Notes: a model not told the origin generated them from the sequence alone. DNA of 64,000 nucleotides from Nitrosarchaeum sp. (GCA_025699025.1 JAILWJ010000003.1:340192-404191); one strand, 5' to 3'. Positions 1-64,000 are shown, counted from the stretch's first letter. A program made the numbers and translations.

Positions 1-1295
1 AAGAGTCGTATGTGGCTAGATTCAGACTCTTCTTTTGCATCAGGAAGAATCTTTACGTTAAATGCCAAGACAACGCCAAGGTGTCTGTTTTTTTCCTTGA
101 TTGCCTTTGCCTCCATGATGTCATGTCTGTTTACAGGTCCAATGTCGGCCTTTGCTACTGGGACTTGGGAGCGTCTTAGCATTTCAACTATTGCCTCAAG
201 GGAGCCAATGGTATCACATTTTAGTATGATTCCATTTGTCTCAGTATCGATAAATACAGACTTCATCTCCGACTCGATTAGTTTTGTATATTTCTCAACA
301 TCAGATGCATTGGATGCAATGTAGAGAGTGCTTCCAGGCAACACTCCCTCCAGATCAGGCGATGCAATTTTCAAGCCTGCTGCCGCATCTACTTTGTCAA
401 CTGGCTTGAATTTGTCTCGTGGATCCCTCATCTCATCAAGCGGTTTGGGTAACAGAACGGCTTTTGGTTTTATCACAATTACAGAGTCTCTTTTTGCAAC
501 TACAATGCTGTCGCCTTTCTTAATAGAGCCGTCAATCAGAATGATGTTTGCAGTCTGCCCAAGACCCACTTCATCATTTACTTCAAGTACGATTCCGCGT
601 GGATCCTTTTGTTCTTGGTTGAGTCTTTTTTGCAAATATTGTTGAGTCAAGCCGACAAGCACCGCTAAAAGTTCCGGTATACCAACACCAGACCGTGCAG
701 AAATTGGAACGATTGCAATTTCCTGTTTGAAATCTTTTACTCGGTAAAATGCCTCAGATTGATATCCAAGGATTGAAAGGGTGCCTACAACATCATAGAT
801 CTTCTGATCAAGATCTGTCTGAATTGATGCATCCTGTTCTTTGATTGCCTTTGAAATAAAGGTAGTCTCGGATTTTCGCCATCCAGAAATCTGATCACAT
901 TTGTTTAATGCAACGACAAATGGAACTTTTCTGCTCTGCAAAATCTTTAGACTTTCGTTTGTCTGAGGTTGAAAACCGCGATTGACATCAACTACCAAAA
1001 TTGCAATGTCAGCAGCTGAGCCTCCCCGGGCTCTAAGATTAGTAAACACTTCGTGTCCAGGTGTATCAATTACTAGAATTCCAGGTACCTGATTTTCAGA
1101 CTCTTCTAGTTTTTTGTACAATGGACCGCATGTCTTCTTGATGGTATCCGTAGGAAGAAAACTTGCGCCAATATGCTGGGTGATTCCACCAGCTTCCCTG
1201 CCTTGAACGCCGGTGCCTCTGATTCTATCTAGAAGAGATGTCTTGCCAGAGTCTACGTGACCTAAAACTGCCACAATGGGCTGACGAATCTGCAA
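1..1295 (-). CDS. infB: Translation initiation factor aIF5B (IF-2 like), 3' end outside window
   Basis: GTPase that promotes ribosomal subunit joining and initiator tRNA positioning. The N-terminus opens QIRQPIVAVLGHVDSGKT (G1/P-loop, about residues 2-19), followed by DTPGHEVF (G3) and NKCD (G4). About 431 codons are present of roughly 590 usual for the family, so the C-terminal domains lie beyond position 1. The frame has a stop (the ndk TGA) just upstream, and the only good start is TTG at 1295, six nt after the ndk stop codon. It is the last visible gene of the L7Ae-S28e-L24e-Ndk operon, a common archaeal order. Confidence 0.95.
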   Translation of the reverse strand, partial: MQIRQPIVAVLGHVDSGKTSLLDRIRGTGVQGREAGGITQHIGASFLPTDTIKKTCGPLYKKLEESENQVPGILVIDTPGHEVFTNLRARGGSAADIAILVVDVNRGFQPQTNESLKILQSRKVPFVVALNKCDQISGWRKSETTFISKAIKEQDASIQTDLDQKIYDVVGTLSILGYQSEAFYRVKDFKQEIAIVPISARSGVGIPELLAVLVGLTQQYLQKRLNQEQKDPRGIVLEVNDEVGLGQTANIILIDGSIKKGDSIVVAKRDSVIVIKPKAVLLPKPLDEMRDPRDKFKPVDKVDAAAGLKIASPDLEGVLPGSTLYIASNASDVEKYTKLIESEMKSVFIDTETNGIILKCDTIGSLEAIVEMLRRSQVPVAKADIGPVNRHDIMEAKAIKEKNRHLGVVLAFNVKILPDAKEESESSHIRL

Positions 1296-1301
1296 ACCAG
1301 A

Positions 1302-1703
1302 TCACTCAAATGCTACCCTCGATTCGTGTTCAAAACTTTCCTGTGAATCAGATGCATGAATGATATTTTCACTAAAGCCCAATCCAAAGTCGCCCCTAAT
1401 TGAGCCAGGTGCGGCTTCAAATGATTTTGTTGCGCCTATCATGATTCTTGTGGTAGCAATTGCATTATTTCCTTCAATGATTGCAGCAACAACTGGTCCT
1501 GATGTGATAAACGATGTAAGCTCGCCAAAAAATGGCTTGTCTTTGTGAACACCGTAAAAATTTTCCGCTTGTGCCTGAGTAAATGTAAACATCTTTAGTT
1601 TCAAAATTTTGAATCCCTTTCGCTCAAATCTCGAAATTACTTCGCCGATGAGATTTCGAGCTACCGCATCAGGCTTTACGATGAATAGTGATTGTTCAGT
1701 CAA
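1302..1703 (-). CDS. ndk: Nucleoside diphosphate kinase
   Basis: Transfers the gamma-phosphate of ATP to NDPs through a phospho-histidine. The 133-residue protein has the family opening [16 protein letters not shown] and the segment [15 protein letters not shown], where the usual active-site neighbourhood (NxxHxSDS) is visible. The start is TTG at 1703, two nt after the L24e stop. It lies between rpl24e and aIF5B in a single minus-strand operon. The C-terminus is slightly shorter than in bacterial Ndk, as in other archaea. Confidence 0.95.
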
Positions 1704-1705
1704 TT

Positions 1706-1906
1706 CTACTTCTTTTTAATTCCGCCTTTAACGTATTTTTTGGTCCACTTTAGTTTTCTTGGATCACGTTTTAGGTCAAGTGCGTTTTTCTTGCATTTCG
1801 CTGAGCAGAACCACAACACAGTCCCATCATTTTTTGCAAGCATTGTACCAGACCCTTTGGCGACAGGCCTGTCACAGAAATTACATGGTTTAACTAAAAG
1901 ACTCAT
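1706..1906 (-). CDS. rpl24e: 50S ribosomal protein L24e
   Basis: Archaeal/eukaryotic-type large-subunit protein of 66 residues. It has the L24e zinc-binding (TRASH-like) pattern: CNFCDRPV near residue 8 and [20 protein letters not shown] near residue 33, followed by a basic tail. It starts with ATG 10 nt after S28e ends and sits in the L7Ae-S28e-L24e-Ndk operon. Confidence 0.96.
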
Positions 1907-1916
1907 CTCAAATCAC

Positions 1917-2129
1917 CTAATGAATTTTCTTTGCTTCTCTTTCTGTTTCCCTCAGCATCAGAATTTCCCCTAATCTGATAGAACCTTTTACGTTTCTTGT
2001 GAGAATTCTGCCTTTATCCTTGCCAGAAAGAACCTTGACTCTAACTTGAATAACTTCACCGGCAATGCCAGTTCTGCCTACAATTTGAATAACTTCGGAT
2101 TGAATTACTTCTTCAGATGTAGTGCTCAT
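1917..2129 (-). CDS. rps28e: 30S ribosomal protein S28e
   Basis: Seventy-residue OB-fold small-subunit protein. Recognisable segments are [20 protein letters not shown] and the C-terminal [18 protein letters not shown]. The ATG overlaps the L7Ae stop codon (ATGA, 4 nt), so translation is probably coupled. Confidence 0.96.
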
Positions 2130-2512
2130 TGACTAGTCTTTCCACCCTTAATTTTAGCAATTGATGAGACAACTTGGTCCACAATATGTTGTGCATCACC
2201 AGCATCCAAAATCGCTGCAGCGGCAGAAGTAATGTCAATGCCCAAAGACTTTCCTAGTTCTTGTTTGCTTGGAACAAACGCATAAGCTGCTCCTTGTTCT
2301 TCACATAAAATTGGAAGATGTGCAACTACCTCTGGCGGCTCAACATCTTCGGCAATAACTATCAATTTGCTTGTTCCACGTTCAATTGCCTTTGTGGCTT
2401 CGTTAGTTCCTTTCTTTACCTTACCACTGGTAGATGCTACTCTGACAGCCTCTAGTATTGGATTAACGAGGTCTTCTGGCGTTTCAAATTTAACATAATA
2501 TGCTTTTCCCAT
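2126..2512 (-). CDS. rpl7ae: 50S ribosomal protein L7Ae, kink-turn RNA-binding protein
   Basis: Binds kink-turns in 23S rRNA and in C/D and H/ACA guide RNPs, and usually RNase P RNA. The 128-residue protein has the signature [14 protein letters not shown] and [16 protein letters not shown], then [18 protein letters not shown]. It is the first gene of the operon. A GGGTGA ribosome site lies about 8 nt before the ATG, and a TATA box (2564-2571) implies a leader of about 30 nt. Confidence 0.96.
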
Positions 2513-2563
2513 ATTTCGTCACCCTTAGGGTTCATTCTCCATTCTCATCATCCACGCGATTGG

Positions 2564-2571
2564 TTTTAAAA
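2564..2571 (-). promoter_or_regulatory. TATA box of the L7Ae operon
   Basis: TTTTAAAA on the minus strand, centred about 55 nt before the L7Ae ATG. The expected archaeal start site about 26 nt downstream gives a roughly 30-nt leader carrying the GGGTGA site. Confidence 0.5.
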
Positions 2572-2574
2572 GTG

Positions 2575-3924
2575 TTATCTGGAAATGACGGACTTTGCTT
2601 TTTCTGTAAATTCCGACATTAGCGAATCAAGTTTTGCTTCACTTTCAGCTTCGGCATATATTCTGATGATTGGTTCGGTTCCACTTGGTCTTATCATAAC
2701 CCAGTTTTTGAGGTCCAAGTGGATTTTGATACCGTCAGTAGTATCCGAATTCGGATACTCTTCTTTTAGTTTGTCAATAAGTATCCTCGCGTCTTCTCCA
2801 GAACATGTTATTTTATCTTTAGTGGTAAAAGACAGAGGTAATTCTGAAATTTCTTCAGTTAGTTTTCTTTGAGAAGCGGCCAGGAAATCCAACATGAGTG
2901 CAAGAGTCATGCATCCATCTCTTACTTGGTTGTGCTTACCATACATGAATCCGCCGTTTTCTTCAAATCCAATCAGTGCATTGGTTGGCACCATCTTGCG
3001 TGACACTTCGACACTTCCAACCTTAGTTCGAAGTACCTTTGAGTCAAACTTGTTTGCAACAACCTCAATACTCGAGCCAGAATTAAGGCACGTGACAACA
3101 ATGGATCCTGGATTTTGTTTCAGAATATGTTTTGTCAATAAAAGTGCTGATTTATCACCTGTAAGGATACTACCACTGTTATCACAGAAAATACTCCTAT
3201 CACCATCCCCATCAAATGCAATTCCGAGATCAGCATTATTTTTTATCACACTGTCAGACAGAGCAGAAAGATTTTGTGGTGTGGGTTCTGAACCACGTCC
3301 TGGGAATTTCCCATCTATTGTTTCATTAATCAAAACCACGTCGCATCCAAGATTCTTGCATAGTATGGGAGCAGATACAGACTGAACGCCATTTCCTAGA
3401 TCCAGTACAACCTTGAATTTTTTTGATTTTATATTTTTAGAATCAATATGTGAAATGATCCCGTCAATGTATGTTTGATTTGCACGAGTTTCAACACCTG
3501 TAATTCCCCATTTTGATGGATTGTCAATCCACTTCTTCTCAATGTAAATATCTTCAATTACGAGTTCGTCTTGACGCGAAATTTCAACTCCATCTCTTGC
3601 TGCAGGTTTGATTCCATTATACTGCGGAGGGTTGTGAGAGGCAGTGATCATTATTCCACCAGAATATCCCAACGTCTTTACAGCATATTCAAGACATGGT
3701 GTGGGAACAAGTCCTGCATTGTTACAATCAAGTCCAGCAGAATTTAGCGCAGCAGAAACAATTTTTGCAATGACTGGACTTGAGTCTCGTCCATCATATC
3801 CAATTAAAATTGGACCTTCTTTGAAATATGTTGCAATTGCAAGTGTCATATCATGAACAAATTCCAGCGTAAAGTCTTCTTCAAATATCCCACGAATTCC
3901 ATTTGTTCCAAAAAATTTTGCCAT
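2575..3924 (-). CDS. glmM: Phosphoglucosamine mutase / phosphomannomutase family
   Basis: Alpha-D-phosphohexomutase that moves phosphate between C6 and C1 of a (amino)sugar, feeding nucleotide-sugar synthesis. It opens MAKFFGTNGIRGIFEE. The phosphoserine loop is MITASHNPPQYNG, the metal loop is FDGDGDRS and the phosphate-binding loop near the end is RPSGTEPIIRIYAE. I take the ATG at 3924; a TTG four codons upstream is also open. Substrate choice between glucosamine and mannose phosphate cannot be settled from sequence. Confidence 0.9.
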   Translation of the reverse strand: MAKFFGTNGIRGIFEEDFTLEFVHDMTLAIATYFKEGPILIGYDGRDSSPVIAKIVSAALNSAGLDCNNAGLVPTPCLEYAVKTLGYSGGIMITASHNPPQYNGIKPAARDGVEISRQDELVIEDIYIEKKWIDNPSKWGITGVETRANQTYIDGIISHIDSKNIKSKKFKVVLDLGNGVQSVSAPILCKNLGCDVVLINETIDGKFPGRGSEPTPQNLSALSDSVIKNNADLGIAFDGDGDRSIFCDNSGSILTGDKSALLLTKHILKQNPGSIVVTCLNSGSSIEVVANKFDSKVLRTKVGSVEVSRKMVPTNALIGFEENGGFMYGKHNQVRDGCMTLALMLDFLAASQRKLTEEISELPLSFTTKDKITCSGEDARILIDKLKEEYPNSDTTDGIKIHLDLKNWVMIRPSGTEPIIRIYAEAESEAKLDSLMSEFTEKAKSVISR

Positions 3925-3941
3925 GTGTTTGTTCAATAATA

Positions 3942-3950
3942 GATAAATTT
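3942..3950 (+). promoter_or_regulatory. TATA-like box for tRNA-Leu
   Basis: GATAAATTT is centred about 26 nt before the tRNA 5' end, the usual archaeal spacing. It lies just upstream of the divergent mutase gene. Confidence 0.45.
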
Positions 3951-3971
3951 GTGTTTAATGGCAAGTCCGTT

Positions 3972-4056
3972 GCGGGAGTCGCCCAGCCTGGTCAAAGGCG
4001 CAGGGCTTAGGACCCTGTCTCTTAGGAGTTCGTGGGTTCAAATCCCACCTCCCGCA
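3972..4056 (+). tRNA. tRNA-Leu (anticodon TAG)
   Basis: Complete class II cloverleaf of 85 nt with no intron. The acceptor GCGGGAG pairs with CTCCCGC. The D stem is GCC/GGC. The anticodon arm is CAGGG-CTTAGGA-CCCTG with TAG at 4008-4010. A long variable arm (CTC-TTAG-GAG) and a T arm GTGGG-TTCAAAT-CCCAC follow, with A as discriminator. CCA is not encoded. Confidence 0.96.
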
Positions 4057-4113
4057 TTGTTTCTTGCTTCACTTAATGATTAATAATGAGAAAATACTGA
4101 TCAAAGAAAAGTC

Positions 4114-4962
4114 ATGAGAAAAACAGTGATTGGAATTACCGTTGTTGGCAAAGACAGAGAAGGAATCGTTGCTGCATTCACAAATTTTGTATTTGAAAAA
4201 GGTGGAAACATCGAGAAAGTGAATCAAAACGTAATCAAAGGTCTTTTTGGAATGTATCTTGAGGTATCTTTTACAAAACAAATAGATGTCAAAAAATTTG
4301 ATTCAGAGATACAGGCACTTGCCAAAAAAGAAAAGATGGATGTTAGCACCCATCATGAAACAACTTCTGAGAAGAACATTGCACTGTTTGTTACAAAGGA
4401 ACCATTGTGTCTTGAGACTATCCTAAATGCTGCAAAAAATAAATCGCTAAAAGGCAACATTTCAGTAATTGTAGGAACAGAAAAAACACTAGAAGCAATT
4501 GCAAAGAAGGCAAAAATTCCATTTATTGCAGTCGAAGAAAAAACACAAGAGCAATCAGAGGAAAAAATTATCGAGATCTGCAAAAAATATGACGTAGACT
4601 TGATTGTTCTTGCAAGATATATGCGAATTTTAACTCCCAATTTTGTTTGGAGGTATCCAAACAGGATCATAAACATACATCCATCATTGCTTCCGGCATT
4701 TCCAGGAGCATTGGCATATGCACAAGCATATGAACGAGGCACAAAGATTGTAGGAGTCACGTCCCATTATGTAACTGAAAACTTGGATCAGGGTCCCATT
4801 ATTTTCCAGGATTCTTTCAAAGTAGATCCAAACGATACATTAGAGAAGATAAAGACAAAAGGGCAACAGCTTGAGGCGCAGACTTTGCTAAAAGCAGTAA
4901 AGATGCATCTAGAAAACAAACTGGAAGTTAGATGGAGAAAGGTTCACATCAAATCTAAGTGA
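4114..4962 (+). CDS. purU: Formyltetrahydrofolate deformylase (PurU-like)
   Basis: Hydrolyses formyl-tetrahydrofolate (or an archaeal pterin equivalent) to formate plus the free pterin. Residues 1-80 form an ACT domain (VIGITVVGKDREGIVAAFTN). The rest is a formyl-transferase fold with ARYMRILTPNFVWRYP, INIHPSLLPAFPGA and SHYVTENLDQGPII, where the catalytic Asn/His/Asp set (NIHPSLLP and LDQGPI) is intact. Its 282 residues match bacterial PurU. The gene precedes, with a 4-nt gap, a creatininase-family gene whose archaeal relatives also release formate. Confidence 0.88.
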   Translation: MRKTVIGITVVGKDREGIVAAFTNFVFEKGGNIEKVNQNVIKGLFGMYLEVSFTKQIDVKKFDSEIQALAKKEKMDVSTHHETTSEKNIALFVTKEPLCLETILNAAKNKSLKGNISVIVGTEKTLEAIAKKAKIPFIAVEEKTQEQSEEKIIEICKKYDVDLIVLARYMRILTPNFVWRYPNRIINIHPSLLPAFPGALAYAQAYERGTKIVGVTSHYVTENLDQGPIIFQDSFKVDPNDTLEKIKTKGQQLEAQTLLKAVKMHLENKLEVRWRKVHIKSK

Positions 4963-4966
4963 TTAG

Positions 4967-5689
4967 ATGACACAGATCAGTTCCTCTTTTGACCCAAGCC
5001 TGAGAAAAAACATTAAAAGTAAAAAACAGGTGGCAATAATTCCAGTAGGTTCAATGGAACAGCATGGACCACATCTACCAATCTCAACTGATACTGACAT
5101 TGTTACTGAAATTGCAAACAGAATTGCACAGAAAAATAAATTCTTGTTACTGCCAACTATATCCTATGGAGTGTCATATGAACACGCTCCATTTTTTAAT
5201 TTAAGCATCAAAGAGTCAACATTAAGGGCGATTCTCATGGATTTATGTCAATCACTGATGGACAATGGCATAAAGTCAGTGTTTGTAATTAATGGGCATC
5301 ATGGAAACGTCAAGCCCATAAAAAATTTGGGTGTCAAACTCAAAAAAACCTCAAAAAACAAGCTAAAAGTGTTTCCATTATCATATTGGCACTTTATGGA
5401 AAGAGAATTTGATCATGCAGGTTTTGTGGAGACATCATTAATGCTTGCAATATCTAAAAATGTAAAAATGAATCTTGCAAAAAAAGGACTAGTCACAGAA
5501 AAAATGAACAAAAAGGAAATTGCAAGATTGGGACGACTTGCATCAAGATCATTTCCAAAAGTAACAAAAAACGGTATTTGGGGAGATCCTACAAGAGCTA
5601 CAAAGAGGGAGGGGCAGAAGATTTTAGATGAAATCATTGAAAATATCTCAAAAAGGTGTCAAACTTGCCTTACTGGGCATAGCTCATAG
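4967..5689 (+). CDS. Creatininase-family amidohydrolase, possible ArfB deformylase
   Basis: Zinc/iron amidohydrolase of 240 residues. The family motifs are PVGSMEQHGPHLPISTDTDI (metal ligands E, H, D) and FVINGHHGN, with a later VETS segment carrying a Glu. In archaea one branch of this family, ArfB, removes formate from the formylamino-pyrimidine intermediate of riboflavin and F420 synthesis. That role is likely here because this lineage uses F420, but sequence alone does not separate it from other creatininases. A GTGATTAG ribosome site directly precedes the ATG. Confidence 0.8.
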   Translation: MTQISSSFDPSLRKNIKSKKQVAIIPVGSMEQHGPHLPISTDTDIVTEIANRIAQKNKFLLLPTISYGVSYEHAPFFNLSIKESTLRAILMDLCQSLMDNGIKSVFVINGHHGNVKPIKNLGVKLKKTSKNKLKVFPLSYWHFMEREFDHAGFVETSLMLAISKNVKMNLAKKGLVTEKMNKKEIARLGRLASRSFPKVTKNGIWGDPTRATKREGQKILDEIIENISKRCQTCLTGHSS

Positions 5690-5746
5690 TTACACCAATG
5701 AAATTTTAATATAATCCCTCATTATCAAAGCCAATAAGTGAAATAG

Positions 5747-5983
5747 ATGTCCGTTGATATGGCAGTAAAAGTACTGGATGAGAGTATCAATCAAGTTGTA
5801 TTGATAAAGCTCAAAGGAGGCAAAACAATTAGAGGCAGTCTACTTGGTTTTGATCAACACATGAACCTGCTACTCGACTCTTCAGAGGAAATTCCGTCTG
5901 AGGGCGATTCAAAGAGCCTTGGAACCATCGTAGTCAGAGGAGACAACGTAGTTATGATATCTCCTCCACCAGCAGTAAATTAG
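5747..5983 (+). CDS. LSm/Sm-like archaeal RNA-binding protein
   Basis: Sm-fold protein of 78 residues that would form a heptameric ring binding U-rich RNA. It shows the Sm1 motif ([28 protein letters not shown]) and the Sm2 motif ([16 protein letters not shown]). It has a GTGAAATAG ribosome site and lies directly before rpl37e, the typical archaeal LSm-L37e pair. Confidence 0.95.
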
Positions 5984-5992
5984 GTGAGATAG

Positions 5993-6160
5993 ATGACGAA
6001 AGGCACAACTTCTATGGGTGGTTTTACAAAGAAGAAAGTTCACATCAGATGTAGGCGATGTGGTAAAAACTCGCTTCATAAAAGACACCACCAATGTGCA
6101 AGTTGCGGATTTCCAGAGGCAAAACGCAGAAAGTATTCCTGGATTAAATGGTATACATAG
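5993..6160 (+). CDS. rpl37e: 50S ribosomal protein L37e
   Basis: A 55-residue zinc-ribbon ribosomal protein. It opens [15 protein letters not shown] and carries [11 protein letters not shown] and QCASCGFP (two CxxC pairs) followed by [11 protein letters not shown]. It starts 9 nt after the LSm stop behind GGTGAGATAG. The next gene's ATG follows its stop codon directly. Confidence 0.95.
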
Positions 6161-7168
6161 ATGCAAGAAATTGCTATTATTCTTAGTTCATTAGCCGGAG
6201 TAGCTACGGCAGCTGCCGTAAGAAAGATGCCAAGAAACAAGACTCAACTTCTCAGTCTTGGTGCAAGTTCCCAAATTAAGAGTCAGATTAGAACTTTAAA
6301 CATTGAAAAAGACATTCTTACCAAAACAATCTCCAGATTATACCAAGCAGATTCAGAGTATTCCAAGATTCAACGTGATAAATTATTACTAAAATATCAA
6401 CACCAACTAGGAACTGTCCTAGCCAGATTAGAAAAGCTAGAACAAGCAAGTCAACATCCAGACTTGGGTCCAGTTGGAGACGGTTTGATTACCTTGATGG
6501 ATCAAAAACTTTCGAATCTAGATGACAGATTGTATGAACTGTCATCAAAGATCTCTACTGCCCAAATTTCTGTACCAGAGATCAAACAAGAAAAAAAATC
6601 TACACAAGAGAACAAAGAAGAAACAATAACAGAAAATAAAGTTGGAATAAAAACAATTCAAGAACCATTTAGTGTTGAAAAACCAAAACAAACTCAAGAC
6701 ACAATAGTAATCCCACCACCAAGACATAGGCAATCATTTGAGATAACAACACTTACCAGATTATCAAGAAAAGAGCCAAAATTCCCATTATTTGAAAAAC
6801 ATGTTGAGCAGAAATCAGAAATTATCAATAAGGTTGTAGAACAAAAACAAATCACTCCTGAAGCCATAAAACCAAAGGAAGCGATTGTAGATGAAATTAT
6901 TCAACCAAAACCAAAAGTAGAAGATAAAATTGAGATCATTCAATCAGTAACACCAAAACCAGTTGTAAAATTTGAAACAAAGCCAGACCTTGTAAAAGAA
7001 GTAGCAAAAATTACTGAACATAAAGCATTACCTGAACCACCAAGAAAACCAAAGCCGACAGCACTAGAAGATGACTTTGATGATGAGGACGATTCAGATG
7101 ATCTAGACAAAATCAAGGGAGAGATCATGAATGTTCTCTCCAAACTAGACCAAGCAGAGGTAGAATAA
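6161..7168 (+). CDS. Membrane-anchored coiled-coil protein of unknown function
   Basis: 335 residues that I do not recognise. Residues 1-20 (MQEIAIILSSLAGVATAAAV) form a short hydrophobic, probably membrane-inserting segment. Residues 35-150 are predicted coiled coil with LEKLEQ and ISRLYQ heptad-like spacing. Residues 150-295 are a low-complexity Lys/Glu/Pro linker rich in KPKP-type runs. A strongly acidic patch (DDFDDEDDSDDLD) then precedes a last amphipathic helix (IKGEIMNVLSKLDQAEVE). The plan, anchor-coiled coil-linker-docking helix, suggests a scaffold or adaptor; that is inference. It abuts L37e upstream and RpiA downstream. Confidence 0.8.
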   Translation: MQEIAIILSSLAGVATAAAVRKMPRNKTQLLSLGASSQIKSQIRTLNIEKDILTKTISRLYQADSEYSKIQRDKLLLKYQHQLGTVLARLEKLEQASQHPDLGPVGDGLITLMDQKLSNLDDRLYELSSKISTAQISVPEIKQEKKSTQENKEETITENKVGIKTIQEPFSVEKPKQTQDTIVIPPPRHRQSFEITTLTRLSRKEPKFPLFEKHVEQKSEIINKVVEQKQITPEAIKPKEAIVDEIIQPKPKVEDKIEIIQSVTPKPVVKFETKPDLVKEVAKITEHKALPEPPRKPKPTALEDDFDDEDDSDDLDKIKGEIMNVLSKLDQAEVE

Positions 7169-7843
7169 TTGTCCTACGATGATGCCATAGAGGCATTATC
7201 AAATGACGCATCAAAATTAGTCAAAGATAATTCTGTGATTGGGTTAGGCAGTGGGAGAGCAGCAACTACGCTTGTCAAATCACTTTCAAAATTAATTAAA
7301 ATTAAAAACTACAACATAAAAGGAGTTCCAACATCGTTGCAAATTAAACAGATTGCTGAAAAAATGGGAATGCCATTAATAGAAGCTGATCAAGTGGAAT
7401 ACATCGATATCGTGTTTGATGGTGCAGATCAAATAGACTCTGAAAAATTTGTGATGAAAGGAGGAGGAGGAGCACTACTCCGTGAAAACATATTGTTTAG
7501 CTTGGCAAAGAAAGTCGTTGTCATGGCTGACAAATCTAAATTTGTTAAAAATTTTACAAGATCTGTTCCAGTTGAAGTTCATCCGCTTGCAAGAAACTCT
7601 GTATCATCGGCAATACAGAAGCTGGGCGGAAAAGCAAATCTTCGCACGTTAGATAGGGGGTATCCGTTCTTCACAGAGAATGGGAATATTATTTTAGATT
7701 GTGATTTTGGTACAATAAAAAATCCAAAAGTATTGACACAAAAAATCAGGTTGATTCCAGGAGTAATGGAATCGGGAATATTTCTACGAAAACCAGATAT
7801 TATTTACAGGGCAAATACTGGCGGAAAATTTGAGATTTTCTAG
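7169..7843 (+). CDS. rpiA: Ribose-5-phosphate isomerase A
   Basis: Interconverts ribose-5-phosphate and ribulose-5-phosphate, feeding PRPP, histidine and nucleotide synthesis. Family motifs are IGLGSGRAATTLVK, VFDGADQID, MKGGGGALLRE and the MADKSKFVKNF segment. It starts with TTG directly after the upstream stop. Its stop codon overlaps that of the convergent gene by 4 nt. Confidence 0.94.
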   Translation: MSYDDAIEALSNDASKLVKDNSVIGLGSGRAATTLVKSLSKLIKIKNYNIKGVPTSLQIKQIAEKMGMPLIEADQVEYIDIVFDGADQIDSEKFVMKGGGGALLRENILFSLAKKVVVMADKSKFVKNFTRSVPVEVHPLARNSVSSAIQKLGGKANLRTLDRGYPFFTENGNIILDCDFGTIKNPKVLTQKIRLIPGVMESGIFLRKPDIIYRANTGGKFEIF

Positions 7844-8784
7844 TTAGTGTTTTCGTGTCTAATCGTATTCATGAATTCCTCATGCTCAAGCATATATTCA
7901 ATCATTTTTTGCCTAATTTCAGGATCACCCATCATATGAGTTAGCATAGGTCTCATCATTTCATCAGACATTTTCTCCATGTGATGAGGATTTTCAAGCA
8001 TTTTTTGATGCATTTCTGCCATCAAACCAGAATCTATCCACATACTATGCATCATATCCATCATTCTATCATAGTTTGAAAAACCTCGAAGATTATCAGA
8101 CATTGATTTATTCATTCCATGACTCATTCCGGACATGCCATGATTCACATCTTTATTCATAGAATGATCTGCGGTTTTATTCATAGAATTACCCATGGTT
8201 TTATTCATCACATTAGGCATGTGAACCGATGACATCCATCTTTCATCTGCATGCATTGCGTCTTCCATGTGAGGATGACTCTTCATAATTTCAATCATTT
8301 GGATCCGAAGTTCTGGATTAGACACCATTGGAGACATAACATGATCAAAAAGTTTTGGATTATTCTTCATTTGAGAAATCATTTCTTTCATGCTTTCTTG
8401 CATTATCTTTGGATTATCTTGCATCATATCATGCCAATGAGACATTAGTTCCTTGTTTGAGGCAATATTTTTTATCAGGGATTCTGTCATTGCAGGTCTT
8501 TTAGTCAACAATGAAGAGTCAAACATGCCATAACCTCTATCAACTAATTTTAGATATGCGGTTGGAGATACACATGCGGGTGCACCGTTGTATTTCTGCA
8601 ATAGCACTAGTCCATCTTTACAAGTAAGATGATCAACATCGCTTATCTCCTTCCATTGATGACGTGGGGGGATGACAGATTGTGCAAATGAGTCATTTAG
8701 TGAAATGAACAAGATGCCAATAACCACAGAAAAAACTAGGAGAAATGTTACCTTTTGCATGAGTGCATGTAAGTTTTTTGACAT
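7840..8784 (-). CDS. Secreted Met/His-rich protein, possible copper-binding
   Basis: 314 residues with an N-terminal signal or anchor (VTFLLVFSVVIGILFISLND ending SFAQ, about residues 12-35). Residues 38-80 carry a small domain with two Cys (LTCKDGLVLLQKYNG, PACVSPTAYLKLVDRG) that I recall from other thaumarchaeal exported proteins. From about residue 100 on, the chain is packed with Met and His, in repeated helices of the type NP-x-M-x-x-x-M, with a MNKTMGNSMNKTADHSMNKD repeat in the middle. Met-motif chains of this kind bind Cu(I) in other families. The ammonia-oxidation chain is copper-dependent, so copper handling is plausible but unproven. Confidence 0.85.
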   Translation of the reverse strand: MSKNLHALMQKVTFLLVFSVVIGILFISLNDSFAQSVIPPRHQWKEISDVDHLTCKDGLVLLQKYNGAPACVSPTAYLKLVDRGYGMFDSSLLTKRPAMTESLIKNIASNKELMSHWHDMMQDNPKIMQESMKEMISQMKNNPKLFDHVMSPMVSNPELRIQMIEIMKSHPHMEDAMHADERWMSSVHMPNVMNKTMGNSMNKTADHSMNKDVNHGMSGMSHGMNKSMSDNLRGFSNYDRMMDMMHSMWIDSGLMAEMHQKMLENPHHMEKMSDEMMRPMLTHMMGDPEIRQKMIEYMLEHEEFMNTIRHENTN

Positions 8785-8803
8785 AAAAAGTATTTGATAA
8801 CTA

Positions 8804-10195
8804 TCAATTAACAGATCTTGGAACTAGTTTTCCATGTCCAACTTTGCCAATCACTTGAAAGTCTTCTGCAACTACTTCTCCCCTAACAATAGTTTTTACA
8901 GGCCATCCTTTGAGGTTTCTTCCTTCATAAACAATGTAATCAGAAAACCCACCAAACAGATCATTAGATACTTTGTTTTCTTTTTTCAAATCAATCAGTA
9001 CAACATCAGCATCTGAATTTTTTTCTATAGTTCCTTTTTGTGGATACATGCCAAAAATCTTTGCGGCATTTTGACTTGTAAATTTTACAAATTGCTCCAA
9101 GCTTATTCTGTTTTTGTTTACTCCTTCACTAAGCAAAATTGGAATAACTGTCCCTATACCTGGAAAACCGGCTAATGCACTCCAAACATCATCCCCGCCA
9201 AGTTTCAGTTTGAGTCTGTTTGCCACATGATCCGTTCCTATGGTATCAATGAGGTTGTGGGATAATGCAGTCCAAACTGCTTTGTTGTCTCTTTCTGTAC
9301 GGATGGGAGGCATTACTTTGGCAAGATATCCATTTTGTTTTTCATATGATAATGTCATATAATGTGGGCAAGTTTCTACAAAAATTTTGGTTCCAAGCTT
9401 TCTTTCCTCATCAATTTGGTGTAAGGCTCTTTCTGAGCCAATATGTACAAAGTAAATTACACAGTCATAGGTTCGTCCATATTTGCATACAGTTTTGATT
9501 GCCTTGGCTTCAAATTCAGGTGAACGGCTTTCAGACCATGCAGAAAGACCGTCTTGTTTTTTTTCTTTGGCTTTCTTGATTCCACATGCGCATGATTCAT
9601 AATCTTCTGCATGTACCAATACAGGACATTTCAATGAAGCTGCTTTTCTTACGGTATTCTCGACAATTTTTTCATTGACATCAACTTCTGCTTCAACAAG
9701 ATTAGAAGAATATGGTGGCATGTCCATATAGACATGTCCAACTTCCCCTCCAAGATTCATGTAAATTTTAAAAGAGGTGATGCCATTATCAACACAGAAC
9801 TTCATTTCATCAATTTGTTGCGGCGTAAATATTGAAGCATGTATCGCATAATCCACATAATGGTATTTTGCCATTGCTTCAAGCTGTTCCCGTAGAGTTT
9901 TTTGGAATGAATTTCCAAGTCTTAACATCCTCATCATAGTTGTAATTCCACCAATTGCTGCTGCATGTGACTCAGTTTTTGCAGCTTCATTTATGGGAGA
10001 ATAAACTCCATAATGAACATGGGTATCAATTGGTCCCGGTACAGAAATGAGCCCATTTCCATCAATTGTATTATCACATGAAGGAGTGTCATGAGTTAAT
10101 CCAACAATTTTGCCATCATCAATTATTATGTTCTTGTCAATCATTCCGTGTGGTAATATAACATGAGAGTTTTTAATCAGAGTATCATAGGTCAT
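8804..10195 (-). CDS. Cyclic amidohydrolase (dihydropyrimidinase/hydantoinase/dihydroorotase family)
   Basis: TIM-barrel metal-dependent amidohydrolase of 463 residues. The metal site shows PGPIDTHVHYG, the carbamylated lysine TSFKIYMNLG, PVLVHAEDYE and YFVHIGSERAL, and the last Asp is in IGTDHVANR. Length and the KIYMN segment favour the D-hydantoinase/allantoinase branch over short dihydroorotases. No pyrimidine genes flank it, so the substrate is open. A TATA-like AATAATAAA lies about 28 nt before the ATG. Confidence 0.88.
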   Translation of the reverse strand: MTYDTLIKNSHVILPHGMIDKNIIIDDGKIVGLTHDTPSCDNTIDGNGLISVPGPIDTHVHYGVYSPINEAAKTESHAAAIGGITTMMRMLRLGNSFQKTLREQLEAMAKYHYVDYAIHASIFTPQQIDEMKFCVDNGITSFKIYMNLGGEVGHVYMDMPPYSSNLVEAEVDVNEKIVENTVRKAASLKCPVLVHAEDYESCACGIKKAKEKKQDGLSAWSESRSPEFEAKAIKTVCKYGRTYDCVIYFVHIGSERALHQIDEERKLGTKIFVETCPHYMTLSYEKQNGYLAKVMPPIRTERDNKAVWTALSHNLIDTIGTDHVANRLKLKLGGDDVWSALAGFPGIGTVIPILLSEGVNKNRISLEQFVKFTSQNAAKIFGMYPQKGTIEKNSDADVVLIDLKKENKVSNDLFGGFSDYIVYEGRNLKGWPVKTIVRGEVVAEDFQVIGKVGHGKLVPRSVN

Positions 10196-10314
10196 CTGAT
10201 ATTTTTTAGGTTTGCAGTTTATTATTCGTTAAGAAGAATAGGTGATTTACGTACCATCAGAAGACATCCAATAAAAGGTAAAGATGTCTTGTAGTGATGT
10301 TTTGATTTGCAGAA
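10196..10314. other. Intergenic region with 8-bp hairpin
   Basis: It holds the promoter of the minus-strand amidohydrolase near 10219-10228 and a perfect inverted repeat, AAGACATC (10261-10268) and GATGTCTT (10283-10290), with a 14-nt loop. The hairpin lies 25 nt after the stop of the E1 fusion gene and could end or protect that transcript. There is no clear T-run. Confidence 0.4.
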
Positions 10315-11655
10315 CTAGAGGTTTGCAGATAATGTCTTTTTGCCAAGCAGTTCGTTGTATAATGATACTGCCTCTTGTTCGTCTTTCGGGCCTACAACCA
10401 CTGCAGATCCCTTTTTCATAAAACTTACAGACATTTCATTTGTCCTCATTGATAGTCCCAGTTCGCCCTGATTCTCTACCAAAAACCCCTTTTGCTTTGC
10501 AATGTCTGTTACCATGCCAACATCAAGATCAAACGTACTAGTTGGCGTAATTGAAAATGTCCTTTTTCCGCGATTCCTGCCGCACAATTCCTCTAGAATT
10601 AGCTCCTCTTTAACAGACTCTTCCTGTTTTCCGGAACCGCATACAGGACATTCTTCTGCCCTAAAGGTACGGGTTGTGGTAAAGTCCAGATTCTCAATAT
10701 CAATATGCAGAATTTTATCAGACAGACTAGGCTTTTTGCCCATGATTACCTTTACTGCCTCTGCAACCTCTATTCCACCAACAATGGACAGTATTGAAGG
10801 ATGCACTCCTTCAATGCTACACGTAGGCATGGTATCTTCGTTTAAATCTGGAAACATGCAAAAATAGCACGCGCTGGTTTTTGGAATGATGGTAAACACT
10901 TGGCCGGATACTCCTACTGCAGCTCCCGTAACAAACGGAATTCCAAACTTTACACATGCTTTGTTTAGTGCATATCGTGCATTGACGCTATCTAATGCAT
11001 CTACTACTACGTCACATCCTTCAACTACCTCAAGCGCAGTGTATTCATTTACAGATATTGCAAGAGCCTCTATCTTGCAGTCAGGGTTTAGCTTTTGCAG
11101 TTTCTTTGCAGCAACTTCGACTTTGACCTGACCAACGTCATCTTCATCAAACATCGTTTGTCTGTGCAGATTTGATAATTCAATTACGTCTCTGTCAACA
11201 ATACGTAGTGTACCAACTCCCATTGCCGCAAGCCGTGATGTTATTGGGTTGCCAAGGCCACCAGTTCCAACAACACATATCTTTGCGTTTTTTAGTTTCA
11301 ATTGGCCAGTATAGCCAATCTCCTCAAGCATCACCTGTCGTGAGAACTTGTCAAGCTCCTTTTTTGTAAGTTCCCCAGATCCACCTGCAACTGCAGGTAA
11401 AATATACACCTCGTCTCCGTCATTGAGTGCAGTCTCCATGCCGCCAGAAAACTTGGCGTTCTTGCCGTTGATGTAAATGTTAATCAAAGATCGTGGAGTG
11501 CCGTCTCCTTCCAATACACGTCGCTTAAAGTCATCACCCATCACTTGAGATATTTTTGCAAATGCATCCTGCAGGTTTGATGCAGTTATTGGAGTTTTTT
11601 TCTCACCGCCTCCAGAATTTAGTACTGACGGAATTGTAAATGTAATATTTGCCAT
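10315..11655 (-). CDS. MoaD/ThiS-like domain fused to ThiF/MoeB/E1-type adenylyltransferase
   Basis: 446 residues in three parts. Residues 1-92 look like a MoaD-type ubiquitin fold: LQDAFAKISQVMG, RSLINIYINGKN, ETALNDGDEVYILPAVAGG. Residues 95-350 are an E1-like adenylating enzyme: GTGGLGNPITSRLAAMGVG (ATP loop), VDRDVIELSNLHRQ, the paired Cys of ACYFCMFP and CPVCGSG (zinc), and PTCSIEGVHPSI with a candidate catalytic Cys. Residues 350-446 are an extra domain I do not recognise. The Gly-Gly of the carrier is internal (AVAGGSG), so it needs cleavage or works in cis. It abuts thrC directly (11655/11656), implying coupled expression. Confidence 0.88.
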   Translation of the reverse strand: MANITFTIPSVLNSGGGEKKTPITASNLQDAFAKISQVMGDDFKRRVLEGDGTPRSLINIYINGKNAKFSGGMETALNDGDEVYILPAVAGGSGELTKKELDKFSRQVMLEEIGYTGQLKLKNAKICVVGTGGLGNPITSRLAAMGVGTLRIVDRDVIELSNLHRQTMFDEDDVGQVKVEVAAKKLQKLNPDCKIEALAISVNEYTALEVVEGCDVVVDALDSVNARYALNKACVKFGIPFVTGAAVGVSGQVFTIIPKTSACYFCMFPDLNEDTMPTCSIEGVHPSILSIVGGIEVAEAVKVIMGKKPSLSDKILHIDIENLDFTTTRTFRAEECPVCGSGKQEESVKEELILEELCGRNRGKRTFSITPTSTFDLDVGMVTDIAKQKGFLVENQGELGLSMRTNEMSVSFMKKGSAVVVGPKDEQEAVSLYNELLGKKTLSANL

Positions 11656-12894
11656 TTAACTTACTACCGCCGAGATTTCATTAATGTCTGCCTTCATTAT
11701 TTTTGGCTTTTGCAAAACTTCCATGATCGATTCTGTTGCCTTGAGACCGTTTCCAGTAACATAGCAGACTACTTTGTCATTTTTGTCAATCTTGCCCTGT
11801 TCTATCATCTTTTGCAGTACTGCAACAGATACCCCACCTGCAGGCTCCGTAAATACGCCTTCGGTCTTTGCCAAAAGAAGTATTGCATCAAGTATCTCCT
11901 TGTTGTTGCATTCTTCTGCAAACCCGTTGTACTGTGCCAGTCTCTTCAGCACGTATCGCCCATCTCCAGGATCACCTATTGCAAGACTCTTTGCTATGGT
12001 ATCAGGATGCTCCACTGGAATTACCTCTTTTGATTTTCTCTTGAATGCATCAACTACTGGGGCGCATCCATGTGGCTGTGCTGCAATCATGTGCATATTT
12101 GCAACATTGCCAAGAAGAGATACTGTCTGCAGCTCCTCAAATCCCTTGCAAATTGCATTGAGCATTGCACCGCTTCCAACGGGAACAACCAGATGGTCAG
12201 GTACTTGCCATCCAAGCTGTTCTGCTACTTCATATGCCAAAGTTTTTGATCCTTCGACATAGTGGGAACGCATGTTAATGTTTACAATTCCAATTCCCTT
12301 GGAATCGCCAATCTGTGCAGCTATTCTGTTTGCATCATCATATGTCCCATCCACAGCGATATAGTTTGCACCATATGACAACGCCTGAGTGATCTTTGCC
12401 ATCTCTATGTTGCTTGGCGCAAACACATGACATGGAAAACCACCTTTTGCGGCGTGTGCTGCAGTTGCTGATGCCAGGTTGCCAGTTGATGCACATCCAA
12501 CTGCCGACAAGCCAAACTCTTTTGCCTTTGATACTGCAACACCGGCAGGTCTGTCCTTAAATGAGAATGTAGGATTGACTGAATCGTTTTTGATGTACAG
12601 ATTATTCAACCCAAGTTTCTTTCCCAGATTATCGGCTTTTGTAAGTGGGGTCATGCCAGCATCAATGCTGACAATGTTTGACTTGTTTTCAATTGGCAAT
12701 AATTCAAAATATCTCCAGTATGTATTTTCACGATTTGAAAAAGTGTCTCTAGTAATTGATGGAAAATTATACTTTACATCAAGCGGTCCAAAGCAGTCAT
12801 CACAGATATACTTGAATGTCGACTCGTACTCTTTTTTGCACTCCCTACACTGTAATGATGTCCTAGCCAAGATCATTTCCTCCTTTTGTATCAT
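11656..12894 (-). CDS. thrC: Threonine synthase (PLP-dependent)
   Basis: Converts O-phosphohomoserine to threonine, or a related PLP beta/gamma replacement. The N-terminal zinc ribbon is QCRECKKEYE with YICDDCFGPL. The PLP lysine lies in NPTFSFKDRPAGVAVSKA, followed by GCASTGNLASATAAHAAKGG and a phosphate loop VPVGSGAMLNAI. 412 residues is normal for archaeal ThrC. The start is ATG at 12894; an ATG six codons later lies just behind GGAGGAA but too close for ideal spacing. The partnership with the carrier-E1 fusion downstream raises an alternative sulfur-transfer role. Confidence 0.9.
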   Translation of the reverse strand: MIQKEEMILARTSLQCRECKKEYESTFKYICDDCFGPLDVKYNFPSITRDTFSNRENTYWRYFELLPIENKSNIVSIDAGMTPLTKADNLGKKLGLNNLYIKNDSVNPTFSFKDRPAGVAVSKAKEFGLSAVGCASTGNLASATAAHAAKGGFPCHVFAPSNIEMAKITQALSYGANYIAVDGTYDDANRIAAQIGDSKGIGIVNINMRSHYVEGSKTLAYEVAEQLGWQVPDHLVVPVGSGAMLNAICKGFEELQTVSLLGNVANMHMIAAQPHGCAPVVDAFKRKSKEVIPVEHPDTIAKSLAIGDPGDGRYVLKRLAQYNGFAEECNNKEILDAILLLAKTEGVFTEPAGGVSVAVLQKMIEQGKIDKNDKVVCYVTGNGLKATESIMEVLQKPKIMKADINEISAVVS

Positions 12895-13088
12895 ACATAA
12901 AAAATCCTAATATCAAGTTAAGTAATACTTAATTTTATTGAATAAAAATATAATGAAGTTTTCTGCCAATATTTACAAAAAACCAAAGAGATTAGGAGGT
13001 TTTCGCTTAGAAATTGATGAAAATCATATATTTTGTAGTTTTTTCATAAATGAGCAAGGTTTTTAGTTATTTTATAAAAAATTATACC
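12895..13088. other. Divergent intergenic region
   Basis: AT-rich region carrying the promoters of thrC (minus) and the membrane protein (plus). A 37-codon ORF (12953-13066, plus) begins MKFSANIYKKPKRLGGF, but nothing independent supports it. Confidence 0.35.
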
Positions 13089-13670
13089 ATGAACTCCACC
13101 AAGGTTGGAATTGTTGCAGTCATTGGAATTGTTGCAGTTATAGTTGCAATGGCTTTGCTCTCATCTCAGAATTCTAGTTCGATGGAGGTGGAGGATGTTT
13201 TGGACAAGGAGCTAAGACCAGAAGAAGAAATCTCGCCAGAAGTGCAAGAAAAGCTAGACGATATCGAAAATACTGCAGAAGAGTTGGAGTACAGTCCAAA
13301 GCCAAGAGAATGGGTTACATCGGGGCCATTTCAGATTGATCGCAGCAAGTATGTCCTAGGTGAAAAAATATTTCTGGTGATTGGCGGGCTTGGCTTCCAA
13401 GAAAAGGGTCAGGTCGCATTTCTCAGGCCGCTAAATGACACACATTATTCTGTATACCAGACAATTCCATTTGACGGTGCACAGAAAAATGCATTCAACT
13501 ATTACATTCAACCCCAATTATCAAAGACAAGAGGATTGTGCAGCATGGATGATATTGTGGGAAACTGGACAGTTGTGTTTAGAGGAACAGACTATCCAAA
13601 CATCAAGTTTGAGATAACAGATAAGATTCTTCCAGGCGATGAGGAAGGCTACAGCACGCCAGTCTGTTAG
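13089..13670 (+). CDS. Membrane-anchored extracytoplasmic protein, unknown function
   Basis: About 193 residues from the ATG at 13089; an in-frame ATG at 13050 would add 13 residues, but the hydrophobic segment then starts less naturally. Residues 4-22 (KVGIVAVIGIVAVIVAMALL) form one transmembrane or signal-anchor segment. An acidic linker follows, then a domain with SGPFQIDRSKYVLGEKIFLV and NWTVVFRGTDYPNIKFEI. That pattern resembles the immunoglobulin-like exported domains common in this phylum, where proteins begin after the anchor with a ranked phrase of the type PFxIDRxxYxLGE. The specific role is unknown. Confidence 0.8.
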   Translation: MNSTKVGIVAVIGIVAVIVAMALLSSQNSSSMEVEDVLDKELRPEEEISPEVQEKLDDIENTAEELEYSPKPREWVTSGPFQIDRSKYVLGEKIFLVIGGLGFQEKGQVAFLRPLNDTHYSVYQTIPFDGAQKNAFNYYIQPQLSKTRGLCSMDDIVGNWTVVFRGTDYPNIKFEITDKILPGDEEGYSTPVC

Positions 13671-13997
13671 TCATTTTAGGTTGTGATGAAAGCACACTTG
13701 TTCTCCGGTATGGCATGCAGGACCAGATGGCTCGACAAGATAGATGATCGCATCAGAGTCACAGTCAACCAATATCTCTTTTATTTTCTGGGTGTTGCCA
13801 GACTCTTCTCCTTTCATCCATAGCTTGTTTCTAGAGCGGCTCCAAAACCAAGAATTGCCGGTTTTTTTTGCAAGTTCCAGAGACTCTTTGTTGGTGTATG
13901 CTAGTGTAAGAACATCTTTGGTGTATGCATCCTGAACAATCACGGGAATCAGACCGCCATTTTTTTCAAAATCAATGTCATCAATTGTTTTTTGCAT
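13671..13997 (-). CDS. hisI: Phosphoribosyl-AMP cyclohydrolase
   Basis: Third step of histidine synthesis. The 108-residue protein has QDAYTKDVLTLAYTNKESL, WFWSRSRNKLWMKGEESGNT, the metal-binding DCDSDAIIYLVE and the end PACHTGEQVCFHH, with the three zinc cysteines and histidines. No HisE (pyrophosphohydrolase) domain is fused, unlike bacterial HisIE. It is the last gene of the his operon, 22 nt after hisF. Confidence 0.95.
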   Translation of the reverse strand: MQKTIDDIDFEKNGGLIPVIVQDAYTKDVLTLAYTNKESLELAKKTGNSWFWSRSRNKLWMKGEESGNTQKIKEILVDCDSDAIIYLVEPSGPACHTGEQVCFHHNLK

Positions 13998-14019
13998 ATC
14001 TTAGAGTCAAAATAATGTC

Positions 14020-14823
14020 TTATAACCTTACAGGGATTTTCTTTTCCTTTAGATGCTTCTTTACTCCCTTTACTCCGTGCGTCTCATAGTGAAATATAGA
14101 TGCGGCAAGAGCGGCATCAACATTTGATTTTTCAAACACGTCAACCATGTCATCAGGCTTACCGCATCCGCCAGATGCAATTACAGGTATTGACACAGCG
14201 TCAACTATAGACCTTGTAAGCAATATGTCATACCCGTCCTTTGTCCCGTCTTTGTCAATACTAGTCAGGAGAATTTCCCCTGCACCAAGTCTTTCTGCTT
14301 CTTTTGCCCACGATACGGCATCAATTCCGGTTCCCTGTTTGCCGCCATAGATGAATACCTCGTACCAGAACTGCTTGCCGTTCTCAGAAAACACGGTTAC
14401 CCCGCCCTTTACGGAATAATTCCTCTTGGCATCAATTGCAACTACAACACACTGCCTTCCAAACAAATCCATCAACTCGGTTACCACATGTGGGTTTTTT
14501 ATTGCACCAGTATTGATGCCTACCTTATCGGCGCCGTTTAGCAAGATATTTCTTGCATCCTCCATGGACTTGACGCCACCACCCACAGTAAAGGGAATGT
14601 CAATTACGTATGCAACCTTTCTTACTAGATCCTTTATTGTCTTTCTTTGTTCATCTGATGCAGTAATATCCAAAAATACAAGCTCGTCTGCTCCCTCATC
14701 GCTATACTTTTTTGCAAGCTCAACCGGATCTCCTGCATCCTTTATTGACTCAAAGTGCAGTCCCTTGACAACACGACCGTCTTTTACGTCAAGGCATGGA
14801 ATGATTCGTTTTGTAAGAGTCAT
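14020..14823 (-). CDS. hisF: Imidazole glycerol phosphate synthase, cyclase subunit
   Basis: Closes the imidazole ring using ammonia from HisH. The (beta/alpha)8 barrel opens [16 protein letters not shown] with the catalytic Asp. It also has [30 protein letters not shown] (second Asp) and [13 protein letters not shown]. The 267-residue length is normal. Its ATG overlaps the hisA stop by 4 nt. Confidence 0.96.
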
Positions 14824-15521
14824 ACTGACTTGGCCTCCTGTATTGTAATCTTGTTTTCATAAAGAGCCTTTCCGAGTATCACGCCAAAGGCATTTTTTTC
14901 CTTGACACTTACCACATCATGCACATTTGATATTCCACCGCTTGCAATGACATTTACCTTTAAATCGCATGCTTGCTCCAAAAATTTCAAGTCAGGTCCC
15001 TGTAGCGTTCCATCACGATTTACATTTGTCAAGAGAAATTCCGTGAATCCCATATCCAAAAATTCCTTGATTGCACTGATTAGCTGTATACCGGTACCGT
15101 CCTGCCATCCATGGATTACAATCTGACCATCCTTGTGATCAACTGATATGACCACTTTCTCAGGGCCCAAATCTGCTAGTATATTTCCTAATAGAGCCTT
15201 ATCCTTAAAGGCCAACGTACCAATCACAATTCTATCAGATATCTTTGCAACATCATAGATGAGGGATTTGTTTCGCAGGCCGCCGGCAACCTCTACTGGG
15301 ATTGATATATCATCTAGGATTTTCTTGATTATTGACATGTTGCTTCCAACCCCAAGTGTTGCGTCAAGGTCCACCAGATGAAGCATGTCCGCACCATTTG
15401 CCTGCCATCTCCTTGCGATTTCAACAGGATCATCGCTGTATACTGTCTTTTGTTTTGGATCTCCCTTGTATAGTCTGACTACCTGCCCGTTCATTAGATC
15501 AATTGCTGGGATTATCTTCAT
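14820..15521 (-). CDS. hisA: ProFAR isomerase
   Basis: Isomerises phosphoribosylformimino-AICAR-P. The barrel opens IIPAIDLMNGQVVRLYKGD, with LHLVDLDATLG, VEVAGGLRNKSLI and TLQGPDLKF; the Asp of AIDL and of TNVNRDGT form the catalytic pair. 233 residues, 4-nt overlaps on both sides (hisH upstream, hisF downstream). Confidence 0.95.
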   Translation of the reverse strand: MKIIPAIDLMNGQVVRLYKGDPKQKTVYSDDPVEIARRWQANGADMLHLVDLDATLGVGSNMSIIKKILDDISIPVEVAGGLRNKSLIYDVAKISDRIVIGTLAFKDKALLGNILADLGPEKVVISVDHKDGQIVIHGWQDGTGIQLISAIKEFLDMGFTEFLLTNVNRDGTLQGPDLKFLEQACDLKVNVIASGGISNVHDVVSVKEKNAFGVILGKALYENKITIQEAKSV

Positions 15522-16123
15522 CGCTTACACACATCAAGAAAGTTCTTTATCATTATTTTTCCAACAGAGCCGGACTTTTCAGGGTGAAATTGTGTTCCAA
15601 AAAAATTATCCTGCTCGACCACTGCTGGGACCTTGATACCATAGTCAGACTCGGCAGTAACTACATCACTTAATCGTGGTTGGACTCGATACGAGTGGAC
15701 AAAGTATGCCCATGAGCCATTTTCCACTCCTTCCAGTATTTTTCCAGGTCTTTTGATCTCAAGGTCATTCCACCCCATGTGCGGCACTTTCATTGATGAT
15801 GGAAGAATTATCACATCGCCATCCATCACGCCAAGACCTTGTTCCTTTCCCTCCTCGCTTTTTTCAAAAAACATCTCCATGCCAAGACATATTCCAAGAA
15901 CAGGTGTATCTTGCACAAAATCCCTAAACCCAGTCTTTGATGATTTGGTTATGCTCTTTATGGCAGGATCAAAGTTGCCAACACCAGGCAACAGTACACC
16001 AGAGTAGTCATTTGGTTTGTCAAAGTCTGTAATCACATCAACTGTTGCACCAGCTTTTTCAACAGAGTTTTTCAGGCTGAATATGTTTCCGGCACCATAA
16101 TCGAAAATTGCTACCTTGACCAT
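15518..16123 (-). CDS. hisH: Imidazole glycerol phosphate synthase, glutamine amidotransferase subunit
   Basis: Supplies ammonia to HisF. The chain opens [19 protein letters not shown], the nucleophile elbow is PVLGICLGMEMFF and the His-Glu pair is TQFHPEKSGS. I place the start at the ATG at 16123, whose A is the last base of the hisB stop (TGATG). A longer frame to 16177 adds only 18 basic residues that overlap hisB. 201 residues is normal for HisH. Confidence 0.95.
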   Translation of the reverse strand: MVKVAIFDYGAGNIFSLKNSVEKAGATVDVITDFDKPNDYSGVLLPGVGNFDPAIKSITKSSKTGFRDFVQDTPVLGICLGMEMFFEKSEEGKEQGLGVMDGDVIILPSSMKVPHMGWNDLEIKRPGKILEGVENGSWAYFVHSYRVQPRLSDVVTAESDYGIKVPAVVEQDNFFGTQFHPEKSGSVGKIMIKNFLDVCKR

Positions 16124-16713
16124 CACATTGTACCTTTTGTACTTGGAATGCCTTTTTGTTTTTTGTCGTGTGAACAAGCCGTCCTGAATGCAACTGCAAG
16201 TGACTTTATTGCAGCCTCTACCTTGTGGTGATCGTTTTCCCCATACTTTACAGTAAGGTGAATGCAGCCGTTAAGATTCTGCAGTAATGATTGGAAAAAG
16301 TGCTCCAGATCTTCTCTTGAGATATCTTCAATTTTGTTTCGTTTGATTGATAATGTCAGTTTCCAAAAAGGCCTCTTGACAAGATCAATTGATGCCTCTG
16401 CAAGAGATTCATCCATTGGCACTGATGCATAGCTAAATCGTGTTATTCCACTTCTGTTTCCAAGTGCCTTGTCAATTGCAAGTCCGATTGTTATTGCAGT
16501 GTCTTCAATCAAGTGATGCTCTATTTTGTCATTTGATTTTGCAGTTACTGTAAGATCCATCATACCGTGCTTTCCAAATGCAGTAATCAGGTGATCAAGA
16601 AAGTTTATGCCGGTTTTAATGCTGGTCTTGCCGGTACCGTCTAAATTGACAGAGACGGAGACTGTTGTCTCCTTGGTGCTACGGTTGACTTTACCAATTC
16701 TTTCTTTAGTCAT
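16123..16713 (-). CDS. hisB: Imidazoleglycerol-phosphate dehydratase
   Basis: Manganese enzyme of the sixth step. 196 residues with the metal motifs [29 protein letters not shown] and [18 protein letters not shown]. It is a stand-alone dehydratase with no phosphatase half, so histidinol-phosphatase must be a separate protein; the HAD gene just upstream in the operon is the candidate. Confidence 0.96.
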
Positions 16714-16730
16714 AAGAGATGTAACTTGAG

Positions 16731-17699
16731 TTATTCTAAATTTAAGACATTCGGAATCAGATCAATTGAATCTAAAATAATCTGGGCTCCATTTTGCTCA
16801 AACATCCTGAGTTTGTTCTGGGGATCCTTGCTTGTGCCAATGATTCCGCAAAATGTTGTGTTATGACCTAGTTTAGTTGCCTTTTTTGCCATGATCAGAT
16901 CCTCCATAGAGTCACCAACATAGATTACATTCTTGCATTTCATGCCAGTAATTGCACGAACCAACGACGTGGGGTTGGGTTTTGCAAGTTCTCGCGGTTC
17001 ATCCTCCAAGAATGCAGAATTTGACAGGTCAAACTTTGAAAACAAACTTCCAAGTGAGAACTTTACGGATTCCCTTCCTCTTCCCGTAACCATTGCAATT
17101 TTTGTAGAAAATCTGTCTTCCAGTTTTTCTGCAAGGATTTCATTAAATATGACAACATCATTTTTAATCAACCCAGATTCAGTAAATTCCGAGTCACTTC
17201 CAAAGAGTTTTCTGTATAGTTCCGGTCCATAAAAGATCTTGTCAAATATTTTGTACAGTGGGTTTGTCGTGTGAGGTCCAGGGTAGGATAAAGCTTGTTT
17301 TATTTGCGCAATGTCAGAGATTTTTTGTAGGTATTTTTCTACAGACTTGATGCCAGTAGAATCAGAATGTTCAATTGTCTCAAATACAAAGTCACGTTGA
17401 TCCTTACCAAGATTCTTTGCTGCAACAATTGACAATATTACAGCATATGTCAGATCAACCTCGTCATTAAAACCACCAGTTGATTTGAATCCGTCAATTA
17501 TCTGCGAATCAACTTGAATTCCGTCAGTTATTTTTGCAATGTTTTCCAGTACATACTGGGTCGTTTTGATAATTGTCAGGTCATATGACTTTGTAATGTC
17601 AATTAATACCCCATCACAGTCAAATATTATTCCATCACTTTTTTTTATTGTTTGAAGAATGGAATCATCAATATAGATTCCATTATCTAGTGCAGTCAT
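16731..17699 (-). CDS. HAD-superfamily phosphatase in the his operon (candidate histidinol-phosphatase)
   Basis: 322 residues. HAD motif I is [13 protein letters not shown] (nucleophile Asp near residue 28), motif II is [13 protein letters not shown] and motif IV is [11 protein letters not shown], so catalysis should be intact. A large insert (about residues 50-190) forms the cap. It overlaps hisC by 4 nt and is followed by hisB 17 nt later. No HisN, HisJ or bifunctional HisB is present, so position predicts histidinol-phosphate dephosphorylation. That assignment is inference. Confidence 0.87.
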
Positions 17700-18766
17700 C
17701 CCAGTAAATCACGTATTGCAAGCAGAAATTTGGAATTCATTTCTTTGGTTCCAACAGTAACTCTCAGACATCCCTCATGGTTCCCTACTTTTCCTAGTTT
17801 TCTAATGGATATTCCCTGCTCAATTAGTGCAGTGTATACCCTTTGATATGCTCCATGGGCATCAAATAGCACAAAATTGGCCTTTGAATCAAACACCTCA
17901 AAGGCGTCATACTTTCTAAGATTTTCAATGATTCTCTTTCGTTCCTGCTTGATGACATTTACAGACTCTTGTATTTGGCCAGATTTTTCCAATGCCAAGA
18001 TTCCAGACTCAATTGAGATCGTGCCAAGGGGATACGGATACTGTAAAACCTGATTGAACGTGGCTGTAAATTCCTTGTTTGCAACAAAGTATCCAAGTCG
18101 CAGTCCCGCAAGCCCAAACGATTTGGATAGAGTCTGCACAACTACAAGATTCTTCTGGGTTTTTACTATGTTTGCCAGTGTATAATCACCAAACTCACCA
18201 TATGCCTCATCTATTATCACCAGCCCGTCAAATGATTTTACCAATTTCTGCAAGTCATTTTTTGGAAATTGAAATCCGGTTGGATTGTTCGGAGAATCTA
18301 GATATAAGATATCCGCATTCTTTGATTGCTTTACAAACTCTACAATGTCCAGAGTCATATCCTGAGAAAATGGAATCGCAATGACGGGTATAGAGTATAG
18401 CTTGCATCTTTCCTCAAAGAATCCGAATGTAGGATTTGATGTAAGAACTTTGGTCTCTTTTGATGCAAAGTTTGAGAGTATAAGATCCAGTATTTGATCA
18501 GAGCCGTTTCCAACTCCAATCATCGAGGATGGAACATGAAGAAATTCTGAGATCTTTTCTATTAATCTCTCAACGCCACCAAGTGGATACTCCCTTACGT
18601 CTGAATTTTTTTTTGCTCCAGAAATAATATCAGATTGGAATTGTTTTGAGATAACATAATTCTCATTTGAATCAAGTTTTAGGACATCTTCATGTAGTTG
18701 TGGTTTCTTGTATCCTCCAATTAAAGAAAATTCCTTTACTTTGTTTTCTACCCAATCCTTTTTCAT
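17696..18766 (-). CDS. hisC: Histidinol-phosphate aminotransferase
   Basis: Class I/II PLP aminotransferase of 356 residues. It has LDSNENYVISKQ, GVGNGSDQILDLIL, YLDSPNNPTGFQFP, VIIDEAYGEFG and the PLP lysine in TLSKSFGLAGLRLGY. The ATG overlaps the hisD stop by 4 nt. It differs from the CobD-type relative at 44809-45909, which shares the fold but sits in the cobalamin operon. Confidence 0.94.
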   Translation of the reverse strand: MKKDWVENKVKEFSLIGGYKKPQLHEDVLKLDSNENYVISKQFQSDIISGAKKNSDVREYPLGGVERLIEKISEFLHVPSSMIGVGNGSDQILDLILSNFASKETKVLTSNPTFGFFEERCKLYSIPVIAIPFSQDMTLDIVEFVKQSKNADILYLDSPNNPTGFQFPKNDLQKLVKSFDGLVIIDEAYGEFGDYTLANIVKTQKNLVVVQTLSKSFGLAGLRLGYFVANKEFTATFNQVLQYPYPLGTISIESGILALEKSGQIQESVNVIKQERKRIIENLRKYDAFEVFDSKANFVLFDAHGAYQRVYTALIEQGISIRKLGKVGNHEGCLRVTVGTKEMNSKFLLAIRDLLG

Positions 18767-20037
18767 TCCAGTCTGCCCCTTACTGCCTCATAGTGGTTTG
18801 GTAGTTTCTCGGCACTTGCAAATACATCAAGGTGTGTGGAAATGTCTCTGAGTGCAGACTTGGAAGCAGTGACATGTGTGTTAGTCTTGATAAAATCCAA
18901 GACAGACAACGATCCTCGGGTCTTTCCAAATTGATTTGTAGGAAGTATGTGATTTGAGCCTAAAAGATAGTCACTAGCCGATGACGGAGTCTGACTTCCC
19001 AGCAAGACTAGTCCTGGCGAGGTGATCTGAGATGCCAAGGTCTGTGGATTGCAAGTCATTATCTCTAGATGCTCAGGTGCAAGTTTGTTTGCAAGTTTGA
19101 TCATGTCTGCTTTGCTCTTACAGATTGCAATGAACCCGTTGTGTTTAAGACTTGTTTTGACATGATCACTTCGCTTTATTTTTTGAATAATCTCAGAGAT
19201 GTTCTTGTTGACAGATTTTGCAAGTTTGTTTGAATCTGTAATAAGATAACAAAATGTGTCATCGCTGTGCTCTGCCTGTGATATCAGATCCAGTGCCACA
19301 TATTTTGGGTTGGCAGAGCTGTCAGCAATAATTCCAAGTTCCGTAGGTCCTGCAAGCATGTCAATTGACGTATGATCGCTTACCATTGATTTGGCTGCCG
19401 TAACAAACGCACCACCAGGTCCCACAATTTTGTCTACATTGGCAATGGATTTTGTTCCAAAGGATAACGCCGCGATTGCCTGCGCACCGCCAACTTTGTA
19501 GATTTCATCTGCCCCACAAATATCAGATGCAACGATTGTAAGCGGATCTATCTTTCCGTCTGCGTTTGGCGGAGATACAATGACTATTCTTGTAACGCCT
19601 GCAACTTTTGCAGGAACGACAGACATTATCACGGAGCTTGGGTATTTTGCAAGACCTCCAGGTATGTAACAACCAACGCTTCGTATTGGCAAGAATTTTT
19701 TTGAGATCTTTACCCCAGCAATGTTAATGTTTAGATTTTTGAGTAGTGATTTTACTGCAGATTCTGTTTTTTGCAGTCGTGTTTTTGCAACCGTGATGGC
19801 TCGTACTTGCTCTTGTGTAACCTTGGAGTATGCATTAGAGATCTCTTGTTGCGATACGCGCAGTGTCATCAGATTTGCTTTACTAAACTTTTTTTCGTAT
19901 TTTTTTATTGCAGCGTCACCATTTTTTCTGACATCATTTAGGATAGATTCAACAATTGACTTGTTTTTTTGAGGCTGTTTTGGAATTACTTTGGGTACAA
20001 AACTATCAATGTTAGATACACGAATTATTCTCATCAA
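18763..20037 (-). CDS. hisD: Histidinol dehydrogenase
   Basis: Oxidises histidinol to histidine in two NAD steps with zinc. 424 residues with IPGGLAKYPSSVIMSVVPA, KVGGAQAIAALSFG, VDKIVGPGGAFVTAAK, DMLAGPTELGIIAD, DLISQAEHSDD (zinc ligands) and LAPEHLEIMT. Starts ATGATG behind the hisG stop with a 4-nt overlap. Confidence 0.96.
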   Translation of the reverse strand: MMRIIRVSNIDSFVPKVIPKQPQKNKSIVESILNDVRKNGDAAIKKYEKKFSKANLMTLRVSQQEISNAYSKVTQEQVRAITVAKTRLQKTESAVKSLLKNLNINIAGVKISKKFLPIRSVGCYIPGGLAKYPSSVIMSVVPAKVAGVTRIVIVSPPNADGKIDPLTIVASDICGADEIYKVGGAQAIAALSFGTKSIANVDKIVGPGGAFVTAAKSMVSDHTSIDMLAGPTELGIIADSSANPKYVALDLISQAEHSDDTFCYLITDSNKLAKSVNKNISEIIQKIKRSDHVKTSLKHNGFIAICKSKADMIKLANKLAPEHLEIMTCNPQTLASQITSPGLVLLGSQTPSSASDYLLGSNHILPTNQFGKTRGSLSVLDFIKTNTHVTASKSALRDISTHLDVFASAEKLPNHYEAVRGRLE

Positions 20038-21011
20038 TTCTCTTCATCACGCTTTATCTCCTCTAGTTCCAGAATCTGACGTGGTTCGTGAACGACTAGT
20101 CCCTGTGCTATCTTTCTCATCTTGGGAATTAGTTTGTGGAATTCATCTTTTCTGATGACTGTATTTACGCCAAACCACCCATCCTCGCTAAGAGGACTGA
20201 TTGTTGGCTTTTTCAGAGAAGGCATCTGTGAAAGCAATTTCTTGAGATTCTTTTCTTCTACGTTAAGATATATGTGTAGGTATTTTTTTCCACGTACCGC
20301 ACCCCGCATAAGCGTGACAATGTCAAATATCTTTTCGCGTTTATTTGGATCTTTAAGCGATTGTTTGTTTGCTATAAGGTGTGCAGTAGATGTTAGTACT
20401 TCATCTACAATTTTTAATTTATTTTGTTTAAGCGTGGTTCCAGTCTCAGTCACATCCATTATTGCATCAACATCCTCTGGTGGCTTTGCCTCAGTTGCGC
20501 CAAATGACAAGTGTATTTGCACATTTTTGTTATTTCCGAGTCTGACCCAAGGTGTAACTATTAGAGGATCCTTACTTCCAAAATATTTTTTGTATGACTT
20601 GCATTCTTTGATGAATCTAGATGCAGTTGTCAGATATTCTGACGAGATCCTAAGAATTTTTTTCTTTTTGGCATAATCAGCGATCATGGAATCTAGATTT
20701 TTGTATTTGTACTTGTCAGGAAACGCAATGACAAGTCGTATTCTGCCATATTCCAAATCCAGAATTGGCTCCACGTCTGCTTTTGTTTCGCCAACCCAGT
20801 CCTTTCCGGTAATGCCAACATCATACAATCCCTCAGAAACCATTGTAGGAATCTCTTGCGGTCTGAGCATCTTTACAATAATGCTTGGATCGTCAAGGAA
20901 CACGCGATATGTTCTGTCCTTTCTGTTTACCTTTGTCCAAGATCTTTCCAATAGCTTGAATGTTGCCTCTTCCAGACTACCTTTTGGAATTGCAAATCGC
21001 ACCGGAGACAT
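20034..21011 (-). CDS. hisG: ATP phosphoribosyltransferase, long form
   Basis: First committed enzyme of histidine synthesis, joining ATP and PRPP. 325 residues with RFAIPKGSLEEATFKLLE, GLYDVGITGKDWVGE, the PRPP site DAIMDVTETGTTLKQN and a C-terminal ACT-like regulatory domain (about residues 225-310). The long form is controlled by histidine directly and needs no HisZ. It is the first gene of the operon, with a TATA box (21034-21040) 26 nt before the ATG, so the mRNA is probably leaderless. Confidence 0.96.
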   Translation of the reverse strand: MSPVRFAIPKGSLEEATFKLLERSWTKVNRKDRTYRVFLDDPSIIVKMLRPQEIPTMVSEGLYDVGITGKDWVGETKADVEPILDLEYGRIRLVIAFPDKYKYKNLDSMIADYAKKKKILRISSEYLTTASRFIKECKSYKKYFGSKDPLIVTPWVRLGNNKNVQIHLSFGATEAKPPEDVDAIMDVTETGTTLKQNKLKIVDEVLTSTAHLIANKQSLKDPNKREKIFDIVTLMRGAVRGKKYLHIYLNVEEKNLKKLLSQMPSLKKPTISPLSEDGWFGVNTVIRKDEFHKLIPKMRKIAQGLVVHEPRQILELEEIKRDEEN

Positions 21012-21033
21012 TGCTTGGCTTTTTGCTTTTAAT

Positions 21034-21040
21034 CTATATA
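21034..21040 (-). promoter_or_regulatory. hisG: TATA box of the his operon
   Basis: TATATAG on the minus strand, centred 26 nt before the hisG ATG. It lies between hisG and the end of the HMG-CoA reductase gene, so the his operon has its own leaderless promoter. Confidence 0.65.
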
Positions 21041-21049
21041 ACTGGATTG

Positions 21050-22303
21050 TTAAATTTGTCCCAGCAATTCCTTTGCCCTGTCAAGTGAGATCTTGTTTTC
21101 TTTGACCATTTTTTGGACGATAGTATCAATTTGCTCTGGTCTGGCGCCAGCTGCCGCAGCCAAGTTCCTTGCATGTAACCGCATGTGTCCCTTTTGAATG
21201 CCATCGGTTGCAAGTGCATGAATTGCGCTGTAGTTTTGTGCAAGTCCGGTTGCAGTCATTATGCAGGCCATCTCTTGTGCAGATGTAACGCCCAGAATTT
21301 TAGTGCATACTTTTGCAATTGGATGTACGTTTGCAATCCCACCAACAATTCCAACAGACAGTGGTAACTCCAAAGAACCTACAAGATTTCCATTCTCATC
21401 TTTGCTCCATTTGCTCAGTGAGCGATATCGACCAGACCTTGCAGCATAAGCATTAGCAGCTGCCTCTATTGCCCTACTGTCCTGTCCGGTAGCATTTGCA
21501 ACCGCTATGATTCCATTCATGATCCCCTTGTTGTGTGTCACTGCTCTGTAGACGTCATTGTCAGCAAACTGATACGCAAGTACAATGTTATCAACCACAT
21601 GTTCTCCTCCCACCTCGTCCTTATCAAAAACTGCTGATGCTTTTGCAATTCTTTTTGTAGAATAGTTTGATAAAATACGAAGCAGTGTTCTGCCTCCCGT
21701 AATCTTTTCAAGCAACGGAGCAACAGCTTCGCACATCGTATTTGTCACGTTGGCACCCATTGCATCCCCAACATCAATCAAAAGCTCAACTATGAGCATC
21801 TCACCTGTAGGAGTTTCAAGTTTCTTGCATGATATTGCCTTTGCACCCTTGCCCATTTTAGACAGTGTATTGCTTTTGGAATTGGCAAGAGATAAAATCT
21901 CATTTTCAGATTCTTTTATTTTGATTTCACTTGCAGCGTCTGCATCCAAAACTTGAATCTGACCAATGCTGTAAGACTCGTCAGCACTTGTATCAAACCC
22001 ACCGTATTTTCGTGCTACTTTTGCCCCTTTTGATGCAGCGGCAATAACAGATGGCTCTTCAATAACCATGGGAACAAGATAGTCTTTTCCATTGATCTGA
22101 AAGTTAGTTGCAATACCAAGAGGTAATGAAAATGTCCCAATGGCGTTTTCTACCATCTTGTCTGCTTTCTCAAACGAAATTCCACCATCGTTTCCTTGTA
22201 AAATTTCCAGTTCTGCCTTTGAAAGATTTGCAAAATTTCCAACTGCATCCAACCTTTCTTTTCTGGTTTTCTCAAAGAATTTTGGAATAGATGAATCTTT
22301 CAT
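21050..22303 (-). CDS. HMG-CoA reductase
   Basis: Makes mevalonate for archaeal isoprenoid lipids. 417 residues with MVENAIGTFSLPLGIATNF, MLIVELLIDVGDAMGANVTN, the catalytic DAMGAN loop, NKGIMNGIIAVANATGQD and a C-terminal His in HMRLHARNLA. The ATG overlaps by 4 nt the stop of the upstream sugar-dehydrogenase-like gene. Sequence features such as MKDSSIPKFFEKTRKERLD at the start suggest the soluble form without membrane helices. Confidence 0.94.
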   Translation of the reverse strand: MKDSSIPKFFEKTRKERLDAVGNFANLSKAELEILQGNDGGISFEKADKMVENAIGTFSLPLGIATNFQINGKDYLVPMVIEEPSVIAAASKGAKVARKYGGFDTSADESYSIGQIQVLDADAASEIKIKESENEILSLANSKSNTLSKMGKGAKAISCKKLETPTGEMLIVELLIDVGDAMGANVTNTMCEAVAPLLEKITGGRTLLRILSNYSTKRIAKASAVFDKDEVGGEHVVDNIVLAYQFADNDVYRAVTHNKGIMNGIIAVANATGQDSRAIEAAANAYAARSGRYRSLSKWSKDENGNLVGSLELPLSVGIVGGIANVHPIAKVCTKILGVTSAQEMACIMTATGLAQNYSAIHALATDGIQKGHMRLHARNLAAAAGARPEQIDTIVQKMVKENKISLDRAKELLGQI

Positions 22304-23394
22304 TTTGTTATCCTCAATAACTTATCATCTGCTTTGTCTGGAAAACCTTTTCCATCCGTATTTGATGTTATAACATACAAACTACCATCTGGACCCTGCG
22401 CAACGTCACGGACTCGTCCCATTCCGCTAAGTATTGTCTTTTGAGAGTGGAGCCCTTCCTCAAAGTCTAATTGATACAGATTTGTGGCTCGGAGTGATGC
22501 CATGACAAACGGATATTCCAAATTTATTTTATCACCAGAATAGTACAGTATGCCTGCAGGTTCTATGCTTGGATCATAGCACATTACCGCTTTTTCATAT
22601 TTGTCATTTCCTGCACATTGCTGCTCTGGCCATCCATAGTTTTTTCCGGGTATCAAAAGATTAATCTCATCATTCTTTTCAGGTCCAACTTCTGCCAGAT
22701 ACATATTTCCTTTATCATCCCATGCCATTCCTTGCGGGTTTCTGTGCCCCAAAGTAAATACTGGTGAATTCGAGAAAGGATTGTCCACAGGTATGCTTCC
22801 GTCATCGTTCAGTCTTAAAATTTTTCCAGACATAGAATCAAGTTCTTGTGGATTATGTGACGAATCAGATACTGTTCCCGTGCCGACATAGAGTTTACCG
22901 TCAGGTCCAAATTTTAAAAATCCCCCGTTGCTAAAAGCAGAGCCAGGAATCTTATCAAATATTGTCTTTGCATCAATTAGCTTGTTTTGTGATTCTTTGA
23001 TTTGGAGAACCTTATTCCACAGTTTTCCCTGTTCTTCATATGTAAGGTACACATAAAGAAGATTGTTCTCTGAAAAGTTCGGATGAACGGCAATTCCAAG
23101 CAAACCCCCGTCAAAGGCATTGACAGATCTCAGGGTGGCAAGTGGTTCCTCTAATAGTTTATTTTCCTCAACGACTCTAATCAATCCATCTTTTTCAGTA
23201 ACAAATATTCTATTTTCTGAAATAGCAATTGATCTTGGAGAATCAAGATTTTCAGCTAATATCATTACAGAGTTGCTTTCTGATTTGTAAGCAGTAGGTT
23301 CAGGAATTGGTACTGGGTTAGAAGGGGATGTGAGAATGAATGCAGAAAATGCTAATGCGCCAATAATTGCAGCAATTCGAAATTTTTTGTCCAC
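22300..23394 (-). CDS. Exported PQQ-type glucose/sorbosone dehydrogenase-like beta-propeller
   Basis: 364 residues. Residues 5-22 form a signal anchor (RIAAIIGALAFSAFILT). The propeller contains NLDSPRSIAISENRIFVTEK, LLGIAVHPNFSENNLLYVYL, KFGPDGKLYVGTGT, LGHRNPQGMAWDDKGNMYLA and a final RVRDVAQGPDGSLYVIT. These match soluble aldose sugar dehydrogenases, which oxidise sugars outside the membrane using PQQ. No PQQ synthesis genes are here, so the cofactor and true substrate are unproven. Coupled (4-nt overlap) to the reductase gene. Confidence 0.88.
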   Translation of the reverse strand: MDKKFRIAAIIGALAFSAFILTSPSNPVPIPEPTAYKSESNSVMILAENLDSPRSIAISENRIFVTEKDGLIRVVEENKLLEEPLATLRSVNAFDGGLLGIAVHPNFSENNLLYVYLTYEEQGKLWNKVLQIKESQNKLIDAKTIFDKIPGSAFSNGGFLKFGPDGKLYVGTGTVSDSSHNPQELDSMSGKILRLNDDGSIPVDNPFSNSPVFTLGHRNPQGMAWDDKGNMYLAEVGPEKNDEINLLIPGKNYGWPEQQCAGNDKYEKAVMCYDPSIEPAGILYYSGDKINLEYPFVMASLRATNLYQLDFEEGLHSQKTILSGMGRVRDVAQGPDGSLYVITSNTDGKGFPDKADDKLLRITK

Positions 23395-23446
23395 AAAAAC
23401 AAATCTTGTGAAATCCTATTAATTACTTTCAAGAGTTTGATAACGC

Positions 23447-23454
23447 GTATATAC
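23447..23454 (+). promoter_or_regulatory. TATA box of the initiator tRNA gene
   Basis: GTATATAC is centred about 26 nt before the tRNA 5' end, exactly the spacing expected for an archaeal promoter. Confidence 0.65.
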
Positions 23455-23476
23455 TGCCCACCCTCATTTCTGGATC

Positions 23477-23566
23477 AGCGGGGTGGGGAAGCCAGACTAT
23501 TTAGGGCTAGGTCATCCCGGCGGGCTCATAACCCGCAGTTCAGTAGTTCAAATCTACTCCCCGCTA
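23477..23566 (+). tRNA. Initiator tRNA-Met (CAT) with enlarged D-arm, probable short intron
   Basis: The acceptor AGCGGGG/CCCCGCT (A1-U72, the archaeal initiator mark), anticodon arm GCGGG-CTCATAA-CCCGC (three G-C pairs at the loop) and T arm AGTAG-TTCAAAT-CTACT are regular. The D stem GGGA/TCCC encloses 25 nt instead of about 10. Removing about 15 nt (near 23494-23508) gives a normal 75-nt initiator with A-G-C-C...G-G-T-C-A in the D loop. AGCC and GGCT flank the extra piece and can pair. An intron in the D arm fits the unusual intron positions known in this phylum. Confidence 0.92.
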
Positions 23567-24895
23567 CTAGTTTCCATATACACAAAACCATGAAGCGGAT
23601 TGATCAAACTTAGAATTTTTATTGGTTTTACCAAGACGCTGTTCTGGTCTAGTCAGATGTCTGTGGGCAGAAACTTTTGGAATGTATAGATCCTTTCTTA
23701 TTTTTCGTGGGATTTCCACGGTTATTTTTCTAGGTAATTTTAAGCCACATTTTATGCATTGAAAGTTCTGATTTCTTCCTTTTGACTTCATCTTTTTGTT
23801 GCATGCCTTGCAAGTAGGATTTATTTTTTGGATAATTTTTTTCAGATGTATTATTTCTATAAACTCTACATTTAATGTCCTAGGATGCTTCTTTGTTGCT
23901 TTTTTTATTCCACCGCCCACACAAATTCTGTCACCTACTGCAAGGTTTTGTGCCACAGAAGCAATTCCCGTAGGATTGTAAACGGCACAGAGCATATCAA
24001 TTGAATCTGATTTAATGGAAAAAAATACGTGTCCACCCTTGAGAGTTTTTGGCTCGCTTGATACAGTTCCCGTAATTTTACCTGATGCATACGGTTTGAT
24101 GTTGTTTGCAGCAAGTTCGTTTTTTAGGTGGTCATTTGTTCCCTGGTTTGATTTGAAGATCATGTATCCAGCAAGCTTTTCGTTAGGTTTTAGAATCCTT
24201 GTTGCAAGGAGCAATGAATCAACGTTTTCTCCACGTACGCCATAAAATACAGGATCAGGCCCATGCGGCATTATCAATACTCTACCCTTTTTTGTATCAA
24301 AACTATTGAAAGTGTAAGGTGCAGTTCTCTCTTGCATGTACTTGACACTCTCTGCAGAAAGTTTTCTCACCTTACCAAATTTTGCTCGTTTGCGATAGCT
24401 CAACAGCTCTAGTGTGTGATCATTAAAAGAATACCCTATGGCACCTATTGCACCTACCAATCCTTGACCGTTTCCAAGATAAAAAAAATCCAACTTGTTT
24501 TTGGCGACAAATTTCTTTGCATGATTTCTGTTTATCAATTGCCAAAGAGCTAGCTTACTAAACTCTGTAAATTCAGATGGGATGGTTTCTTGCTCAAAAA
24601 ATACTAGTCCGGGATTTGCCCCATTTTGAATATCAGAGTATTTTATGACAAGGTTTTTTATTTTATTTTTTATCTTGGATGGGTTGGCAGTTCTAATACT
24701 CATTGAGACGGCTCCATTTCCACGTGTTTTCCACGGAATATTTGGATTGAATCTAATCAGTTTGGGAAAATCAAGAAATTCAGAGTTTTCTTTCTTTAAT
24801 TCATCAACAATCCTGTAGGCAAGAAAAGTAGTACACATTCCTTTTGGAGAGTCTGTATCATCAAATCCAATTGTGAGGATTTGTTTTGAGACCAT
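23567..24895 (-). CDS. tiaS: tRNA(Ile2) 2-agmatinylcytidine synthetase
   Basis: Attaches agmatine to C34 of tRNA-Ile2 so it reads AUA; essential in archaea. 442 residues. The N-terminus has LTIGFDDTDSPKGMCTTFLA and NIPWKTRGNGAVSM, then YRKRAKFGKVRKLSAESV, an OB-fold (KITGTVSSEPKTLKGGHVFF) and a zinc ribbon (CKACNKKM and FQCIKCGLKLP) near the end. Its stop codon abuts the last base of the convergent initiator tRNA, with no spacer. Confidence 0.95.
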   Translation of the reverse strand: MVSKQILTIGFDDTDSPKGMCTTFLAYRIVDELKKENSEFLDFPKLIRFNPNIPWKTRGNGAVSMSIRTANPSKIKNKIKNLVIKYSDIQNGANPGLVFFEQETIPSEFTEFSKLALWQLINRNHAKKFVAKNKLDFFYLGNGQGLVGAIGAIGYSFNDHTLELLSYRKRAKFGKVRKLSAESVKYMQERTAPYTFNSFDTKKGRVLIMPHGPDPVFYGVRGENVDSLLLATRILKPNEKLAGYMIFKSNQGTNDHLKNELAANNIKPYASGKITGTVSSEPKTLKGGHVFFSIKSDSIDMLCAVYNPTGIASVAQNLAVGDRICVGGGIKKATKKHPRTLNVEFIEIIHLKKIIQKINPTCKACNKKMKSKGRNQNFQCIKCGLKLPRKITVEIPRKIRKDLYIPKVSAHRHLTRPEQRLGKTNKNSKFDQSASWFCVYGN

Positions 24896-24974
24896 GATTG
24901 AGATATGAATCTTCAGACATTTTTACTTGTTGACACAGTTGATTTAAATTAATACCAGAGCATTCTTAGCTGAA

Positions 24975-25970
24975 TTGATAATCATAGATGAGGAGAGAAT
25001 TTTCAGAGAGATTAAATCCAAAAATCCGGCGTCCGTATCTCTGAACGGTCCTGATGGAATTTTGCCACAGGTCCAAGATACTGCAATAAGAATCACAGAA
25101 AAATTTGGAATACCAGCATATGTTCTTGCAGATACTACGTGGGGAACATGTGATCTGAACTCTAACGGTTCGAAAGTTCTTGGAGCAGAGATTCAATTCA
25201 ACATAGGTCATACAATAAACACAGAGTCATTTGAGGAAAACGTAGTTCTAATTGATGCGTTTGATGATGTAGAGTTTGACAATGTTGCAAAAAAATGCGT
25301 CACTGTTCTAAGTGGTAAAAAGGTCTCCCTGGTAACTGACAGCCAGCACCTACACCAGGTTGACAAGGTAAATAAAATTTTGACAGAGAACGGAATTGAC
25401 GTAAAAATAGGAAAAGGCAAGGGACAGTTAAATGACGGTCAGGTTTTTGGTTGCGAATTTTACCCAGCTTCGGAGCTAAAAGACCAAGTAGACGCATACG
25501 TATTTTTAGGGCAGAGTAATTTTCACGCATCAGGTATTGCTCTGTCTACAAACAAGCCAACCTATGTTTTAGATCCATACTTTAACGAAGTAAGAGAGAT
25601 TACTGATTTTGCACAAAAGCTGAAAAGAAAAGCAACTCTTGCAATATACAAGGCAGCAGAAGCTCAGTCATTTGGGGTTATTGTAGGCTTGAAGGAAGGT
25701 CAGCTCTCCAAAGTTTTTGCTCTCAAGTTCAAAAAAGAATTAGAAAAGCACGGAAAGTCAGTTCAGCTGTTTGCTTTAACTGACATTACAAACGAGAGAT
25801 TACGAAACTTGAAGGGTATTGATGCATTCATACAGGTTGCTTGTCCAAGGATATCAACCGACAACCAGTTTGACAAGCCAGTCTTATCCACACCGCAGGC
25901 AAATGCACTTTTGAAGATTTTAAAAAATGAAAGTATTGAGGGGTATTTGGAGATTCCTCACTGGCTATAA
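24975..25970 (+). CDS. dph2: Diphthamide synthase Dph2
   Basis: Radical enzyme that uses a 4Fe-4S cluster and SAM to place the 3-amino-3-carboxypropyl group on His of aEF2. 331 residues. The three cluster cysteines are visible in TTWGTCDLNS, VFGCEFYPAS and QVACPRISTD. It starts with TTG at 24975 and faces tiaS divergently over 79 nt. Confidence 0.93.
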   Translation: MIIIDEERIFREIKSKNPASVSLNGPDGILPQVQDTAIRITEKFGIPAYVLADTTWGTCDLNSNGSKVLGAEIQFNIGHTINTESFEENVVLIDAFDDVEFDNVAKKCVTVLSGKKVSLVTDSQHLHQVDKVNKILTENGIDVKIGKGKGQLNDGQVFGCEFYPASELKDQVDAYVFLGQSNFHASGIALSTNKPTYVLDPYFNEVREITDFAQKLKRKATLAIYKAAEAQSFGVIVGLKEGQLSKVFALKFKKELEKHGKSVQLFALTDITNERLRNLKGIDAFIQVACPRISTDNQFDKPVLSTPQANALLKILKNESIEGYLEIPHWL

Positions 25971-25971
25971 T

Positions 25972-26571
25972 CTACAAAACCATCTGCAAAAATCGTTTCT
26001 CATTGGCTAGTTTTTCAAACGATTTTGACTTTTTTGCCTTTATCTTATACTGGACTCCCTGATTGATTGCCTGTTGGAGACAGTCCAATCCCTCGTCAAT
26101 TCTTGAGAGCATCACAAGACTGCAGGACTTGTCATAAAGTACATCGCCATTATGTGGATAGTCATCAAGGATAAGATCACAGCAGATAATTGACTCCAGA
26201 TAGTCTTTCATAGAAAACAAAATCCTTTCTTTGTGGTATAATGCAATTTTGTAGTTTGGATTATCCTCTAATATTTTATTGCAGTAAGACAAAGCCTCAT
26301 CCAGAATCCCTTTTTTTCGAAGTGACGATATTTTATTGACAAGTATGGAAAGATCTGATGGATCTATCCTCAACGCATCATCGTAACACTTCATTGCCCC
26401 ATCAAAATCCTTTAGCTTGCTAAGTGCGTATCCTTTGTTGTTAAGAGAACTGATGTGGTTTGGATTCGCATCTAGAATCTTATCATAGTATGATATGGCC
26501 TCACGAAGTTTTCCCTTGAGAAAAAGCCTGTTTGCTTCATCTAAAATAGAGTCAACTTTGGGATCGGTCAT
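25972..26571 (-). CDS. Tetratricopeptide-repeat protein
   Basis: 199 residues. At least four TPR units are seen, for example AISYYDKILDANPNHISSLN and KCYDDALRIDPSDLSILVN, with the typical A-Y/L...NP spacing. It probably holds a partner protein; none is evident. It overlaps nothing and lies 4 nt from the dehydrogenase gene in the same direction, so the two may be one transcript. Its stop is 1 nt from the end of convergent dph2. Confidence 0.88.
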   Translation of the reverse strand: MTDPKVDSILDEANRLFLKGKLREAISYYDKILDANPNHISSLNNKGYALSKLKDFDGAMKCYDDALRIDPSDLSILVNKISSLRKKGILDEALSYCNKILEDNPNYKIALYHKERILFSMKDYLESIICCDLILDDYPHNGDVLYDKSCSLVMLSRIDEGLDCLQQAINQGVQYKIKAKKSKSFEKLANEKRFLQMVL

Positions 26572-26575
26572 AAAA

Positions 26576-27658
26576 TCACGGCTTGATCAAAATTTTTCCA
26601 AACAGACCTTTTCCTTTTAACATTTTTGTGTGAGCTTCTGAGGCCTGTTCCAGAGAATAAACAGAATCAATTATAGCCTTTATCTTTCCCTGAGACATCC
26701 AGTACAATCCCTGCTCTAGCTCGGCGCGAGTGCCCTGTGTTGAACCCAGGATGTTGATTCCTTTGAAGAATATGTGTCTCAGATCAGTCTTGGCATTATA
26801 TCCAGTAGTAGCGCCAGTAGTTACAATTGTAGCACCATACTTTAGCAGAGTTAGTTCCTTGTTCCAGTGAGAACCGCCAATGTGCTCAAATATTACATCT
26901 ACTCCTGGCACATCGTTGTATGGTTTTGTAATACTTTTTGCAATGTCACGCACCTGCTTATGCCAGTTCTCATCTCTATGATCTACTGCATAATCAGCAC
27001 CCAAGTCAAGCAGTTGATCTAGCTTGTCAGGACTGGCAGTGGCAATTACTGTACAGCCAAACAGCTTTGCAATCTGAATGCCAAAGTTGCCGACGCCAGA
27101 ACCACCTCCCATTATCAAAACAATATGGCCAGGCTGTATCTTGGCTCTTCCAACCAACATGTGCCACGAAGTCAGCAATGTCATTGATGCCGCAGCTGCC
27201 TCATCATATGAAACACTGTCTGGAATTTTTACGACGTTTACCTCTGGAAGGTGTGTAACTTCGCAGTATCCCCCCCACAATGGACCTGTCTCAAATCCCC
27301 AGATTCGGCGCTGTCTGCAATCAAATTCACAACCACTTGTGCATGCCTTACAAACACGGCATGACATGTTGCCATGCGAGACAACCCTGTCCCCCACCTT
27401 GATGTTTTTTACCTCATCTCCAATTGCAATCACTTCTCCTGATGCGTCAGTTCCAGATATGTGGGGCAGTGGAATAGCAAGTGGCTTTCCCCTCATCCCC
27501 CAAATATCATCATAGTTTAGTGCCGCTGCCTTTACTCTGAAAACCACCTCATCTGATTTTGGAGTAGGTTCTGGAATGTCCTTTATCTTTAGAATTTTAG
27601 CAAAATCATCATCAGCAGCATACTCATCATATACCAGCGCTCTCATGCTTGTTCTCAA
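26576..27658 (-). CDS. Zinc-type medium-chain dehydrogenase/reductase
   Basis: 360 residues. GroES-like part: HISGTDASGEVIAIGDEV, the structural zinc cysteines in MSCRVCKACTSGCEFDCRQR, and a Rossmann loop LIMGGGSGVGNFGIQIAKLFG near residue 180. The active-site zinc is less clear. The family covers alcohol dehydrogenases, quinone reductases and acryloyl-CoA reductases such as that of the Sulfolobales carbon-fixation cycle. A role in the thaumarchaeal 3-hydroxypropionate cycle is conceivable but not supported by its neighbours. An ATG four codons in (27646) is an alternative start. Confidence 0.85.
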   Translation of the reverse strand: MRTSMRALVYDEYAADDDFAKILKIKDIPEPTPKSDEVVFRVKAAALNYDDIWGMRGKPLAIPLPHISGTDASGEVIAIGDEVKNIKVGDRVVSHGNMSCRVCKACTSGCEFDCRQRRIWGFETGPLWGGYCEVTHLPEVNVVKIPDSVSYDEAAAASMTLLTSWHMLVGRAKIQPGHIVLIMGGGSGVGNFGIQIAKLFGCTVIATASPDKLDQLLDLGADYAVDHRDENWHKQVRDIAKSITKPYNDVPGVDVIFEHIGGSHWNKELTLLKYGATIVTTGATTGYNAKTDLRHIFFKGINILGSTQGTRAELEQGLYWMSQGKIKAIIDSVYSLEQASEAHTKMLKGKGLFGKILIKP

Positions 27659-27726
27659 TTATTTCTGAATATATGAATTGCCTCAACACCACAAACAATT
27701 ATAATCATTGTTCCAAAATTCTCAAC

Positions 27727-28278
27727 ATGTCAGATATTGCCATATTTCCTGGAGACAAGATAGCAGCCATAGAGGAGTATGAGGCAGGATACAATGCTTT
27801 TGATGACGGAGACATGGTCCGAGCTGCAACAGTTGGCAAGATGGATATCGACAAAGATAACCGCGTAGCTAACATCAAGCATCCAAAAATGCTCTCCATA
27901 CCAAAGGCCGGAGACATAATTATTGGAACCGTAGCAGCAGTAATGTCCTCAATGATTGCAGTAACAATTGATTACATTAACGGAAAACCAACAACATCAA
28001 AAGTTGAGTGTGTTTGCTCTACAAGAAACATCAGACGAAAGAACATTGCACTGGTAAATGATATCGTAACCTTGAAAATCATAAGCCACCTAAATGGAAC
28101 GATTCATGCCGCAATTGATGAACCACATTTGGGTGTGTTATTTACAAAATGCAGAAAGTGCGGAAACAAAGTGGTTCCAATGCGCGATGCAATAAAGTGC
28201 ATAGAGTGTGCTTGGATTGATGAAAGAAAACTTTCAACAAATTTTGGCAACAGCGAGTTTGTAAAACTGAGAGAATAG
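27727..28278 (+). CDS. csl4: Exosome subunit Csl4
   Basis: Cap subunit of the archaeal RNA exosome. About 183 residues from the ATG at 27727; the upstream extension to 27649 overlaps the divergent gene. It opens AIFPGDKIAAIEEYEAGYNA (N-terminal domain), has an S1 domain (KAGDIIIGTVAAVMSSMIAV) and ends with a zinc ribbon (CRKCGNKVVPMRDAIKCIEC). pheA starts 2 nt after its stop. Confidence 0.92.
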   Translation: MSDIAIFPGDKIAAIEEYEAGYNAFDDGDMVRAATVGKMDIDKDNRVANIKHPKMLSIPKAGDIIIGTVAAVMSSMIAVTIDYINGKPTTSKVECVCSTRNIRRKNIALVNDIVTLKIISHLNGTIHAAIDEPHLGVLFTKCRKCGNKVVPMRDAIKCIECAWIDERKLSTNFGNSEFVKLRE

Positions 28279-28280
28279 AA

Positions 28281-29096
28281 ATGATTCGTGTTTCGTTCCA
28301 AGGAGAACGAGGGGCATACAGTGAAGCTGCATCAAGAGCGTTCTTTGATGAAGAGATTGAGACGGTTCCTCTTCCAACCTTTGCTGAGGTTTTAGATAGT
28401 ACATCAAAAGGCAAAACAGATTTCTCGGTTTTGCCAGTAGAGAACTCCATAGAAGGAAGTGTGGGTGAGAGCTATGATTTACTTTATTCAACACCGCTTG
28501 ACGCAATAGGAGAGCATTATCTAAGAATAGAGCACTGCCTCATTGGAAACGGAAGTCTAAAAGATGTGGATACTGTTTATTCCCATCCACAGGCACTTGG
28601 ACAATGTAGAGATTTTATAGAAAACCACAAGATGAAGACGGTTCCAACTTACGATACTGCTGGAAGTGTAAAAATTATCAAAGACATTGGAACCAAAAAT
28701 GTAGCATGTATTGCAAGTAGGATGGCCTCAGAGATTTACAACATGCCCATAATTGCAAAAGAGATTGCCAATAACTTGAACAACTATACCAGATTTTTAG
28801 TATTAGGAAAACAACAAAAAAAAGAGACCGGAAAAGACAAAACATCGATAATATTTTCAATAAAGCATGAGCCAGGCTCATTGTATAGAATAATTGAAAA
28901 CTTTCACAAGTATAATGTTAATCTAACCAAGATAGAATCAAGACCAAACAAGACTAGCGCATGGGAGTATAATTTCTATGTGGATTTTGAAGGCCATTTG
29001 GAAAATCCCAAGATATCAGAGATGCTAGAAAAGATCAAAAAAGAGACACTGTTTATGAAAATCCTTGGATCGTATCCCGCAGCAAAATTAAACTAA
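28281..29096 (+). CDS. pheA: Prephenate dehydratase
   Basis: Makes phenylpyruvate for phenylalanine. 271 residues with RVSFQGERGAYSEAASRAFF, VLPVENSIEGSVGESYDLL, TYDTAGSVKIIKDIG and the catalytic NYTRFLVLG, then a C-terminal ACT domain (HEPGSLYRIIENFHKYNVN; ESRPNKTSAWEYNFYVD) that senses phenylalanine. No chorismate mutase is fused. It follows csl4 closely and ends 4 nt inside the convergent gene. Confidence 0.95.
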   Translation: MIRVSFQGERGAYSEAASRAFFDEEIETVPLPTFAEVLDSTSKGKTDFSVLPVENSIEGSVGESYDLLYSTPLDAIGEHYLRIEHCLIGNGSLKDVDTVYSHPQALGQCRDFIENHKMKTVPTYDTAGSVKIIKDIGTKNVACIASRMASEIYNMPIIAKEIANNLNNYTRFLVLGKQQKKETGKDKTSIIFSIKHEPGSLYRIIENFHKYNVNLTKIESRPNKTSAWEYNFYVDFEGHLENPKISEMLEKIKKETLFMKILGSYPAAKLN

Positions 29097-29560
29097 AATC
29101 CCTTTGGCTTTCGCAGGGTAAATCCCATACTAAATCCAATGATTACCATACCTGACGTGATCACCATGATATCAAATGTAAACCATAGTGGATCAGAGCT
29201 TCGGATAAGAACACCAGTAATTTCTAATTCGCCATTTCCAGTGTTTTGAATTTGGATCTTTGTCTCGCCATCTTCTAGGTGAACCCAGTTTATATCTAAT
29301 TCCTTTTTGTATGAAGTCTTTGGAATCTGCAATCCGTCCGCAGGGCTTTCAAGCTTGAGATCAAATGCCTCACCAACAATTCTCATAGATTGTGGTGTGC
29401 TTGCAGGTGCTGGAATTGTATAAAATGTAGAATCACCCACCGACAAAACATAGTTCTCATTTACCGTAATTGGACCAAGGTGCTGAATTAGAGAGAGACC
29501 GCCTATTGCAATAATTATACTCCCAACTACCAATCCAATGATAGTTCGTTTTGACAGCAT
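29093..29560 (-). CDS. Small membrane protein with two transmembrane segments, unknown
   Basis: 155 residues. A membrane segment at residues 6-27 (TIIGLVVGSIIIAIGGLSLI) and a second near 130-150 (FDIMVITSGMVIIGFSMGF) flank a beta-rich loop with NWVHLEDGETKIQIQNTGNG. The loop is probably outside the cell. I do not recognise the family; this layout is frequent among thaumarchaeal hypothetical proteins. Confidence 0.75.
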   Translation of the reverse strand: MLSKRTIIGLVVGSIIIAIGGLSLIQHLGPITVNENYVLSVGDSTFYTIPAPASTPQSMRIVGEAFDLKLESPADGLQIPKTSYKKELDINWVHLEDGETKIQIQNTGNGELEITGVLIRSSDPLWFTFDIMVITSGMVIIGFSMGFTLRKPKGF

Positions 29561-29649
29561 AACTGGATTATTTCAGGTACTGCTTAAAAGATTACCGGCA
29601 GGAGTTGATAATAAATGCAGCATGAAAGTGTAATTAAAAAACAATAAGA

Positions 29650-29670
29650 TAGGATAAAAAAACTATCCTA
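29650..29670 (-). terminator. Hairpin at the end of the small exported protein gene
   Basis: TAGGATA and TATCCTA form a 7-bp stem around a T-rich loop that includes the stop codon of the upstream gene. On the minus strand a run TTGTTTTTTAATT follows, a suitable archaeal termination signal. Confidence 0.5.
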
Positions 29671-29947
29671 GGTTATAGAGATTTTTGAGTACTTGCTTTG
29701 CAGAGTATTCGGCAACTATTTTCTTGTAAGTTTTGACTTGTTGTTCCTTTATTGTCCCAAAGATATTATGTTTAGGATCTGTATCACTAGAAGAAATCTT
29801 ATTTTTTGTTTTAATTCCAAATGATTTCACTTTTAGTTTTTCAGAATTATCTGCTTTTTGAGGATAAGCGTAAGCATCTTGTAATGCAGGAGCAACCATA
29901 CCTGTTACCAAGATTGCCATTAATGAAGCTGCGAAAATTGTTTTCAT
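29663..29947 (-). CDS. Small exported protein, unknown function
   Basis: 94 residues from ATG 29947. Residues 1-27 are a clear signal peptide (TIFAASLMAILVTGMVAPAL then DAYAYP as cleavage region). The mature part is basic and polar (KLKVKSFGIKTKNKISS), ending in a helix (VAEYSAKQVLKNLYNLG). The start is supported by a near-perfect GGAGGTG ribosome site at 29960-29966. I do not recognise the family. Confidence 0.8.
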   Translation of the reverse strand: MKTIFAASLMAILVTGMVAPALQDAYAYPQKADNSEKLKVKSFGIKTKNKISSSDTDPKHNIFGTIKEQQVKTYKKIVAEYSAKQVLKNLYNLG

Positions 29948-29952
29948 GATTT

Positions 29953-30135
29953 TCAAATACACCTCCTCTTAGTAGAATAAGAATAATCTGTGAGAAATTC
30001 ATCATAATAATAAGAAATTTCCATATTAATTTCACCACAAATCTTTTCTCCAGTTGGAAGAAGGCTTTTGGCCTTTCTTCCAACTAGAAATGACTTGGCG
30101 GTCTGGATGGCATTACACTTGGCAGCAGTTTGCAT
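29953..30135 (-). CDS. Possible 60-residue ORF upstream of the exported protein
   Basis: Opens MQTAAKCNAIQTAKSFLVGR, with three Cys and a Tyr/Asp-rich end. Its TGA lies 5 nt before the next ATG, spacing typical of coupled genes, and AAATATTT lies about 30 nt before its start. Against it, a strong hairpin runs through the frame and I know no relative. It may be a coding leader or a chance ORF. Confidence 0.4.
   Translation of the reverse strand: MQTAAKCNAIQTAKSFLVGRKAKSLLPTGEKICGEINMEISYYYDEFLTDYSYSTKRRCI
29960..29966 (-). promoter_or_regulatory. Strong Shine-Dalgarno site
   Basis: GGAGGTG, 12 nt before the ATG at 29947. It is one of the best matches in the window to the archaeal anti-SD and decides the start of the small exported protein. 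Confidence 0.7.
30052..30085. repeat. Strong inverted repeat (hairpin)
   Basis: AGTTGGAAGAA pairs perfectly over 11 bp with TTCTTCCAACT, extended after a one-base bulge by GGC/GCC around a TTTT loop. It lies inside the possible 60-residue ORF. It could be a regulatory RNA element. Confidence 0.7.
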
Positions 30136-30280
30136 GATTCATTAATGATGAAAAAATATTTGTTAATAGCGAACAATTTGTGGTATGCCTAAATTAGCAA
30201 GCACATTAAAGATAATTCAAAATCAAAAAGTCTGTTTATGTGAATTTCATGTAAATATAATTTGGAAAAAACAAACCAAA
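30136..30280. other. Intergenic region between guaB end and small ORF
   Basis: AT-rich. It holds a TATA-like AAATATTT near 30155 for minus-strand transcription and the 3' end of guaB. No RNA gene seen. Confidence 0.3.
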
Positions 30281-31714
30281 CTACATCAGAGAAACGTCAT
30301 GTGGTTGGCTTTCTGCAAACCCAGCTCGCGACATTTTGATAAATTCGGCATTTTGTTGCATCTGTGGAATCGTGTGAGCACCACAATAACTCAAACCAGA
30401 ACGCACACCGCCTGTCAGCTGTTTGAGAATGTCAGTGACGGTTCCTTTGTATGGGACCATAGCTTCTACGCCTTCTGCAACATAGTCATTAAGATCATCA
30501 TCAAGTGAGATTGAACCTGTCTCCTTTGATTTTCTCCCTATCGATGCTGCAAGAGATGCCATTCCACGATATACTTTGAATCTTTTTCCATTTTTGGTCA
30601 ATACAGTGCCTGGTGATTCGTCAGTTCCACCAAGCATACTTCCAACCATTACTGATGATGCCCCTGCAGCTAAAGCTTTTGTTGCGTCGCCAGATGTTCT
30701 GGTTCCCCCATCAGATATTATTGGAATTCCATGGTCTTTTCCAATTCGTGCACAATCCATCACTGCAGTTAGCTGCGGAACACCGGAGCCCGTAATCACC
30801 CTAGTAATACAAATAGAACCGGAACCAACGCCGACTTTTACGGCATCAACTCCTGCCTTTATCAAATCTTCTGTGCCTTGTGCTGTAGCAACGTTTCCTG
30901 CAATCAGTTCACAGTCAGGAAATGCTTTTTTGATATTTCGAACTGTGCTAATGGCATTTTCACTGTGTCCGTGTGCAATGTCTACTACAAGAACGTCAAC
31001 TCCTGCATCCAAAAGAGACTCGGATCTTTCCAAAAAATCTCCCTTGACACCTACTGCTGCACCTACAAGAGGTCTTCCTTTCTTGTCTTTTGACGCAGAC
31101 GGATAATCTTCAATGTTTGTAATGTCTTTGCTTGTGATCAATCCCTTGACAAATCCAGACTCGTCTGTAATAGGTAATTTCTCAATTTTGTGTTTGTGTA
31201 AAATTGATTTTGCGTCATCAAGGGTTATTCCAGGTCTAGCAGTCACAACATCTCGGGTCATAATGTCTTTTAGTGGCAGTTTGGAGTTTGTTTCAAACAA
31301 CAAATCCCTATCAGTGACGATTCCAACAAGTTTGGAGCTAGAGTCAACTACCAAAAGTCCCGACACCTCTTTGTCATTTGCATAGTCTACGGCATCTTGG
31401 ACTGTCTTATCTTGTGAAATAGAGTAAGGATTTTCAATCATAACGCTACCAGATCTCTTTACCTTGAGAACCTCGTTTGCCTGTTCTTTAATTGTAAGAA
31501 ACCTATGAATAATTCCGATTCCACCAGCGCGAGCCATTGCTACTGCCATTGCCGACTCGGTGACAGTATCCATGTTTGCACTAACAAATGGTATGTTAAT
31601 TGAGATGTTTTTAGAAAGTTTAGTCTTTAGATTAGTCTGTGATCTGCTTGTAATATCAGAGTATTTGGGTACAAGAAGAACGTCGTCAAAAGTTAATCCC
31701 TCTTTGAATTCCAA
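30281..31714 (-). CDS. guaB: Inosine-5'-monophosphate dehydrogenase
   Basis: Oxidises IMP to XMP on the way to GMP; guaA lies 2 kb away. 477 residues: LTFDDVLLVPKYSDI, two CBS domains (about residues 95-215; SGLLVVDSSSKLVGIVTDRD), the catalytic loop VGVGSGSICITR with its Cys, and DGGTRTSGDATKALAAGAS. The C-terminal flap has RGMASLAAS. Start ATG or nearby at 31714. Confidence 0.96.
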   Translation of the reverse strand: MEFKEGLTFDDVLLVPKYSDITSRSQTNLKTKLSKNISINIPFVSANMDTVTESAMAVAMARAGGIGIIHRFLTIKEQANEVLKVKRSGSVMIENPYSISQDKTVQDAVDYANDKEVSGLLVVDSSSKLVGIVTDRDLLFETNSKLPLKDIMTRDVVTARPGITLDDAKSILHKHKIEKLPITDESGFVKGLITSKDITNIEDYPSASKDKKGRPLVGAAVGVKGDFLERSESLLDAGVDVLVVDIAHGHSENAISTVRNIKKAFPDCELIAGNVATAQGTEDLIKAGVDAVKVGVGSGSICITRVITGSGVPQLTAVMDCARIGKDHGIPIISDGGTRTSGDATKALAAGASSVMVGSMLGGTDESPGTVLTKNGKRFKVYRGMASLAASIGRKSKETGSISLDDDLNDYVAEGVEAMVPYKGTVTDILKQLTGGVRSGLSYCGAHTIPQMQQNAEFIKMSRAGFAESQPHDVSLM

Positions 31715-31744
31715 TGAAACCTTGTAAAGAAAGTTAAAGATTGA

Positions 31745-32611
31745 TTATAAGCGTTTAGGCGATTTAGACAGTCTAGATGCGATCTTTACTGCATCCATGG
31801 TTTGAGAAACGTTGTGGGTCCTAATAATATCGGCTCCATGGATCACAGAGAACACTTCTGCTGCAATAGAGCCAAATAATCGATCGGATGGGTTTTCTTT
31901 TCCCAATAGTTTGCCGATAAAGGATTTGTTGGAAACCGAGACAAGGATAGGGCTTTCTTGTTTTATAGATCTGAGATTTTGGAGAATCAGTAAATCCCTT
32001 TCTAGCCAATCAGTTGTTATCTTTGTAAAAAAAGATCCTTTTCCAGATCTTCTAAAGAAACCTATTGCAGGATCTAAAACAATTCTGGATGATGGAATGT
32101 TTGCTTTTTTTGCCAGACTTAAGCTCTGATGTAGCAGTTTTTTGGTTGCAGTAATCTGATTTCCAGTTACAGTTTTTGAGTCAAAAGCGCACAGAATCAC
32201 TGATGGAGCATGTCTGCCAATGATGTCAATCATTTTAGGATCGTATTTTAATCCAGAAATGTCATTAATTATTTCAACTCCGTTTTCCAATGCCATTTTC
32301 GCCACACTTGCCCTGCATGTATCAACAGATATCGGAATATTTGAGACGTTTTGTACAACCTTGATTGCATCTTGCACTCTATCTGACTCGGTTCTCTCAG
32401 AGATCATGTTCAAAATGTATGGTGCAGTAGACATCCCTCCAATATCAACAAAATCGGCACCGTCAGATTCCATTTCTTTGACTGCATCAGAGATATGGCG
32501 CTTTGATGTCTTGATTGATTTTTTGAAAAATGATTCTGGACTGGTGTTTAAAATTCCCATAACTCGCACAGGATTGTTCCCGCCTACTGGTACACCTCCG
32601 AGTTTATTCAT
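31745..32611 (-). CDS. folP: Dihydropteroate-synthase-like protein (archaeal pterin cofactor synthesis)
   Basis: TIM-barrel pterin-binding enzyme. About 289 residues from ATG 32611; a TTG four codons upstream is open. Motifs: VMGILNTSPESFFK, DGADFVDIGGMSTAP, ISVDTCRASVAKMALENGVEIINDISG, RIVLDPAIGFFRRSGK and the final IIRTHNVSQTMDAVK (DHPS R-x-H). The GMSTAP in place of GESTRPG in bacterial DHPS is typical of archaeal relatives. It faces mptE divergently over 34 nt, and the two steps are adjacent in one pathway. It may condense pterin with p-aminobenzoate or a related arylamine. Confidence 0.9.
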   Translation of the reverse strand: MNKLGGVPVGGNNPVRVMGILNTSPESFFKKSIKTSKRHISDAVKEMESDGADFVDIGGMSTAPYILNMISERTESDRVQDAIKVVQNVSNIPISVDTCRASVAKMALENGVEIINDISGLKYDPKMIDIIGRHAPSVILCAFDSKTVTGNQITATKKLLHQSLSLAKKANIPSSRIVLDPAIGFFRRSGKGSFFTKITTDWLERDLLILQNLRSIKQESPILVSVSNKSFIGKLLGKENPSDRLFGSIAAEVFSVIHGADIIRTHNVSQTMDAVKIASRLSKSPKRL

Positions 32612-32645
32612 ATGATTTATCAAAAGCCATACTAATTTGAGTCAT

Positions 32646-33383
32646 ATGACGATTTCAGGTTGGAACTTGAGATATTTGGAGATTCTAAAGGAATTCAAAT
32701 ACGACAAAAATCAGGACTTGGAATCAGCCATAATTTTAGATTCTATATTAAAAGAATCGGATTCTCTAAAACAAATCCAGAAAACTATCAGCTCAAAGAC
32801 AGTTTTTGTCATAGGAGCTGGTCCATCACTATCATATGCAATTCCATTCCTAAAAAAATACAAAAAAACTACAAAGATAGTGGCAGATAGTGCACTAAAG
32901 GAACTAGTTGAAAACGAAATAGTTCCAGATATAGTAACAACTGACTTGGATGGAGATGAAAAAACCATGATCAAGATTGGAAAGACAAAAACGATGTTTG
33001 TTGTTCATGCGCATGGAGACAATATGACAAGATTACATCTTGCAGAGAACTTTAAAAATTGTATTGGCACCACGCAAACAAAGCCCTTTGGAAAAATTCA
33101 CAATTTTGGAGGATTTACAGATGGAGACAGAGCAGTATTTCTCGCAAACCATTTTGAAGCAAAGAATATTGTCTTATTTGGAATGGACTTTGGAAATAAG
33201 ATAGGTAAGTTCTCTCACACAAAAGACTCAGACAGAAAAATAAAATTGAAAAAACTCAGAAAAGCAAAATCACTTCTACAATGGCTTGCTAAAAAATCAA
33301 GATCAGAGTTATTTACCACATCTAATCCCATTGACGGGTTTAAGAAAATAGATTATCAGGAATTAGATATTATAATTACCTAG
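32646..33383 (+). CDS. mptE: 6-hydroxymethyl-7,8-dihydropterin pyrophosphokinase, archaeal MptE type
   Basis: Activates 6-hydroxymethyl-dihydropterin with ATP (archaeal substitute for FolK). About 245 residues with VFVIGAGPSLSYAIPFLKK, KIVADSALKELVENEIVPD, VTTDLDGDEKTM, FVVHAHGDNM, the NFGGFTDGDRAVF loop and KNIVLFGMDFG. These match the DUF115/MptE family. The ATG at 32646 is preferred over a TTG three codons earlier. Confidence 0.9.
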   Translation: MTISGWNLRYLEILKEFKYDKNQDLESAIILDSILKESDSLKQIQKTISSKTVFVIGAGPSLSYAIPFLKKYKKTTKIVADSALKELVENEIVPDIVTTDLDGDEKTMIKIGKTKTMFVVHAHGDNMTRLHLAENFKNCIGTTQTKPFGKIHNFGGFTDGDRAVFLANHFEAKNIVLFGMDFGNKIGKFSHTKDSDRKIKLKKLRKAKSLLQWLAKKSRSELFTTSNPIDGFKKIDYQELDIIIT

Positions 33384-33419
33384 AATGCATTTAATACCCA
33401 TATCTACCTGAAGAAAATT

Positions 33420-33989
33420 ATGAAATTCTCAGAGGAGCAAATCAAAGACATTATTGCTCTGAGAGATAATCTGATCGACCAAATTGACAAACATCACGAG
33501 TCAATAGAGATGCTTGAGAAGAATTTAACAATACTGGAACTAGTTTTAAAGGGTTCAAGCTTTACAAAGGCTTCAGACTTGACAAAAGGTGCACCAAGTA
33601 AAGAAATACAGTCACAGATTGCAAAGACCATAGAGAGATCCATTCCAATCAAACGAGGAGCTAATGGGGAGGTAATTGCAAATGCGTTTGTCACGCCTGA
33701 TCAAGTTTCAATAGTGATCGATGAAAATATGGAGATTGATGCAGACACACCACCCTTCAAATCATTCTTTATTGATAGAATTATTGGAGAGATGAAGCGT
33801 AAAGATTCTGCAGATGCAGAAAATGGAAAGATCCAAAGAGAGTCAATGATTGACTACATCATAAACAAAAATGGTTCTGATATCAGAGAAATAATAATTA
33901 AAAACTATAGACAAAAAGAAAGAGTAAATGAGATCATAAACACTGCAGGCTGGTCGTTAACACGTATGCTTGATAACATCAAGAAGTGA
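33420..33989 (+). CDS. Helical protein of unknown function upstream of guaA
   Basis: 189 residues, not recognised. Residues 1-50 form a coiled coil (IALRDNLIDQIDKHHESIEM LEKNL). Central residues 95-115 are rich in Asp/Glu/Pro (VIDENMEIDADTPPFKSF). The end is helical with RESMIDYIINKNGSDIREII and GWSLTRMLDN. The middle recalls winged-helix regulators but no clear HTH is seen. guaA begins 4 nt after its stop behind a GTGATTAG site, so the pair is one transcript. I infer a lineage-specific role near nucleotide metabolism. Confidence 0.75.
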   Translation: MKFSEEQIKDIIALRDNLIDQIDKHHESIEMLEKNLTILELVLKGSSFTKASDLTKGAPSKEIQSQIAKTIERSIPIKRGANGEVIANAFVTPDQVSIVIDENMEIDADTPPFKSFFIDRIIGEMKRKDSADAENGKIQRESMIDYIINKNGSDIREIIIKNYRQKERVNEIINTAGWSLTRMLDNIKK

Positions 33990-33993
33990 TTAG

Positions 33994-35517
33994 ATGGACA
34001 AGATAGTAGTTTTGGATTTCGGTTCGCAGTACAGTCACCTGATATGCAGAAGAATAAGAGAGTTCTCAGTTTATGCAGAACTTGTTCCATATGATATAAG
34101 TTATGAGGAGCTGCAAAAGCATAATCCAAAAGGAATAATTTTTTCAGGAGGTCCATCTAGCGTTTATAACAAAGACGCACCACTTCCTGAAAATAAAATT
34201 TTTGAGATGAACCTGCCACTGCTTGGAATTTGTTATGGTCACCAATTAATTGTAAACAAGTTTGGCGGTAAAGTAAAAAGAGCAAACAAGGAATACGGTT
34301 CGTCGCTTCTCACAATTGATAATGATGAAGATCTTCTCAGTGGCGTTGGCGACTCTGTAAGGGCGTGGATGAGTCATGGAGATGAGGCAGAGGAAATTCC
34401 GTCAGGATTTAAAATCATAGGACATACAAAGAGTGCAAAGGCAGCCGCCATAGCATCAGAGGAAAAATCAATCTATGGAATCCAGTTTCATCCAGAAGTA
34501 GTACATACAGAGCAAGGAACTGAAATTCTAAAAAATTTCGTCTTGAAGGTATGCGGCGCAAAACAAGACTGGACTATGGAAGGGTTTATCGAATCAGCAG
34601 TTGAAAAGATCTCAAAGATTGATGGTAATGTGTTGTGCGGTGTTAGTGGTGGGATTGATTCTACTGTTGCTGCCTTGATAATTCACAAGGCAATAGGTGA
34701 CAGACTCAAATGTGTTTTTGTAAATAATGGACTCCTGCGGTTAAACGAAGAGGGTGAGATAGAGACCATGTTCAAGGACAACTTTAAGGTAAACTTTACG
34801 TCCATTGACGCATCGGAGATATTTTTGAATAAATTAAAGGGCATAGAGGATCCAGAAAAGAAGAGAATGATCGTGGGCGAGGAATTTGTCAATGTGTTTA
34901 CAGAGTTTGCCAAAAAGAACGGTCCATTCAAATGGCTGGCTCAGGGGACATTGTATCCGGACGTAATAGAAAGCGGAGTCTCCAAAGGACCTGCAGCAGT
35001 AATCAAGTCCCACCACAATGTTGGTGGATTACCAGATTGGCTTGATTTAGAGATCCTAGAACCACTAAGAGATCTGTACAAAGACGAGGTAAGAAAGATT
35101 GCCAAAATTCTAGGAGTGCCTGAAAAATTGTTCATGAGGCATCCATTTCCAGGACCAGGCTTAGCAGTTAGAATAATTGGAGAAATCACGCCAATCAAAC
35201 TTCACATTGCAAAGGTTGCAAGCAAGATTGTAGAAGAAGAGTTAGTTGAGGCAGATCTTTACAGCAAGGTCTGGCAGGCATACGCATCTGTTGGCGAGGA
35301 CAGAGCAGTTGGCGTGGTAGGAGATGAGAGAAAATATGGAAATATTGTAATGATCAGGGTGGTGGATTCCATTGATGCGATGACGGCTGATTGGACAAGA
35401 CTGCCACATGGATTGCTAGAAAAAATGAGTAACAGAATAACAAATGAGATTGACGATGTAACTTGGGTGACATATGCAATATCTAGCAAACCGCCTGCAA
35501 CAATAGAGCCTCAATAA
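33994..35517 (+). CDS. guaA: GMP synthase (glutamine-hydrolysing)
   Basis: Converts XMP to GMP. 507 residues in the fused bacterial-type form: an N-terminal GATase with LLGICYGHQLIVNKFGG (Cys) and GIQFHPEVVHTEQG (His, Glu), then the PP-loop ATPase (LCGVSGGIDSTVAALIIH), and the dimerisation end (MTADWTRLPHGLLEKMSNRI). Many archaea split these; here they are joined. Confidence 0.96.
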   Translation: MDKIVVLDFGSQYSHLICRRIREFSVYAELVPYDISYEELQKHNPKGIIFSGGPSSVYNKDAPLPENKIFEMNLPLLGICYGHQLIVNKFGGKVKRANKEYGSSLLTIDNDEDLLSGVGDSVRAWMSHGDEAEEIPSGFKIIGHTKSAKAAAIASEEKSIYGIQFHPEVVHTEQGTEILKNFVLKVCGAKQDWTMEGFIESAVEKISKIDGNVLCGVSGGIDSTVAALIIHKAIGDRLKCVFVNNGLLRLNEEGEIETMFKDNFKVNFTSIDASEIFLNKLKGIEDPEKKRMIVGEEFVNVFTEFAKKNGPFKWLAQGTLYPDVIESGVSKGPAAVIKSHHNVGGLPDWLDLEILEPLRDLYKDEVRKIAKILGVPEKLFMRHPFPGPGLAVRIIGEITPIKLHIAKVASKIVEEELVEADLYSKVWQAYASVGEDRAVGVVGDERKYGNIVMIRVVDSIDAMTADWTRLPHGLLEKMSNRITNEIDDVTWVTYAISSKPPATIEPQ

Positions 35518-35699
35518 AAATAGAATGCTACAGAAGATGGAACGATGTGCGAGTTGTTAAATGAACCTCTAAATTTTCAATATTTTTACAATTAGATGAA
35601 AATTATCCACAGTTAAACGTACTGTGCTGATTTTTCTAATTAGCATTGTAGAATTGTTCATAAGTGGGAGAATTTTCTTTTTTACAGAGCTAGGTAAGA
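35518..35699. other. Intergenic region between guaA and a small gene
   Basis: 182 nt, AT-rich, with T-rich stretches after guaA (TTTTCAATATTTTTAC) suited to termination. No RNA gene or ORF is supported. Confidence 0.3.
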
Positions 35700-36056
35700 A
35701 TGGATTACGAAAAAATTTGTGACCAGATTTTAGAAATTGACAAGACAATAAGGTATGTAGGAGTTTACGACTATGGCGAGCTGTATGACAAAACAAGGAA
35801 GGGATTGAAAAGCTACCTAACAAGAGAAGAGACCGAGACAGCATTGTCACAGGCAGTCTATAGATGGTCCACTAGGAAAAAAACATCAGAGAAGATTGGC
35901 AAGCCGATTTATGCACTGGCAAAATATGAAAAGATTTATCGAATTACCGTCCCCATTGGTGGTGCAGGTTTGATTCTGATCAGTACAGAGATAGATGCAG
36001 ATATCAATAAAATCACAGACAAAGTCTTGGAGATTGTTATCAAATCTGAGGTTTGA
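35700..36056 (+). CDS. Small conserved-looking protein, unknown function
   Basis: 118 residues with no clear motif. It opens MDYEKICDQILEIDKTIRYV, has GVYDYGELYDKTRKGLKSYL, YRWSTRKKTSEKIGKPIYAL and a beta strand VPIGGAGLILISTE. Similar proteins occur as multi-copy families in marine ammonia-oxidising archaea, as I recall, without known function. The alternating helix-strand pattern suggests a compact alpha/beta sensor fold. Confidence 0.8.
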   Translation: MDYEKICDQILEIDKTIRYVGVYDYGELYDKTRKGLKSYLTREETETALSQAVYRWSTRKKTSEKIGKPIYALAKYEKIYRITVPIGGAGLILISTEIDADINKITDKVLEIVIKSEV

Positions 36057-36092
36057 AAAACTACTTTAATACAAAAATGATCCAAGAGAATC

Positions 36093-36557
36093 ATGGTAAA
36101 AATTCCAGATGAAATAAAGGATTTCATCGACGCACAGGGGATTTTTGCAGTAGGAACTGTAAATGGCAGCATAGCAAATGTTTCACCTAGAATATTCTTC
36201 AAAATTGAAGAAGATGCAATATACTGGCTTGATTTTTTCAAGCACAAGTCATTTAAGAATATGCAGACAAACCCGCTGGTAACTATTTCAGTTTTTAACA
36301 AAGAAGAGTTAAAGGGGTTTCAGTTCAGAGGAACCGTGACTTTCATTACAGACGAACCAACAAAATCCATTATAAAAAATTCTATAATCAAAAAAACGCT
36401 AGAGAAAAACAACTCAGAGAAAGTAAAGAAAATAAGCTACAAGGAAGCCCAGGTGATTCAATTTGAGCCAAAAGTATGCTATTCTCTGAATCCAGAAGAG
36501 TATACTGACATGTGCATTGGCTCAGACATTGATTCTACACAGTTGTTTCAAAAGTAA
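36093..36557 (+). CDS. Pyridoxamine-phosphate-oxidase-fold FMN-binding protein
   Basis: 154 residues with the split-barrel signature DAQGIFAVGTVNGSIANVSP, IYWLDFFKHKSFKNMQTNP and VFNKEELKGFQFRGTV. The family binds FMN (or F420 or heme) and covers flavin reductases and general stress proteins. The Arg-Phe-Phe core pattern favours FMN. Substrate unknown. Confidence 0.82.
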   Translation: MVKIPDEIKDFIDAQGIFAVGTVNGSIANVSPRIFFKIEEDAIYWLDFFKHKSFKNMQTNPLVTISVFNKEELKGFQFRGTVTFITDEPTKSIIKNSIIKKTLEKNNSEKVKKISYKEAQVIQFEPKVCYSLNPEEYTDMCIGSDIDSTQLFQK

Positions 36558-36590
36558 CCTATTAAATATTCAAACAATTTTTCACCGTTT

Positions 36591-36851
36591 ATGGATTTTC
36601 ATGTGTTTGATACATACGTCAAAGCCAAAGATGGCCGTACTATGCATTTTGATGTTGTAACTGACAAAAAAGAAACTGAAAAGGCAATAGCATACGCAAA
36701 AGAATGGCTAAAAACAATTGGCGAAGAAAATTCTACCGTAACTACAAACGAGTGTAGATTTTGTCATACTCAATCAGTACCAGACGACATGGAAATTGAG
36801 ATCATGACAAACGGATATTTCATTGCAAAGATGGAAGGCTGTCCAGAGTAA
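36591..36851 (+). CDS. DUF2024-type protein
   Basis: 86 residues with MDFHVFDTYVKAKDGRTMHFDV, AYAKEWLKTIGEENSTVT, ECRFCHTQSV and IMTNGYFIAKMEGCPE. Bacterial DUF2024 proteins share this order; function unknown. The single CxxC (ECRFC) plus the last Cys may bind a metal. Confidence 0.85.
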   Translation: MDFHVFDTYVKAKDGRTMHFDVVTDKKETEKAIAYAKEWLKTIGEENSTVTTNECRFCHTQSVPDDMEIEIMTNGYFIAKMEGCPE

Positions 36852-37721
36852 TCATTCCAACAAAGCCGCTCCAAAAACTCCTGCAGAATCACCCAGTTTG
36901 TTTTTTAGAATCGGAGTGTCCACGATATCAGAGAATACTTTGTCATATATGGAGTCCCTCCCATCAGAATATAGAAAATTGATGTTTGACAGCCCGCCAC
37001 CAAGAACTATGGCGTCAGGATCCAAGATATCAACCACATTTGCCATGCCAAACCCAAAGTTTTCAAGAAACTCGTCTTTCCATTGTTCAAAGTTGTCAGT
37101 TTCATTAGAACATATTATTTCAGGAATAGATTGTGGCATTCCTGTTAACTCAAACCATCTTTTTTCCAGTGCAGGACCGCTGATATAGGTTTCAACACAT
37201 CCATTTTTTCCGCAATAACATGTATTGCCATTCCGGTGCAAAGTATGGTGTCCCCATTCTCCTGCAATGTTGGTTCTGCCCTGATGCAACTTGCCATCAA
37301 TTACAATGCCACCACCTACACCAGTCCCCATAATTACTCCAAAAACAAGCCCATATCCTCTTGCAGCACCTAATGTAGCTTCGGCTTGAGCAAAACAATT
37401 AGCATCATTTTCTATGGAAACTTTTTTTTCCAATAGTTTCTGCAGGTCTTCTTTTAATGATTTTCCTATCAGCGACTGCGTATTACTGTTTTTAATCAAA
37501 CCAGTTTTTTTTGATATTGCGCCTGGTGTACACACGCCTAAAGAAAAGTCATCTATGTTTTGAGACAAGTCAGATACAAGTAATTTGATAGATTCCAAGA
37601 TTTCCTGATAGTTATTTTTTGGAGTCAGAACTCTCTTTCTTTGAATTGTTTGCAGCTTCTCATCTAAGAGAATACCTTCTGTTTTGGTTCCGCCAAGATC
37701 TATGCCGATTTTGTACAACAA
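36852..37721 (-). CDS. ROK-family sugar kinase
   Basis: 289 residues. ATP-binding IGIDLGGTKTEGILLDEKL, sugar-binding ENDANCFAQAEATLG, and the ROK zinc motif GEWGHHTLHRNGNTCYCGKNGC with YISGPALE following. The family phosphorylates glucose, N-acetylmannosamine or fructose. With phosphoglucosamine mutase in the window, a glucokinase-type role feeding sugar phosphates is the simplest view. It ends directly after the DUF2024 gene, tail to tail. Confidence 0.9.
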   Translation of the reverse strand: MLYKIGIDLGGTKTEGILLDEKLQTIQRKRVLTPKNNYQEILESIKLLVSDLSQNIDDFSLGVCTPGAISKKTGLIKNSNTQSLIGKSLKEDLQKLLEKKVSIENDANCFAQAEATLGAARGYGLVFGVIMGTGVGGGIVIDGKLHQGRTNIAGEWGHHTLHRNGNTCYCGKNGCVETYISGPALEKRWFELTGMPQSIPEIICSNETDNFEQWKDEFLENFGFGMANVVDILDPDAIVLGGGLSNINFLYSDGRDSIYDKVFSDIVDTPILKNKLGDSAGVFGAALLE

Positions 37722-37747
37722 TGATGAGAATAGTTTGCTTAAGAGAT

Positions 37748-39370
37748 TTATCCCATACGAGGCATGCCGCCTCCACCTGGACCGCCAGATACTGCAATAA
37801 CATCGTCTATTCTAAGGATCATACATGCTGCCTCTGTTGCAGATTTTATTATTTGTTCTTTGACTACAATTGGCTCTACGACGTCAATTGCAAGCATGTC
37901 TGCAATCTTTGTATTTCTTGCGTCAATTCCAGTCCATTTTTTTCCTTGGTTTTGTTTTGCTCTGAGGTTGGCCATTGTATCTATGGGATCCATTCCAGCG
38001 TTTTCAGCAATTGTCAAAGGAATTGTCTCCAATGCTTCAGCATATTTTTTTATTGCAAGTTGTTCACGTCCGTCAAAACTATCTGCCCAGTCCTTGAGAA
38101 GAGATGCAGCATATGATTCAGGTGCACCGCCTCCGGCAACAATTTCTGGTTTCTCAATTACGTCCTTTACTACCATCAAAGAGTCATGAATGGAACGATC
38201 TACCTCATCAATTACTCTTTGGGATCCACCTCTGATCAAAAGTGTTACGGATTGCGGATGTTTGCATCCTTCAATGAAAACCCATTTGTCAGATTCAACC
38301 TTCTTTTGATGAACCAAGTCTGCAATACCCAAGTCTTTCTCCGAGAGATCATCCAAGTTTGAAATTACACGTCCGCCTGTTGCTTTCCCAAGTTTAATCA
38401 TGTCGCTTTCTTTTACACGACGAACTGCCAAAATTCCATGTTTTGCAAGATAGTGTTGAGCAATGTCATCAATTCCTTTTTGACAGATCAAAACATTTGT
38501 TCCAACAGAATGTAGCTTGTCAACCATTGTTTTGAGCATTCTGTTCTCTTCTTCCAAAAACATCTGCATTTGTGTAGGATCTGTAATTCTAATCTCCGAA
38601 CTCATCTCAGTTTTTTCAATTTCAAGTGCAGAGTTTAATAGTGCGATCTTTGCATTTTCAATTTTTGTTGGCATTCCGCTGTGAACAATTTCTTTATCCA
38701 AAACAATTCCTTTAACAATTTGAGTGTCCTGGATAGAGCCTCCCGCCTTTTTTTCAACCTTGATGTTTTCAAGATCTACCGAATAAACTTCGCCTTTTTT
38801 GGTAGCGATTTTCAAAATTGCATCAACAACAATCTTAGAGAGAATGTCGCTATCCTCTGAGATTAGTTTTGACTGCATACTTGTAACTGCAATTTTTAAA
38901 AGGGACTCACTGTCATCAGGTTTGATTTTCTTTGCCATCTCAGAATAAATTTCCAATGTCTTTTCAGCAGCTGCCTGATATCCTTCAACAATGACTGATG
39001 AATGGACGTCTTTTTTGAGTAGCTCTTCTGCCTTTGCCAGCAGTGCTCCTCCAAAAACTACCGAAGATGTAGTTCCATCACCCACTTCATTATCGACGGT
39101 TTTTGCAATCTCAACCATCATTTTTGCGGCTGGGTGCTGAACATCAATTTCTTTTAGGATAGTCGCGCCATCGTTTGTAATAGTAACGTCACCTAAGGAA
39201 TCAACCAACATCTTGTCCAAACCTCTTGGACCTAAACTGCTTCTTACTAATTCAGCAACTAGTTTTGCAGCAGCAATATTGTTGTGTTGAGCATCCTTAC
39301 CTTTTTGTTGTAAGGCACTCTCTTTTAGGACTAGAACTGGTCCATTTGGTCCTTGCTGAATTGATGCCAT
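37748..39370 (-). CDS. ths: Thermosome (group II chaperonin) subunit
   Basis: 540 residues. ATP-site motifs [21 protein letters not shown] and [16 protein letters not shown], equatorial [36 protein letters not shown] and a Gly/Met-rich tail [12 protein letters not shown]. It folds proteins in a double ring and is probably one of several subunits. Preceded by a TATA box (39401-39411). Confidence 0.96.
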
Positions 39371-39400
39371 TAAGATTCAGCATCAATCCCCTGCATCCCC

Positions 39401-39411
39401 CTTTTTAATAT
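39401..39411 (-). promoter_or_regulatory. TATA box of the thermosome gene
   Basis: TATTAAAAAG on the minus strand, about 36 nt before the ATG, giving a leader of about 10 nt. It overlaps the end of the adenine-deaminase intergenic gap. Confidence 0.5.
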
Positions 39412-39414
39412 TAC

Positions 39415-41178
39415 TTACTTGATCGGATGGATGTAAGATCTATTTTTCACATCAATTATCCCACTAGAAAGAATTCTTACTGATGGAAGAGCCAAAAATG
39501 GCAAGAATAGCGGGATCAAGTGCGGTCGCAGAAATTTGCATCCAGAATCAACTATCGAGTCAGTTATTTTCTCAAAATTAGATGAGACATCATCAAATGA
39601 ATCAGTAGATACGATTCCTCCAAGGTTTAACGGAAGAAAAGCCAAGATCTTTCCTGATTTTACGACTATCATGCCTCCCTGACTTTTTACGAGTGTATTT
39701 GATGCAATTGCCATATCAGAATCATTTGAACCAATCACAATCAGGTCATTTTCATGAAAGCTCCATGTAGAGGCAAACGCGCCAATGTCTGCACCAAAGT
39801 TCTCAAGAAATCCAATGGAGTGTTTTTTTGTTCCATGAATCCTGTCAAAAGCTGCTACCTTCCATACATCAGCATCATAAGAGGCCAATACATTTCCATC
39901 CTTGACATTTAATTTTGCTTCTCCAAGTTTTGTTATGATCTCAGTTTGCATAAAGATGGTATTTACGTCAACTTGACTCTTTTTGGATTCAACAGTAAAG
40001 TCATTTGGAGAAAACTTTCTTAATTTTACCGTGTTTTTGATCCATTTTGAAATTGGTTTTTTCTTTATTTTTGTTGCAAGTGTTCCATTTGAAACAACTA
40101 GTTTGCCTCCGACAAATACTTCAGAAGGTCTAATTGATTTCAAGTCATCAAAGACAAGAATGTCTGCTAATTTGCCCGGGGCAATTCCTCCCAGATCTCT
40201 GTTCATGCCGTAATAATCAAAGCAGTTTTTTGAGGCCATTGTAATTGCATCTATCGGTTCCAATCCCAGAGAGATTGCTTCCCTAACACAATGATCAATG
40301 TGACCATACTTTGACATGTCCAACGGATCCAAACCGTCAGAACAAAACATCAACTGACCAAGATATGTCCCATGAGACATTACACGCGGGATGATCTCTT
40401 TTAAATCACGTCTTATGGAACCTTCCCGAATCATTATCCACATTCCCAAACGCAATCTCTCTAGAACTTGATCAAAATTGATTGGCTCATGACACGACAA
40501 TATTCCAGATGACACATACGCGTTGAGCTTTTTCTCACTTGCTCCAGCTGTGTGTCCATTAATTATGCAGTCAGCCTCTAGCATTGATGAGAGTGATTTC
40601 ATGGTATTTGGATCACGTAGTGTGACTTTGGTCCATGAGAAAACTTCACCCAATCCCAGTACGTGTGGATGTTTTATTGCAGTCTTTTGCTCAGATAGAG
40701 ACATTGTTTTGCTGTTGCTAAATTTGCCATCTACTGGCAAGCCACCTGGAACTACCTGGAATATTCTAATTGGCAAGTCCTCACCAAGTTTTAGAAATTC
40801 TTGAAACCCTTTGTTCCCCCCAACGCTGACAATGTCTATAGGATCAGAAAAAAGAGATGTCACTCCACAAAGAAGTGATCTCTTGGCAAGCTCTGAGGGC
40901 AATACAAACTGATCAATGTGTATGTGCGGATCTGCAAATCCCGGAGAAACAAATTTTTCTTTAACATCAACAACGCAAGTGTTTGTTCCAATGGTATGGT
41001 TGGCATCCGGTCCAACATACGCTATTCTGTCTTTGATTATCGCAATCTGCGTTTTTGGAATAGTTTCTCGGGTGTATACAGAGATCATGGTGCAATTTTT
41101 CAAAACTAGATCGGCTTTTCTGTCTCCCATTGCAACAGAGTTTAATGACGAGATCGAATTTGCTAGGCTCGAAGTCAC
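39415..41178 (-). CDS. ade: Adenine deaminase
   Basis: Converts adenine to hypoxanthine and ammonia in purine salvage. 587 residues of the amidohydrolase family: FVSPGFADPHIHIDQFVLP (metal His-x-His), VLGLGEVFSWTKVTL, INGHTAGASEKKLNAYVSSG, FCSDGLDPLDMSKYGHIDH and a C-terminal domain with MAIASNTLVKSQGGMIVVKSG. Ammonia released would be useful to an ammonia oxidiser. Start ATG at 41178 is plausible; an ATG 16 codons on (41130, AMGDRKAD) is possible. Confidence 0.9.
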   Translation of the reverse strand: MTSSLANSISSLNSVAMGDRKADLVLKNCTMISVYTRETIPKTQIAIIKDRIAYVGPDANHTIGTNTCVVDVKEKFVSPGFADPHIHIDQFVLPSELAKRSLLCGVTSLFSDPIDIVSVGGNKGFQEFLKLGEDLPIRIFQVVPGGLPVDGKFSNSKTMSLSEQKTAIKHPHVLGLGEVFSWTKVTLRDPNTMKSLSSMLEADCIINGHTAGASEKKLNAYVSSGILSCHEPINFDQVLERLRLGMWIMIREGSIRRDLKEIIPRVMSHGTYLGQLMFCSDGLDPLDMSKYGHIDHCVREAISLGLEPIDAITMASKNCFDYYGMNRDLGGIAPGKLADILVFDDLKSIRPSEVFVGGKLVVSNGTLATKIKKKPISKWIKNTVKLRKFSPNDFTVESKKSQVDVNTIFMQTEIITKLGEAKLNVKDGNVLASYDADVWKVAAFDRIHGTKKHSIGFLENFGADIGAFASTWSFHENDLIVIGSNDSDMAIASNTLVKSQGGMIVVKSGKILAFLPLNLGGIVSTDSFDDVSSNFEKITDSIVDSGCKFLRPHLIPLFLPFLALPSVRILSSGIIDVKNRSYIHPIK

Positions 41179-41247
41179 AGAACATGTTTGATTTTGCGCC
41201 TATTATAGATTCAATGCTTAAATTACCGTTGAAGTGGTTTTTTTGAT

Positions 41248-41529
41248 ATGAACATACCCAAGACCATTAGAAAGTATTGTGCAAAATGTAAGACACATAC
41301 TGAACAAAAGGTCTCCATTTACAAGGCAGGCAAGAGACGCGGTTCTGCCAGGGGTGAACGCAGGCATGCAGAAAGAAAACAAGGGTATGGTGGACAGAAA
41401 TTCCCAAAACTTGCCAAGCCTGCAAAAGTTACAAAGAAAGTTACTCCCATTATGACTTGTACCGTATGTAAAAAGAAATACAATAAACCAGGCATTAGAA
41501 TTAAGAAATTCGAGTTGGTGGCAGCATGA
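41248..41529 (+). CDS. rpl44e: 50S ribosomal protein L44e
   Basis: 93 residues with the zinc ribbon YCAKCKTHTEQKV and TCTVCKKKYN, and the basic GKRRGSARGERRHAERKQGY core. First gene of the L44e-S27e pair and overlapping rps27e by 4 nt. Confidence 0.95.
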   Translation: MNIPKTIRKYCAKCKTHTEQKVSIYKAGKRRGSARGERRHAERKQGYGGQKFPKLAKPAKVTKKVTPIMTCTVCKKKYNKPGIRIKKFELVAA

Positions 41530-41723
41530 AGAAAGATCATATCGAGATTCCAAAGCCTTCAAGCAAGTTTCAAAAAGTCAACTGCAATGAGTGTGGCGAA
41601 CTACAAGTCGTATATTCTCATGCATCACAGTTGGTTGCATGCAATTCCTGTGGAAATACCATAGCAGAGCCAACTGGTTCAAAAGCAAAAATTAATGGCA
41701 AGGTCTCAGGCACTGCCGAGTAA
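41526..41723 (+). CDS. rps27e: 30S ribosomal protein S27e
   Basis: 65-residue zinc-ribbon protein: VNCNECGELQVVYSHASQLV and ACNSCGNTIAEPTGSKAKI. The ATG overlaps the L44e stop by 4 nt. Its last 18 nt overlap the convergent cobY, tail to tail. Confidence 0.95.
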   Translation: MKKDHIEIPKPSSKFQKVNCNECGELQVVYSHASQLVACNSCGNTIAEPTGSKAKINGKVSGTAE

Positions 41724-42290
41724 GTCATAGTCTTCTTTTGTATTTAGATTGAATCCAACTCTCCTGTCATCAAAGATGACATAGTTTTCACGTATTTCTG
41801 CTAAATTAGAAATTCCTTGTGCATTGACTAGCGATATGCCGGTATAGCAGCATTGTTGGTTATCAAAAACAACTTCATATTTTGAAGAGATTTTTAGTGA
41901 CTTGAGAAAATTTTTTGTAACAAGAATGCTGGTCCATGTATTGTCAGAGTCATATTGTTTGACAATGTTTTTTATTATTTCCCCGTCCAAAAGCGGCAAA
42001 TCACCAGAAGTAACAAAAACAGAATCGCTAACAGACTGTAAAAAGAGATTCAGATCTTGCACGTATCCACTTCCAGAAGAATCAAACAGCTCGATTTGGT
42101 GTTTTAGCAGTAGCTTTCTTGTTTCCGGTGAATTGTTACTTGTAATTGCAACAATTCTTGAAAAGCAGTTTGATGCTTTCAAGGCATCAACAACATTAAG
42201 AATTATTGGTTTTTTGTGTTCTAGTAGCATTTTTTCCTTATCAAGATGCATCCGACTTCCTTTGCCACCCGCCATAACAACCCCAATCAT
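41706..42290 (-). CDS. cobY: Adenosylcobinamide-phosphate guanylyltransferase, CobY type
   Basis: Adds GMP to adenosylcobinamide phosphate (archaeal substitute for bifunctional CobU). 194 residues with the nucleotidyltransferase motif GVVMAGGKGSRMHLDKEKMLL, FVTSGDLPLLDGEIIKN and DRRVGFNLNTKEDYDLL. Last gene of the operon, with a 4-nt overlap to CobS. Confidence 0.88.
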   Translation of the reverse strand: MIGVVMAGGKGSRMHLDKEKMLLEHKKPIILNVVDALKASNCFSRIVAITSNNSPETRKLLLKHQIELFDSSGSGYVQDLNLFLQSVSDSVFVTSGDLPLLDGEIIKNIVKQYDSDNTWTSILVTKNFLKSLKISSKYEVVFDNQQCCYTGISLVNAQGISNLAEIRENYVIFDDRRVGFNLNTKEDYDLLGSA

Positions 42291-43012
42291 ATCGAAACAA
42301 AAATTAGAATAGAGGCAAGTCTAGTAAGCTCATTAATAGCGCCAAGAACATCACCCGTAATCCCTCCAAAACTGCGTGCAGACATCCCTACCAGAAAGAG
42401 AGTCAATGCTATGCCACTGCCAAAAATTACCAATCCCGCTCCCCCTCCAAGTAATACAAGCGGAATTATTGTTATGATAGATGCCGCTACAAGCTTCTTT
42501 CTGTTTTTCATCAGATCTACAAAAGGCGAGTTTGAGCCCAACGAGGCAGATTTTCCTATGCTTGCCATCAATACCATAGAGAACTTGGCCAATATCTCGC
42601 TCAACAATATTGCCAAAAAGAGCTGATATCCAGTGGCCAAAGACAATGCGATGATCAATCCCACCACATACAACACAACTGCCACAATTCCTGCAGAGCC
42701 TGTCGAGATATCCTTCATCGCTTCAAGCTTCTTTTCTTTGGTACCTTTGACCATCAGCCCATCAGCAAAGTCTGCCAATCCATCTGTATGATGTATTCCA
42801 GTTATAATGGCAAGAGATACAACAACTAAGAGTCCCACAATCAATGGATCCAAAAATATAGACAGGCCAAATCCGACAGAACCCACAATCAGACCAATTA
42901 CAATACCAACTATCGGAAAAATGTACATGTATCTTGCTGTCGTCTCAAGATTTGAATTTCCTGCAGGAAGTACTGTTAGAAATGAAAAAACTGAACCTAT
43001 TTCTTTAAGCAT
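42287..43012 (-). CDS. cobS: Cobalamin synthase
   Basis: Joins adenosyl-GDP-cobinamide to alpha-ribazole at the membrane. About 241 residues, highly hydrophobic with several membrane helices, and the family HHTDGLADFADGLMVKGTKE (acid-rich substrate loop). The ATG at 43012 is preferred over a TTG at 43027 because it reduces the overlap with cbiB to 8 nt. Confidence 0.92.
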   Translation of the reverse strand: MLKEIGSVFSFLTVLPAGNSNLETTARYMYIFPIVGIVIGLIVGSVGFGLSIFLDPLIVGLLVVVSLAIITGIHHTDGLADFADGLMVKGTKEKKLEAMKDISTGSAGIVAVVLYVVGLIIALSLATGYQLFLAILLSEILAKFSMVLMASIGKSASLGSNSPFVDLMKNRKKLVAASIITIIPLVLLGGGAGLVIFGSGIALTLFLVGMSARSFGGITGDVLGAINELTRLASILIFVSI

Positions 43013-43976
43013 GGAGCCACCAACCAAGATAAGACAAGGCCAAGATCATTGGGACAACAATAAGGCTGGAGAAAATTACCACAGTTACCTTCATCAGAGT
43101 TATAGCTGATCTTATATGATCAATTGAAAACGAGACATCGCCATCACCAAGTGAATAATGACCAATTTTTTCAAATCGTTTTCCAAGTGCACCTGCAATT
43201 GCTGCCATTGGATAACCCGCATTGGGACTTTCTGTCTTTCTCCCGTCGCGTATCATTATTTCGTATGATTTTTTCCAGTCATTTTTAAGAATCATTGCAC
43301 TTAGAATCATAGTCAGTGCAGTAAGCCTTGAGGGAATGTAATTTAGCAGCTTGTCACAGTTTGCACCAAACCACCCAATGTCTTTGAAGATTTCAGTTTT
43401 ATAACCAATCATAGAATCTGCAGTGTTGACAACTCTGTAAACAAATGCACCTGGAATGCCAAACAATCCAAAGTAGAACAAAGGACCAGTTATCCCATCT
43501 ACGGTATTCTCGCTGATACTTTCTATCACGCCTGAAATTACGTGGTTTTTATCCAAATTCTTTGTGTTCCTCTTGACAACCATCGATAAGTTGTCTCTGG
43601 CAGAAGCCATATCATCATGTTGCAAACTATGAACCACTGCCATTGCATGTTTTTCCATCCCTTTTACAGCAATAGTTGTCTTTAACAAAATTGCTCCGAT
43701 AACAACTGTAGCTATCACTGAAAAGATCTCAACTGTGATCAGATTCAGTCCAACATCTATCAAAAGCAAAAACAAGACAACAGTCCCAGTCGAGATCAAA
43801 ATTACAAAAACACCCAGAATCTTTTCAAATGTATGTGATGTGTTTTTGAATGCAGTGATCAATTTGGCAATCAATCTGCCGATCCACACGGTAGGATGAA
43901 ATTTGTTTTTTGGATCTCCAAATAAAAAATCCAATCCCAACGCAAAAAATACAACCAAAATGGATTCTATTATCAT
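43005..43976 (-). CDS. cbiB: Adenosylcobinamide-phosphate synthase
   Basis: Adds the aminopropanol phosphate arm to cobyric acid. 323 residues of multi-pass membrane protein with FALGLDFLFGDPKNKFHPTV, ENTVDGITGPLFYFGLFGIP and DGRKTESPNAGYPMAAIAGALG. Overlaps cbiP by 4 nt upstream and cobS by 8 nt downstream. Confidence 0.92.
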   Translation of the reverse strand: MIIESILVVFFALGLDFLFGDPKNKFHPTVWIGRLIAKLITAFKNTSHTFEKILGVFVILISTGTVVLFLLLIDVGLNLITVEIFSVIATVVIGAILLKTTIAVKGMEKHAMAVVHSLQHDDMASARDNLSMVVKRNTKNLDKNHVISGVIESISENTVDGITGPLFYFGLFGIPGAFVYRVVNTADSMIGYKTEIFKDIGWFGANCDKLLNYIPSRLTALTMILSAMILKNDWKKSYEIMIRDGRKTESPNAGYPMAAIAGALGKRFEKIGHYSLGDGDVSFSIDHIRSAITLMKVTVVIFSSLIVVPMILALSYLGWWLHA

Positions 43977-44812
43977 TTGATCATTCTCTCAATTTCTTTG
44001 ATATTCAAATTTTTATTTACAAATTTGCCTAGTTTATCAATTTCAGAGTCCATTTTGTCAATGTTTTTTCTGCTCCAGACCATATCTTTTGCTTTTACAT
44101 TTAGTGAATCTTCCTCAGGTAGATCAAAATTAAACATTGGTATCACACCCAGTACTGATCTTTTTGTTTTTTCTTTGATTTTTTTGAATCCTGGCTTTAA
44201 GAGAGTCACATCTCCTCTGAACTTGTTTATCACAAAGCCCTTGACAAGTTTTCGGTATTTGCCGTCAAGAAGTGCCATAGTACCTACAATGCTTGCAAAA
44301 GAACCGCCTCTGTCAATATCAGTTATCAGTAATACAGGAGCTTTTACCATTTGAGCCATCTTCATATTGGCAATGTCAAATTTTTCAAGATTAATCTCTG
44401 CAGGCGAGCCGGCACCCTCCAAGATTACAAGATCATGGTTTTGTTGCAAACGCGCAAGGGATTCTGTGGCCAATAGCATGCCTCTCGTTCGCACAAATTT
44501 TTGATAGTATTCTGTAGCATGCATTTTCCTGAATTTTTTTCCATGTATGTATACAGTGCTGTAGTAATTACCAAGTGGCTTTAACAGAAGCGGATTAAGA
44601 TCAGGCGTGATTTGACATCGTGCAGCTATTGCCTGTAGTGCCTGTGCGCGAGATATCTCAAAGTCTTTTCCAATATATGAAAAATTGGACATGTTTTGAG
44701 ATTTGAAGGGAGCAACAGAGTAACCCTTGTCAGAAAAAATCCTGCACAGTGCCGCAACCAGAGTGGTTTTTCCCGCACCAGACGAGGTTCCTTGTATCAT
44801 CAGGGATGTCAT
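43973..44812 (-). CDS. cbiP: Cobyric acid synthase CbiP/CobQ without glutaminase domain
   Basis: Amidates adenosylcobyrinic diamide to cobyric acid. 279 residues instead of about 490. The ATP part is complete: LMIQGTSSGAGKTTLVAALC, APFKSQNMSNFSYI, ILEGAGSPAEINLEKFDIAN, LITDIDRGGSFASIVG, GFVINKFRGD and DLPEEDSLNV. After residue 240 a helical tail (about 35 residues) replaces the class I glutaminase, and no Cys-His-Glu motif follows. The next gene overlaps by 4 nt, so no remnant could be downstream. It may use free ammonia or a separate glutaminase. Confidence 0.85.
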   Translation of the reverse strand: MTSLMIQGTSSGAGKTTLVAALCRIFSDKGYSVAPFKSQNMSNFSYIGKDFEISRAQALQAIAARCQITPDLNPLLLKPLGNYYSTVYIHGKKFRKMHATEYYQKFVRTRGMLLATESLARLQQNHDLVILEGAGSPAEINLEKFDIANMKMAQMVKAPVLLITDIDRGGSFASIVGTMALLDGKYRKLVKGFVINKFRGDVTLLKPGFKKIKEKTKRSVLGVIPMFNFDLPEEDSLNVKAKDMVWSRKNIDKMDSEIDKLGKFVNKNLNIKEIERMIK

Positions 44813-45909
44813 ATGATTGTCTCCAGAGCTTGAACAAGTTTAAGATTGTCTTTGTGAGATTTTATTGCTATTCGGATAAAGTGGTTATTCAGACCAGGAA
44901 AGTTTTTGCAGTCACGAACGAAGATTTTTTTTTCAAGCAATTTTTTTTGCAATTCTGATGAATCATGTTTTGTCTTGACCAAGATAAAATTTGTAGATGA
45001 TTCAATTAATTCAAAACCATTCATGCGAGAAATTTTATTTTTGAGAAAAGCATATTCTTTTTTTATTATAAAGTTTGATTTGGATAGATGGGATGTATGA
45101 TTCAGTGCAGTTATTGCGGCATGCTCTGCCATCATGTTAACACTCCATGGAATCTTGATCTTTTTCAAGATAGATATAACATATTTGGAGGATGCGGCAT
45201 AACCAACTCGTATCCCTGCAAGCCCAAATGATTTTGTAAGCGATCTAAGAACAACAAGATTGTCAAATTTTGTAACACTTGATATTACTGACTGATCAGA
45301 CGCTGGAACCATCTCTATAAAACATTCATCAACAAATACCAACGAGTTTTGTTTTTTTGCAGTACGGATAATTTTGAGCACCTCTTTTTTAAAAACAAGT
45401 TTACCTGTAGGATTATTTGGATTACAGATAAAGACACATCCATCTTTTGGAATTTGGGAAATAAATCGATCCAGATCTTGTGACAAGTCCATTGTCTTAA
45501 AACGCAAGATTTTAGAGGTGTTTAGTTTTGAGGCAGCCTCATACTCTCCAAAGGTGGGTATTGGGATTAGTACCGGGGTATTTTTTGACAGAAAGGCGTT
45601 ACAGAAATTGTATATGATTTCTACTGCACCGTTTCCTGCAATTAGATTGGATTGAGGTATTTTAGAATACTTGGACAGTGCGAATAGAAGCTTGGAGGAG
45701 CTAATGTCAGGATAGTCATTGATCTTTTTGATTTGCTTGTACAGCGTATTTTTTACTTGTATTGGCATGCCTACAGGAGTTACATTTGAGCTAAAATCCA
45801 CAATTCCAGAAATGTTGGTATTTTTTGAAGACAGACCGCCATGAATTACAGGATTGTGGGTCTCAAATGCAGGTTTTGCTCTTATTTTCACAGTTCCAGA
45901 TAGTACCAT
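44809..45909 (-). CDS. cobD: L-threonine-O-3-phosphate decarboxylase
   Basis: HisC-like PLP enzyme that makes aminopropanol phosphate for the CbiB step. About 366 residues from ATG 45909; a longer frame to 45996 would overlap asd. Motifs: DFSSNVTPVGMPIQVKN, GNGAVEIIYNFC, FICNPNNPTGKLVFKKE, VFVDECFIEMVP and the PLP lysine in SLTKSFGLAGIRVGY. First gene of the cobalamin operon; neighbours (cbiP, cbiB, cobS, cobY) separate it from hisC. Confidence 0.9.
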   Translation of the reverse strand: MVLSGTVKIRAKPAFETHNPVIHGGLSSKNTNISGIVDFSSNVTPVGMPIQVKNTLYKQIKKINDYPDISSSKLLFALSKYSKIPQSNLIAGNGAVEIIYNFCNAFLSKNTPVLIPIPTFGEYEAASKLNTSKILRFKTMDLSQDLDRFISQIPKDGCVFICNPNNPTGKLVFKKEVLKIIRTAKKQNSLVFVDECFIEMVPASDQSVISSVTKFDNLVVLRSLTKSFGLAGIRVGYAASSKYVISILKKIKIPWSVNMMAEHAAITALNHTSHLSKSNFIIKKEYAFLKNKISRMNGFELIESSTNFILVKTKHDSSELQKKLLEKKIFVRDCKNFPGLNNHFIRIAIKSHKDNLKLVQALETII

Positions 45910-45924
45910 GTGATATAGTATCTT

Positions 45925-45937
45925 TTGGTAATACCAA
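45925..45937. promoter_or_regulatory. 13-nt palindrome in the cobD-asd divergent region
   Basis: TTGGT-AAT-ACCAA, a perfect 5-bp inverted repeat, 16 nt before the cobD start and 38 nt before asd. Regulator binding site candidate. Confidence 0.35.
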
Positions 45938-45943
45938 TAACGA

Positions 45944-45951
45944 TTATTAAT
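45944..45951 (+). promoter_or_regulatory. asd: TATA box of asd
   Basis: TTATTAAT centred about 27 nt before the asd ATG; the expected start site falls within the inverted repeat just before the ATG. Confidence 0.5.
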
Positions 45952-45958
45952 TGAAATT

Positions 45959-45974
45959 GTTCTATGATTAGAAC
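45959..45974. promoter_or_regulatory. asd: Inverted repeat abutting the asd start codon
   Basis: GTTCTA-TGAT-TAGAAC, a perfect 6-bp repeat ending at the base before the ATG and covering the predicted transcription start, a good position for a repressor. Confidence 0.4.
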
Positions 45975-47051
45975 ATGGAGAAGAAAAGAGTTGCAATTAT
46001 AGGTGTAACTGGTGCTGTAGGTCAGGAATTTGTCCAGTCTTTAGACAATCATCCTTGGTTTGAGGTCACACAGATTGCAGCATCGGAGCGTTCCGCCGGC
46101 AAAAAGTATCTTGATGCCATTAGAGATGCAAGCGGAATTGTTTCATGGGATGTAGGGGGAGAGATCCCAGAATATATCAAAAATATGACAGTTAGAGGAA
46201 TAGATGAGATTGATACATCTCAGCTTGATTTGGTGTTTTCAGCAGTCGAATCAGTTGCTGCAAGAGATATTGAAACCAAGATGGCAGCAGATGTTCCCGT
46301 GATTTCAACTAGCTCTGCTTATAGGTACGAAGACGATGTGCCAATTTTAATTCCAGGTATAAATGACGAACAGGCCGATCTTTTAGACATTCAGAAAAAG
46401 AATCGAAATTGGAAAGGATGGGTCGCCCCACTTCCGAACTGCACCACTACTGGACTTGCAATTACCCTCAAGCCGTTACTTGAAAAATATGGTGCAAAGA
46501 AAGTCATGATGACATCAATGCAGGCAATATCAGGCGGTGGAAAGTCGGGAGTATCAGCAATGGGTATTACCGATAACATAATTCCGTATATACCAAAAGA
46601 AGAAGGAAAGGTCAGGACTGAAACCAGAAAGATTTTGGGTAAATTAAAAGACGGTAAAATTGTCGATGCAGACATTAGAGTTAGTTGCACATGTACTCGC
46701 GTACCAGTAATTGATGGTCACACAGAGTCGGTATTTGTTGAAACAGATAAGGAAATAGATCCGGCATTGGCAAAGGAGACATACAATCAATACAACAAGG
46801 AGATATCGGTTGCAGGATTGCCTTCTGCACCAAAAGACTACTATGCATTTCATGACGATCCAACCAGACCTCAACCGAGAATGGAAAGAGAAGTTGGTGG
46901 AGGAATGACTACAACAATTGGCAGAGTGGAAAGAGAAGAACTGTTTGACAATGGCCTCAAGTACATGCTATTTTCACACAACAAAAAGATGGGTTCTGCA
47001 AAAGGCGCTGTATTGTTAGCAGAGATGCTTTACAAAAAAGGAAAAATCTAG
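45975..47051 (+). CDS. asd: Aspartate-semialdehyde dehydrogenase
   Basis: Reduces aspartyl phosphate for lysine, threonine and methionine, so it feeds thrC and, through threonine phosphate, CobD. 358 residues of the archaeal/yeast type: VAIIGVTGAVGQEFVQSL, STSSAYRYEDDVPILIPGIN, the catalytic Cys in PLPNCTTTGLAITL, QAISGGGKSGVSAMGI and EREVGGGMTTTIGRVE. T-runs follow at 47053-47071. Confidence 0.95.
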   Translation: MEKKRVAIIGVTGAVGQEFVQSLDNHPWFEVTQIAASERSAGKKYLDAIRDASGIVSWDVGGEIPEYIKNMTVRGIDEIDTSQLDLVFSAVESVAARDIETKMAADVPVISTSSAYRYEDDVPILIPGINDEQADLLDIQKKNRNWKGWVAPLPNCTTTGLAITLKPLLEKYGAKKVMMTSMQAISGGGKSGVSAMGITDNIIPYIPKEEGKVRTETRKILGKLKDGKIVDADIRVSCTCTRVPVIDGHTESVFVETDKEIDPALAKETYNQYNKEISVAGLPSAPKDYYAFHDDPTRPQPRMEREVGGGMTTTIGRVEREELFDNGLKYMLFSHNKKMGSAKGAVLLAEMLYKKGKI

Positions 47052-47052
47052 A

Positions 47053-47071
47053 TATTTTTTGCAATTTTTTC
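47053..47071 (+). terminator. T-rich termination signal after asd
   Basis: TATTTTTTGCAATTTTTTC directly after the asd stop, two T6 runs, typical of archaeal termination. Confidence 0.5.
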
Positions 47072-47080
47072 AATAATAAC

Positions 47081-47088
47081 TTTATAAG
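47081..47088 (+). promoter_or_regulatory. TATA box of the Lrp-type gene
   Basis: TTTATAAG; the expected start site near 47110 lies right at an AGGTG ribosome-site-like sequence (47111-47115) and upstream of the ACG codon at 47122. Confidence 0.5.
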
Positions 47089-47121
47089 AACCAGAAATCT
47101 AGATCGTTTCAGGTGTTTTAA

Positions 47122-47589
47122 ACGGCAAAAGTTGATGATTTGGATTTACATATATTGTCTGAATTATCAAATGATGCATCAATTTCAGTACCAAGGCTTT
47201 CAAAGAAAATCAATGTTAATTCATCAGTGGTATATTCTAGAATAAAACGGCTAGTCAAAAGAAAACTCATTGAAAGATTCACAATCGTTGTAAATGATAC
47301 AGAGCTTGGTTACAATGTAAAGGCATTGACTGGAATCAACATGGATACAAAAAAAAGAGATCACATAATTGAGGAGTTGTTCAAGATTGACGGCGTAAGA
47401 GAGATAGCCGAAGTGACAGGTAGGTTTGATATTTTAGTTACAATGTATGCAAAATCCCTAGACCAGATGCACAAGATGGTTTCAGAGCGCATAGGGCGAA
47501 TTGAAGGCATCCAGTCATCAGAGTCGTTCATAGAGATGAAGACAAGAACAAAAGCAATGCCATATATGCCATCAAAGGAAAGTGACTAG
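47122..47589 (+). CDS. Lrp/AsnC-family transcription regulator, possible ACG start
   Basis: 155 residues from ACG at 47122 or 149 from TTG at 47140. The wHTH (DLHILSELSNDASISVPRLS; SVVYSRIKRLVKRKLIERFT) is followed by a RAM/ACT ligand domain (NVKALTGINMDTKKRDHII, GRFDILVTMYAKSLDQM). Only the upstream reading TAKVDDLDLHILSEL gives the usual family N-terminus, and AGGTG sits 7 nt before that ACG. ctaB starts inside its stop codon. Its ligand and targets are unknown; the adjacent asd promoter carries candidate operators. Confidence 0.9.
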   Translation, partial: TAKVDDLDLHILSELSNDASISVPRLSKKINVNSSVVYSRIKRLVKRKLIERFTIVVNDTELGYNVKALTGINMDTKKRDHIIEELFKIDGVREIAEVTGRFDILVTMYAKSLDQMHKMVSERIGRIEGIQSSESFIEMKTRTKAMPYMPSKESD

Positions 47590-48521
47590 TGGTGCAAAAA
47601 CAAAAGTCCGAATCACGCGTTGCAGTATATTATGAATTAACAAAGCCAAAGATATGGTATTTGCTGGTTTTCACAGCATTTGGCGCAACGCTTACTGCTG
47701 CTAATATTTATGACATAGAGGTATCCGCTGCCACATGGGCATTGGTACTATTCTCGGTTGCAGCAGGCTCTGCTGCAGCAAACACACTAACAAACTACCA
47801 TGATAGAGACATTGATGCAATCATGGAAAGAACGAAAGGCAGACCACTTCCATCAAAGAGGATCCACCCGGCAGAGAAAGCAAGGAATTTCGGATTGGCT
47901 CTTGCAGGAATTTCTCTGGTTTTGGCGTTTGGAATATCATTCACAACCACGTTGGAGCAAGGTTTGTGGGCCACATCATTTATTGCGTTTGGATTGTTAA
48001 ACAATGTTCTAGTTTACTCGTATGCGTTAAAACGCAACTCAAGAACCAACATAATACTTGGAGGATTGTGTGGTGGAGCCCCACCAATGATCGGATGGGT
48101 TGCAGTTACAATGTCGGATTTGTGGACAATGGGTCTTGCAATGGCAGGACTTGTATTCATATGGATTCCAATGCACATATGGGCCCTGACTCTTCACTTT
48201 AAAGAAGATTACAACAAGGTAAATGTACCAATGCTTACTGCCGTTCAGTCTGAAAAAACATCTGCAAGAACCATAGCAATTTCAACTTTTGTGATGGTGG
48301 TATTTTCTATTGCCCCATTCTTTTTGACTACAGAAAATGGAGAGCCCATGGTAGGTCCTGTATACCTGTGGACTGCAATTGTTTCAGGTGCAGTCATGAT
48401 AGCCATATCAGCATGGGTTATTGCAAAACCTATGGAGAAAGCATCATGGACGCTATTCAAATTTTCCAGTCCATACTTGGCAGTATTATTTATAGCACTG
48501 ATGGTAGATTCGGCGTTATAG
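47589..48521 (+). CDS. ctaB: Protoheme IX farnesyltransferase (heme O synthase)
   Basis: UbiA-family prenyltransferase that makes heme O for the terminal oxidase. 310 residues with many membrane helices. The prenyl-diphosphate motif is TNYHDRDIDAIMERTKGRPLP and the second is GWVAVTMSDLWTMGLA. GTG start overlaps the Lrp gene stop codon by one base. Fits an oxygen-respiring archaeon. Confidence 0.93.
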   Translation: MVQKQKSESRVAVYYELTKPKIWYLLVFTAFGATLTAANIYDIEVSAATWALVLFSVAAGSAAANTLTNYHDRDIDAIMERTKGRPLPSKRIHPAEKARNFGLALAGISLVLAFGISFTTTLEQGLWATSFIAFGLLNNVLVYSYALKRNSRTNIILGGLCGGAPPMIGWVAVTMSDLWTMGLAMAGLVFIWIPMHIWALTLHFKEDYNKVNVPMLTAVQSEKTSARTIAISTFVMVVFSIAPFFLTTENGEPMVGPVYLWTAIVSGAVMIAISAWVIAKPMEKASWTLFKFSSPYLAVLFIALMVDSAL

Positions 48522-48725
48522 AAGACTGCTTTTATCATCCAAGCTGTTAAGTTCTTTTGTAATTTCAGAATGTCGTTTAATTAGTGACTCTAGTTCATTT
48601 TTGATATTTGATGAATCCCATTGTGATTTTACAAGAAAGGTTAGTTTGGAAACAATACTCCATTGAATATTGTTTTGCTCATCTATTAATTCCAGAAATC
48701 TTTTACCCTTTTCGTCTTCAGACAT
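48516..48725 (-). CDS. Small helical protein, unknown
   Basis: 69 residues opening MSEDEKGKRFLELIDEQNN, charged and probably all-helical. Its last 6 nt overlap the ctaB end. It starts with ATG. Composition is protein-like and stop-free, but no family is recognised. Confidence 0.6.
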   Translation of the reverse strand: MSEDEKGKRFLELIDEQNNIQWSIVSKLTFLVKSQWDSSNIKNELESLIKRHSEITKELNSLDDKSSLL

Positions 48726-48812
48726 GATTTTTTTGAGTGCTTAGAATCATAAAAAGTTAGCAATATAGGTAATAACATAATTTCAAAATTTTATTTACCA
48801 TCACAAGAACAA

Positions 48813-48977
48813 ATGTCTATGCAATGCAGCATTTCAGAATGCAAAATGAAATCCATTCAAACCGTAAATATAGGGTTTAAAGAAAAAAGAAATCTTTGTG
48901 AGCGTCACTACAAACTGTTCAACAACAAAGATGAAAAGTACAAGCCTATTTTTATCAAGGCAATCAAATTTAAATAG
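48813..48977 (+). CDS. 54-residue probable zinc-binding protein
   Basis: Opens MSMQCSISECKMKSIQTVNI and continues with NLCERHYKLFNNKD, giving Cys-x4-Cys and Cys-x2-His, a plausible one-zinc site. The rest is basic. It is shorter than a usual ORF cut-off. AT-rich flanks precede its ATG. I recall similar tiny Cys/His proteins in this phylum but cannot name the family. Confidence 0.6.
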   Translation: MSMQCSISECKMKSIQTVNIGFKEKRNLCERHYKLFNNKDEKYKPIFIKAIKFK

Positions 48978-49051
48978 AAAAATCGTGTTTGGTTGGTTTT
49001 TGTACTTGAAATTATTGAAAGATTTAACATCTACTATTTGCAATAAAAGAC

Positions 49052-49522
49052 ATGGCTACCAAGAAAAAGACAGTTAAAAAGTCACCAAAGCCAAAAAAAC
49101 AGCAAACCAAGGCATCTACAAAACCAAAGATAGCATCAAAGACAGAATTTGAAAAGGCTTGGAGAGAGTACAATGCCGCATTAAGCGTGTGGAAAGAATC
49201 CCTTGCACAGTGGCAAAAAGCAACAAATGACACGTTAATGACATACCATGATGCCTGTCAAAGAGCACTTGAGTCAGATGCAGAGCTGTTAAAAAAAGTC
49301 AGCTCTAGTTGGGAGCAGACATGGGAAGAAATTGGTCCAGAATACATCAAACAACAAACAAAGATGATTGAAAATATTTTCAAGGAGACAAACATAGAGT
49401 CTGTTAAGAAATTCAATGAGCAATGGGAAAGATTCCTGAAAACTTCAGGCGATGATTCGATCAAAGCATATCAAGAAGCCATAAAGCGATTCAATGAGGC
49501 TTGGAAAACAAATCAGATGTAA
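49052..49522 (+). CDS. Trp-rich amphipathic helical protein, phasin-like (paralog A)
   Basis: 156 residues. A Lys/Pro-rich start (MATKKKTVKKSPKPKKQQTK) leads into helices with WREYNAALSVWKESLAQWQK and a C-terminal WERFLKTSGDDSIKAYQEAI module, with W-to-W spacing of 26. The same N- and C-terminal modules occur in the minus-strand protein at 51465-51881. Such soluble, Trp/Ala/Lys-rich helices resemble phasins, which coat polyhydroxyalkanoate granules. The Lys-rich head could bind nucleic acid or polyphosphate. Confidence 0.85.
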   Translation: MATKKKTVKKSPKPKKQQTKASTKPKIASKTEFEKAWREYNAALSVWKESLAQWQKATNDTLMTYHDACQRALESDAELLKKVSSSWEQTWEEIGPEYIKQQTKMIENIFKETNIESVKKFNEQWERFLKTSGDDSIKAYQEAIKRFNEAWKTNQM

Positions 49523-49729
49523 AAATCAGCACATATTTTTTCTTCACCAATACACCTGCTGAATCCCTATGTCACTGTTTGAGAAATAAGATGATATGAG
49601 CCATAACTTGAGAAATTACAAAATCCGACCACTTGCCCATCAAAAATGAGTGATAAATTCTAGTAAATAAGCAAATGACGCGAAAGAAGAAAAATAGGAT
49701 TATAATTAGTGCCTTTAATTTTTAGTTGG
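49523..49729. other. Intergenic region
   Basis: 207 nt, AT-rich, holding the promoter of the next gene (TATA-like ATTATAATTAG near 49699). No RNA gene or ORF supported. Confidence 0.3.
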
Positions 49730-50107
49730 ATGGAAATTTCAATTGAACCATGGAAAAAATTGGTAATTCACGAAGTTATAGAATACAAGTTTGACGACTG
49801 GGTAAAGCAAATCGCATTTAGCACAAGATCATCAGGAGGTGCAATTCCGACCATGCAATGGACAAATGGAGTGGTATTTTCGCCGGCAAATTTTCCTACT
49901 ACAAACATCACCGTAGAAGAACAGTTAAAGGGAATTCTGCACTGGTCATCAGTCTCATTTGCAATAAAAGAAAAATTTGAAAAACAGATAGTAATAGAGA
50001 ATGCGACAATAAATTTGGTGGATGTAAGTGTCAATGAGATATTCAAAGAATTGGCAAATACATTAAAAAAACAATCAAAGTTTGTAAATGAAATTTCCAG
50101 ACAATGA
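49730..50107 (+). CDS. Hypothetical protein, coupled to the next gene
   Basis: 125 residues from ATG 49730 (a TTG/ATG frame opens at 49709). Beta strands (EISIEPWKKLVIHEVIEYKF; QWTNGVVFSPANFPTTNITV) precede helices. No motif recognised. The next gene's ATG lies 4 nt inside its stop, so the two probably act together. Confidence 0.7.
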   Translation: MEISIEPWKKLVIHEVIEYKFDDWVKQIAFSTRSSGGAIPTMQWTNGVVFSPANFPTTNITVEEQLKGILHWSSVSFAIKEKFEKQIVIENATINLVDVSVNEIFKELANTLKKQSKFVNEISRQ

Positions 50108-50790
50108 ATATTGAATCAAGAATCAAAGAATGTCAGATTAGTCTAAATCAAATTAATTATTTTGATCCAGATCCATACTATGTGAATTATTTTTTTGATC
50201 TTTTCATCAAATCTGCAAGTCAAGTACTTGACGGAATATTTGAAGAAGCAAACGATGATTTCGGATTGTTTATCACAAATGGATGTTGCAAAGAAGAGTT
50301 TCTAAAAAAAGCCCTGACAAAAAATGATCAAAATGCATTAGAGTTTATAGAATGGTTTGAAAAGAAGATCAAAAGCGAGCACGAACCACCGTACCCAAAT
50401 TTCATAAAAGAGACGATTGATTTTCAAAAGAGATTCAACAAACTGCCGAAGGTCAAAGTTATGATCAGGCCCAATGAAAGATATTCAAAAGATGCATTTC
50501 TGGAAATTAAAGTGAATTTGTCAAATGAGAGATTAAGATCAAAGGAAGATCTAAACATAGAGATTAAGAGAAATGTTCCGATTTTTTTAGAGATAATTAA
50601 TCGCAAACGCTCATCAAACAACGAACCAAGAGTGACTGAAAACAAAGTCAGAGCATCTGCATTTATGGAAGATGGTTCAGGGGAGAGCTTTGAGATTGCT
50701 TATGCATCAGAACTGTATATTCCAGTATTGAAGAGAATTGTAAAGGAATCACGCCAGAAAATAAAAAACGCATCATGGAAGAAGTTTTAG
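50104..50790 (+). CDS. Hypothetical protein, second gene of an unknown pair
   Basis: 228 residues. Helical start (IKECQISLNQINYFDPDPYY), a Cys pair (NGCCKEEF), and a beta-rich second half (KVKVMIRPNERYSKDAFLEI; KVRASAFMEDGSGESFEIA). I do not recognise it. The 4-nt overlap with the upstream gene points to a shared function. Confidence 0.72.
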   Translation: MNIESRIKECQISLNQINYFDPDPYYVNYFFDLFIKSASQVLDGIFEEANDDFGLFITNGCCKEEFLKKALTKNDQNALEFIEWFEKKIKSEHEPPYPNFIKETIDFQKRFNKLPKVKVMIRPNERYSKDAFLEIKVNLSNERLRSKEDLNIEIKRNVPIFLEIINRKRSSNNEPRVTENKVRASAFMEDGSGESFEIAYASELYIPVLKRIVKESRQKIKNASWKKF

Positions 50791-50886
50791 AATTAGGTGA
50801 GAAATCGCTATCTCAATGTTCAGGTTTTCTTTGGAGATGTGAAATATTTTAAAATTTTATTAGGTCCAGTTATCTTTCAGTATAAC

Positions 50887-51084
50887 ATGGTCACAAGTAA
50901 AACCCGTAAAGTAGATTCAAAGAAACTTGAAAAGCTACAAAAGGAAGAAAAAACTCGAAATGCTGCAAGGCGCAAAGCCCAAAAGCAGGGAAAGAGTATT
51001 GCAACAGACAAATCAGATCCAAAAACCGCAAAACCTGTCAGGCCTGCAAGAAAGGTCACCAAAAAACGAGTCGCAGTAAGGTAA
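50887..51084 (+). CDS. Small Lys/Arg-rich basic protein
   Basis: 65 residues from ATG 50887, with a highly basic body (KLEKLQKEEKTRNAARRKAQ, then ARKVTKKRVAVR). It is probably a nucleic-acid or ribosome-associated protein. A longer frame from 50797 adds a hydrophobic stretch and is less likely to be translated. Confidence 0.6.
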   Translation: MVTSKTRKVDSKKLEKLQKEEKTRNAARRKAQKQGKSIATDKSDPKTAKPVRPARKVTKKRVAVR

Positions 51085-51464
51085 TCATGCAATAAACTGC
51101 TTTTGTTTTATTCCACAAAATAGAGATTTTTTGCACATTCTAAAGAACAGAACAAGTATGGCAAATCATGGTCATAGTTACAAAATTTGCATTTACTCAT
51201 GAACCACTGGTTTTATTTTTTGGATTTAAGCGGTACGTAGAATTTCTACTTTTCTGATTCTCATATTCCTCGTCACTTTCGTATTGGATTGTAGATAAGT
51301 TGGTGTGCACTTTCATTCATTTCCTCGTGCTAGAATTTTTTCAGCTCTGTGTCTTTTGATATGACAGGATTAAGAGAAACTACGATATTAGAGCCATCCA
51401 AGATTACCATCTCTGAAAACAGATTAAATGTAACATCGAAGGTATTAGATGGATTTGAAAAATC
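51085..51464. other. Intergenic region with a tiny zinc-finger ORF
   Basis: 380 nt between the basic protein and paralog B. It contains the 30-residue minus-strand zinc ORF at 51108-51200. The remainder (51201-51464) is AT-rich with no supported gene; a plus-strand frame at 51349-51534 runs antisense into paralog B and is not accepted. Confidence 0.5.
51108..51200 (-). CDS. 30-residue TRASH-like zinc-finger microprotein
   Basis: Opens MSKCKFCNYDHDLPYLFCSL and continues ECAKNLYFVE: CxxC then FCSLEC, the same layout as L24e (CNFC...WFCSAKC) with a shorter loop. It has ATG and TAA. It falls below usual ORF limits. Function could be metal sensing or a partner domain; the coding status is inferred from the motif only. 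Confidence 0.5.
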   Translation of the reverse strand: MSKCKFCNYDHDLPYLFCSLECAKNLYFVE

Positions 51465-51881
51465 TCAGTTTGATTTAGAGCTTGGCCACATCGTACGCCA
51501 GGTGTCGGCAAATTTTTTCATGAATTCGCCATAGGCTTGCATCTGCTCCATTCCAGATGAGCTGAGTGCCTTTTGCCAGTTTTCAGCAAATTGCTTAAAG
51601 GCAGATGTATTGGATTCGCTCAATGCTTTTTGCCAGGCTTGGCCAAATTCCTTGTAGGATTTCATTCCCGCGTCTGTAAGTGCCTTTTGCCAATTATCCC
51701 CAAACATCTTCATAGTTTCTGCACTAGATTCTTTGGCAGCTTTTTCCCAAACCTCATTAAACTTGGCTTGCATCTCATTGCTGGCATCTTGAATCTGTTC
51801 GAAAACTTTTTTCCAATTTTCAAGGGATTTTGAATATTCCTGCCACAGGGAGTCCCATTCGTTTGATTTTTCTTCTGACAT
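51465..51881 (-). CDS. Trp-periodic helical protein, phasin-like (paralog B)
   Basis: 138 residues, almost entirely helical. Trp residues recur every 19 positions: FNEVWEKAAKES, FGDNWQKALTDAG, FGQAWQKALSES and FAENWQKALSSSG, and a last step of 26 to FADTW. The N-terminus (SLWQEYSKSLENWKKVFEQI) matches paralog A. No signal peptide. A phasin or PhaE-like role is inference. The thioesterase and SHOCT genes follow on the same strand. Confidence 0.85.
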   Translation of the reverse strand: MSEEKSNEWDSLWQEYSKSLENWKKVFEQIQDASNEMQAKFNEVWEKAAKESSAETMKMFGDNWQKALTDAGMKSYKEFGQAWQKALSESNTSAFKQFAENWQKALSSSGMEQMQAYGEFMKKFADTWRTMWPSSKSN

Positions 51882-51930
51882 TAGTTAATGGATTATTTTT
51901 GTGACTCTTAAACTGATCCATTGAGCTAGG

Positions 51931-52416
51931 CTAGAGTTTCTTGCGATTCTTTAGTCTTTCTTGCATTCTGATCTTGCCCTCTTCGAATTTAATTCTATCC
52001 TCATCAGTTTTTAGTAATAGTTTTGGCACCTCAGCAGGCCTGCCATTTTTATCTAACGCAACAAATGTGACAAATGCAGTTCCAGTTATTGTCCTAATTC
52101 CAGTAACAATATCTTCAGCCTCTGCCTTTACTTCAATTTCCATTGATGAATTGTGAACATAATTTATTCTGGCGTTTAGCTTCAAGACATTACCCACATA
52201 GACTGGCTTGATGAAATTTACACTATCCATGCTTACAGTTACTGCATTTGATTGTGAATGTCGCTGAGCTACAATTCCTGCAACCATGTCTATATGTTTT
52301 AGAATCTCTCCGCCAAACACATTTCCCGCAGGATTTGCATCGGATGGAAACATTCGAAGTATTACCTCAGCCTGAGATTCCTCAGGGGTTTTTTCTGGTT
52401 TGATTTGATATGACAT
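51931..52416 (-). CDS. Acyl-CoA thioesterase, hotdog fold
   Basis: 161 residues. Signature SDANPAGNVFGGEILKHIDM with VAGIVAQRHSQSNAVTVSMD and a metal-free active-site Asp. It belongs to the YciA/BFIT branch that cleaves acyl-CoA. Its ATG is 1 nt from the SHOCT gene end. Sits beside paralog B, which hints at acyl-CoA or polymer metabolism. Confidence 0.88.
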   Translation of the reverse strand: MSYQIKPEKTPEESQAEVILRMFPSDANPAGNVFGGEILKHIDMVAGIVAQRHSQSNAVTVSMDSVNFIKPVYVGNVLKLNARINYVHNSSMEIEVKAEAEDIVTGIRTITGTAFVTFVALDKNGRPAEVPKLLLKTDEDRIKFEEGKIRMQERLKNRKKL

Positions 52417-52417
52417 T

Positions 52418-52849
52418 TCAGATTCGCTTTAGGATCTCCTTTTTCTTGTCTTCAAATTCCTTCTTGGAGATAATACCTTTCTTGTTTAGTTCCCCAAGTT
52501 TTTCCAAAATAAAGAGATTTTTTTCAGAGTATATCAAGCGTCTAGTATTGTCAACTGATTGTGATATCTTTTCTCCCTTAGTTTGAATTTTTTTTGAGAC
52601 CTTGGAAGTGTGGCTTTTTGCCATACCACTCAACTCTTTTGTTTTTTCTTTTGCAAGTTGAGCGTGAAGTTTCAATTTTTCCATGACTTCTTTTTTGTTT
52701 TTTGCGTTGAATCGTCGCTGATATTCTTTTATGACAAGAATTGGAAACGGTGTCCACTCAACATCATCATAGAACTGGATTAGCTGATCATTTGACACGT
52801 TCTTTAGATACTGCCTAAAGTGATCCTCTGATTTGCTTTCCAATATCAT
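52418..52849 (-). CDS. SHOCT-domain protein
   Basis: 143 residues. The C-terminal 30 residues (LEKLGELNKKGIISKKEFED) are a SHOCT module, usually an oligomerising helix pair. The start (HFRQYLKNVSNDQLIQFYDD) is helical, the middle is basic. The function is unknown; it lies 1 nt from the thioesterase, so probably the same transcript. Confidence 0.8.
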   Translation of the reverse strand: MILESKSEDHFRQYLKNVSNDQLIQFYDDVEWTPFPILVIKEYQRRFNAKNKKEVMEKLKLHAQLAKEKTKELSGMAKSHTSKVSKKIQTKGEKISQSVDNTRRLIYSEKNLFILEKLGELNKKGIISKKEFEDKKKEILKRI

Positions 52850-52896
52850 ATTTCAGACATCATCCCATTTAATTTAATCAGTTATCGTGTGCGTTG

Positions 52897-54228
52897 CTAG
52901 TTGAAATAACTTTTCAACTTTATTTGATCAATCTTTGGAATCTTGGCGATCTCAAAGCCTTCAGGTCTCTTTGAGAGGGATCGCGTAGCGTCAATCCCCA
53001 TCTTTGCGGTTTGTAGCTTTTTTTGATCACTTGATGGATCCAGACTGGAACCCCTTACTTTGCTCAGTATGACCAGATCCCGATCGGCCTGAAATCTAGT
53101 GGCCATTGCATATTCAACTGCCTCAGCATCATTGGGATCAATGTCTTCATCCACAACTGTAACTTGTTTTAGTGAGCGATGGGATTCAAATGTTTTTTTA
53201 ATGATTTTTTTCGGATCAGACTCTGCTTTCTTTTTTATTTGCACCACTGCATGCAGCCAATTGCATCCCCCATTAGTCATGGACACTTGTCTTGTTTGAG
53301 GGAATGCTTTTTTCAGATCACCATTTAACTTTGATTCAATTGGCATACCCATCAATAACCTGTGTTCTGAAAAACCCGAAAGAACGTCATGAAATATTGG
53401 ATTGTTTCTAAAAAACAGATGTTCCATCTCAAATACAGGTTGAAGACGTCGATGATCATATGTCTGGAGCATCTCTACCATCCATTCAGGATGTGTTTTG
53501 TCACAAAGAATTTTTCCCTCCATTACAATCTCTGCACCAGAAGGCACACCAAGGCCTGTAAACGGGAGCTTGGTAAGTGTGAGCTTTCCACTCAATAATG
53601 AATTGGCAATATTGATTTCATCTTTGCCCCAGTCAGCCTGATATGCCCCTGCTATTGACACGGCAGGATGAACACCTATGGTAATTGCGACCTTAAGATC
53701 CTGGCCATGTTCCTTTGCATCCATAAAACATCGATGTAAATGTCTGCCTTCGACCATTCTAATTGAAAAATGTGTCTTGTCAATGGGCATCATTCTGTGA
53801 AATGAAGAATTTTGCTTTCCAGTATCAGGATTTTTAACATATACAATAGATGAGGTGATAAAAGGGCCTGACTCCTTTTCAAAATGGGTTACTATTGGAA
53901 GTACAGTCAGATCTTTGGATTTGTTTTCCAAGAACTTTCCAGAATATACTACTTGGGGTTTTTTTGCATTTTTGATTGCCTTGATGACGGTTTGATGTAT
54001 TTTATCCTCCGGACTTTTGACTGCCAATGCAAATCTTTTTCGTGTTCCAACCAGATTTGCGACTAGACTAAAACGACTTTCCTTGATATTTTCAAACAAG
54101 ACAGCATGAGTGCCATCAACCTTTGCAGTAATGCCTGCAATTTCATATTTTGTAGAAACCTGTTTTTTGACGGTTTTTAATTCCCCATTTTTTTTAATAA
54201 CTGATAGGTAATTTCTCAGATCTGTCAA
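52897..54228 (-). CDS. UbiD-family decarboxylase
   Basis: 443 residues. The prenyl-FMN enzyme has NSSFHRMMPIDKTHFSIRM, GRHLHRCFMDAKEHGQDLKV, GVPSGAEIVMEGKIL and DPNDAEAVEYAMATRFQADR (Glu/Asp active region). UbiD decarboxylates aromatic acids, including quinone precursors; a UbiX partner is not in the window. Its ATG overlaps the small gene upstream by 4 nt. Confidence 0.9.
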   Translation of the reverse strand: MTDLRNYLSVIKKNGELKTVKKQVSTKYEIAGITAKVDGTHAVLFENIKESRFSLVANLVGTRKRFALAVKSPEDKIHQTVIKAIKNAKKPQVVYSGKFLENKSKDLTVLPIVTHFEKESGPFITSSIVYVKNPDTGKQNSSFHRMMPIDKTHFSIRMVEGRHLHRCFMDAKEHGQDLKVAITIGVHPAVSIAGAYQADWGKDEINIANSLLSGKLTLTKLPFTGLGVPSGAEIVMEGKILCDKTHPEWMVEMLQTYDHRRLQPVFEMEHLFFRNNPIFHDVLSGFSEHRLLMGMPIESKLNGDLKKAFPQTRQVSMTNGGCNWLHAVVQIKKKAESDPKKIIKKTFESHRSLKQVTVVDEDIDPNDAEAVEYAMATRFQADRDLVILSKVRGSSLDPSSDQKKLQTAKMGIDATRSLSKRPEGFEIAKIPKIDQIKLKSYFN

Positions 54229-54563
54229 TTCTGAATCATCTCCATTATTTCTGTCATTAAGGCTTTTGCAGTATCATGCCCCAATTCTTTTTGGACAAAT
54301 GCTGATACAATAGCAATTCCCTTCATCCTAGTGCTAATTCGCTCGGCTGTTAATTTGAGAAACAGTGATTCAGTTTTGGAGGGGATTACAGTGGTAGTAA
54401 CAGGAGTAGGACCGGTAGCTAATGATACTACCATGGAGCCCAGATTGTTAGTTCCTTCTGACACAGAAACAAAATATCCATTTTGGAATTTTTGAATCTG
54501 TAAAGAAAAACTACGGCCCTCCAAACTTACGGATTTTTGAGAAAACCCATTTGGAGAGTTCAA
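54225..54563 (-). CDS. Small protein resembling proteasome assembly chaperone 3/4
   Basis: 112 residues. SVSEGTNNLGSMVVSLATGP, TTTVIPSKTESLFLKLTAER and KGIAIVSAFVQKELGHDTAK align in order with eukaryotic PAC3 (GxMGTLVSL, TTKVLLGQDEPL, AKNLVAFVSQE). Archaeal versions of this fold are suspected to help 20S assembly. Identification rests on motif order and is tentative. Coupled to ubiD by a 4-nt overlap. Confidence 0.6.
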   Translation of the reverse strand: MNSPNGFSQKSVSLEGRSFSLQIQKFQNGYFVSVSEGTNNLGSMVVSLATGPTPVTTTVIPSKTESLFLKLTAERISTRMKGIAIVSAFVQKELGHDTAKALMTEIMEMIQN

Positions 54564-54580
54564 TAAGCTATGAACAAATC

Positions 54581-55030
54581 TTATGCTTTTATTGCTATTG
54601 ATTCAGCCTTTGGAGAGGTTTTAACTTCAGCACTTGGATTCTTCTTGCAACTTTTTTCATGTTTGACGGTATTGGCAAACAGTTTGTCACAGTATTGGCA
54701 TGGAGTCTTTTCTTTAGTTTTTGTTGCTTTTGCTGTTTTAGATTTTGTAGATTTTTTTGGCTTTACTACAATCTCTTCTACTTCGATTTCTGGTGCTTCA
54801 GCAATTGATCTTGCCTCAATTGAATCAGCCTCCACTCTAGCACGAAGTTTTGCTTTGTATTTGAGATTTCGTGGTTTTGTTCTGAGTCTATATCCACAGC
54901 ATGGACACCAAAGACCTTCCCATTTGATGAATATTTCACAAATTTGGCATCGACGTTGTCCAGAAGCATATCTTCCGGTTCCGACAGGCTTTTGAGCCTT
55001 GTATCTAACGCAAATTCCTTTACAAGTCAT
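54581..55030 (-). CDS. Thaumarchaeal zinc-ribbon protein
   Basis: 149 residues. N-terminus MTCKGICVRYKAQKPVGTGR, then RCQICEIFIKWEGLWCPCCG (two CxxC pairs), a basic RTKPRNLKYKAKLRAR, an acidic/Lys linker and a final C2HC-like finger (CQYCDKLFANTVKHEKSC). I know this N-terminal domain as a widespread multi-copy family in ammonia-oxidising archaea. Probably nucleic-acid binding; function unknown. Confidence 0.85.
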   Translation of the reverse strand: MTCKGICVRYKAQKPVGTGRYASGQRRCQICEIFIKWEGLWCPCCGYRLRTKPRNLKYKAKLRARVEADSIEARSIAEAPEIEVEEIVVKPKKSTKSKTAKATKTKEKTPCQYCDKLFANTVKHEKSCKKNPSAEVKTSPKAESIAIKA

Positions 55031-55341
55031 CTTTGTAATATTTTATAGAATTCATAAGTATATAAGCATGGATCGACAATTTTTGTGTGATTTTTCTAAA
55101 AAACATATAAAAATTTTATTATTATCTGCGATCAATGAAATTTGTTTGAAAGAAAACGTAAAAACGTCCAATAAATATGTATAGCTTATTTTTTGTTGGA
55201 TTTTATCAAAAAATAACAGTTATCAATATAGTCGTTTGAGTAAATATTTCAATTTTTTATTTAAAAACTGTAGAAAATACAAAAATTTTCATACTTTCAT
55301 CAAAACATAACTTTGAATCATAGAGATCACATTATTGCGAA
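55031..55341. other. AT-rich intergenic region
   Basis: 311 nt. It carries the promoter of the zinc-ribbon gene (TATATAC and TATAAAA on the minus strand near 55040-55065) and T-rich stretches. A 38-codon frame from ATG 55068 (MDRQFLCDFSKKHIKILLLS) has a TATA-like TTTATAGA about 23 nt upstream, but nothing else supports it. Confidence 0.35.
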
Positions 55342-55905
55342 TCATCCAATCAGAGAAAGGGGCAAAATTGAATGTCTATGTCCATCTCTCTGGGTGATGT
55401 ATCTCGCAGAAAGCATATCGCGTTTACCCCTTTGGTTAAAATTTTTAATTTTCAGACTAGTCTTTCTCTCATCAACAAATTCCAATTCAAATGAGGAACA
55501 AAATTTCAGGTTAAGCATGTTCCCGATTTTTCGTGAAATGGCCATGTTTCCATCACCAATCTTTACAATTTTTCTCTTAGCCCTCAGTCCACCCAGAATT
55601 CTAATTACGTGCATTACCAAATCTTCTACGGATGAATGAAACGAGCTTTCAATCTCGCGTCCATAATAAAATGCTGAAAACCCAATCCTTTGACCAGGAT
55701 CGATTCCAATCACAAGATCTTGCTCATCAAATCCAAGATCCAGTTTTTGAATCATCATTCCCTTGATGACCGTAGGATGGTGTTCAAAGATTTCTTCGTG
55801 AAGCATTGGTTTTTTACATGTACTTGGCGCCTCTTGTCGTGTTGTCAAAACTAGATGTCCCTCATAGTCAGGTATATCCTCAGGCAAAATGGAGTCAAAA
55901 GACAT
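55342..55905 (-). CDS. Putative RuvC/RNase H-fold protein
   Basis: 187 residues. QDLVIGIDPGQRIGFSAFYY gives the first acidic strand of the RNase H/RuvC fold (IGIDPG). KIVKIGDGNMAISRKIGNML could be the second strand with an Asp instead of Glu, and KRDMLSARYI ends like the RuvC last helix (Asp plus Ser-Ala). No known full-length relative comes to mind. Could be a Holliday-junction or RNA nuclease, or an inactive binder. It stands alone. Confidence 0.65.
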   Translation of the reverse strand: MSFDSILPEDIPDYEGHLVLTTRQEAPSTCKKPMLHEEIFEHHPTVIKGMMIQKLDLGFDEQDLVIGIDPGQRIGFSAFYYGREIESSFHSSVEDLVMHVIRILGGLRAKRKIVKIGDGNMAISRKIGNMLNLKFCSSFELEFVDERKTSLKIKNFNQRGKRDMLSARYITQRDGHRHSILPLSLIG

Positions 55906-56025
55906 ATTTAGAATCTTTAGATAGTTCGAAAATCTATAGTACGGCTTGCCGTAGATGGTTGCAATACCTATACGAGTATTATGTAATGGATCGATGTTTT
56001 GAGAAGCAGTATGTATGATTTAGGT

Positions 56026-56361
56026 CTATGCCTTCAAAACAGTTGACACGACGTGCCTTACTGCCTCATCAAAGTTGGCATCAATCTTGGATTGAATCTC
56101 AGCTAGTTTTGCCTCTCCCTCTTTGATAATTTTAGTAGATTCTAAATTTGCCTTGTCCTTGGAGGCATTAATGATAGTCTCAGCCTCCTTGATAGCCATT
56201 GCCTTGGTCTTTTCAAGCAACTTGTCAATTTCATTTTGAGCCTTTACAGTTAGTTGTTTTTTCATATCTGCAACCTTACTATTTAAAGAATCAAGATCGT
56301 CTTCCAAGCCATTAAGAGACTGGATAATTCCTGTTACTTTTGATTCAGCCATGTTGCTCAT
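56026..56361 (-). CDS. ahaH: Coiled-coil protein resembling A-type ATP synthase subunit H
   Basis: 111 residues, nearly all helix: VADMKKQLTVKAQNEIDKLL, EKTKAMAIKEAETIINASKD, IIKEGEAKLAEIQSKIDANF. Length and Ala/Lys/Glu pattern match the peripheral stalk subunit of archaeal ATP synthases. The other subunits are not in this window, so it may be a stalk component encoded apart, or another coiled coil. Confidence 0.65.
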   Translation of the reverse strand: MSNMAESKVTGIIQSLNGLEDDLDSLNSKVADMKKQLTVKAQNEIDKLLEKTKAMAIKEAETIINASKDKANLESTKIIKEGEAKLAEIQSKIDANFDEAVRHVVSTVLKA

Positions 56362-56435
56362 TATACTAAAATTCCTTAAAATCCATTACTTAAATCATTC
56401 AGTTTTAAATTATTATTTGCCATTTCATATCAACA

Positions 56436-56777
56436 TTAACCAGTTGTCAAGAGTAGGATTGCACGGGCAAGATCTCCATTGGCCTCCTCTAAGGCATGTT
56501 TTGCCTTTTCTTCATCAACGCCGGCCTGCTGGCTAACAAGCTGAATATCCTCCTCAGAAAATATCGGAACATCCAGTTCCCTTTCCTCATAAGAGTCGGT
56601 GGTAACAGTAAAAATTGAATTGTCCTTAGCTTTCATTTCTGTGACTGCGGGCTTTGTAACAATGATCTCCTTTTTGTCAGTCTTTATGATGACTTCTTGG
56701 ACATTTGGGATCTCTTTCATGTCAAGACCCATTTTGTCCATCATCCTTCGCATTTCACGATTGCCGCCTCGCATCAT
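56436..56777 (-). CDS. nac: Nascent polypeptide-associated complex protein (archaeal alpha-NAC)
   Basis: 113 residues. The NAC domain (EVIIKTDKKEIIVTKPAVTE; DNSIFTVTTDSYEE) is followed by a UBA domain (FSEEDIQLVSQQAGVDEEKA, ALEEANGDLARAI). Binds nascent chains at the ribosome exit, presumably as a homodimer. Start MMRGGNREMRRMMDKMG is typical. Overlaps the PUA gene by 4 nt. Confidence 0.95.
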   Translation of the reverse strand: MMRGGNREMRRMMDKMGLDMKEIPNVQEVIIKTDKKEIIVTKPAVTEMKAKDNSIFTVTTDSYEERELDVPIFSEEDIQLVSQQAGVDEEKAKHALEEANGDLARAILLLTTG

Positions 56778-57247
56778 GAGGTTTTTTCTCCTATACGACT
56801 TTTTAAACTATCTCTGACTTTTACTGCCACACCCCTATCAAAATCAGATATCATTTTTGAAGACAATACGGCTTTTCCGACCGCAATTACTCTATCTTGG
56901 AATATAATTGGTGTATCAGATGAAATTTTGATGTTTTTGCCACACCAAACAACATGTTTGCAGAAAACGGACTTACCCTGTTCTACAAACGGTGCAGCAT
57001 CTCCGTTTATCTCCAAGCAGTTTTCTTTGAATTTTTTACTTTTCATCAACATCTGTGCAAAATATGGACTAATTGCCAAACCGCCATCAATTCTCAGAGT
57101 GCAGAGTAATTGTCCAAGGTGGGAAACGGTTTTGATTCTTCCATTCTTTCTGGAAAAAGTTATCTCGATGTCTTTAGGCAAATACTTTGACACTCCGCTT
57201 CCAAATAATGCATCAATTGTGTATTGTAACTTTAGATGATGATCCAT
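56774..57247 (-). CDS. Stand-alone PUA-domain protein, TgtA C-terminal type
   Basis: 157 residues. The C-terminal PUA domain (VEQGKSVFCKHVVWCGKNIK; IAVGKAVLSSKMISDFDRGV) follows an N-terminal QYTIDALFGSGVSKYLPKDI and GRIKTVSHLGQLLCTLRIDG. This is the order of the C2-PUA module of archaeosine tRNA transglycosylase (TgtA) without its catalytic barrel. Likely RNA or tRNA binding, perhaps paired with a TgtA half elsewhere. It shares the operon with NAC. Confidence 0.85.
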   Translation of the reverse strand: MDHHLKLQYTIDALFGSGVSKYLPKDIEITFSRKNGRIKTVSHLGQLLCTLRIDGGLAISPYFAQMLMKSKKFKENCLEINGDAAPFVEQGKSVFCKHVVWCGKNIKISSDTPIIFQDRVIAVGKAVLSSKMISDFDRGVAVKVRDSLKSRIGEKTS

Positions 57248-57262
57248 TACAATATCGAAAGA

Positions 57263-57294
57263 ATATTCTAAATATTAGTTCAATGTTAGAATAT
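57263..57294. promoter_or_regulatory. Inverted repeat in the PUA-PhoU divergent region
   Basis: ATATTCTAA (57263-57271) and TTAGAATAT (57286-57294), a perfect 9-bp repeat with 14-nt spacer, between the two divergent promoters. Candidate operator. Confidence 0.45.
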
Positions 57295-57310
57295 ATTTTT
57301 CTGCTTAAAC

Positions 57311-57317
57311 TATATAG
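57311..57317 (+). promoter_or_regulatory. TATA box of the AbrB-PhoU gene
   Basis: TATATAG centred 26 nt before the ATG at 57340, so transcription should start at the start codon (leaderless). Confidence 0.65.
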
Positions 57318-57339
57318 ATAGGATATTTATCATTAGTAT

Positions 57340-58392
57340 ATGGAAGAAAGAGAAGAAACAAGGAAAATCCAGTTTACAGGCAAGTCATCATATATTGTAT
57401 CATTACCAAAACAGTGGATTACTGACCTTGGATTAAAACAAGGAGATCAAATCAGAATGATCAGAAAGGGTTCATCAACACTGGAGCTATACCCGCCAAA
57501 ATTTGAAACACGTATTCAAAAAAAAGAGGATGCAACAATAGAGATAGATGTCGAGGAAGATGCATCAATTATTAGAAAATTAATCTCACTGTATTTTTTA
57601 GGATTTAAGACAATTAATGTAAAGCCAAAGACGGGTAGACTTAGTCCCAGCCAAAGAAACACGGTAAAAGAGGCAGTCAAGAGAATGCTGATGGGATCAG
57701 AAATCATTTCAGATTCTAGTGCAGGAATAACAGTTCAGGTTTTAGTAAATTTGTTAGAGTTATCAGTTGACGGGGCGTTTAAGAGAATGATTCATCTTGC
57801 AAAATCAATGTCAAGTGATGCAATTTTAGCAATCAAAGAGAACAATTTGGATCTCGCAGAAGAGATAATCAATACAGATGATGAGGTAGACAGATTTGGA
57901 TTTTATATTATTAGACAACTAAAGATTGCAATTCAAAACGAACACATGCTCAAGGAAATGGGGTTTAGAAACGCTAGAGATTGTTTAGGATATAGATTGG
58001 TTGTCAAAAACATAGAGAGAACAGGAGATCATGCTGCATTTGTAGCAAAGGATATTTTGGAATTTAAAAAACCCATAAAAAAAGAGATCATTGATAAAAT
58101 TCAAGAGATGAATGAATTTGCACTTGAAGTTTTAGATGACTCTTGCTTGGCACTGTTCAAGGAGGACTATTCCCAGGCTGAGAAAACCATCGAAAAGACA
58201 GACATGATTTCAAAATATGAGAAAAAAGTACGAGAGGCTTCAAAATCACTCAAAGACGATGAAGAGGTATACAGAGTGAGAAGAATTACAGAGAACATCA
58301 GAAGAATCGCCGAGTATGCAAGTGATATTGCAGAGATTGTTCTAAACATGAACATAGAAAAGACTCTGAAAAAAACAGGACTCAGAGGATAG
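57340..58392 (+). CDS. AbrB-PhoU regulator of phosphate uptake
   Basis: 350 residues. Residues 1-50 are an AbrB/SpoVT DNA-binding domain (FTGKSSYIVSLPKQWITDLG; GDQIRMIRKGSSTLELYPPK). The rest is two PhoU repeats (MIHLAKSMSSDAILAIKENN; NARDCLGYRLVVKNIERTGD) with the acidic metal sites. This archaeal fusion would join phosphate or metal sensing to transcription. No pst genes are near. The inverted repeat upstream may be its own operator. Confidence 0.9.
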   Translation: MEEREETRKIQFTGKSSYIVSLPKQWITDLGLKQGDQIRMIRKGSSTLELYPPKFETRIQKKEDATIEIDVEEDASIIRKLISLYFLGFKTINVKPKTGRLSPSQRNTVKEAVKRMLMGSEIISDSSAGITVQVLVNLLELSVDGAFKRMIHLAKSMSSDAILAIKENNLDLAEEIINTDDEVDRFGFYIIRQLKIAIQNEHMLKEMGFRNARDCLGYRLVVKNIERTGDHAAFVAKDILEFKKPIKKEIIDKIQEMNEFALEVLDDSCLALFKEDYSQAEKTIEKTDMISKYEKKVREASKSLKDDEEVYRVRRITENIRRIAEYASDIAEIVLNMNIEKTLKKTGLRG

Positions 58393-58424
58393 AATGTCAA
58401 ACTTGAATTTTTTGGAGTAGTAAA

Positions 58425-59531
58425 GTGAAATCAGCCATTTTGATCACATACGACAAGGAAGATGCAGTTACAGAGGCATTGGGATTATGTGATGCGGCAG
58501 GATACGAAATTGTGCATACAATTAAGCAAGATTTCCTAAAAAAACCAAAGTACGGCATTAGTGGAGGCATGTTAGAGAGACTAGAGGAAATAGCAAGTAA
58601 GCTAAGACCAGATGTGATTATTTTTGATGAGATTCTCAAACCCAGCCAGAACTATAACTTGGCTACTGTTCTGCACAGAGAGATCTTAGATAGGGAAGCA
58701 CTGATTCTTGAAATATTTGAGAGTAGAGCATCTAGTGCAGAATCAAAGCTCCAAGTGAAACTAGCTCAGCTAAGATATGAAATGGCAAGGGCAAAAGAAA
58801 AAGTTCGTCTATCAAGCATGGGTGAACAGCCAGGATTTATGGGAATCGGAAAGTTTGAGGTAGATGTTTACTATAATGACATCAAACATAGAATGCAGAC
58901 AATAAGATCAAAACTGGAAAAAGCCGGAAAGCAAAGAGAGTTGCACCGCCAGGGACGAAAAAGGCTGGGATTTAAAACAGTCTCGCTTGCAGGGTACACG
59001 TCTGCAGGAAAAACGACGCTGTTTAATAAAATGACAGGCGAGAATCGTGAACAAAGTCAAGAACTATTCACTACACTTTCAACTACCACAAGAAGGATAA
59101 CGATTAATCGAGAGCCTTTTTTGATAGCAGATACTGTAGGATTCATAAGCAAACTTCCAGCATACATGATTGATGCATTCAAGTCTACACTAGAAGAGCT
59201 GATTCACACTGACATCATAATTTTGGTAGTTGATATTAGTGATTCTATTTTTGATTTGAGAAAAAAGTTTGCCAGTTGCATGCGGACGCTGAGTGAATTG
59301 GGAGTAGAGATGGATAAGATAATTTTTGCTTTGAACAAGTCTGATCTGGTAAATTATGAACAGGTTGAAGAAAAAATAGAGATATTGGGATTGAAAGACA
59401 ACAAGAAAAGGATTGTAGTGTCTGCCAAAACAGGACAAAACATAACAGAGTTAAAAGATCTTATCAGGGAGATTTTAGGCAGCCAGAATCCACATATCAG
59501 AAAAGAGTTTGATATTTCATATGGTAATTGA
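58425..59531 (+). CDS. hflX: HflX-type GTPase
   Basis: 368 residues. N-terminal HflX domain ([20 protein letters not shown]), a coiled linker ([20 protein letters not shown]), then the GTPase: G1 [20 protein letters not shown]3 [12 protein letters not shown] and G4 ALNKSDL. HflX splits or rescues ribosomes in stress. GTG start at 58425. Overlaps trm56 by 11 nt. Confidence 0.95.
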
Positions 59532-60054
59532 AGTTGTAAGAATTGGACAGCGACTAGTGAGAGATGATAGGGTGACAACACATGTTGCACTTGTAGCGCG
59601 TGCATTTGGAGCATCAAAGATATTCATGACGGAGGTCAACCCAGAGATTAAAGAGACGATTGAAAAAATAAACAAAACGTGGGGAGGAGATTTCATAATC
59701 GAGTTTATTGACAGTTGGAAACATGTTGTTAAGAAAAAGAAGGCAGATGGATTCAAGATTGTACATCTTACCATGTATGGAGAAGACATCAACGACGCCC
59801 AAAGAGATCTGTCAGAAGATAAAGATCTGGTTGTTGTAGTAGGTGCCGAAAAAGTGCCAAGAGAGATTTATGAACTGGCAGACTATAATGTAGGAGTTGG
59901 CAGCCAACCTCATTCAGAGATTAGTGCCTTGGCAATACTACTAGATAGAATCCATAAAGGAGGGCAGTTTAACAAAGATTTCCCAGGGGGTAAAAGAAAG
60001 ATAATTCCGACAAAAAAAGGCAAAAATGTGCTAGTAAATGAAACAAGGGATTAA
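59521..60054 (+). CDS. trm56: tRNA (cytidine-56-2'-O)-methyltransferase
   Basis: SPOUT methyltransferase modifying C56 of the T-loop in archaeal tRNA. About 177 residues from ATG 59521. Signatures: [49 protein letters not shown] and [20 protein letters not shown] (knotted SAM site). Confidence 0.95.
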
Positions 60055-60081
60055 TAGTAGAAAACTAGGACTCATTAGAGG

Positions 60082-60597
60082 TTGGTAGACAAGTACGAGG
60101 ATCCATTTGTCAGAATAGCATCTATGATCGGAGGGGACGAATACCTCAAGGTTGCAAGATCACTTTTGAAAGCAGAGGATGCAACAGATGAAGAGATTGC
60201 CAGTTCCACAGGACTGAGAATTAACATGGTAAGAAAAGTACTCTATGATCTTTTCGGAAAATCACTGATTACAGGAATTAGGGTAAAGGATGAACGAAAG
60301 GGATGGTTTGTCTATAGATGGAGAACTAGAAGAGAAGAAGTTGAGAATTTTATAGAAAATCAGAAAAAGAAGATCACTGAAAGACTTCAGCAAAGGCTTG
60401 ACTATGAGAATGCCTCTGATTTTTATCATTGCGGAAATGAGGATTGTCCAAGAGTAACTTTTGAAGACGCACTAGAAGGTATGTTCAAATGCCCATCTTG
60501 TGGAAGTGTACTAAATCTAAAAAAGAACGATAAATCAAAGAAAGCATATGCTAAAAAAATTGACGAGATCAAAAAAGACATGCAGCAGACGTTCTAG
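60082..60597 (+). CDS. tfe: Transcription factor E, alpha subunit
   Basis: Helps open promoters with RNA polymerase. 171 residues: winged helix (DEEIASSTGLRINMVRKVLY DLFGKSLI), then a helical arm and the zinc ribbon (FYHCGNEDCPRVTFEDALEG; FKCPSCGSVLNLKK). TTG start at 60082. Follows trm56 by 27 nt. Confidence 0.95.
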   Translation: MVDKYEDPFVRIASMIGGDEYLKVARSLLKAEDATDEEIASSTGLRINMVRKVLYDLFGKSLITGIRVKDERKGWFVYRWRTRREEVENFIENQKKKITERLQQRLDYENASDFYHCGNEDCPRVTFEDALEGMFKCPSCGSVLNLKKNDKSKKAYAKKIDEIKKDMQQTF

Positions 60598-60622
60598 CTA
60601 TATGTTTTAAAGATGATAGAAT

Positions 60623-61108
60623 TTGGTAGGAACAAGACAGGCAGACAGAGTTCTAAAGAGATCATTTAAAAAAATTCTAGTACCGCTTAACGGATCTAAA
60701 AATTCTTTTCGAGCGTTAAAAGAATCCATTAATTTGGCAAAATTTACAGAGTCCCAAGTGATTGGAATTTATGTAATTCCAGAAGATATATCATCACTGC
60801 CGATTATTGAGATCGTGCAGCCATTATCAACACTTCATCAATCCGGATTTGAAAAGAAAATTTTCAGACATGGAAAGAAGATTATTGCAGATGCTGAAGA
60901 GATCTGCAAAAGGAATAAAATCAAGTTTTTAGGGCATATAGTTAAAGGCAATCCAGGATATGACATTGTAAAATTCTCCAGCACAAACAAGGTGGGTCTC
61001 ATAGTAATTGGCTCCAGAGGAAAAGGTCCTGCCAAGGAAATATTTCTAGGCAGTGTCTCAAATTATGTTGTGCACAAGGCCAAATGCCCAGTCATGATAA
61101 TAAAATAA
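60623..61108 (+). CDS. Universal stress protein (UspA family)
   Basis: 161 residues. FKKILVPLNGSKNSFRALKE at the start and the ATP-binding VGLIVIGSRGKGPAKEIFLG with SVSNYVVHKAKCPVMIIK at the end, i.e. an ATP-binding USP. TTG start at 60623. Basic N-terminal tail. Confidence 0.92.
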   Translation: MVGTRQADRVLKRSFKKILVPLNGSKNSFRALKESINLAKFTESQVIGIYVIPEDISSLPIIEIVQPLSTLHQSGFEKKIFRHGKKIIADAEEICKRNKIKFLGHIVKGNPGYDIVKFSSTNKVGLIVIGSRGKGPAKEIFLGSVSNYVVHKAKCPVMIIK

Positions 61109-61226
61109 CGAGATCAACAATCATCAGTACCAAGAGATATAGAAACAACGATACAGATTCATTATTCAAAAAATATTGAAAAACATGTAACTAAATTAAA
61201 TAGGGACAAGTTTGCGATAAAGATCC
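61109..61226. other. Intergenic region with promoter
   Basis: 118 nt with an AATTAAATAGG TATA-like element near 61193-61203, about 25 nt before the TTG of the next gene. No gene seen. Confidence 0.4.
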
Positions 61227-62618
61227 TTGAGCCAAATAGTAACAAAAAACCCTGCAACAGGTGAGGATATTGCAAGATACAATGTAATGGGAAAAGAGGA
61301 GGTTTTTCAGCTAGTTGGCAAAGCAAAGAGAGCATTTCCAGAGTGGAAGAAAGATTATGAGAAGAGAAGAAGTTACATTTACAATTTAGTTGAGTATCTA
61401 AAAAAACACAAGACAGAGCTTGCAAGGATATCCACATTAGAGATGGGCAAAGCGCTCAAAGAATCGATCGGTGAGGTTGAAAAATGCGCATGGGCACTTG
61501 AGTTCTATGCCGATCATGGAGACAGTTTTCTTTCAGACGAAGTTCTAAACACGGACGCCAGGAAAAGTTTTCTGACGTTTGAGCCACTAGGAGTAGTTGG
61601 CTCAATTATGCCATGGAATTTTCCATATTGGCAGGCATTGCGATTTGCAGCACCATGTCTAATGGCAGGAAATGTAATAGTAATGAAACCATCCAGAATC
61701 ACAATGCAGTCAGGCATTGAGATAGAAAAGGCATTTACAGAATCTGGCATTCCAGACGGGGTATTTCAAACGGTTGTAGGCAGTGTAGAATCTGCAAATC
61801 ATCTAATTGATTCTGATGTTAATGCTGTTACATTTACTGGAAGCACGAATGCAGGAGCAAAAGTTGGTGAAAGGGCAGCAATGAATTTGAAGAAATGTGT
61901 TTTGGAATTAGGTGGAAGTGATCCATTTATCGTGCTTGATGATGCAATAATTGAAAAAGCTGCTGAGGGGGCAGTCAAGGGCAGATTTATCAACTGTGGT
62001 CAGAGCTGTGTTGCATCAAAGAGATTCTTTGTTGGCAAAAACATTGCAGAAGACTTTATCGAATTATTTATCAAAAGAGCATCTCAGTTAAAAGTAGGAG
62101 ACCCAACATCATTAGAGACTGATGTAGGTCCATTATCAAGTAAGGACGGTCTAGAAACTATTTCGGGCATAGTAGAAGATGCAAAAGAAAAGGGTGCTGA
62201 AATTCTTTTGGGGGGTTCTAAGATTGATGGAAATGGATACTTTTACCAACCTACAATTCTCACAAACATAAAACCAAATATGAGAATTGCAAATGAGGAA
62301 ACTTTTGGTCCAGTTGCACCGATAACTGTGGTAGATAATGAAAGTGAGGCCATAAGACTTGCGAACGATACGGAGTTTGGGCTAGGAGCTAGTATTTGGA
62401 CGCAAGATCTTGCAAAGGCCGAGAAAATGTCAAGACGTATTGAATCTGGAATAGTAAGTGTAAATAATGTTGTCATTTCAGATCCTAGAATTCCATTTGG
62501 CGGAATAAAACACAGTGGGTTTGGACGAGAGTTGTCAAGATACGGAATGTTGGAATTTGTCAATATTAAATCTGTCAGATTTTATGACAATCTCACTCAT
62601 CATCATTATGTAGAATAG
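61227..62618 (+). CDS. Aldehyde dehydrogenase (succinate-semialdehyde type)
   Basis: 463 residues. Motifs: LEMGKALKESIGEVEKCAWA, GSIMPWNFPYWQALRFAAPC, KPSRITMQSGIEIEKAFTES, the NAD loop VTFTGSTNAGAKVGERA, catalytic Glu in VLELGGSDPFIVLDD and catalytic Cys in INCGQSCVASKRFFV. Closest to succinate-semialdehyde dehydrogenases of the ALDH family. The 4-hydroxybutyrate arm of carbon fixation uses succinate semialdehyde in the other direction, so a link is conceivable. TTG start. Confidence 0.9.
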   Translation: MSQIVTKNPATGEDIARYNVMGKEEVFQLVGKAKRAFPEWKKDYEKRRSYIYNLVEYLKKHKTELARISTLEMGKALKESIGEVEKCAWALEFYADHGDSFLSDEVLNTDARKSFLTFEPLGVVGSIMPWNFPYWQALRFAAPCLMAGNVIVMKPSRITMQSGIEIEKAFTESGIPDGVFQTVVGSVESANHLIDSDVNAVTFTGSTNAGAKVGERAAMNLKKCVLELGGSDPFIVLDDAIIEKAAEGAVKGRFINCGQSCVASKRFFVGKNIAEDFIELFIKRASQLKVGDPTSLETDVGPLSSKDGLETISGIVEDAKEKGAEILLGGSKIDGNGYFYQPTILTNIKPNMRIANEETFGPVAPITVVDNESEAIRLANDTEFGLGASIWTQDLAKAEKMSRRIESGIVSVNNVVISDPRIPFGGIKHSGFGRELSRYGMLEFVNIKSVRFYDNLTHHHYVE

Positions 62619-62639
62619 ACTAAACTACACAATTGGGGT

Positions 62640-62909
62640 TTATTCTTCAAATTCATCATCGTAATCGCATTCTTCTAGTTCAATATACGTGGGATTCCCA
62701 TCATCTCCAAAATAGATCTCTACACATATGTCAGATGCCAAGGTTGTAGCCAAGGTTTCGATCAATTCTTTTGGAAAATTCCCCAATCTGGCAGGATTTG
62801 ATGAATGGCGAAATTCTGTAATCTCATCTTCATGATAAAAATCAATCTCAATATCACCATTGACGTATTTTCTTACACCCACGACTTGGCCAAAAATACT
62901 ATGCGACAA
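62640..62909 (-). CDS. Small acidic protein, unknown
   Basis: 89 residues, acidic (pI clearly low; end ECDYDDEFEE). Beta-rich start FGQVVGVRKYVNGDIEIDFY and EIYFGDDGNPTYIELEE. No motif recognised. Two nt from the hemerythrin gene, probably the same transcript. Confidence 0.75.
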   Translation of the reverse strand: MSHSIFGQVVGVRKYVNGDIEIDFYHEDEITEFRHSSNPARLGNFPKELIETLATTLASDICVEIYFGDDGNPTYIELEECDYDDEFEE

Positions 62910-62911
62910 GT

Positions 62912-63469
62912 TCAGGCTCCATGTAGAGATACGTCTTTAGTTAAAGTTTCAGCCAGCTTTTCATAATGTTCTCGTGTTTTTCCTGTTTCTTGGAGTTTTG
63001 ATTGCTCAATGTCATCAAGTTCCTTGTTGACCTTCTCTGAAACGTACTGTAAACGAGCTTCGGCCATCATAAACAATCGGTTGTTTTCTTTCCATAGATG
63101 TTCTGTAATGTGTTCTATGTATTGTTTCATGTCATTAATCAGAGATTCGGAGTTTCCTGAAGAAAGATATTCCTTGGCAGACTCTTCCATGTGCTTGCCA
63201 ATCTCTCTGGAACGCTCATGATCAATTAACATCATTGCAATGGGTCCCATGTTCCGTGGCATTCCTGCTTGTTCCAATGCAGGAAATAGTGAATTTTCTT
63301 CCTTGCTATGATGACACACATCGGTAAAGTTTTTTGAAAAGTCAATCACAGGCAGCAATATTGATTCTGGAATTTGTTTACCATCTGAAAGCAACTGAAC
63401 TGTAGACTCCATGGCTTTGATGACTTTTTCTATAAGTTCATGATCTTTTCGTAATGATGCAGTTGACAT
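62912..63469 (-). CDS. Hemerythrin-like HHE-domain protein
   Basis: 185 residues, four-helix bundle. Ligand motifs: LRKDHELIEKVIKAMESTVQ, DVCHHSKEENSLFPALEQAG, MLIDHERSREIGKHMEES and HITEHLWKENNRLFMMAEAR, giving the His/Glu set for a non-heme di-iron site. It may sense or store oxygen, or respond to oxidative or nitrosative stress. No sensory domain is fused. Confidence 0.9.
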   Translation of the reverse strand: MSTASLRKDHELIEKVIKAMESTVQLLSDGKQIPESILLPVIDFSKNFTDVCHHSKEENSLFPALEQAGMPRNMGPIAMMLIDHERSREIGKHMEESAKEYLSSGNSESLINDMKQYIEHITEHLWKENNRLFMMAEARLQYVSEKVNKELDDIEQSKLQETGKTREHYEKLAETLTKDVSLHGA

Positions 63470-63564
63470 ATTACCATGTTAAAAAAAAGAGTATCTATAT
63501 CTTTTTTTAGATGAATAATTAAAAGATAGGAAATTAGTTAACGACTCGTCGCTAACCGTTCGAT
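63470..63564. other. Intergenic region
   Basis: 95 nt, AT-rich, with the hemerythrin promoter (TATCTATATC-like element near 63490). No gene seen. Confidence 0.3.
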
Positions 63565-63810
63565 TTAACGATTTGAAAGACTTTTTGATTTAACAAATGC
63601 CCAAATCTTTTTGGTCATTTCACTTGGTGCAATAGGTTTCTTTCCAAAAACATCCTCTACAGTCTCTTTGCGCCCTGCAAAGCTAATTGCATAACCACCA
63701 AATGCTTTTTTACCAGATGATGATTTAGATTTTGGTTTCTTACTAGTGCTTTTTGGTGTAGTCTTTTTTGCTGTTGTTTTTTTCTTTGGAGCTTTCTTTT
63801 TTACTGCCAA
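63565..63810 (-). CDS. Lys-rich H1-like protein with short C-terminal helix
   Basis: 81 residues. Residues 1-35 are a histone-H1-like Lys/Thr/Ser/Pro tail (KKKAPKKKTTAKKTTPKSTS). A short linker leads to VFGKKPIAPSEMTKKIWAFV, which recalls the start of a SWIB domain (K-x-L-W-x-Y-I-K) but is far too short to be complete. Probably a nucleoid or DNA-binding protein. No other chromatin genes nearby. Confidence 0.75.
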   Translation of the reverse strand: MAVKKKAPKKKTTAKKTTPKSTSKKPKSKSSSGKKAFGGYAISFAGRKETVEDVFGKKPIAPSEMTKKIWAFVKSKSLSNR

Positions 63811-63846
63811 TTTCTTGTAATTTTATTCTAAATTCAATATAAGAAC
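63811..63846. other. Short gap
   Basis: 36 nt between the Lys-rich gene and the RibD-type gene; no feature seen. Confidence 0.2.
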
Positions 63847-64000
63847 TTACACTTTGATGTAATGCAAAAGCAGATGATTTTCAAGCCTCTTTACGGATTT
63901 TAGTTCAAGTTTGGGAGATCTTGCAATTTTTGCAAATCCCCGGCCCTCTGCAAATGTAACAGCATTAGATCCACCAATAACAAAAGGCGATATGGTTATC
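63847..64000 (-). CDS. 2,5-diamino-6-ribosylaminopyrimidinone phosphate reductase C-terminus (partial)
   Basis: The last 50 codons of a RibD C-terminal-type reductase (archaeal ArfC/RIB7), which reduces the riboflavin precursor using NADPH. Visible: ITISPFVIGGSNAVTFAEGR, then LKSVKRLENHLLLHYIKV, a typical family end. The N-terminal half lies beyond the window end. It supports the presence of riboflavin/F420 synthesis and a role for the creatininase gene at 4967. Confidence 0.82.
   Translation of the reverse strand, partial: ITISPFVIGGSNAVTFAEGRGFAKIARSPKLELKSVKRLENHLLLHYIKV

What the first reader, a model, noticed from the sequence alone, without database searches (positions are those of the whole stretch)
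10315..12894. Ubiquitin-like carrier fused to its E1 enzyme, coupled to threonine synthase
A MoaD-type domain ending in Gly-Gly is joined to a ThiF/MoeB-type activator, with an extra C-terminal domain, and abuts thrC. PLP synthases that use carrier thiocarboxylates (CysM with CysO, HcyS systems) have this kind of pairing. The locus may make cysteine, homocysteine or another sulfur compound through a carrier-PLP route. Alternatively ThrC is ordinary and the fusion is unrelated. The internal GG implies cleavage or cis action.
Basis: partly seen in the sequence, partly recalled or inferred. Interest (0 to 1): 0.62.

Follow-up and report, generated by a model that had tools for sequence, protein, structure and literature searches.

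The report
Sulfur-carrier methionine pathway, carrier fused to E1
In ammonia-oxidising archaea, a misnamed 'threonine synthase' and a ubiquitin-like sulfur carrier made as one chain with its activating enzyme are, by strong genomic evidence, the missing route to homocysteine and methionine; the same enzyme-carrier pair was recently described in Streptomyces, and the fusion is a new archaeal form of it.

Summary
Observation confirmed: 10315-11655(-) encodes a CysO-like ubiquitin fold ending Ala-Gly-Gly, fused to a MoeB/ThiF E1 with a known-type C-terminal extension; 11656-12894(-) encodes a ThrC-fold enzyme immediately upstream. The 'ThrC' is not canonical. It belongs to one clade (100/100 support) across archaea and bacteria with replaced ThrC motifs; in 109 of 128 loci a carrier gene lies within 100 bp downstream (0 of 21 canonical ThrC loci). 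Bacterial operons combine it with homoserine dehydrogenase, TusA, sulfite reductase, JAMM protease, a NIL domain and a separate canonical ThrC; 16 of 40 bacterial loci carry a SAM-I riboswitch. Ammonia-oxidising archaea lack the known homocysteine synthases tested but need homocysteine for MetH. Best reading: O-phosphohomoserine plus carrier-thiocarboxylate gives homocysteine. This matches MetM/MetO (Hasebe 2024, Streptomyces; known to me only through a citing paper). New here: the archaeal assignment and the carrier-E1 fusion with an internal, invariant GG (49/49), which probably needs cutting; a Cenarchaeum relative encodes the carrier alone, stopping exactly at GG. Chemistry, cleavage and the protease are inferred, not shown.

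The parts
11656..12894 (-). ThrC-like PLP enzyme (MetM-type clade, 'ThrCL'), 412 aa; proposed thiocarboxylate-dependent homocysteine synthase
   Evidence: PALP 1.1e-74; one clade with 100/100 support, separate from canonical ThrC; fold matches ThrC structures
12793..12849 (-). N-terminal zinc-ribbon-like CREC...CDDC (residues 16-34)
   Evidence: conserved in most of alignment A1
12550..12564 (-). PLP-lysine motif SFKDR (K113)
   Evidence: invariant in A1
12475..12489 (-). STGNL replacing canonical STGNT
12241..12282 (-). Clade motif NINMRSHYVEGSKT replacing canonical NSxNPxRxEGQKT of ThrC
10315..11655 (-). Ubl-E1 fusion protein, 446 aa
   Evidence: ThiS and ThiF domains; fused in 49 homologous loci
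11380..11655 (-). Ubiquitin-like sulfur-carrier domain (residues 1-92), CysO/SAMP1-like
   Evidence: ThiS 2e-8; CysO 3dwg 2.3e-11
11380..11385 (-). Internal Gly91-Gly92, proposed mature C-terminus after cleavage
   Evidence: 49/49 conserved; residues 90-92 pLDDT <50; standalone homologues often end exactly here
11347..11379 (-). Linker (residues 93-103) between carrier and E1; 10-48 aa between GG and the [FY]SRQ motif in homologues
10621..11346 (-). E1 adenylation domain (residues 104-345) with GTGGLG, LHRQ, PTC (proposed catalytic Cys, residue 279) and CxxC...CxxC
   Evidence: Foldseek to ThiF/MoeB/Uba4
10318..10620 (-). C-terminal E1 extension with conserved EELCGR
   Evidence: alignment A2; PRK12475 covers it

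Best explanation
The locus is a protein-thiocarboxylate-dependent homocysteine synthase system of the MetM/MetO kind. Proposed steps: (1) the fusion is cut after Gly92, probably by a JAMM/desampylase-type protease encoded elsewhere in the genome, freeing a carrier with a C-terminal Gly-Gly; (2) the E1 half adenylates that glycine and a sulfur donor (TusA, or sulfide from sulfite reduction) converts it to the thiocarboxylate; (3) the ThrC-like PLP enzyme removes phosphate from O-phosphohomoserine and adds the carrier thiocarboxylate at the gamma carbon; (4) after an S-to-N acyl shift the JAMM protease, or hydrolysis, releases homocysteine for the cobalamin-dependent methionine synthase. Supported by comparative genomics: the clade, the conserved pairing, the methionine context, the missing alternatives. 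Inferred: every chemical step, the cleavage and which protease does it. The substrate O-phosphohomoserine is carried over from MetM.
For: Pairing: carrier gene within 100 bp downstream on the same strand in 109 of 128 ThrC-like loci, 10 more within 1.5 kb (a few loci are duplicates across collections), against 0 of 21 canonical ThrC loci (Fisher 7e-15, not corrected for kinship). The ThrC-like enzymes form one clade, 100/100, and lack canonical ThrC motifs. Standalone carriers end exactly in GG in 38 of 70 and most others within 15 aa. Operons: L115 ThrCL-carrier-homoserine dehydrogenase-E1-sulfite reductase-TusA; L138 HomDH-TusA-E1-JAMM-ThrCL-carrier-NIL-canonical ThrC; carrier-NIL fusions in L132 and L182. 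SAM-I riboswitch in 16 of 40 bacterial loci scanned, 15 directly upstream of ThrCL. Own genome: no PF01053 hit above 35 bits, no HcyBio, canonical ThrC present elsewhere. None of the ammonia-oxidising-archaea genomes in the sample has PF01053 at E<1e-30 or HcyBio; these archaea have methionine synthase MetH (PMC5817080, PMC4303638). Among 250 other Thermoproteota genomes the clade and the other routes anti-correlate: 14 both, 27 ThrCL only, 154 other route only, 55 neither, p=2.4e-6 (not corrected for kinship). Cleavage: Cenarchaeum L147 encodes the carrier alone, stopping exactly at AVAGG; GG tail modelled with low confidence, as expected if flexible; two JAMM proteins with intact HxHx7SxxD in the genome, one matching 'desampylase'.
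Against: No biochemistry for any archaeal member. The Microcystis homologue was reported to make threonine from O-phosphohomoserine and to deaminate threonine, and its authors saw no rise in methionine (PMC12172450). TIGR00260 threonine synthase scores this protein above its cut-off (292.8 against 167.1), although that model also accepts the bacterial clade member that sits beside a true ThrC. Five of 50 ammonia-oxidiser genomes, 98-99% complete, lack the clade and their source of homocysteine is unknown. Nine of 128 loci show no carrier (some at contig ends; all four f16 loci examined). JAMM is not linked to the locus in this genome, and its desampylase match is below the curated cut-off (52.6 against 130 bits). 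No SAM riboswitch in the window. Homoserine kinase and MetX were not searched for in this genome.
Confidence: 0.78

Rival explanations
1. The carrier-E1 fusion feeds cysteine synthesis: the carrier thiocarboxylate is used by the CysM-like enzyme elsewhere in the genome (L093:7310-8302), as CysO-CysM-Mec does in M. tuberculosis, and the adjacent ThrC-like enzyme is a threonine synthase.
For: Carrier domain is closest to CysO among solved structures; a CysM/CysK-family enzyme lies next to TusA in this genome; a JAMM protein exists; some bacterial operons carry a CysM beside ThrCL.
Against: The carrier is paired with the ThrC-like gene, not with CysM, across two domains. In L165, L145 and L181 the cysteine synthase has its own separate ThiS-type carrier. 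A canonical ThrC exists in the genome. SAM riboswitches point to methionine. Dual use of the carrier is not excluded.
Confidence: 0.1
2. The fused carrier is never cut; it stays tethered and works in cis, or is a relic, while E1 acts on other carriers.
For: Fused in 49 loci with a linker of 10-48 residues between GG and the E1 start motif. No processing protease is encoded next to the locus. Other internal-GG MoaD fusions are known (MoaD-MoaE, PMC11237513).
Against: E1 chemistry needs a free C-terminal carboxylate (general knowledge of the E1 family). GG is invariant in 49/49. The only other carrier found in this genome is also an internal-GG fusion. A close relative encodes the carrier alone ending at GG.
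Confidence: 0.15
3. The fusion serves other thiolations (tRNA 2-thiouridine, molybdopterin) or protein modification of the SAMP type, and sits beside thrC by accident.
For: It is the only E1 found in the genome, so it may serve several carriers; the fusion has been listed as MoaD-MoeB under molybdopterin synthesis (PMC11237513).
Against: MoaE is absent from this genome and from every sampled member of its family. The ThrC-like/carrier pair persists across archaeal and bacterial phyla, often with no E1 nearby, so the pairing is not accidental.
Confidence: 0.07
4. The ThrC-like enzyme makes homocysteine from O-phosphohomoserine and free sulfide; the carrier only regulates or protects.
For: Some bacterial and f16 archaeal loci have ThrCL with no carrier seen nearby. 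PMC12172450 tested the Microcystis homologue with Na2S and saw an unidentified product peak.
Against: Near-universal pairing with a GG-ended carrier and frequent E1, TusA and JAMM neighbours.
Confidence: 0.08

Closest known systems
MetM/MetO homocysteine synthase and sulfur carrier, Streptomyces albulus (Hasebe et al. 2024, AEM 90:e01247-24; paper not held, known through PMC12172450)
   Same: According to PMC12172450 MetM converts O-phosphohomoserine to homocysteine, MetO is of the sulfur carrier family, and a cyanobacterial ThrC with a carrier gene next door is 51.6% identical to MetM. The order SAM riboswitch-ThrCL-carrier seen here in Nonomuraea fits what is described for S. albulus.
   Different: Archaeal; carrier fused to its E1 with an internal GG; no riboswitch in the window. 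MetM itself could not be aligned here.
CysO-CysM-Mec of M. tuberculosis
   Same: CysO is the closest solved carrier; same logic of carrier thiocarboxylate, PLP enzyme and JAMM protease.
   Different: PLP partner is a ThrC-fold enzyme, not CysM; product inferred to be homocysteine; carrier fused to E1.
Protein-thiocarboxylate methionine pathway of Wolinella with MetY (Krishnamoorthy and Begley 2011, cited in PMC5764234; details from memory)
   Same: Protein-thiocarboxylate methionine synthesis.
   Different: MetY is a PF01053 enzyme; none found in this genome.
Canonical threonine synthase (e.g. 2zsj, 1uim, 2c2b)
   Same: Fold and PLP core.
   Different: Motifs ASTGNT, NSxNPxRxEGQKT and GNAGN replaced by ASTGNL, NxNxRxxYxEGSKT and a loop with SGA or SGS; separate clade.
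MoaD-MoeB fusion of Thaumarchaeota (cluster 356.1, PMC11237513)
   Same: The same fusion by description, reported in 61 of 98 Thaumarchaeota assemblies.
   Different: There placed in molybdopterin synthesis; MoaE is absent here, and no link to thrC was noted.

Membership tests
MetM/MetO system | PLP enzyme of the ThrC fold outside the canonical ThrC clade, related to MetM | tested here: inconclusive
MetM/MetO system | Adjacent GG-ended sulfur carrier | tested here: met
   Directly downstream, GG conserved, here fused to E1.
MetM/MetO system | Converts O-phosphohomoserine to homocysteine | not testable with these tools
   Needs an assay.
MetM/MetO system | SAM riboswitch upstream (S. albulus; absent in Microcystis per PMC12172450, so not treated as defining) | tested here: not met
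   None in the window; present in 16 of 40 bacterial loci scanned.
Canonical threonine synthase | Canonical motifs NSxNPxRxEGQKT and ASTGNT | tested here: not met
   a second gene in the genome (L092) has both.
CysO-CysM-Mec | CysM-type PLP partner linked to the carrier | tested here: not met
   Linked partner is ThrC-like; the CysM-like gene is elsewhere.
Wolinella thiocarboxylate/MetY pathway | PF01053 sulfhydrylase | tested here: not met
   No hit above 35 bits in the genome.
DUF39/HcyBio pathway | PF01837 protein | tested here: not met
   None in the genome.
Molybdopterin synthesis (MoaD-MoeB) | MoaE partner | tested here: not met
   Absent.
MoeB/ThiF/UbaA E1 superfamily | ATP-binding GxGGxG, LHRQ, Cys in PTC, Zn CxxC pairs | tested here: met
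   Foldseek to ThiF, MoeB and Uba4.

The most novel reading that the evidence does not exclude
Ammonia-oxidising archaea make methionine through a MetM-type enzyme whose carrier is born as a proprotein on its own E1 and must be cut at an internal GG by a JAMM protease. The same architecture arose several times (ammonia oxidisers, G043, G229, a Hadesarchaeon), and every carrier found in this genome is made as an internal-GG precursor.
Probability: 0.5. Interest if true: 0.72.

Novelty: new variant of a known kind. Interest (0 to 1): 0.62.

Why it matters
Ammonia-oxidising archaea are abundant autotrophs with methionine synthase but, in these searches, no recognised homocysteine synthase. This locus offers one, and shows that genes labelled threonine synthase and MoaD-MoeB are probably a methionine pathway. 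Price et al. 2018 (PMC5764234) named organisms, including the actinobacterium Acidimicrobium ferrooxidans, whose homocysteine route was unknown; the pair occurs in Acidimicrobiales relatives (L134, L156, L198). The fusion also offers an experimental handle on processing of ubiquitin-like proproteins in archaea. Annotation of the clade as threonine synthase misleads metabolic models in several phyla.

Tried and rejected
Molybdopterin role: rejected, MoaE absent in all sampled genomes of the family and found in only 2 of 50 in the wider group. MetE as consumer: absent in nearly all of the family; the literature gives MetH instead. Extra C-terminal domain as a new module: rejected, shared with PRK12475. 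Free second carrier in the genome: only a Cgi121 fusion found. Apparent ThrC-carrier fusion in L155: artefact of an overlapping frame. The Hasebe 2024 paper is not in the library.

Full report
What is there. The window lies in a 1.7 Mb genome (G000:C3:340192-404191) whose relatives with the same fused locus are named Nitrosopumilus, Nitrosotalea, Nitrosotenuis, Cenarchaeum and Nitrososphaerales, so the organism is most likely an ammonia-oxidising archaeon of the Nitrosopumilaceae. ORF 11656-12894(-) encodes a 412-aa ThrC-fold PLP enzyme and ORF 10315-11655(-), starting at the next base, a 446-aa fusion: ubiquitin-like domain (ThiS, residues 27-92), linker, ThiF/MoeB E1 (104-337) and a C-terminal extension. 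The closest solved carrier is CysO of M. tuberculosis. The extension is also covered by NCBIfam PRK12475, so it is a known E1 feature.

The 'threonine synthase' is a different enzyme. The genome carries a second ThrC-type gene (L092:7208-8557) with the canonical motifs ASTGNT and NSINPFRIEGQKT, above the TIGR00260 cut-off. The window's enzyme and its relatives instead have ASTGNL, NxNxRxxYxEGSKT and a changed glycine loop. In a tree of 86 sequences they form one group of 60 rows with 100/100 support, archaea and bacteria together. In Thermoproteota they score at least 511 bits against at most 419 for other ThrC with the clade profile, apart from one truncated member at 438 bits. The predicted fold (pLDDT 89.5) matches ThrC structures. 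I recall, without testing it, that the replaced NSxNPxR stretch helps to bind the substrate's phosphate in ThrC.

The pairing is general. In 128 loci with a clade member, a carrier gene follows within 100 bp on the same strand in 109 and within 1.5 kb in 10 more (a few loci are the same record in two collections). Twenty-one canonical ThrC loci, including the second gene of this genome, show none. Phyla include Nitrospirota, Chloroflexota, Actinomycetota, Acidobacteriota, Myxococcota, Cyanobacteriota, Hadarchaeota and Thermoproteota. Separate carriers end exactly at GG in 38 of 70 cases and most others within 15 residues; three have about 80 more residues, which in the two tested is a NIL domain.

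The context is methionine. In G051 (L115) the order is ThrCL-carrier-homoserine dehydrogenase-E1-sulfite reductase-TusA, with DsrE, TusA, IscS and IscU genes upstream on the other strand. In a Thermodesulfovibrionia genome (L138) it is homoserine dehydrogenase-TusA-E1-JAMM-ThrCL-carrier-NIL-canonical ThrC: the clade enzyme stands beside a true threonine synthase. SAM-I riboswitches occur in 16 of 40 bacterial loci scanned, 15 of them within about 520 bp of the clade gene. NIL domains occur in the DUF39 homocysteine pathway (PMC5764234).

The gap it fills. This genome has no PF01053 enzyme beyond weak, short hits and no HcyBio. In the 300-genome sample none of the genomes of this family or order has PF01053 at E<1e-30 or HcyBio; 45 of 50 ammonia oxidisers have the clade enzyme. 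In the 250 other genomes the clade and the alternative routes avoid each other (14 both, 27 clade only, 154 alternative only, 55 neither; Fisher p=2.4e-6; not corrected for phylogeny). Ammonia-oxidising archaea need homocysteine for cobalamin-dependent methionine synthase (PMC5817080, PMC4303638), or for MetE in Nitrosocaldales (PMC7603488, PMC7819960). MoaE is missing throughout the sampled family, so the published filing of the fusion under molybdopterin synthesis (PMC11237513) does not fit here.

The fusion. Carrier and E1 are separate in most lineages outside the ammonia oxidisers, and fused in these and, apparently independently, in G043, G229 and a Hadesarchaeon. All 49 fused proteins keep GG at the junction (followed by Ser in 35), while the linker to the E1 start motif varies from 10 to 48 residues; in the model residues 90-92 are below pLDDT 50. 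E1 adenylation needs a free C-terminus, so the carrier should have to be cut, unless it works in an unknown cis mode. A Cenarchaeum genome (L147) encodes the carrier alone, ending exactly at AVAGG, with no E1 in the locus. The only other carrier found in the present genome is also an internal-GG fusion, to KEOPS Cgi121. Two JAMM proteins with intact HxHx7SxxD exist, one matching the desampylase model weakly (52.6 bits against a cut-off of 130); their role is a guess.

Known relatives and novelty. PMC12172450 cites Hasebe et al. 2024, who found MetM, a homocysteine synthase using O-phosphohomoserine, with MetO, a sulfur carrier, in Streptomyces albulus, under a SAM riboswitch, and it reports a cyanobacterial homologue with a carrier next door. 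I could not read the Hasebe paper or align MetM itself, but a Nonomuraea locus shows the same arrangement. An older survey of prokaryotic ubiquitin-like operons lists cysteine synthase but not threonine synthase (PMC1779556). I therefore file this as a new variant of the MetM/MetO kind: archaeal, with the carrier made as a precursor fused to its E1. I found no paper in the held library that assigns it in archaea. The main counter-evidence is that the Microcystis homologue was reported as a threonine synthase/deaminase, and that five near-complete ammonia-oxidiser genomes lack the locus.

Noticed in passing
L096:7954-8724(+) (G000:C2 about 435.95-436.72 kb): Second ubiquitin-like domain of the genome, ending ..IIPVIHGG, is fused N-terminally to KEOPS subunit Cgi121: another internal-GG carrier fusion.
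   Followed up: partly
window 7840-8784(-): 314-aa protein with a signal-like N-terminus, rich in Met and His (MSGMSHGMNKSM), no Pfam match above cut-off; may bind copper.
   Followed up: no
window 8804-10195(-): Dihydropyrimidinase/allantoinase-like amidohydrolase downstream of the fusion, below the curated NCBIfam cut-offs shown.
   Followed up: no
L132:7270-7785, L182:7275-7790, L174 (171-aa carrier ORF): Carrier with a C-terminal NIL domain (tested in L132 and L182) beside or near the ThrC-like gene in deltaproteobacterial lineages; free NIL-type proteins sit beside it in Nitrospirota and Chloroflexota.
   Followed up: partly
G068, G197, G215, G257, G287: Five Nitrosopumilaceae genomes, 98-99% complete, lack the ThrC-like clade; possible methionine auxotrophs or assembly gaps.
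   Followed up: no
L103-L106 (family f16): Clade members without any carrier or E1 nearby; may use a distant carrier or free sulfide.
   Followed up: no
L165:1510-3096, L145:4375-5944, L181:3939-5077: Bacterial operons with a second, ThiS-type carrier next to (in L145 apparently fused to) a cysteine synthase, beside the ThrC-like/carrier pair: perhaps parallel cysteine and homocysteine branches.
   Followed up: partly
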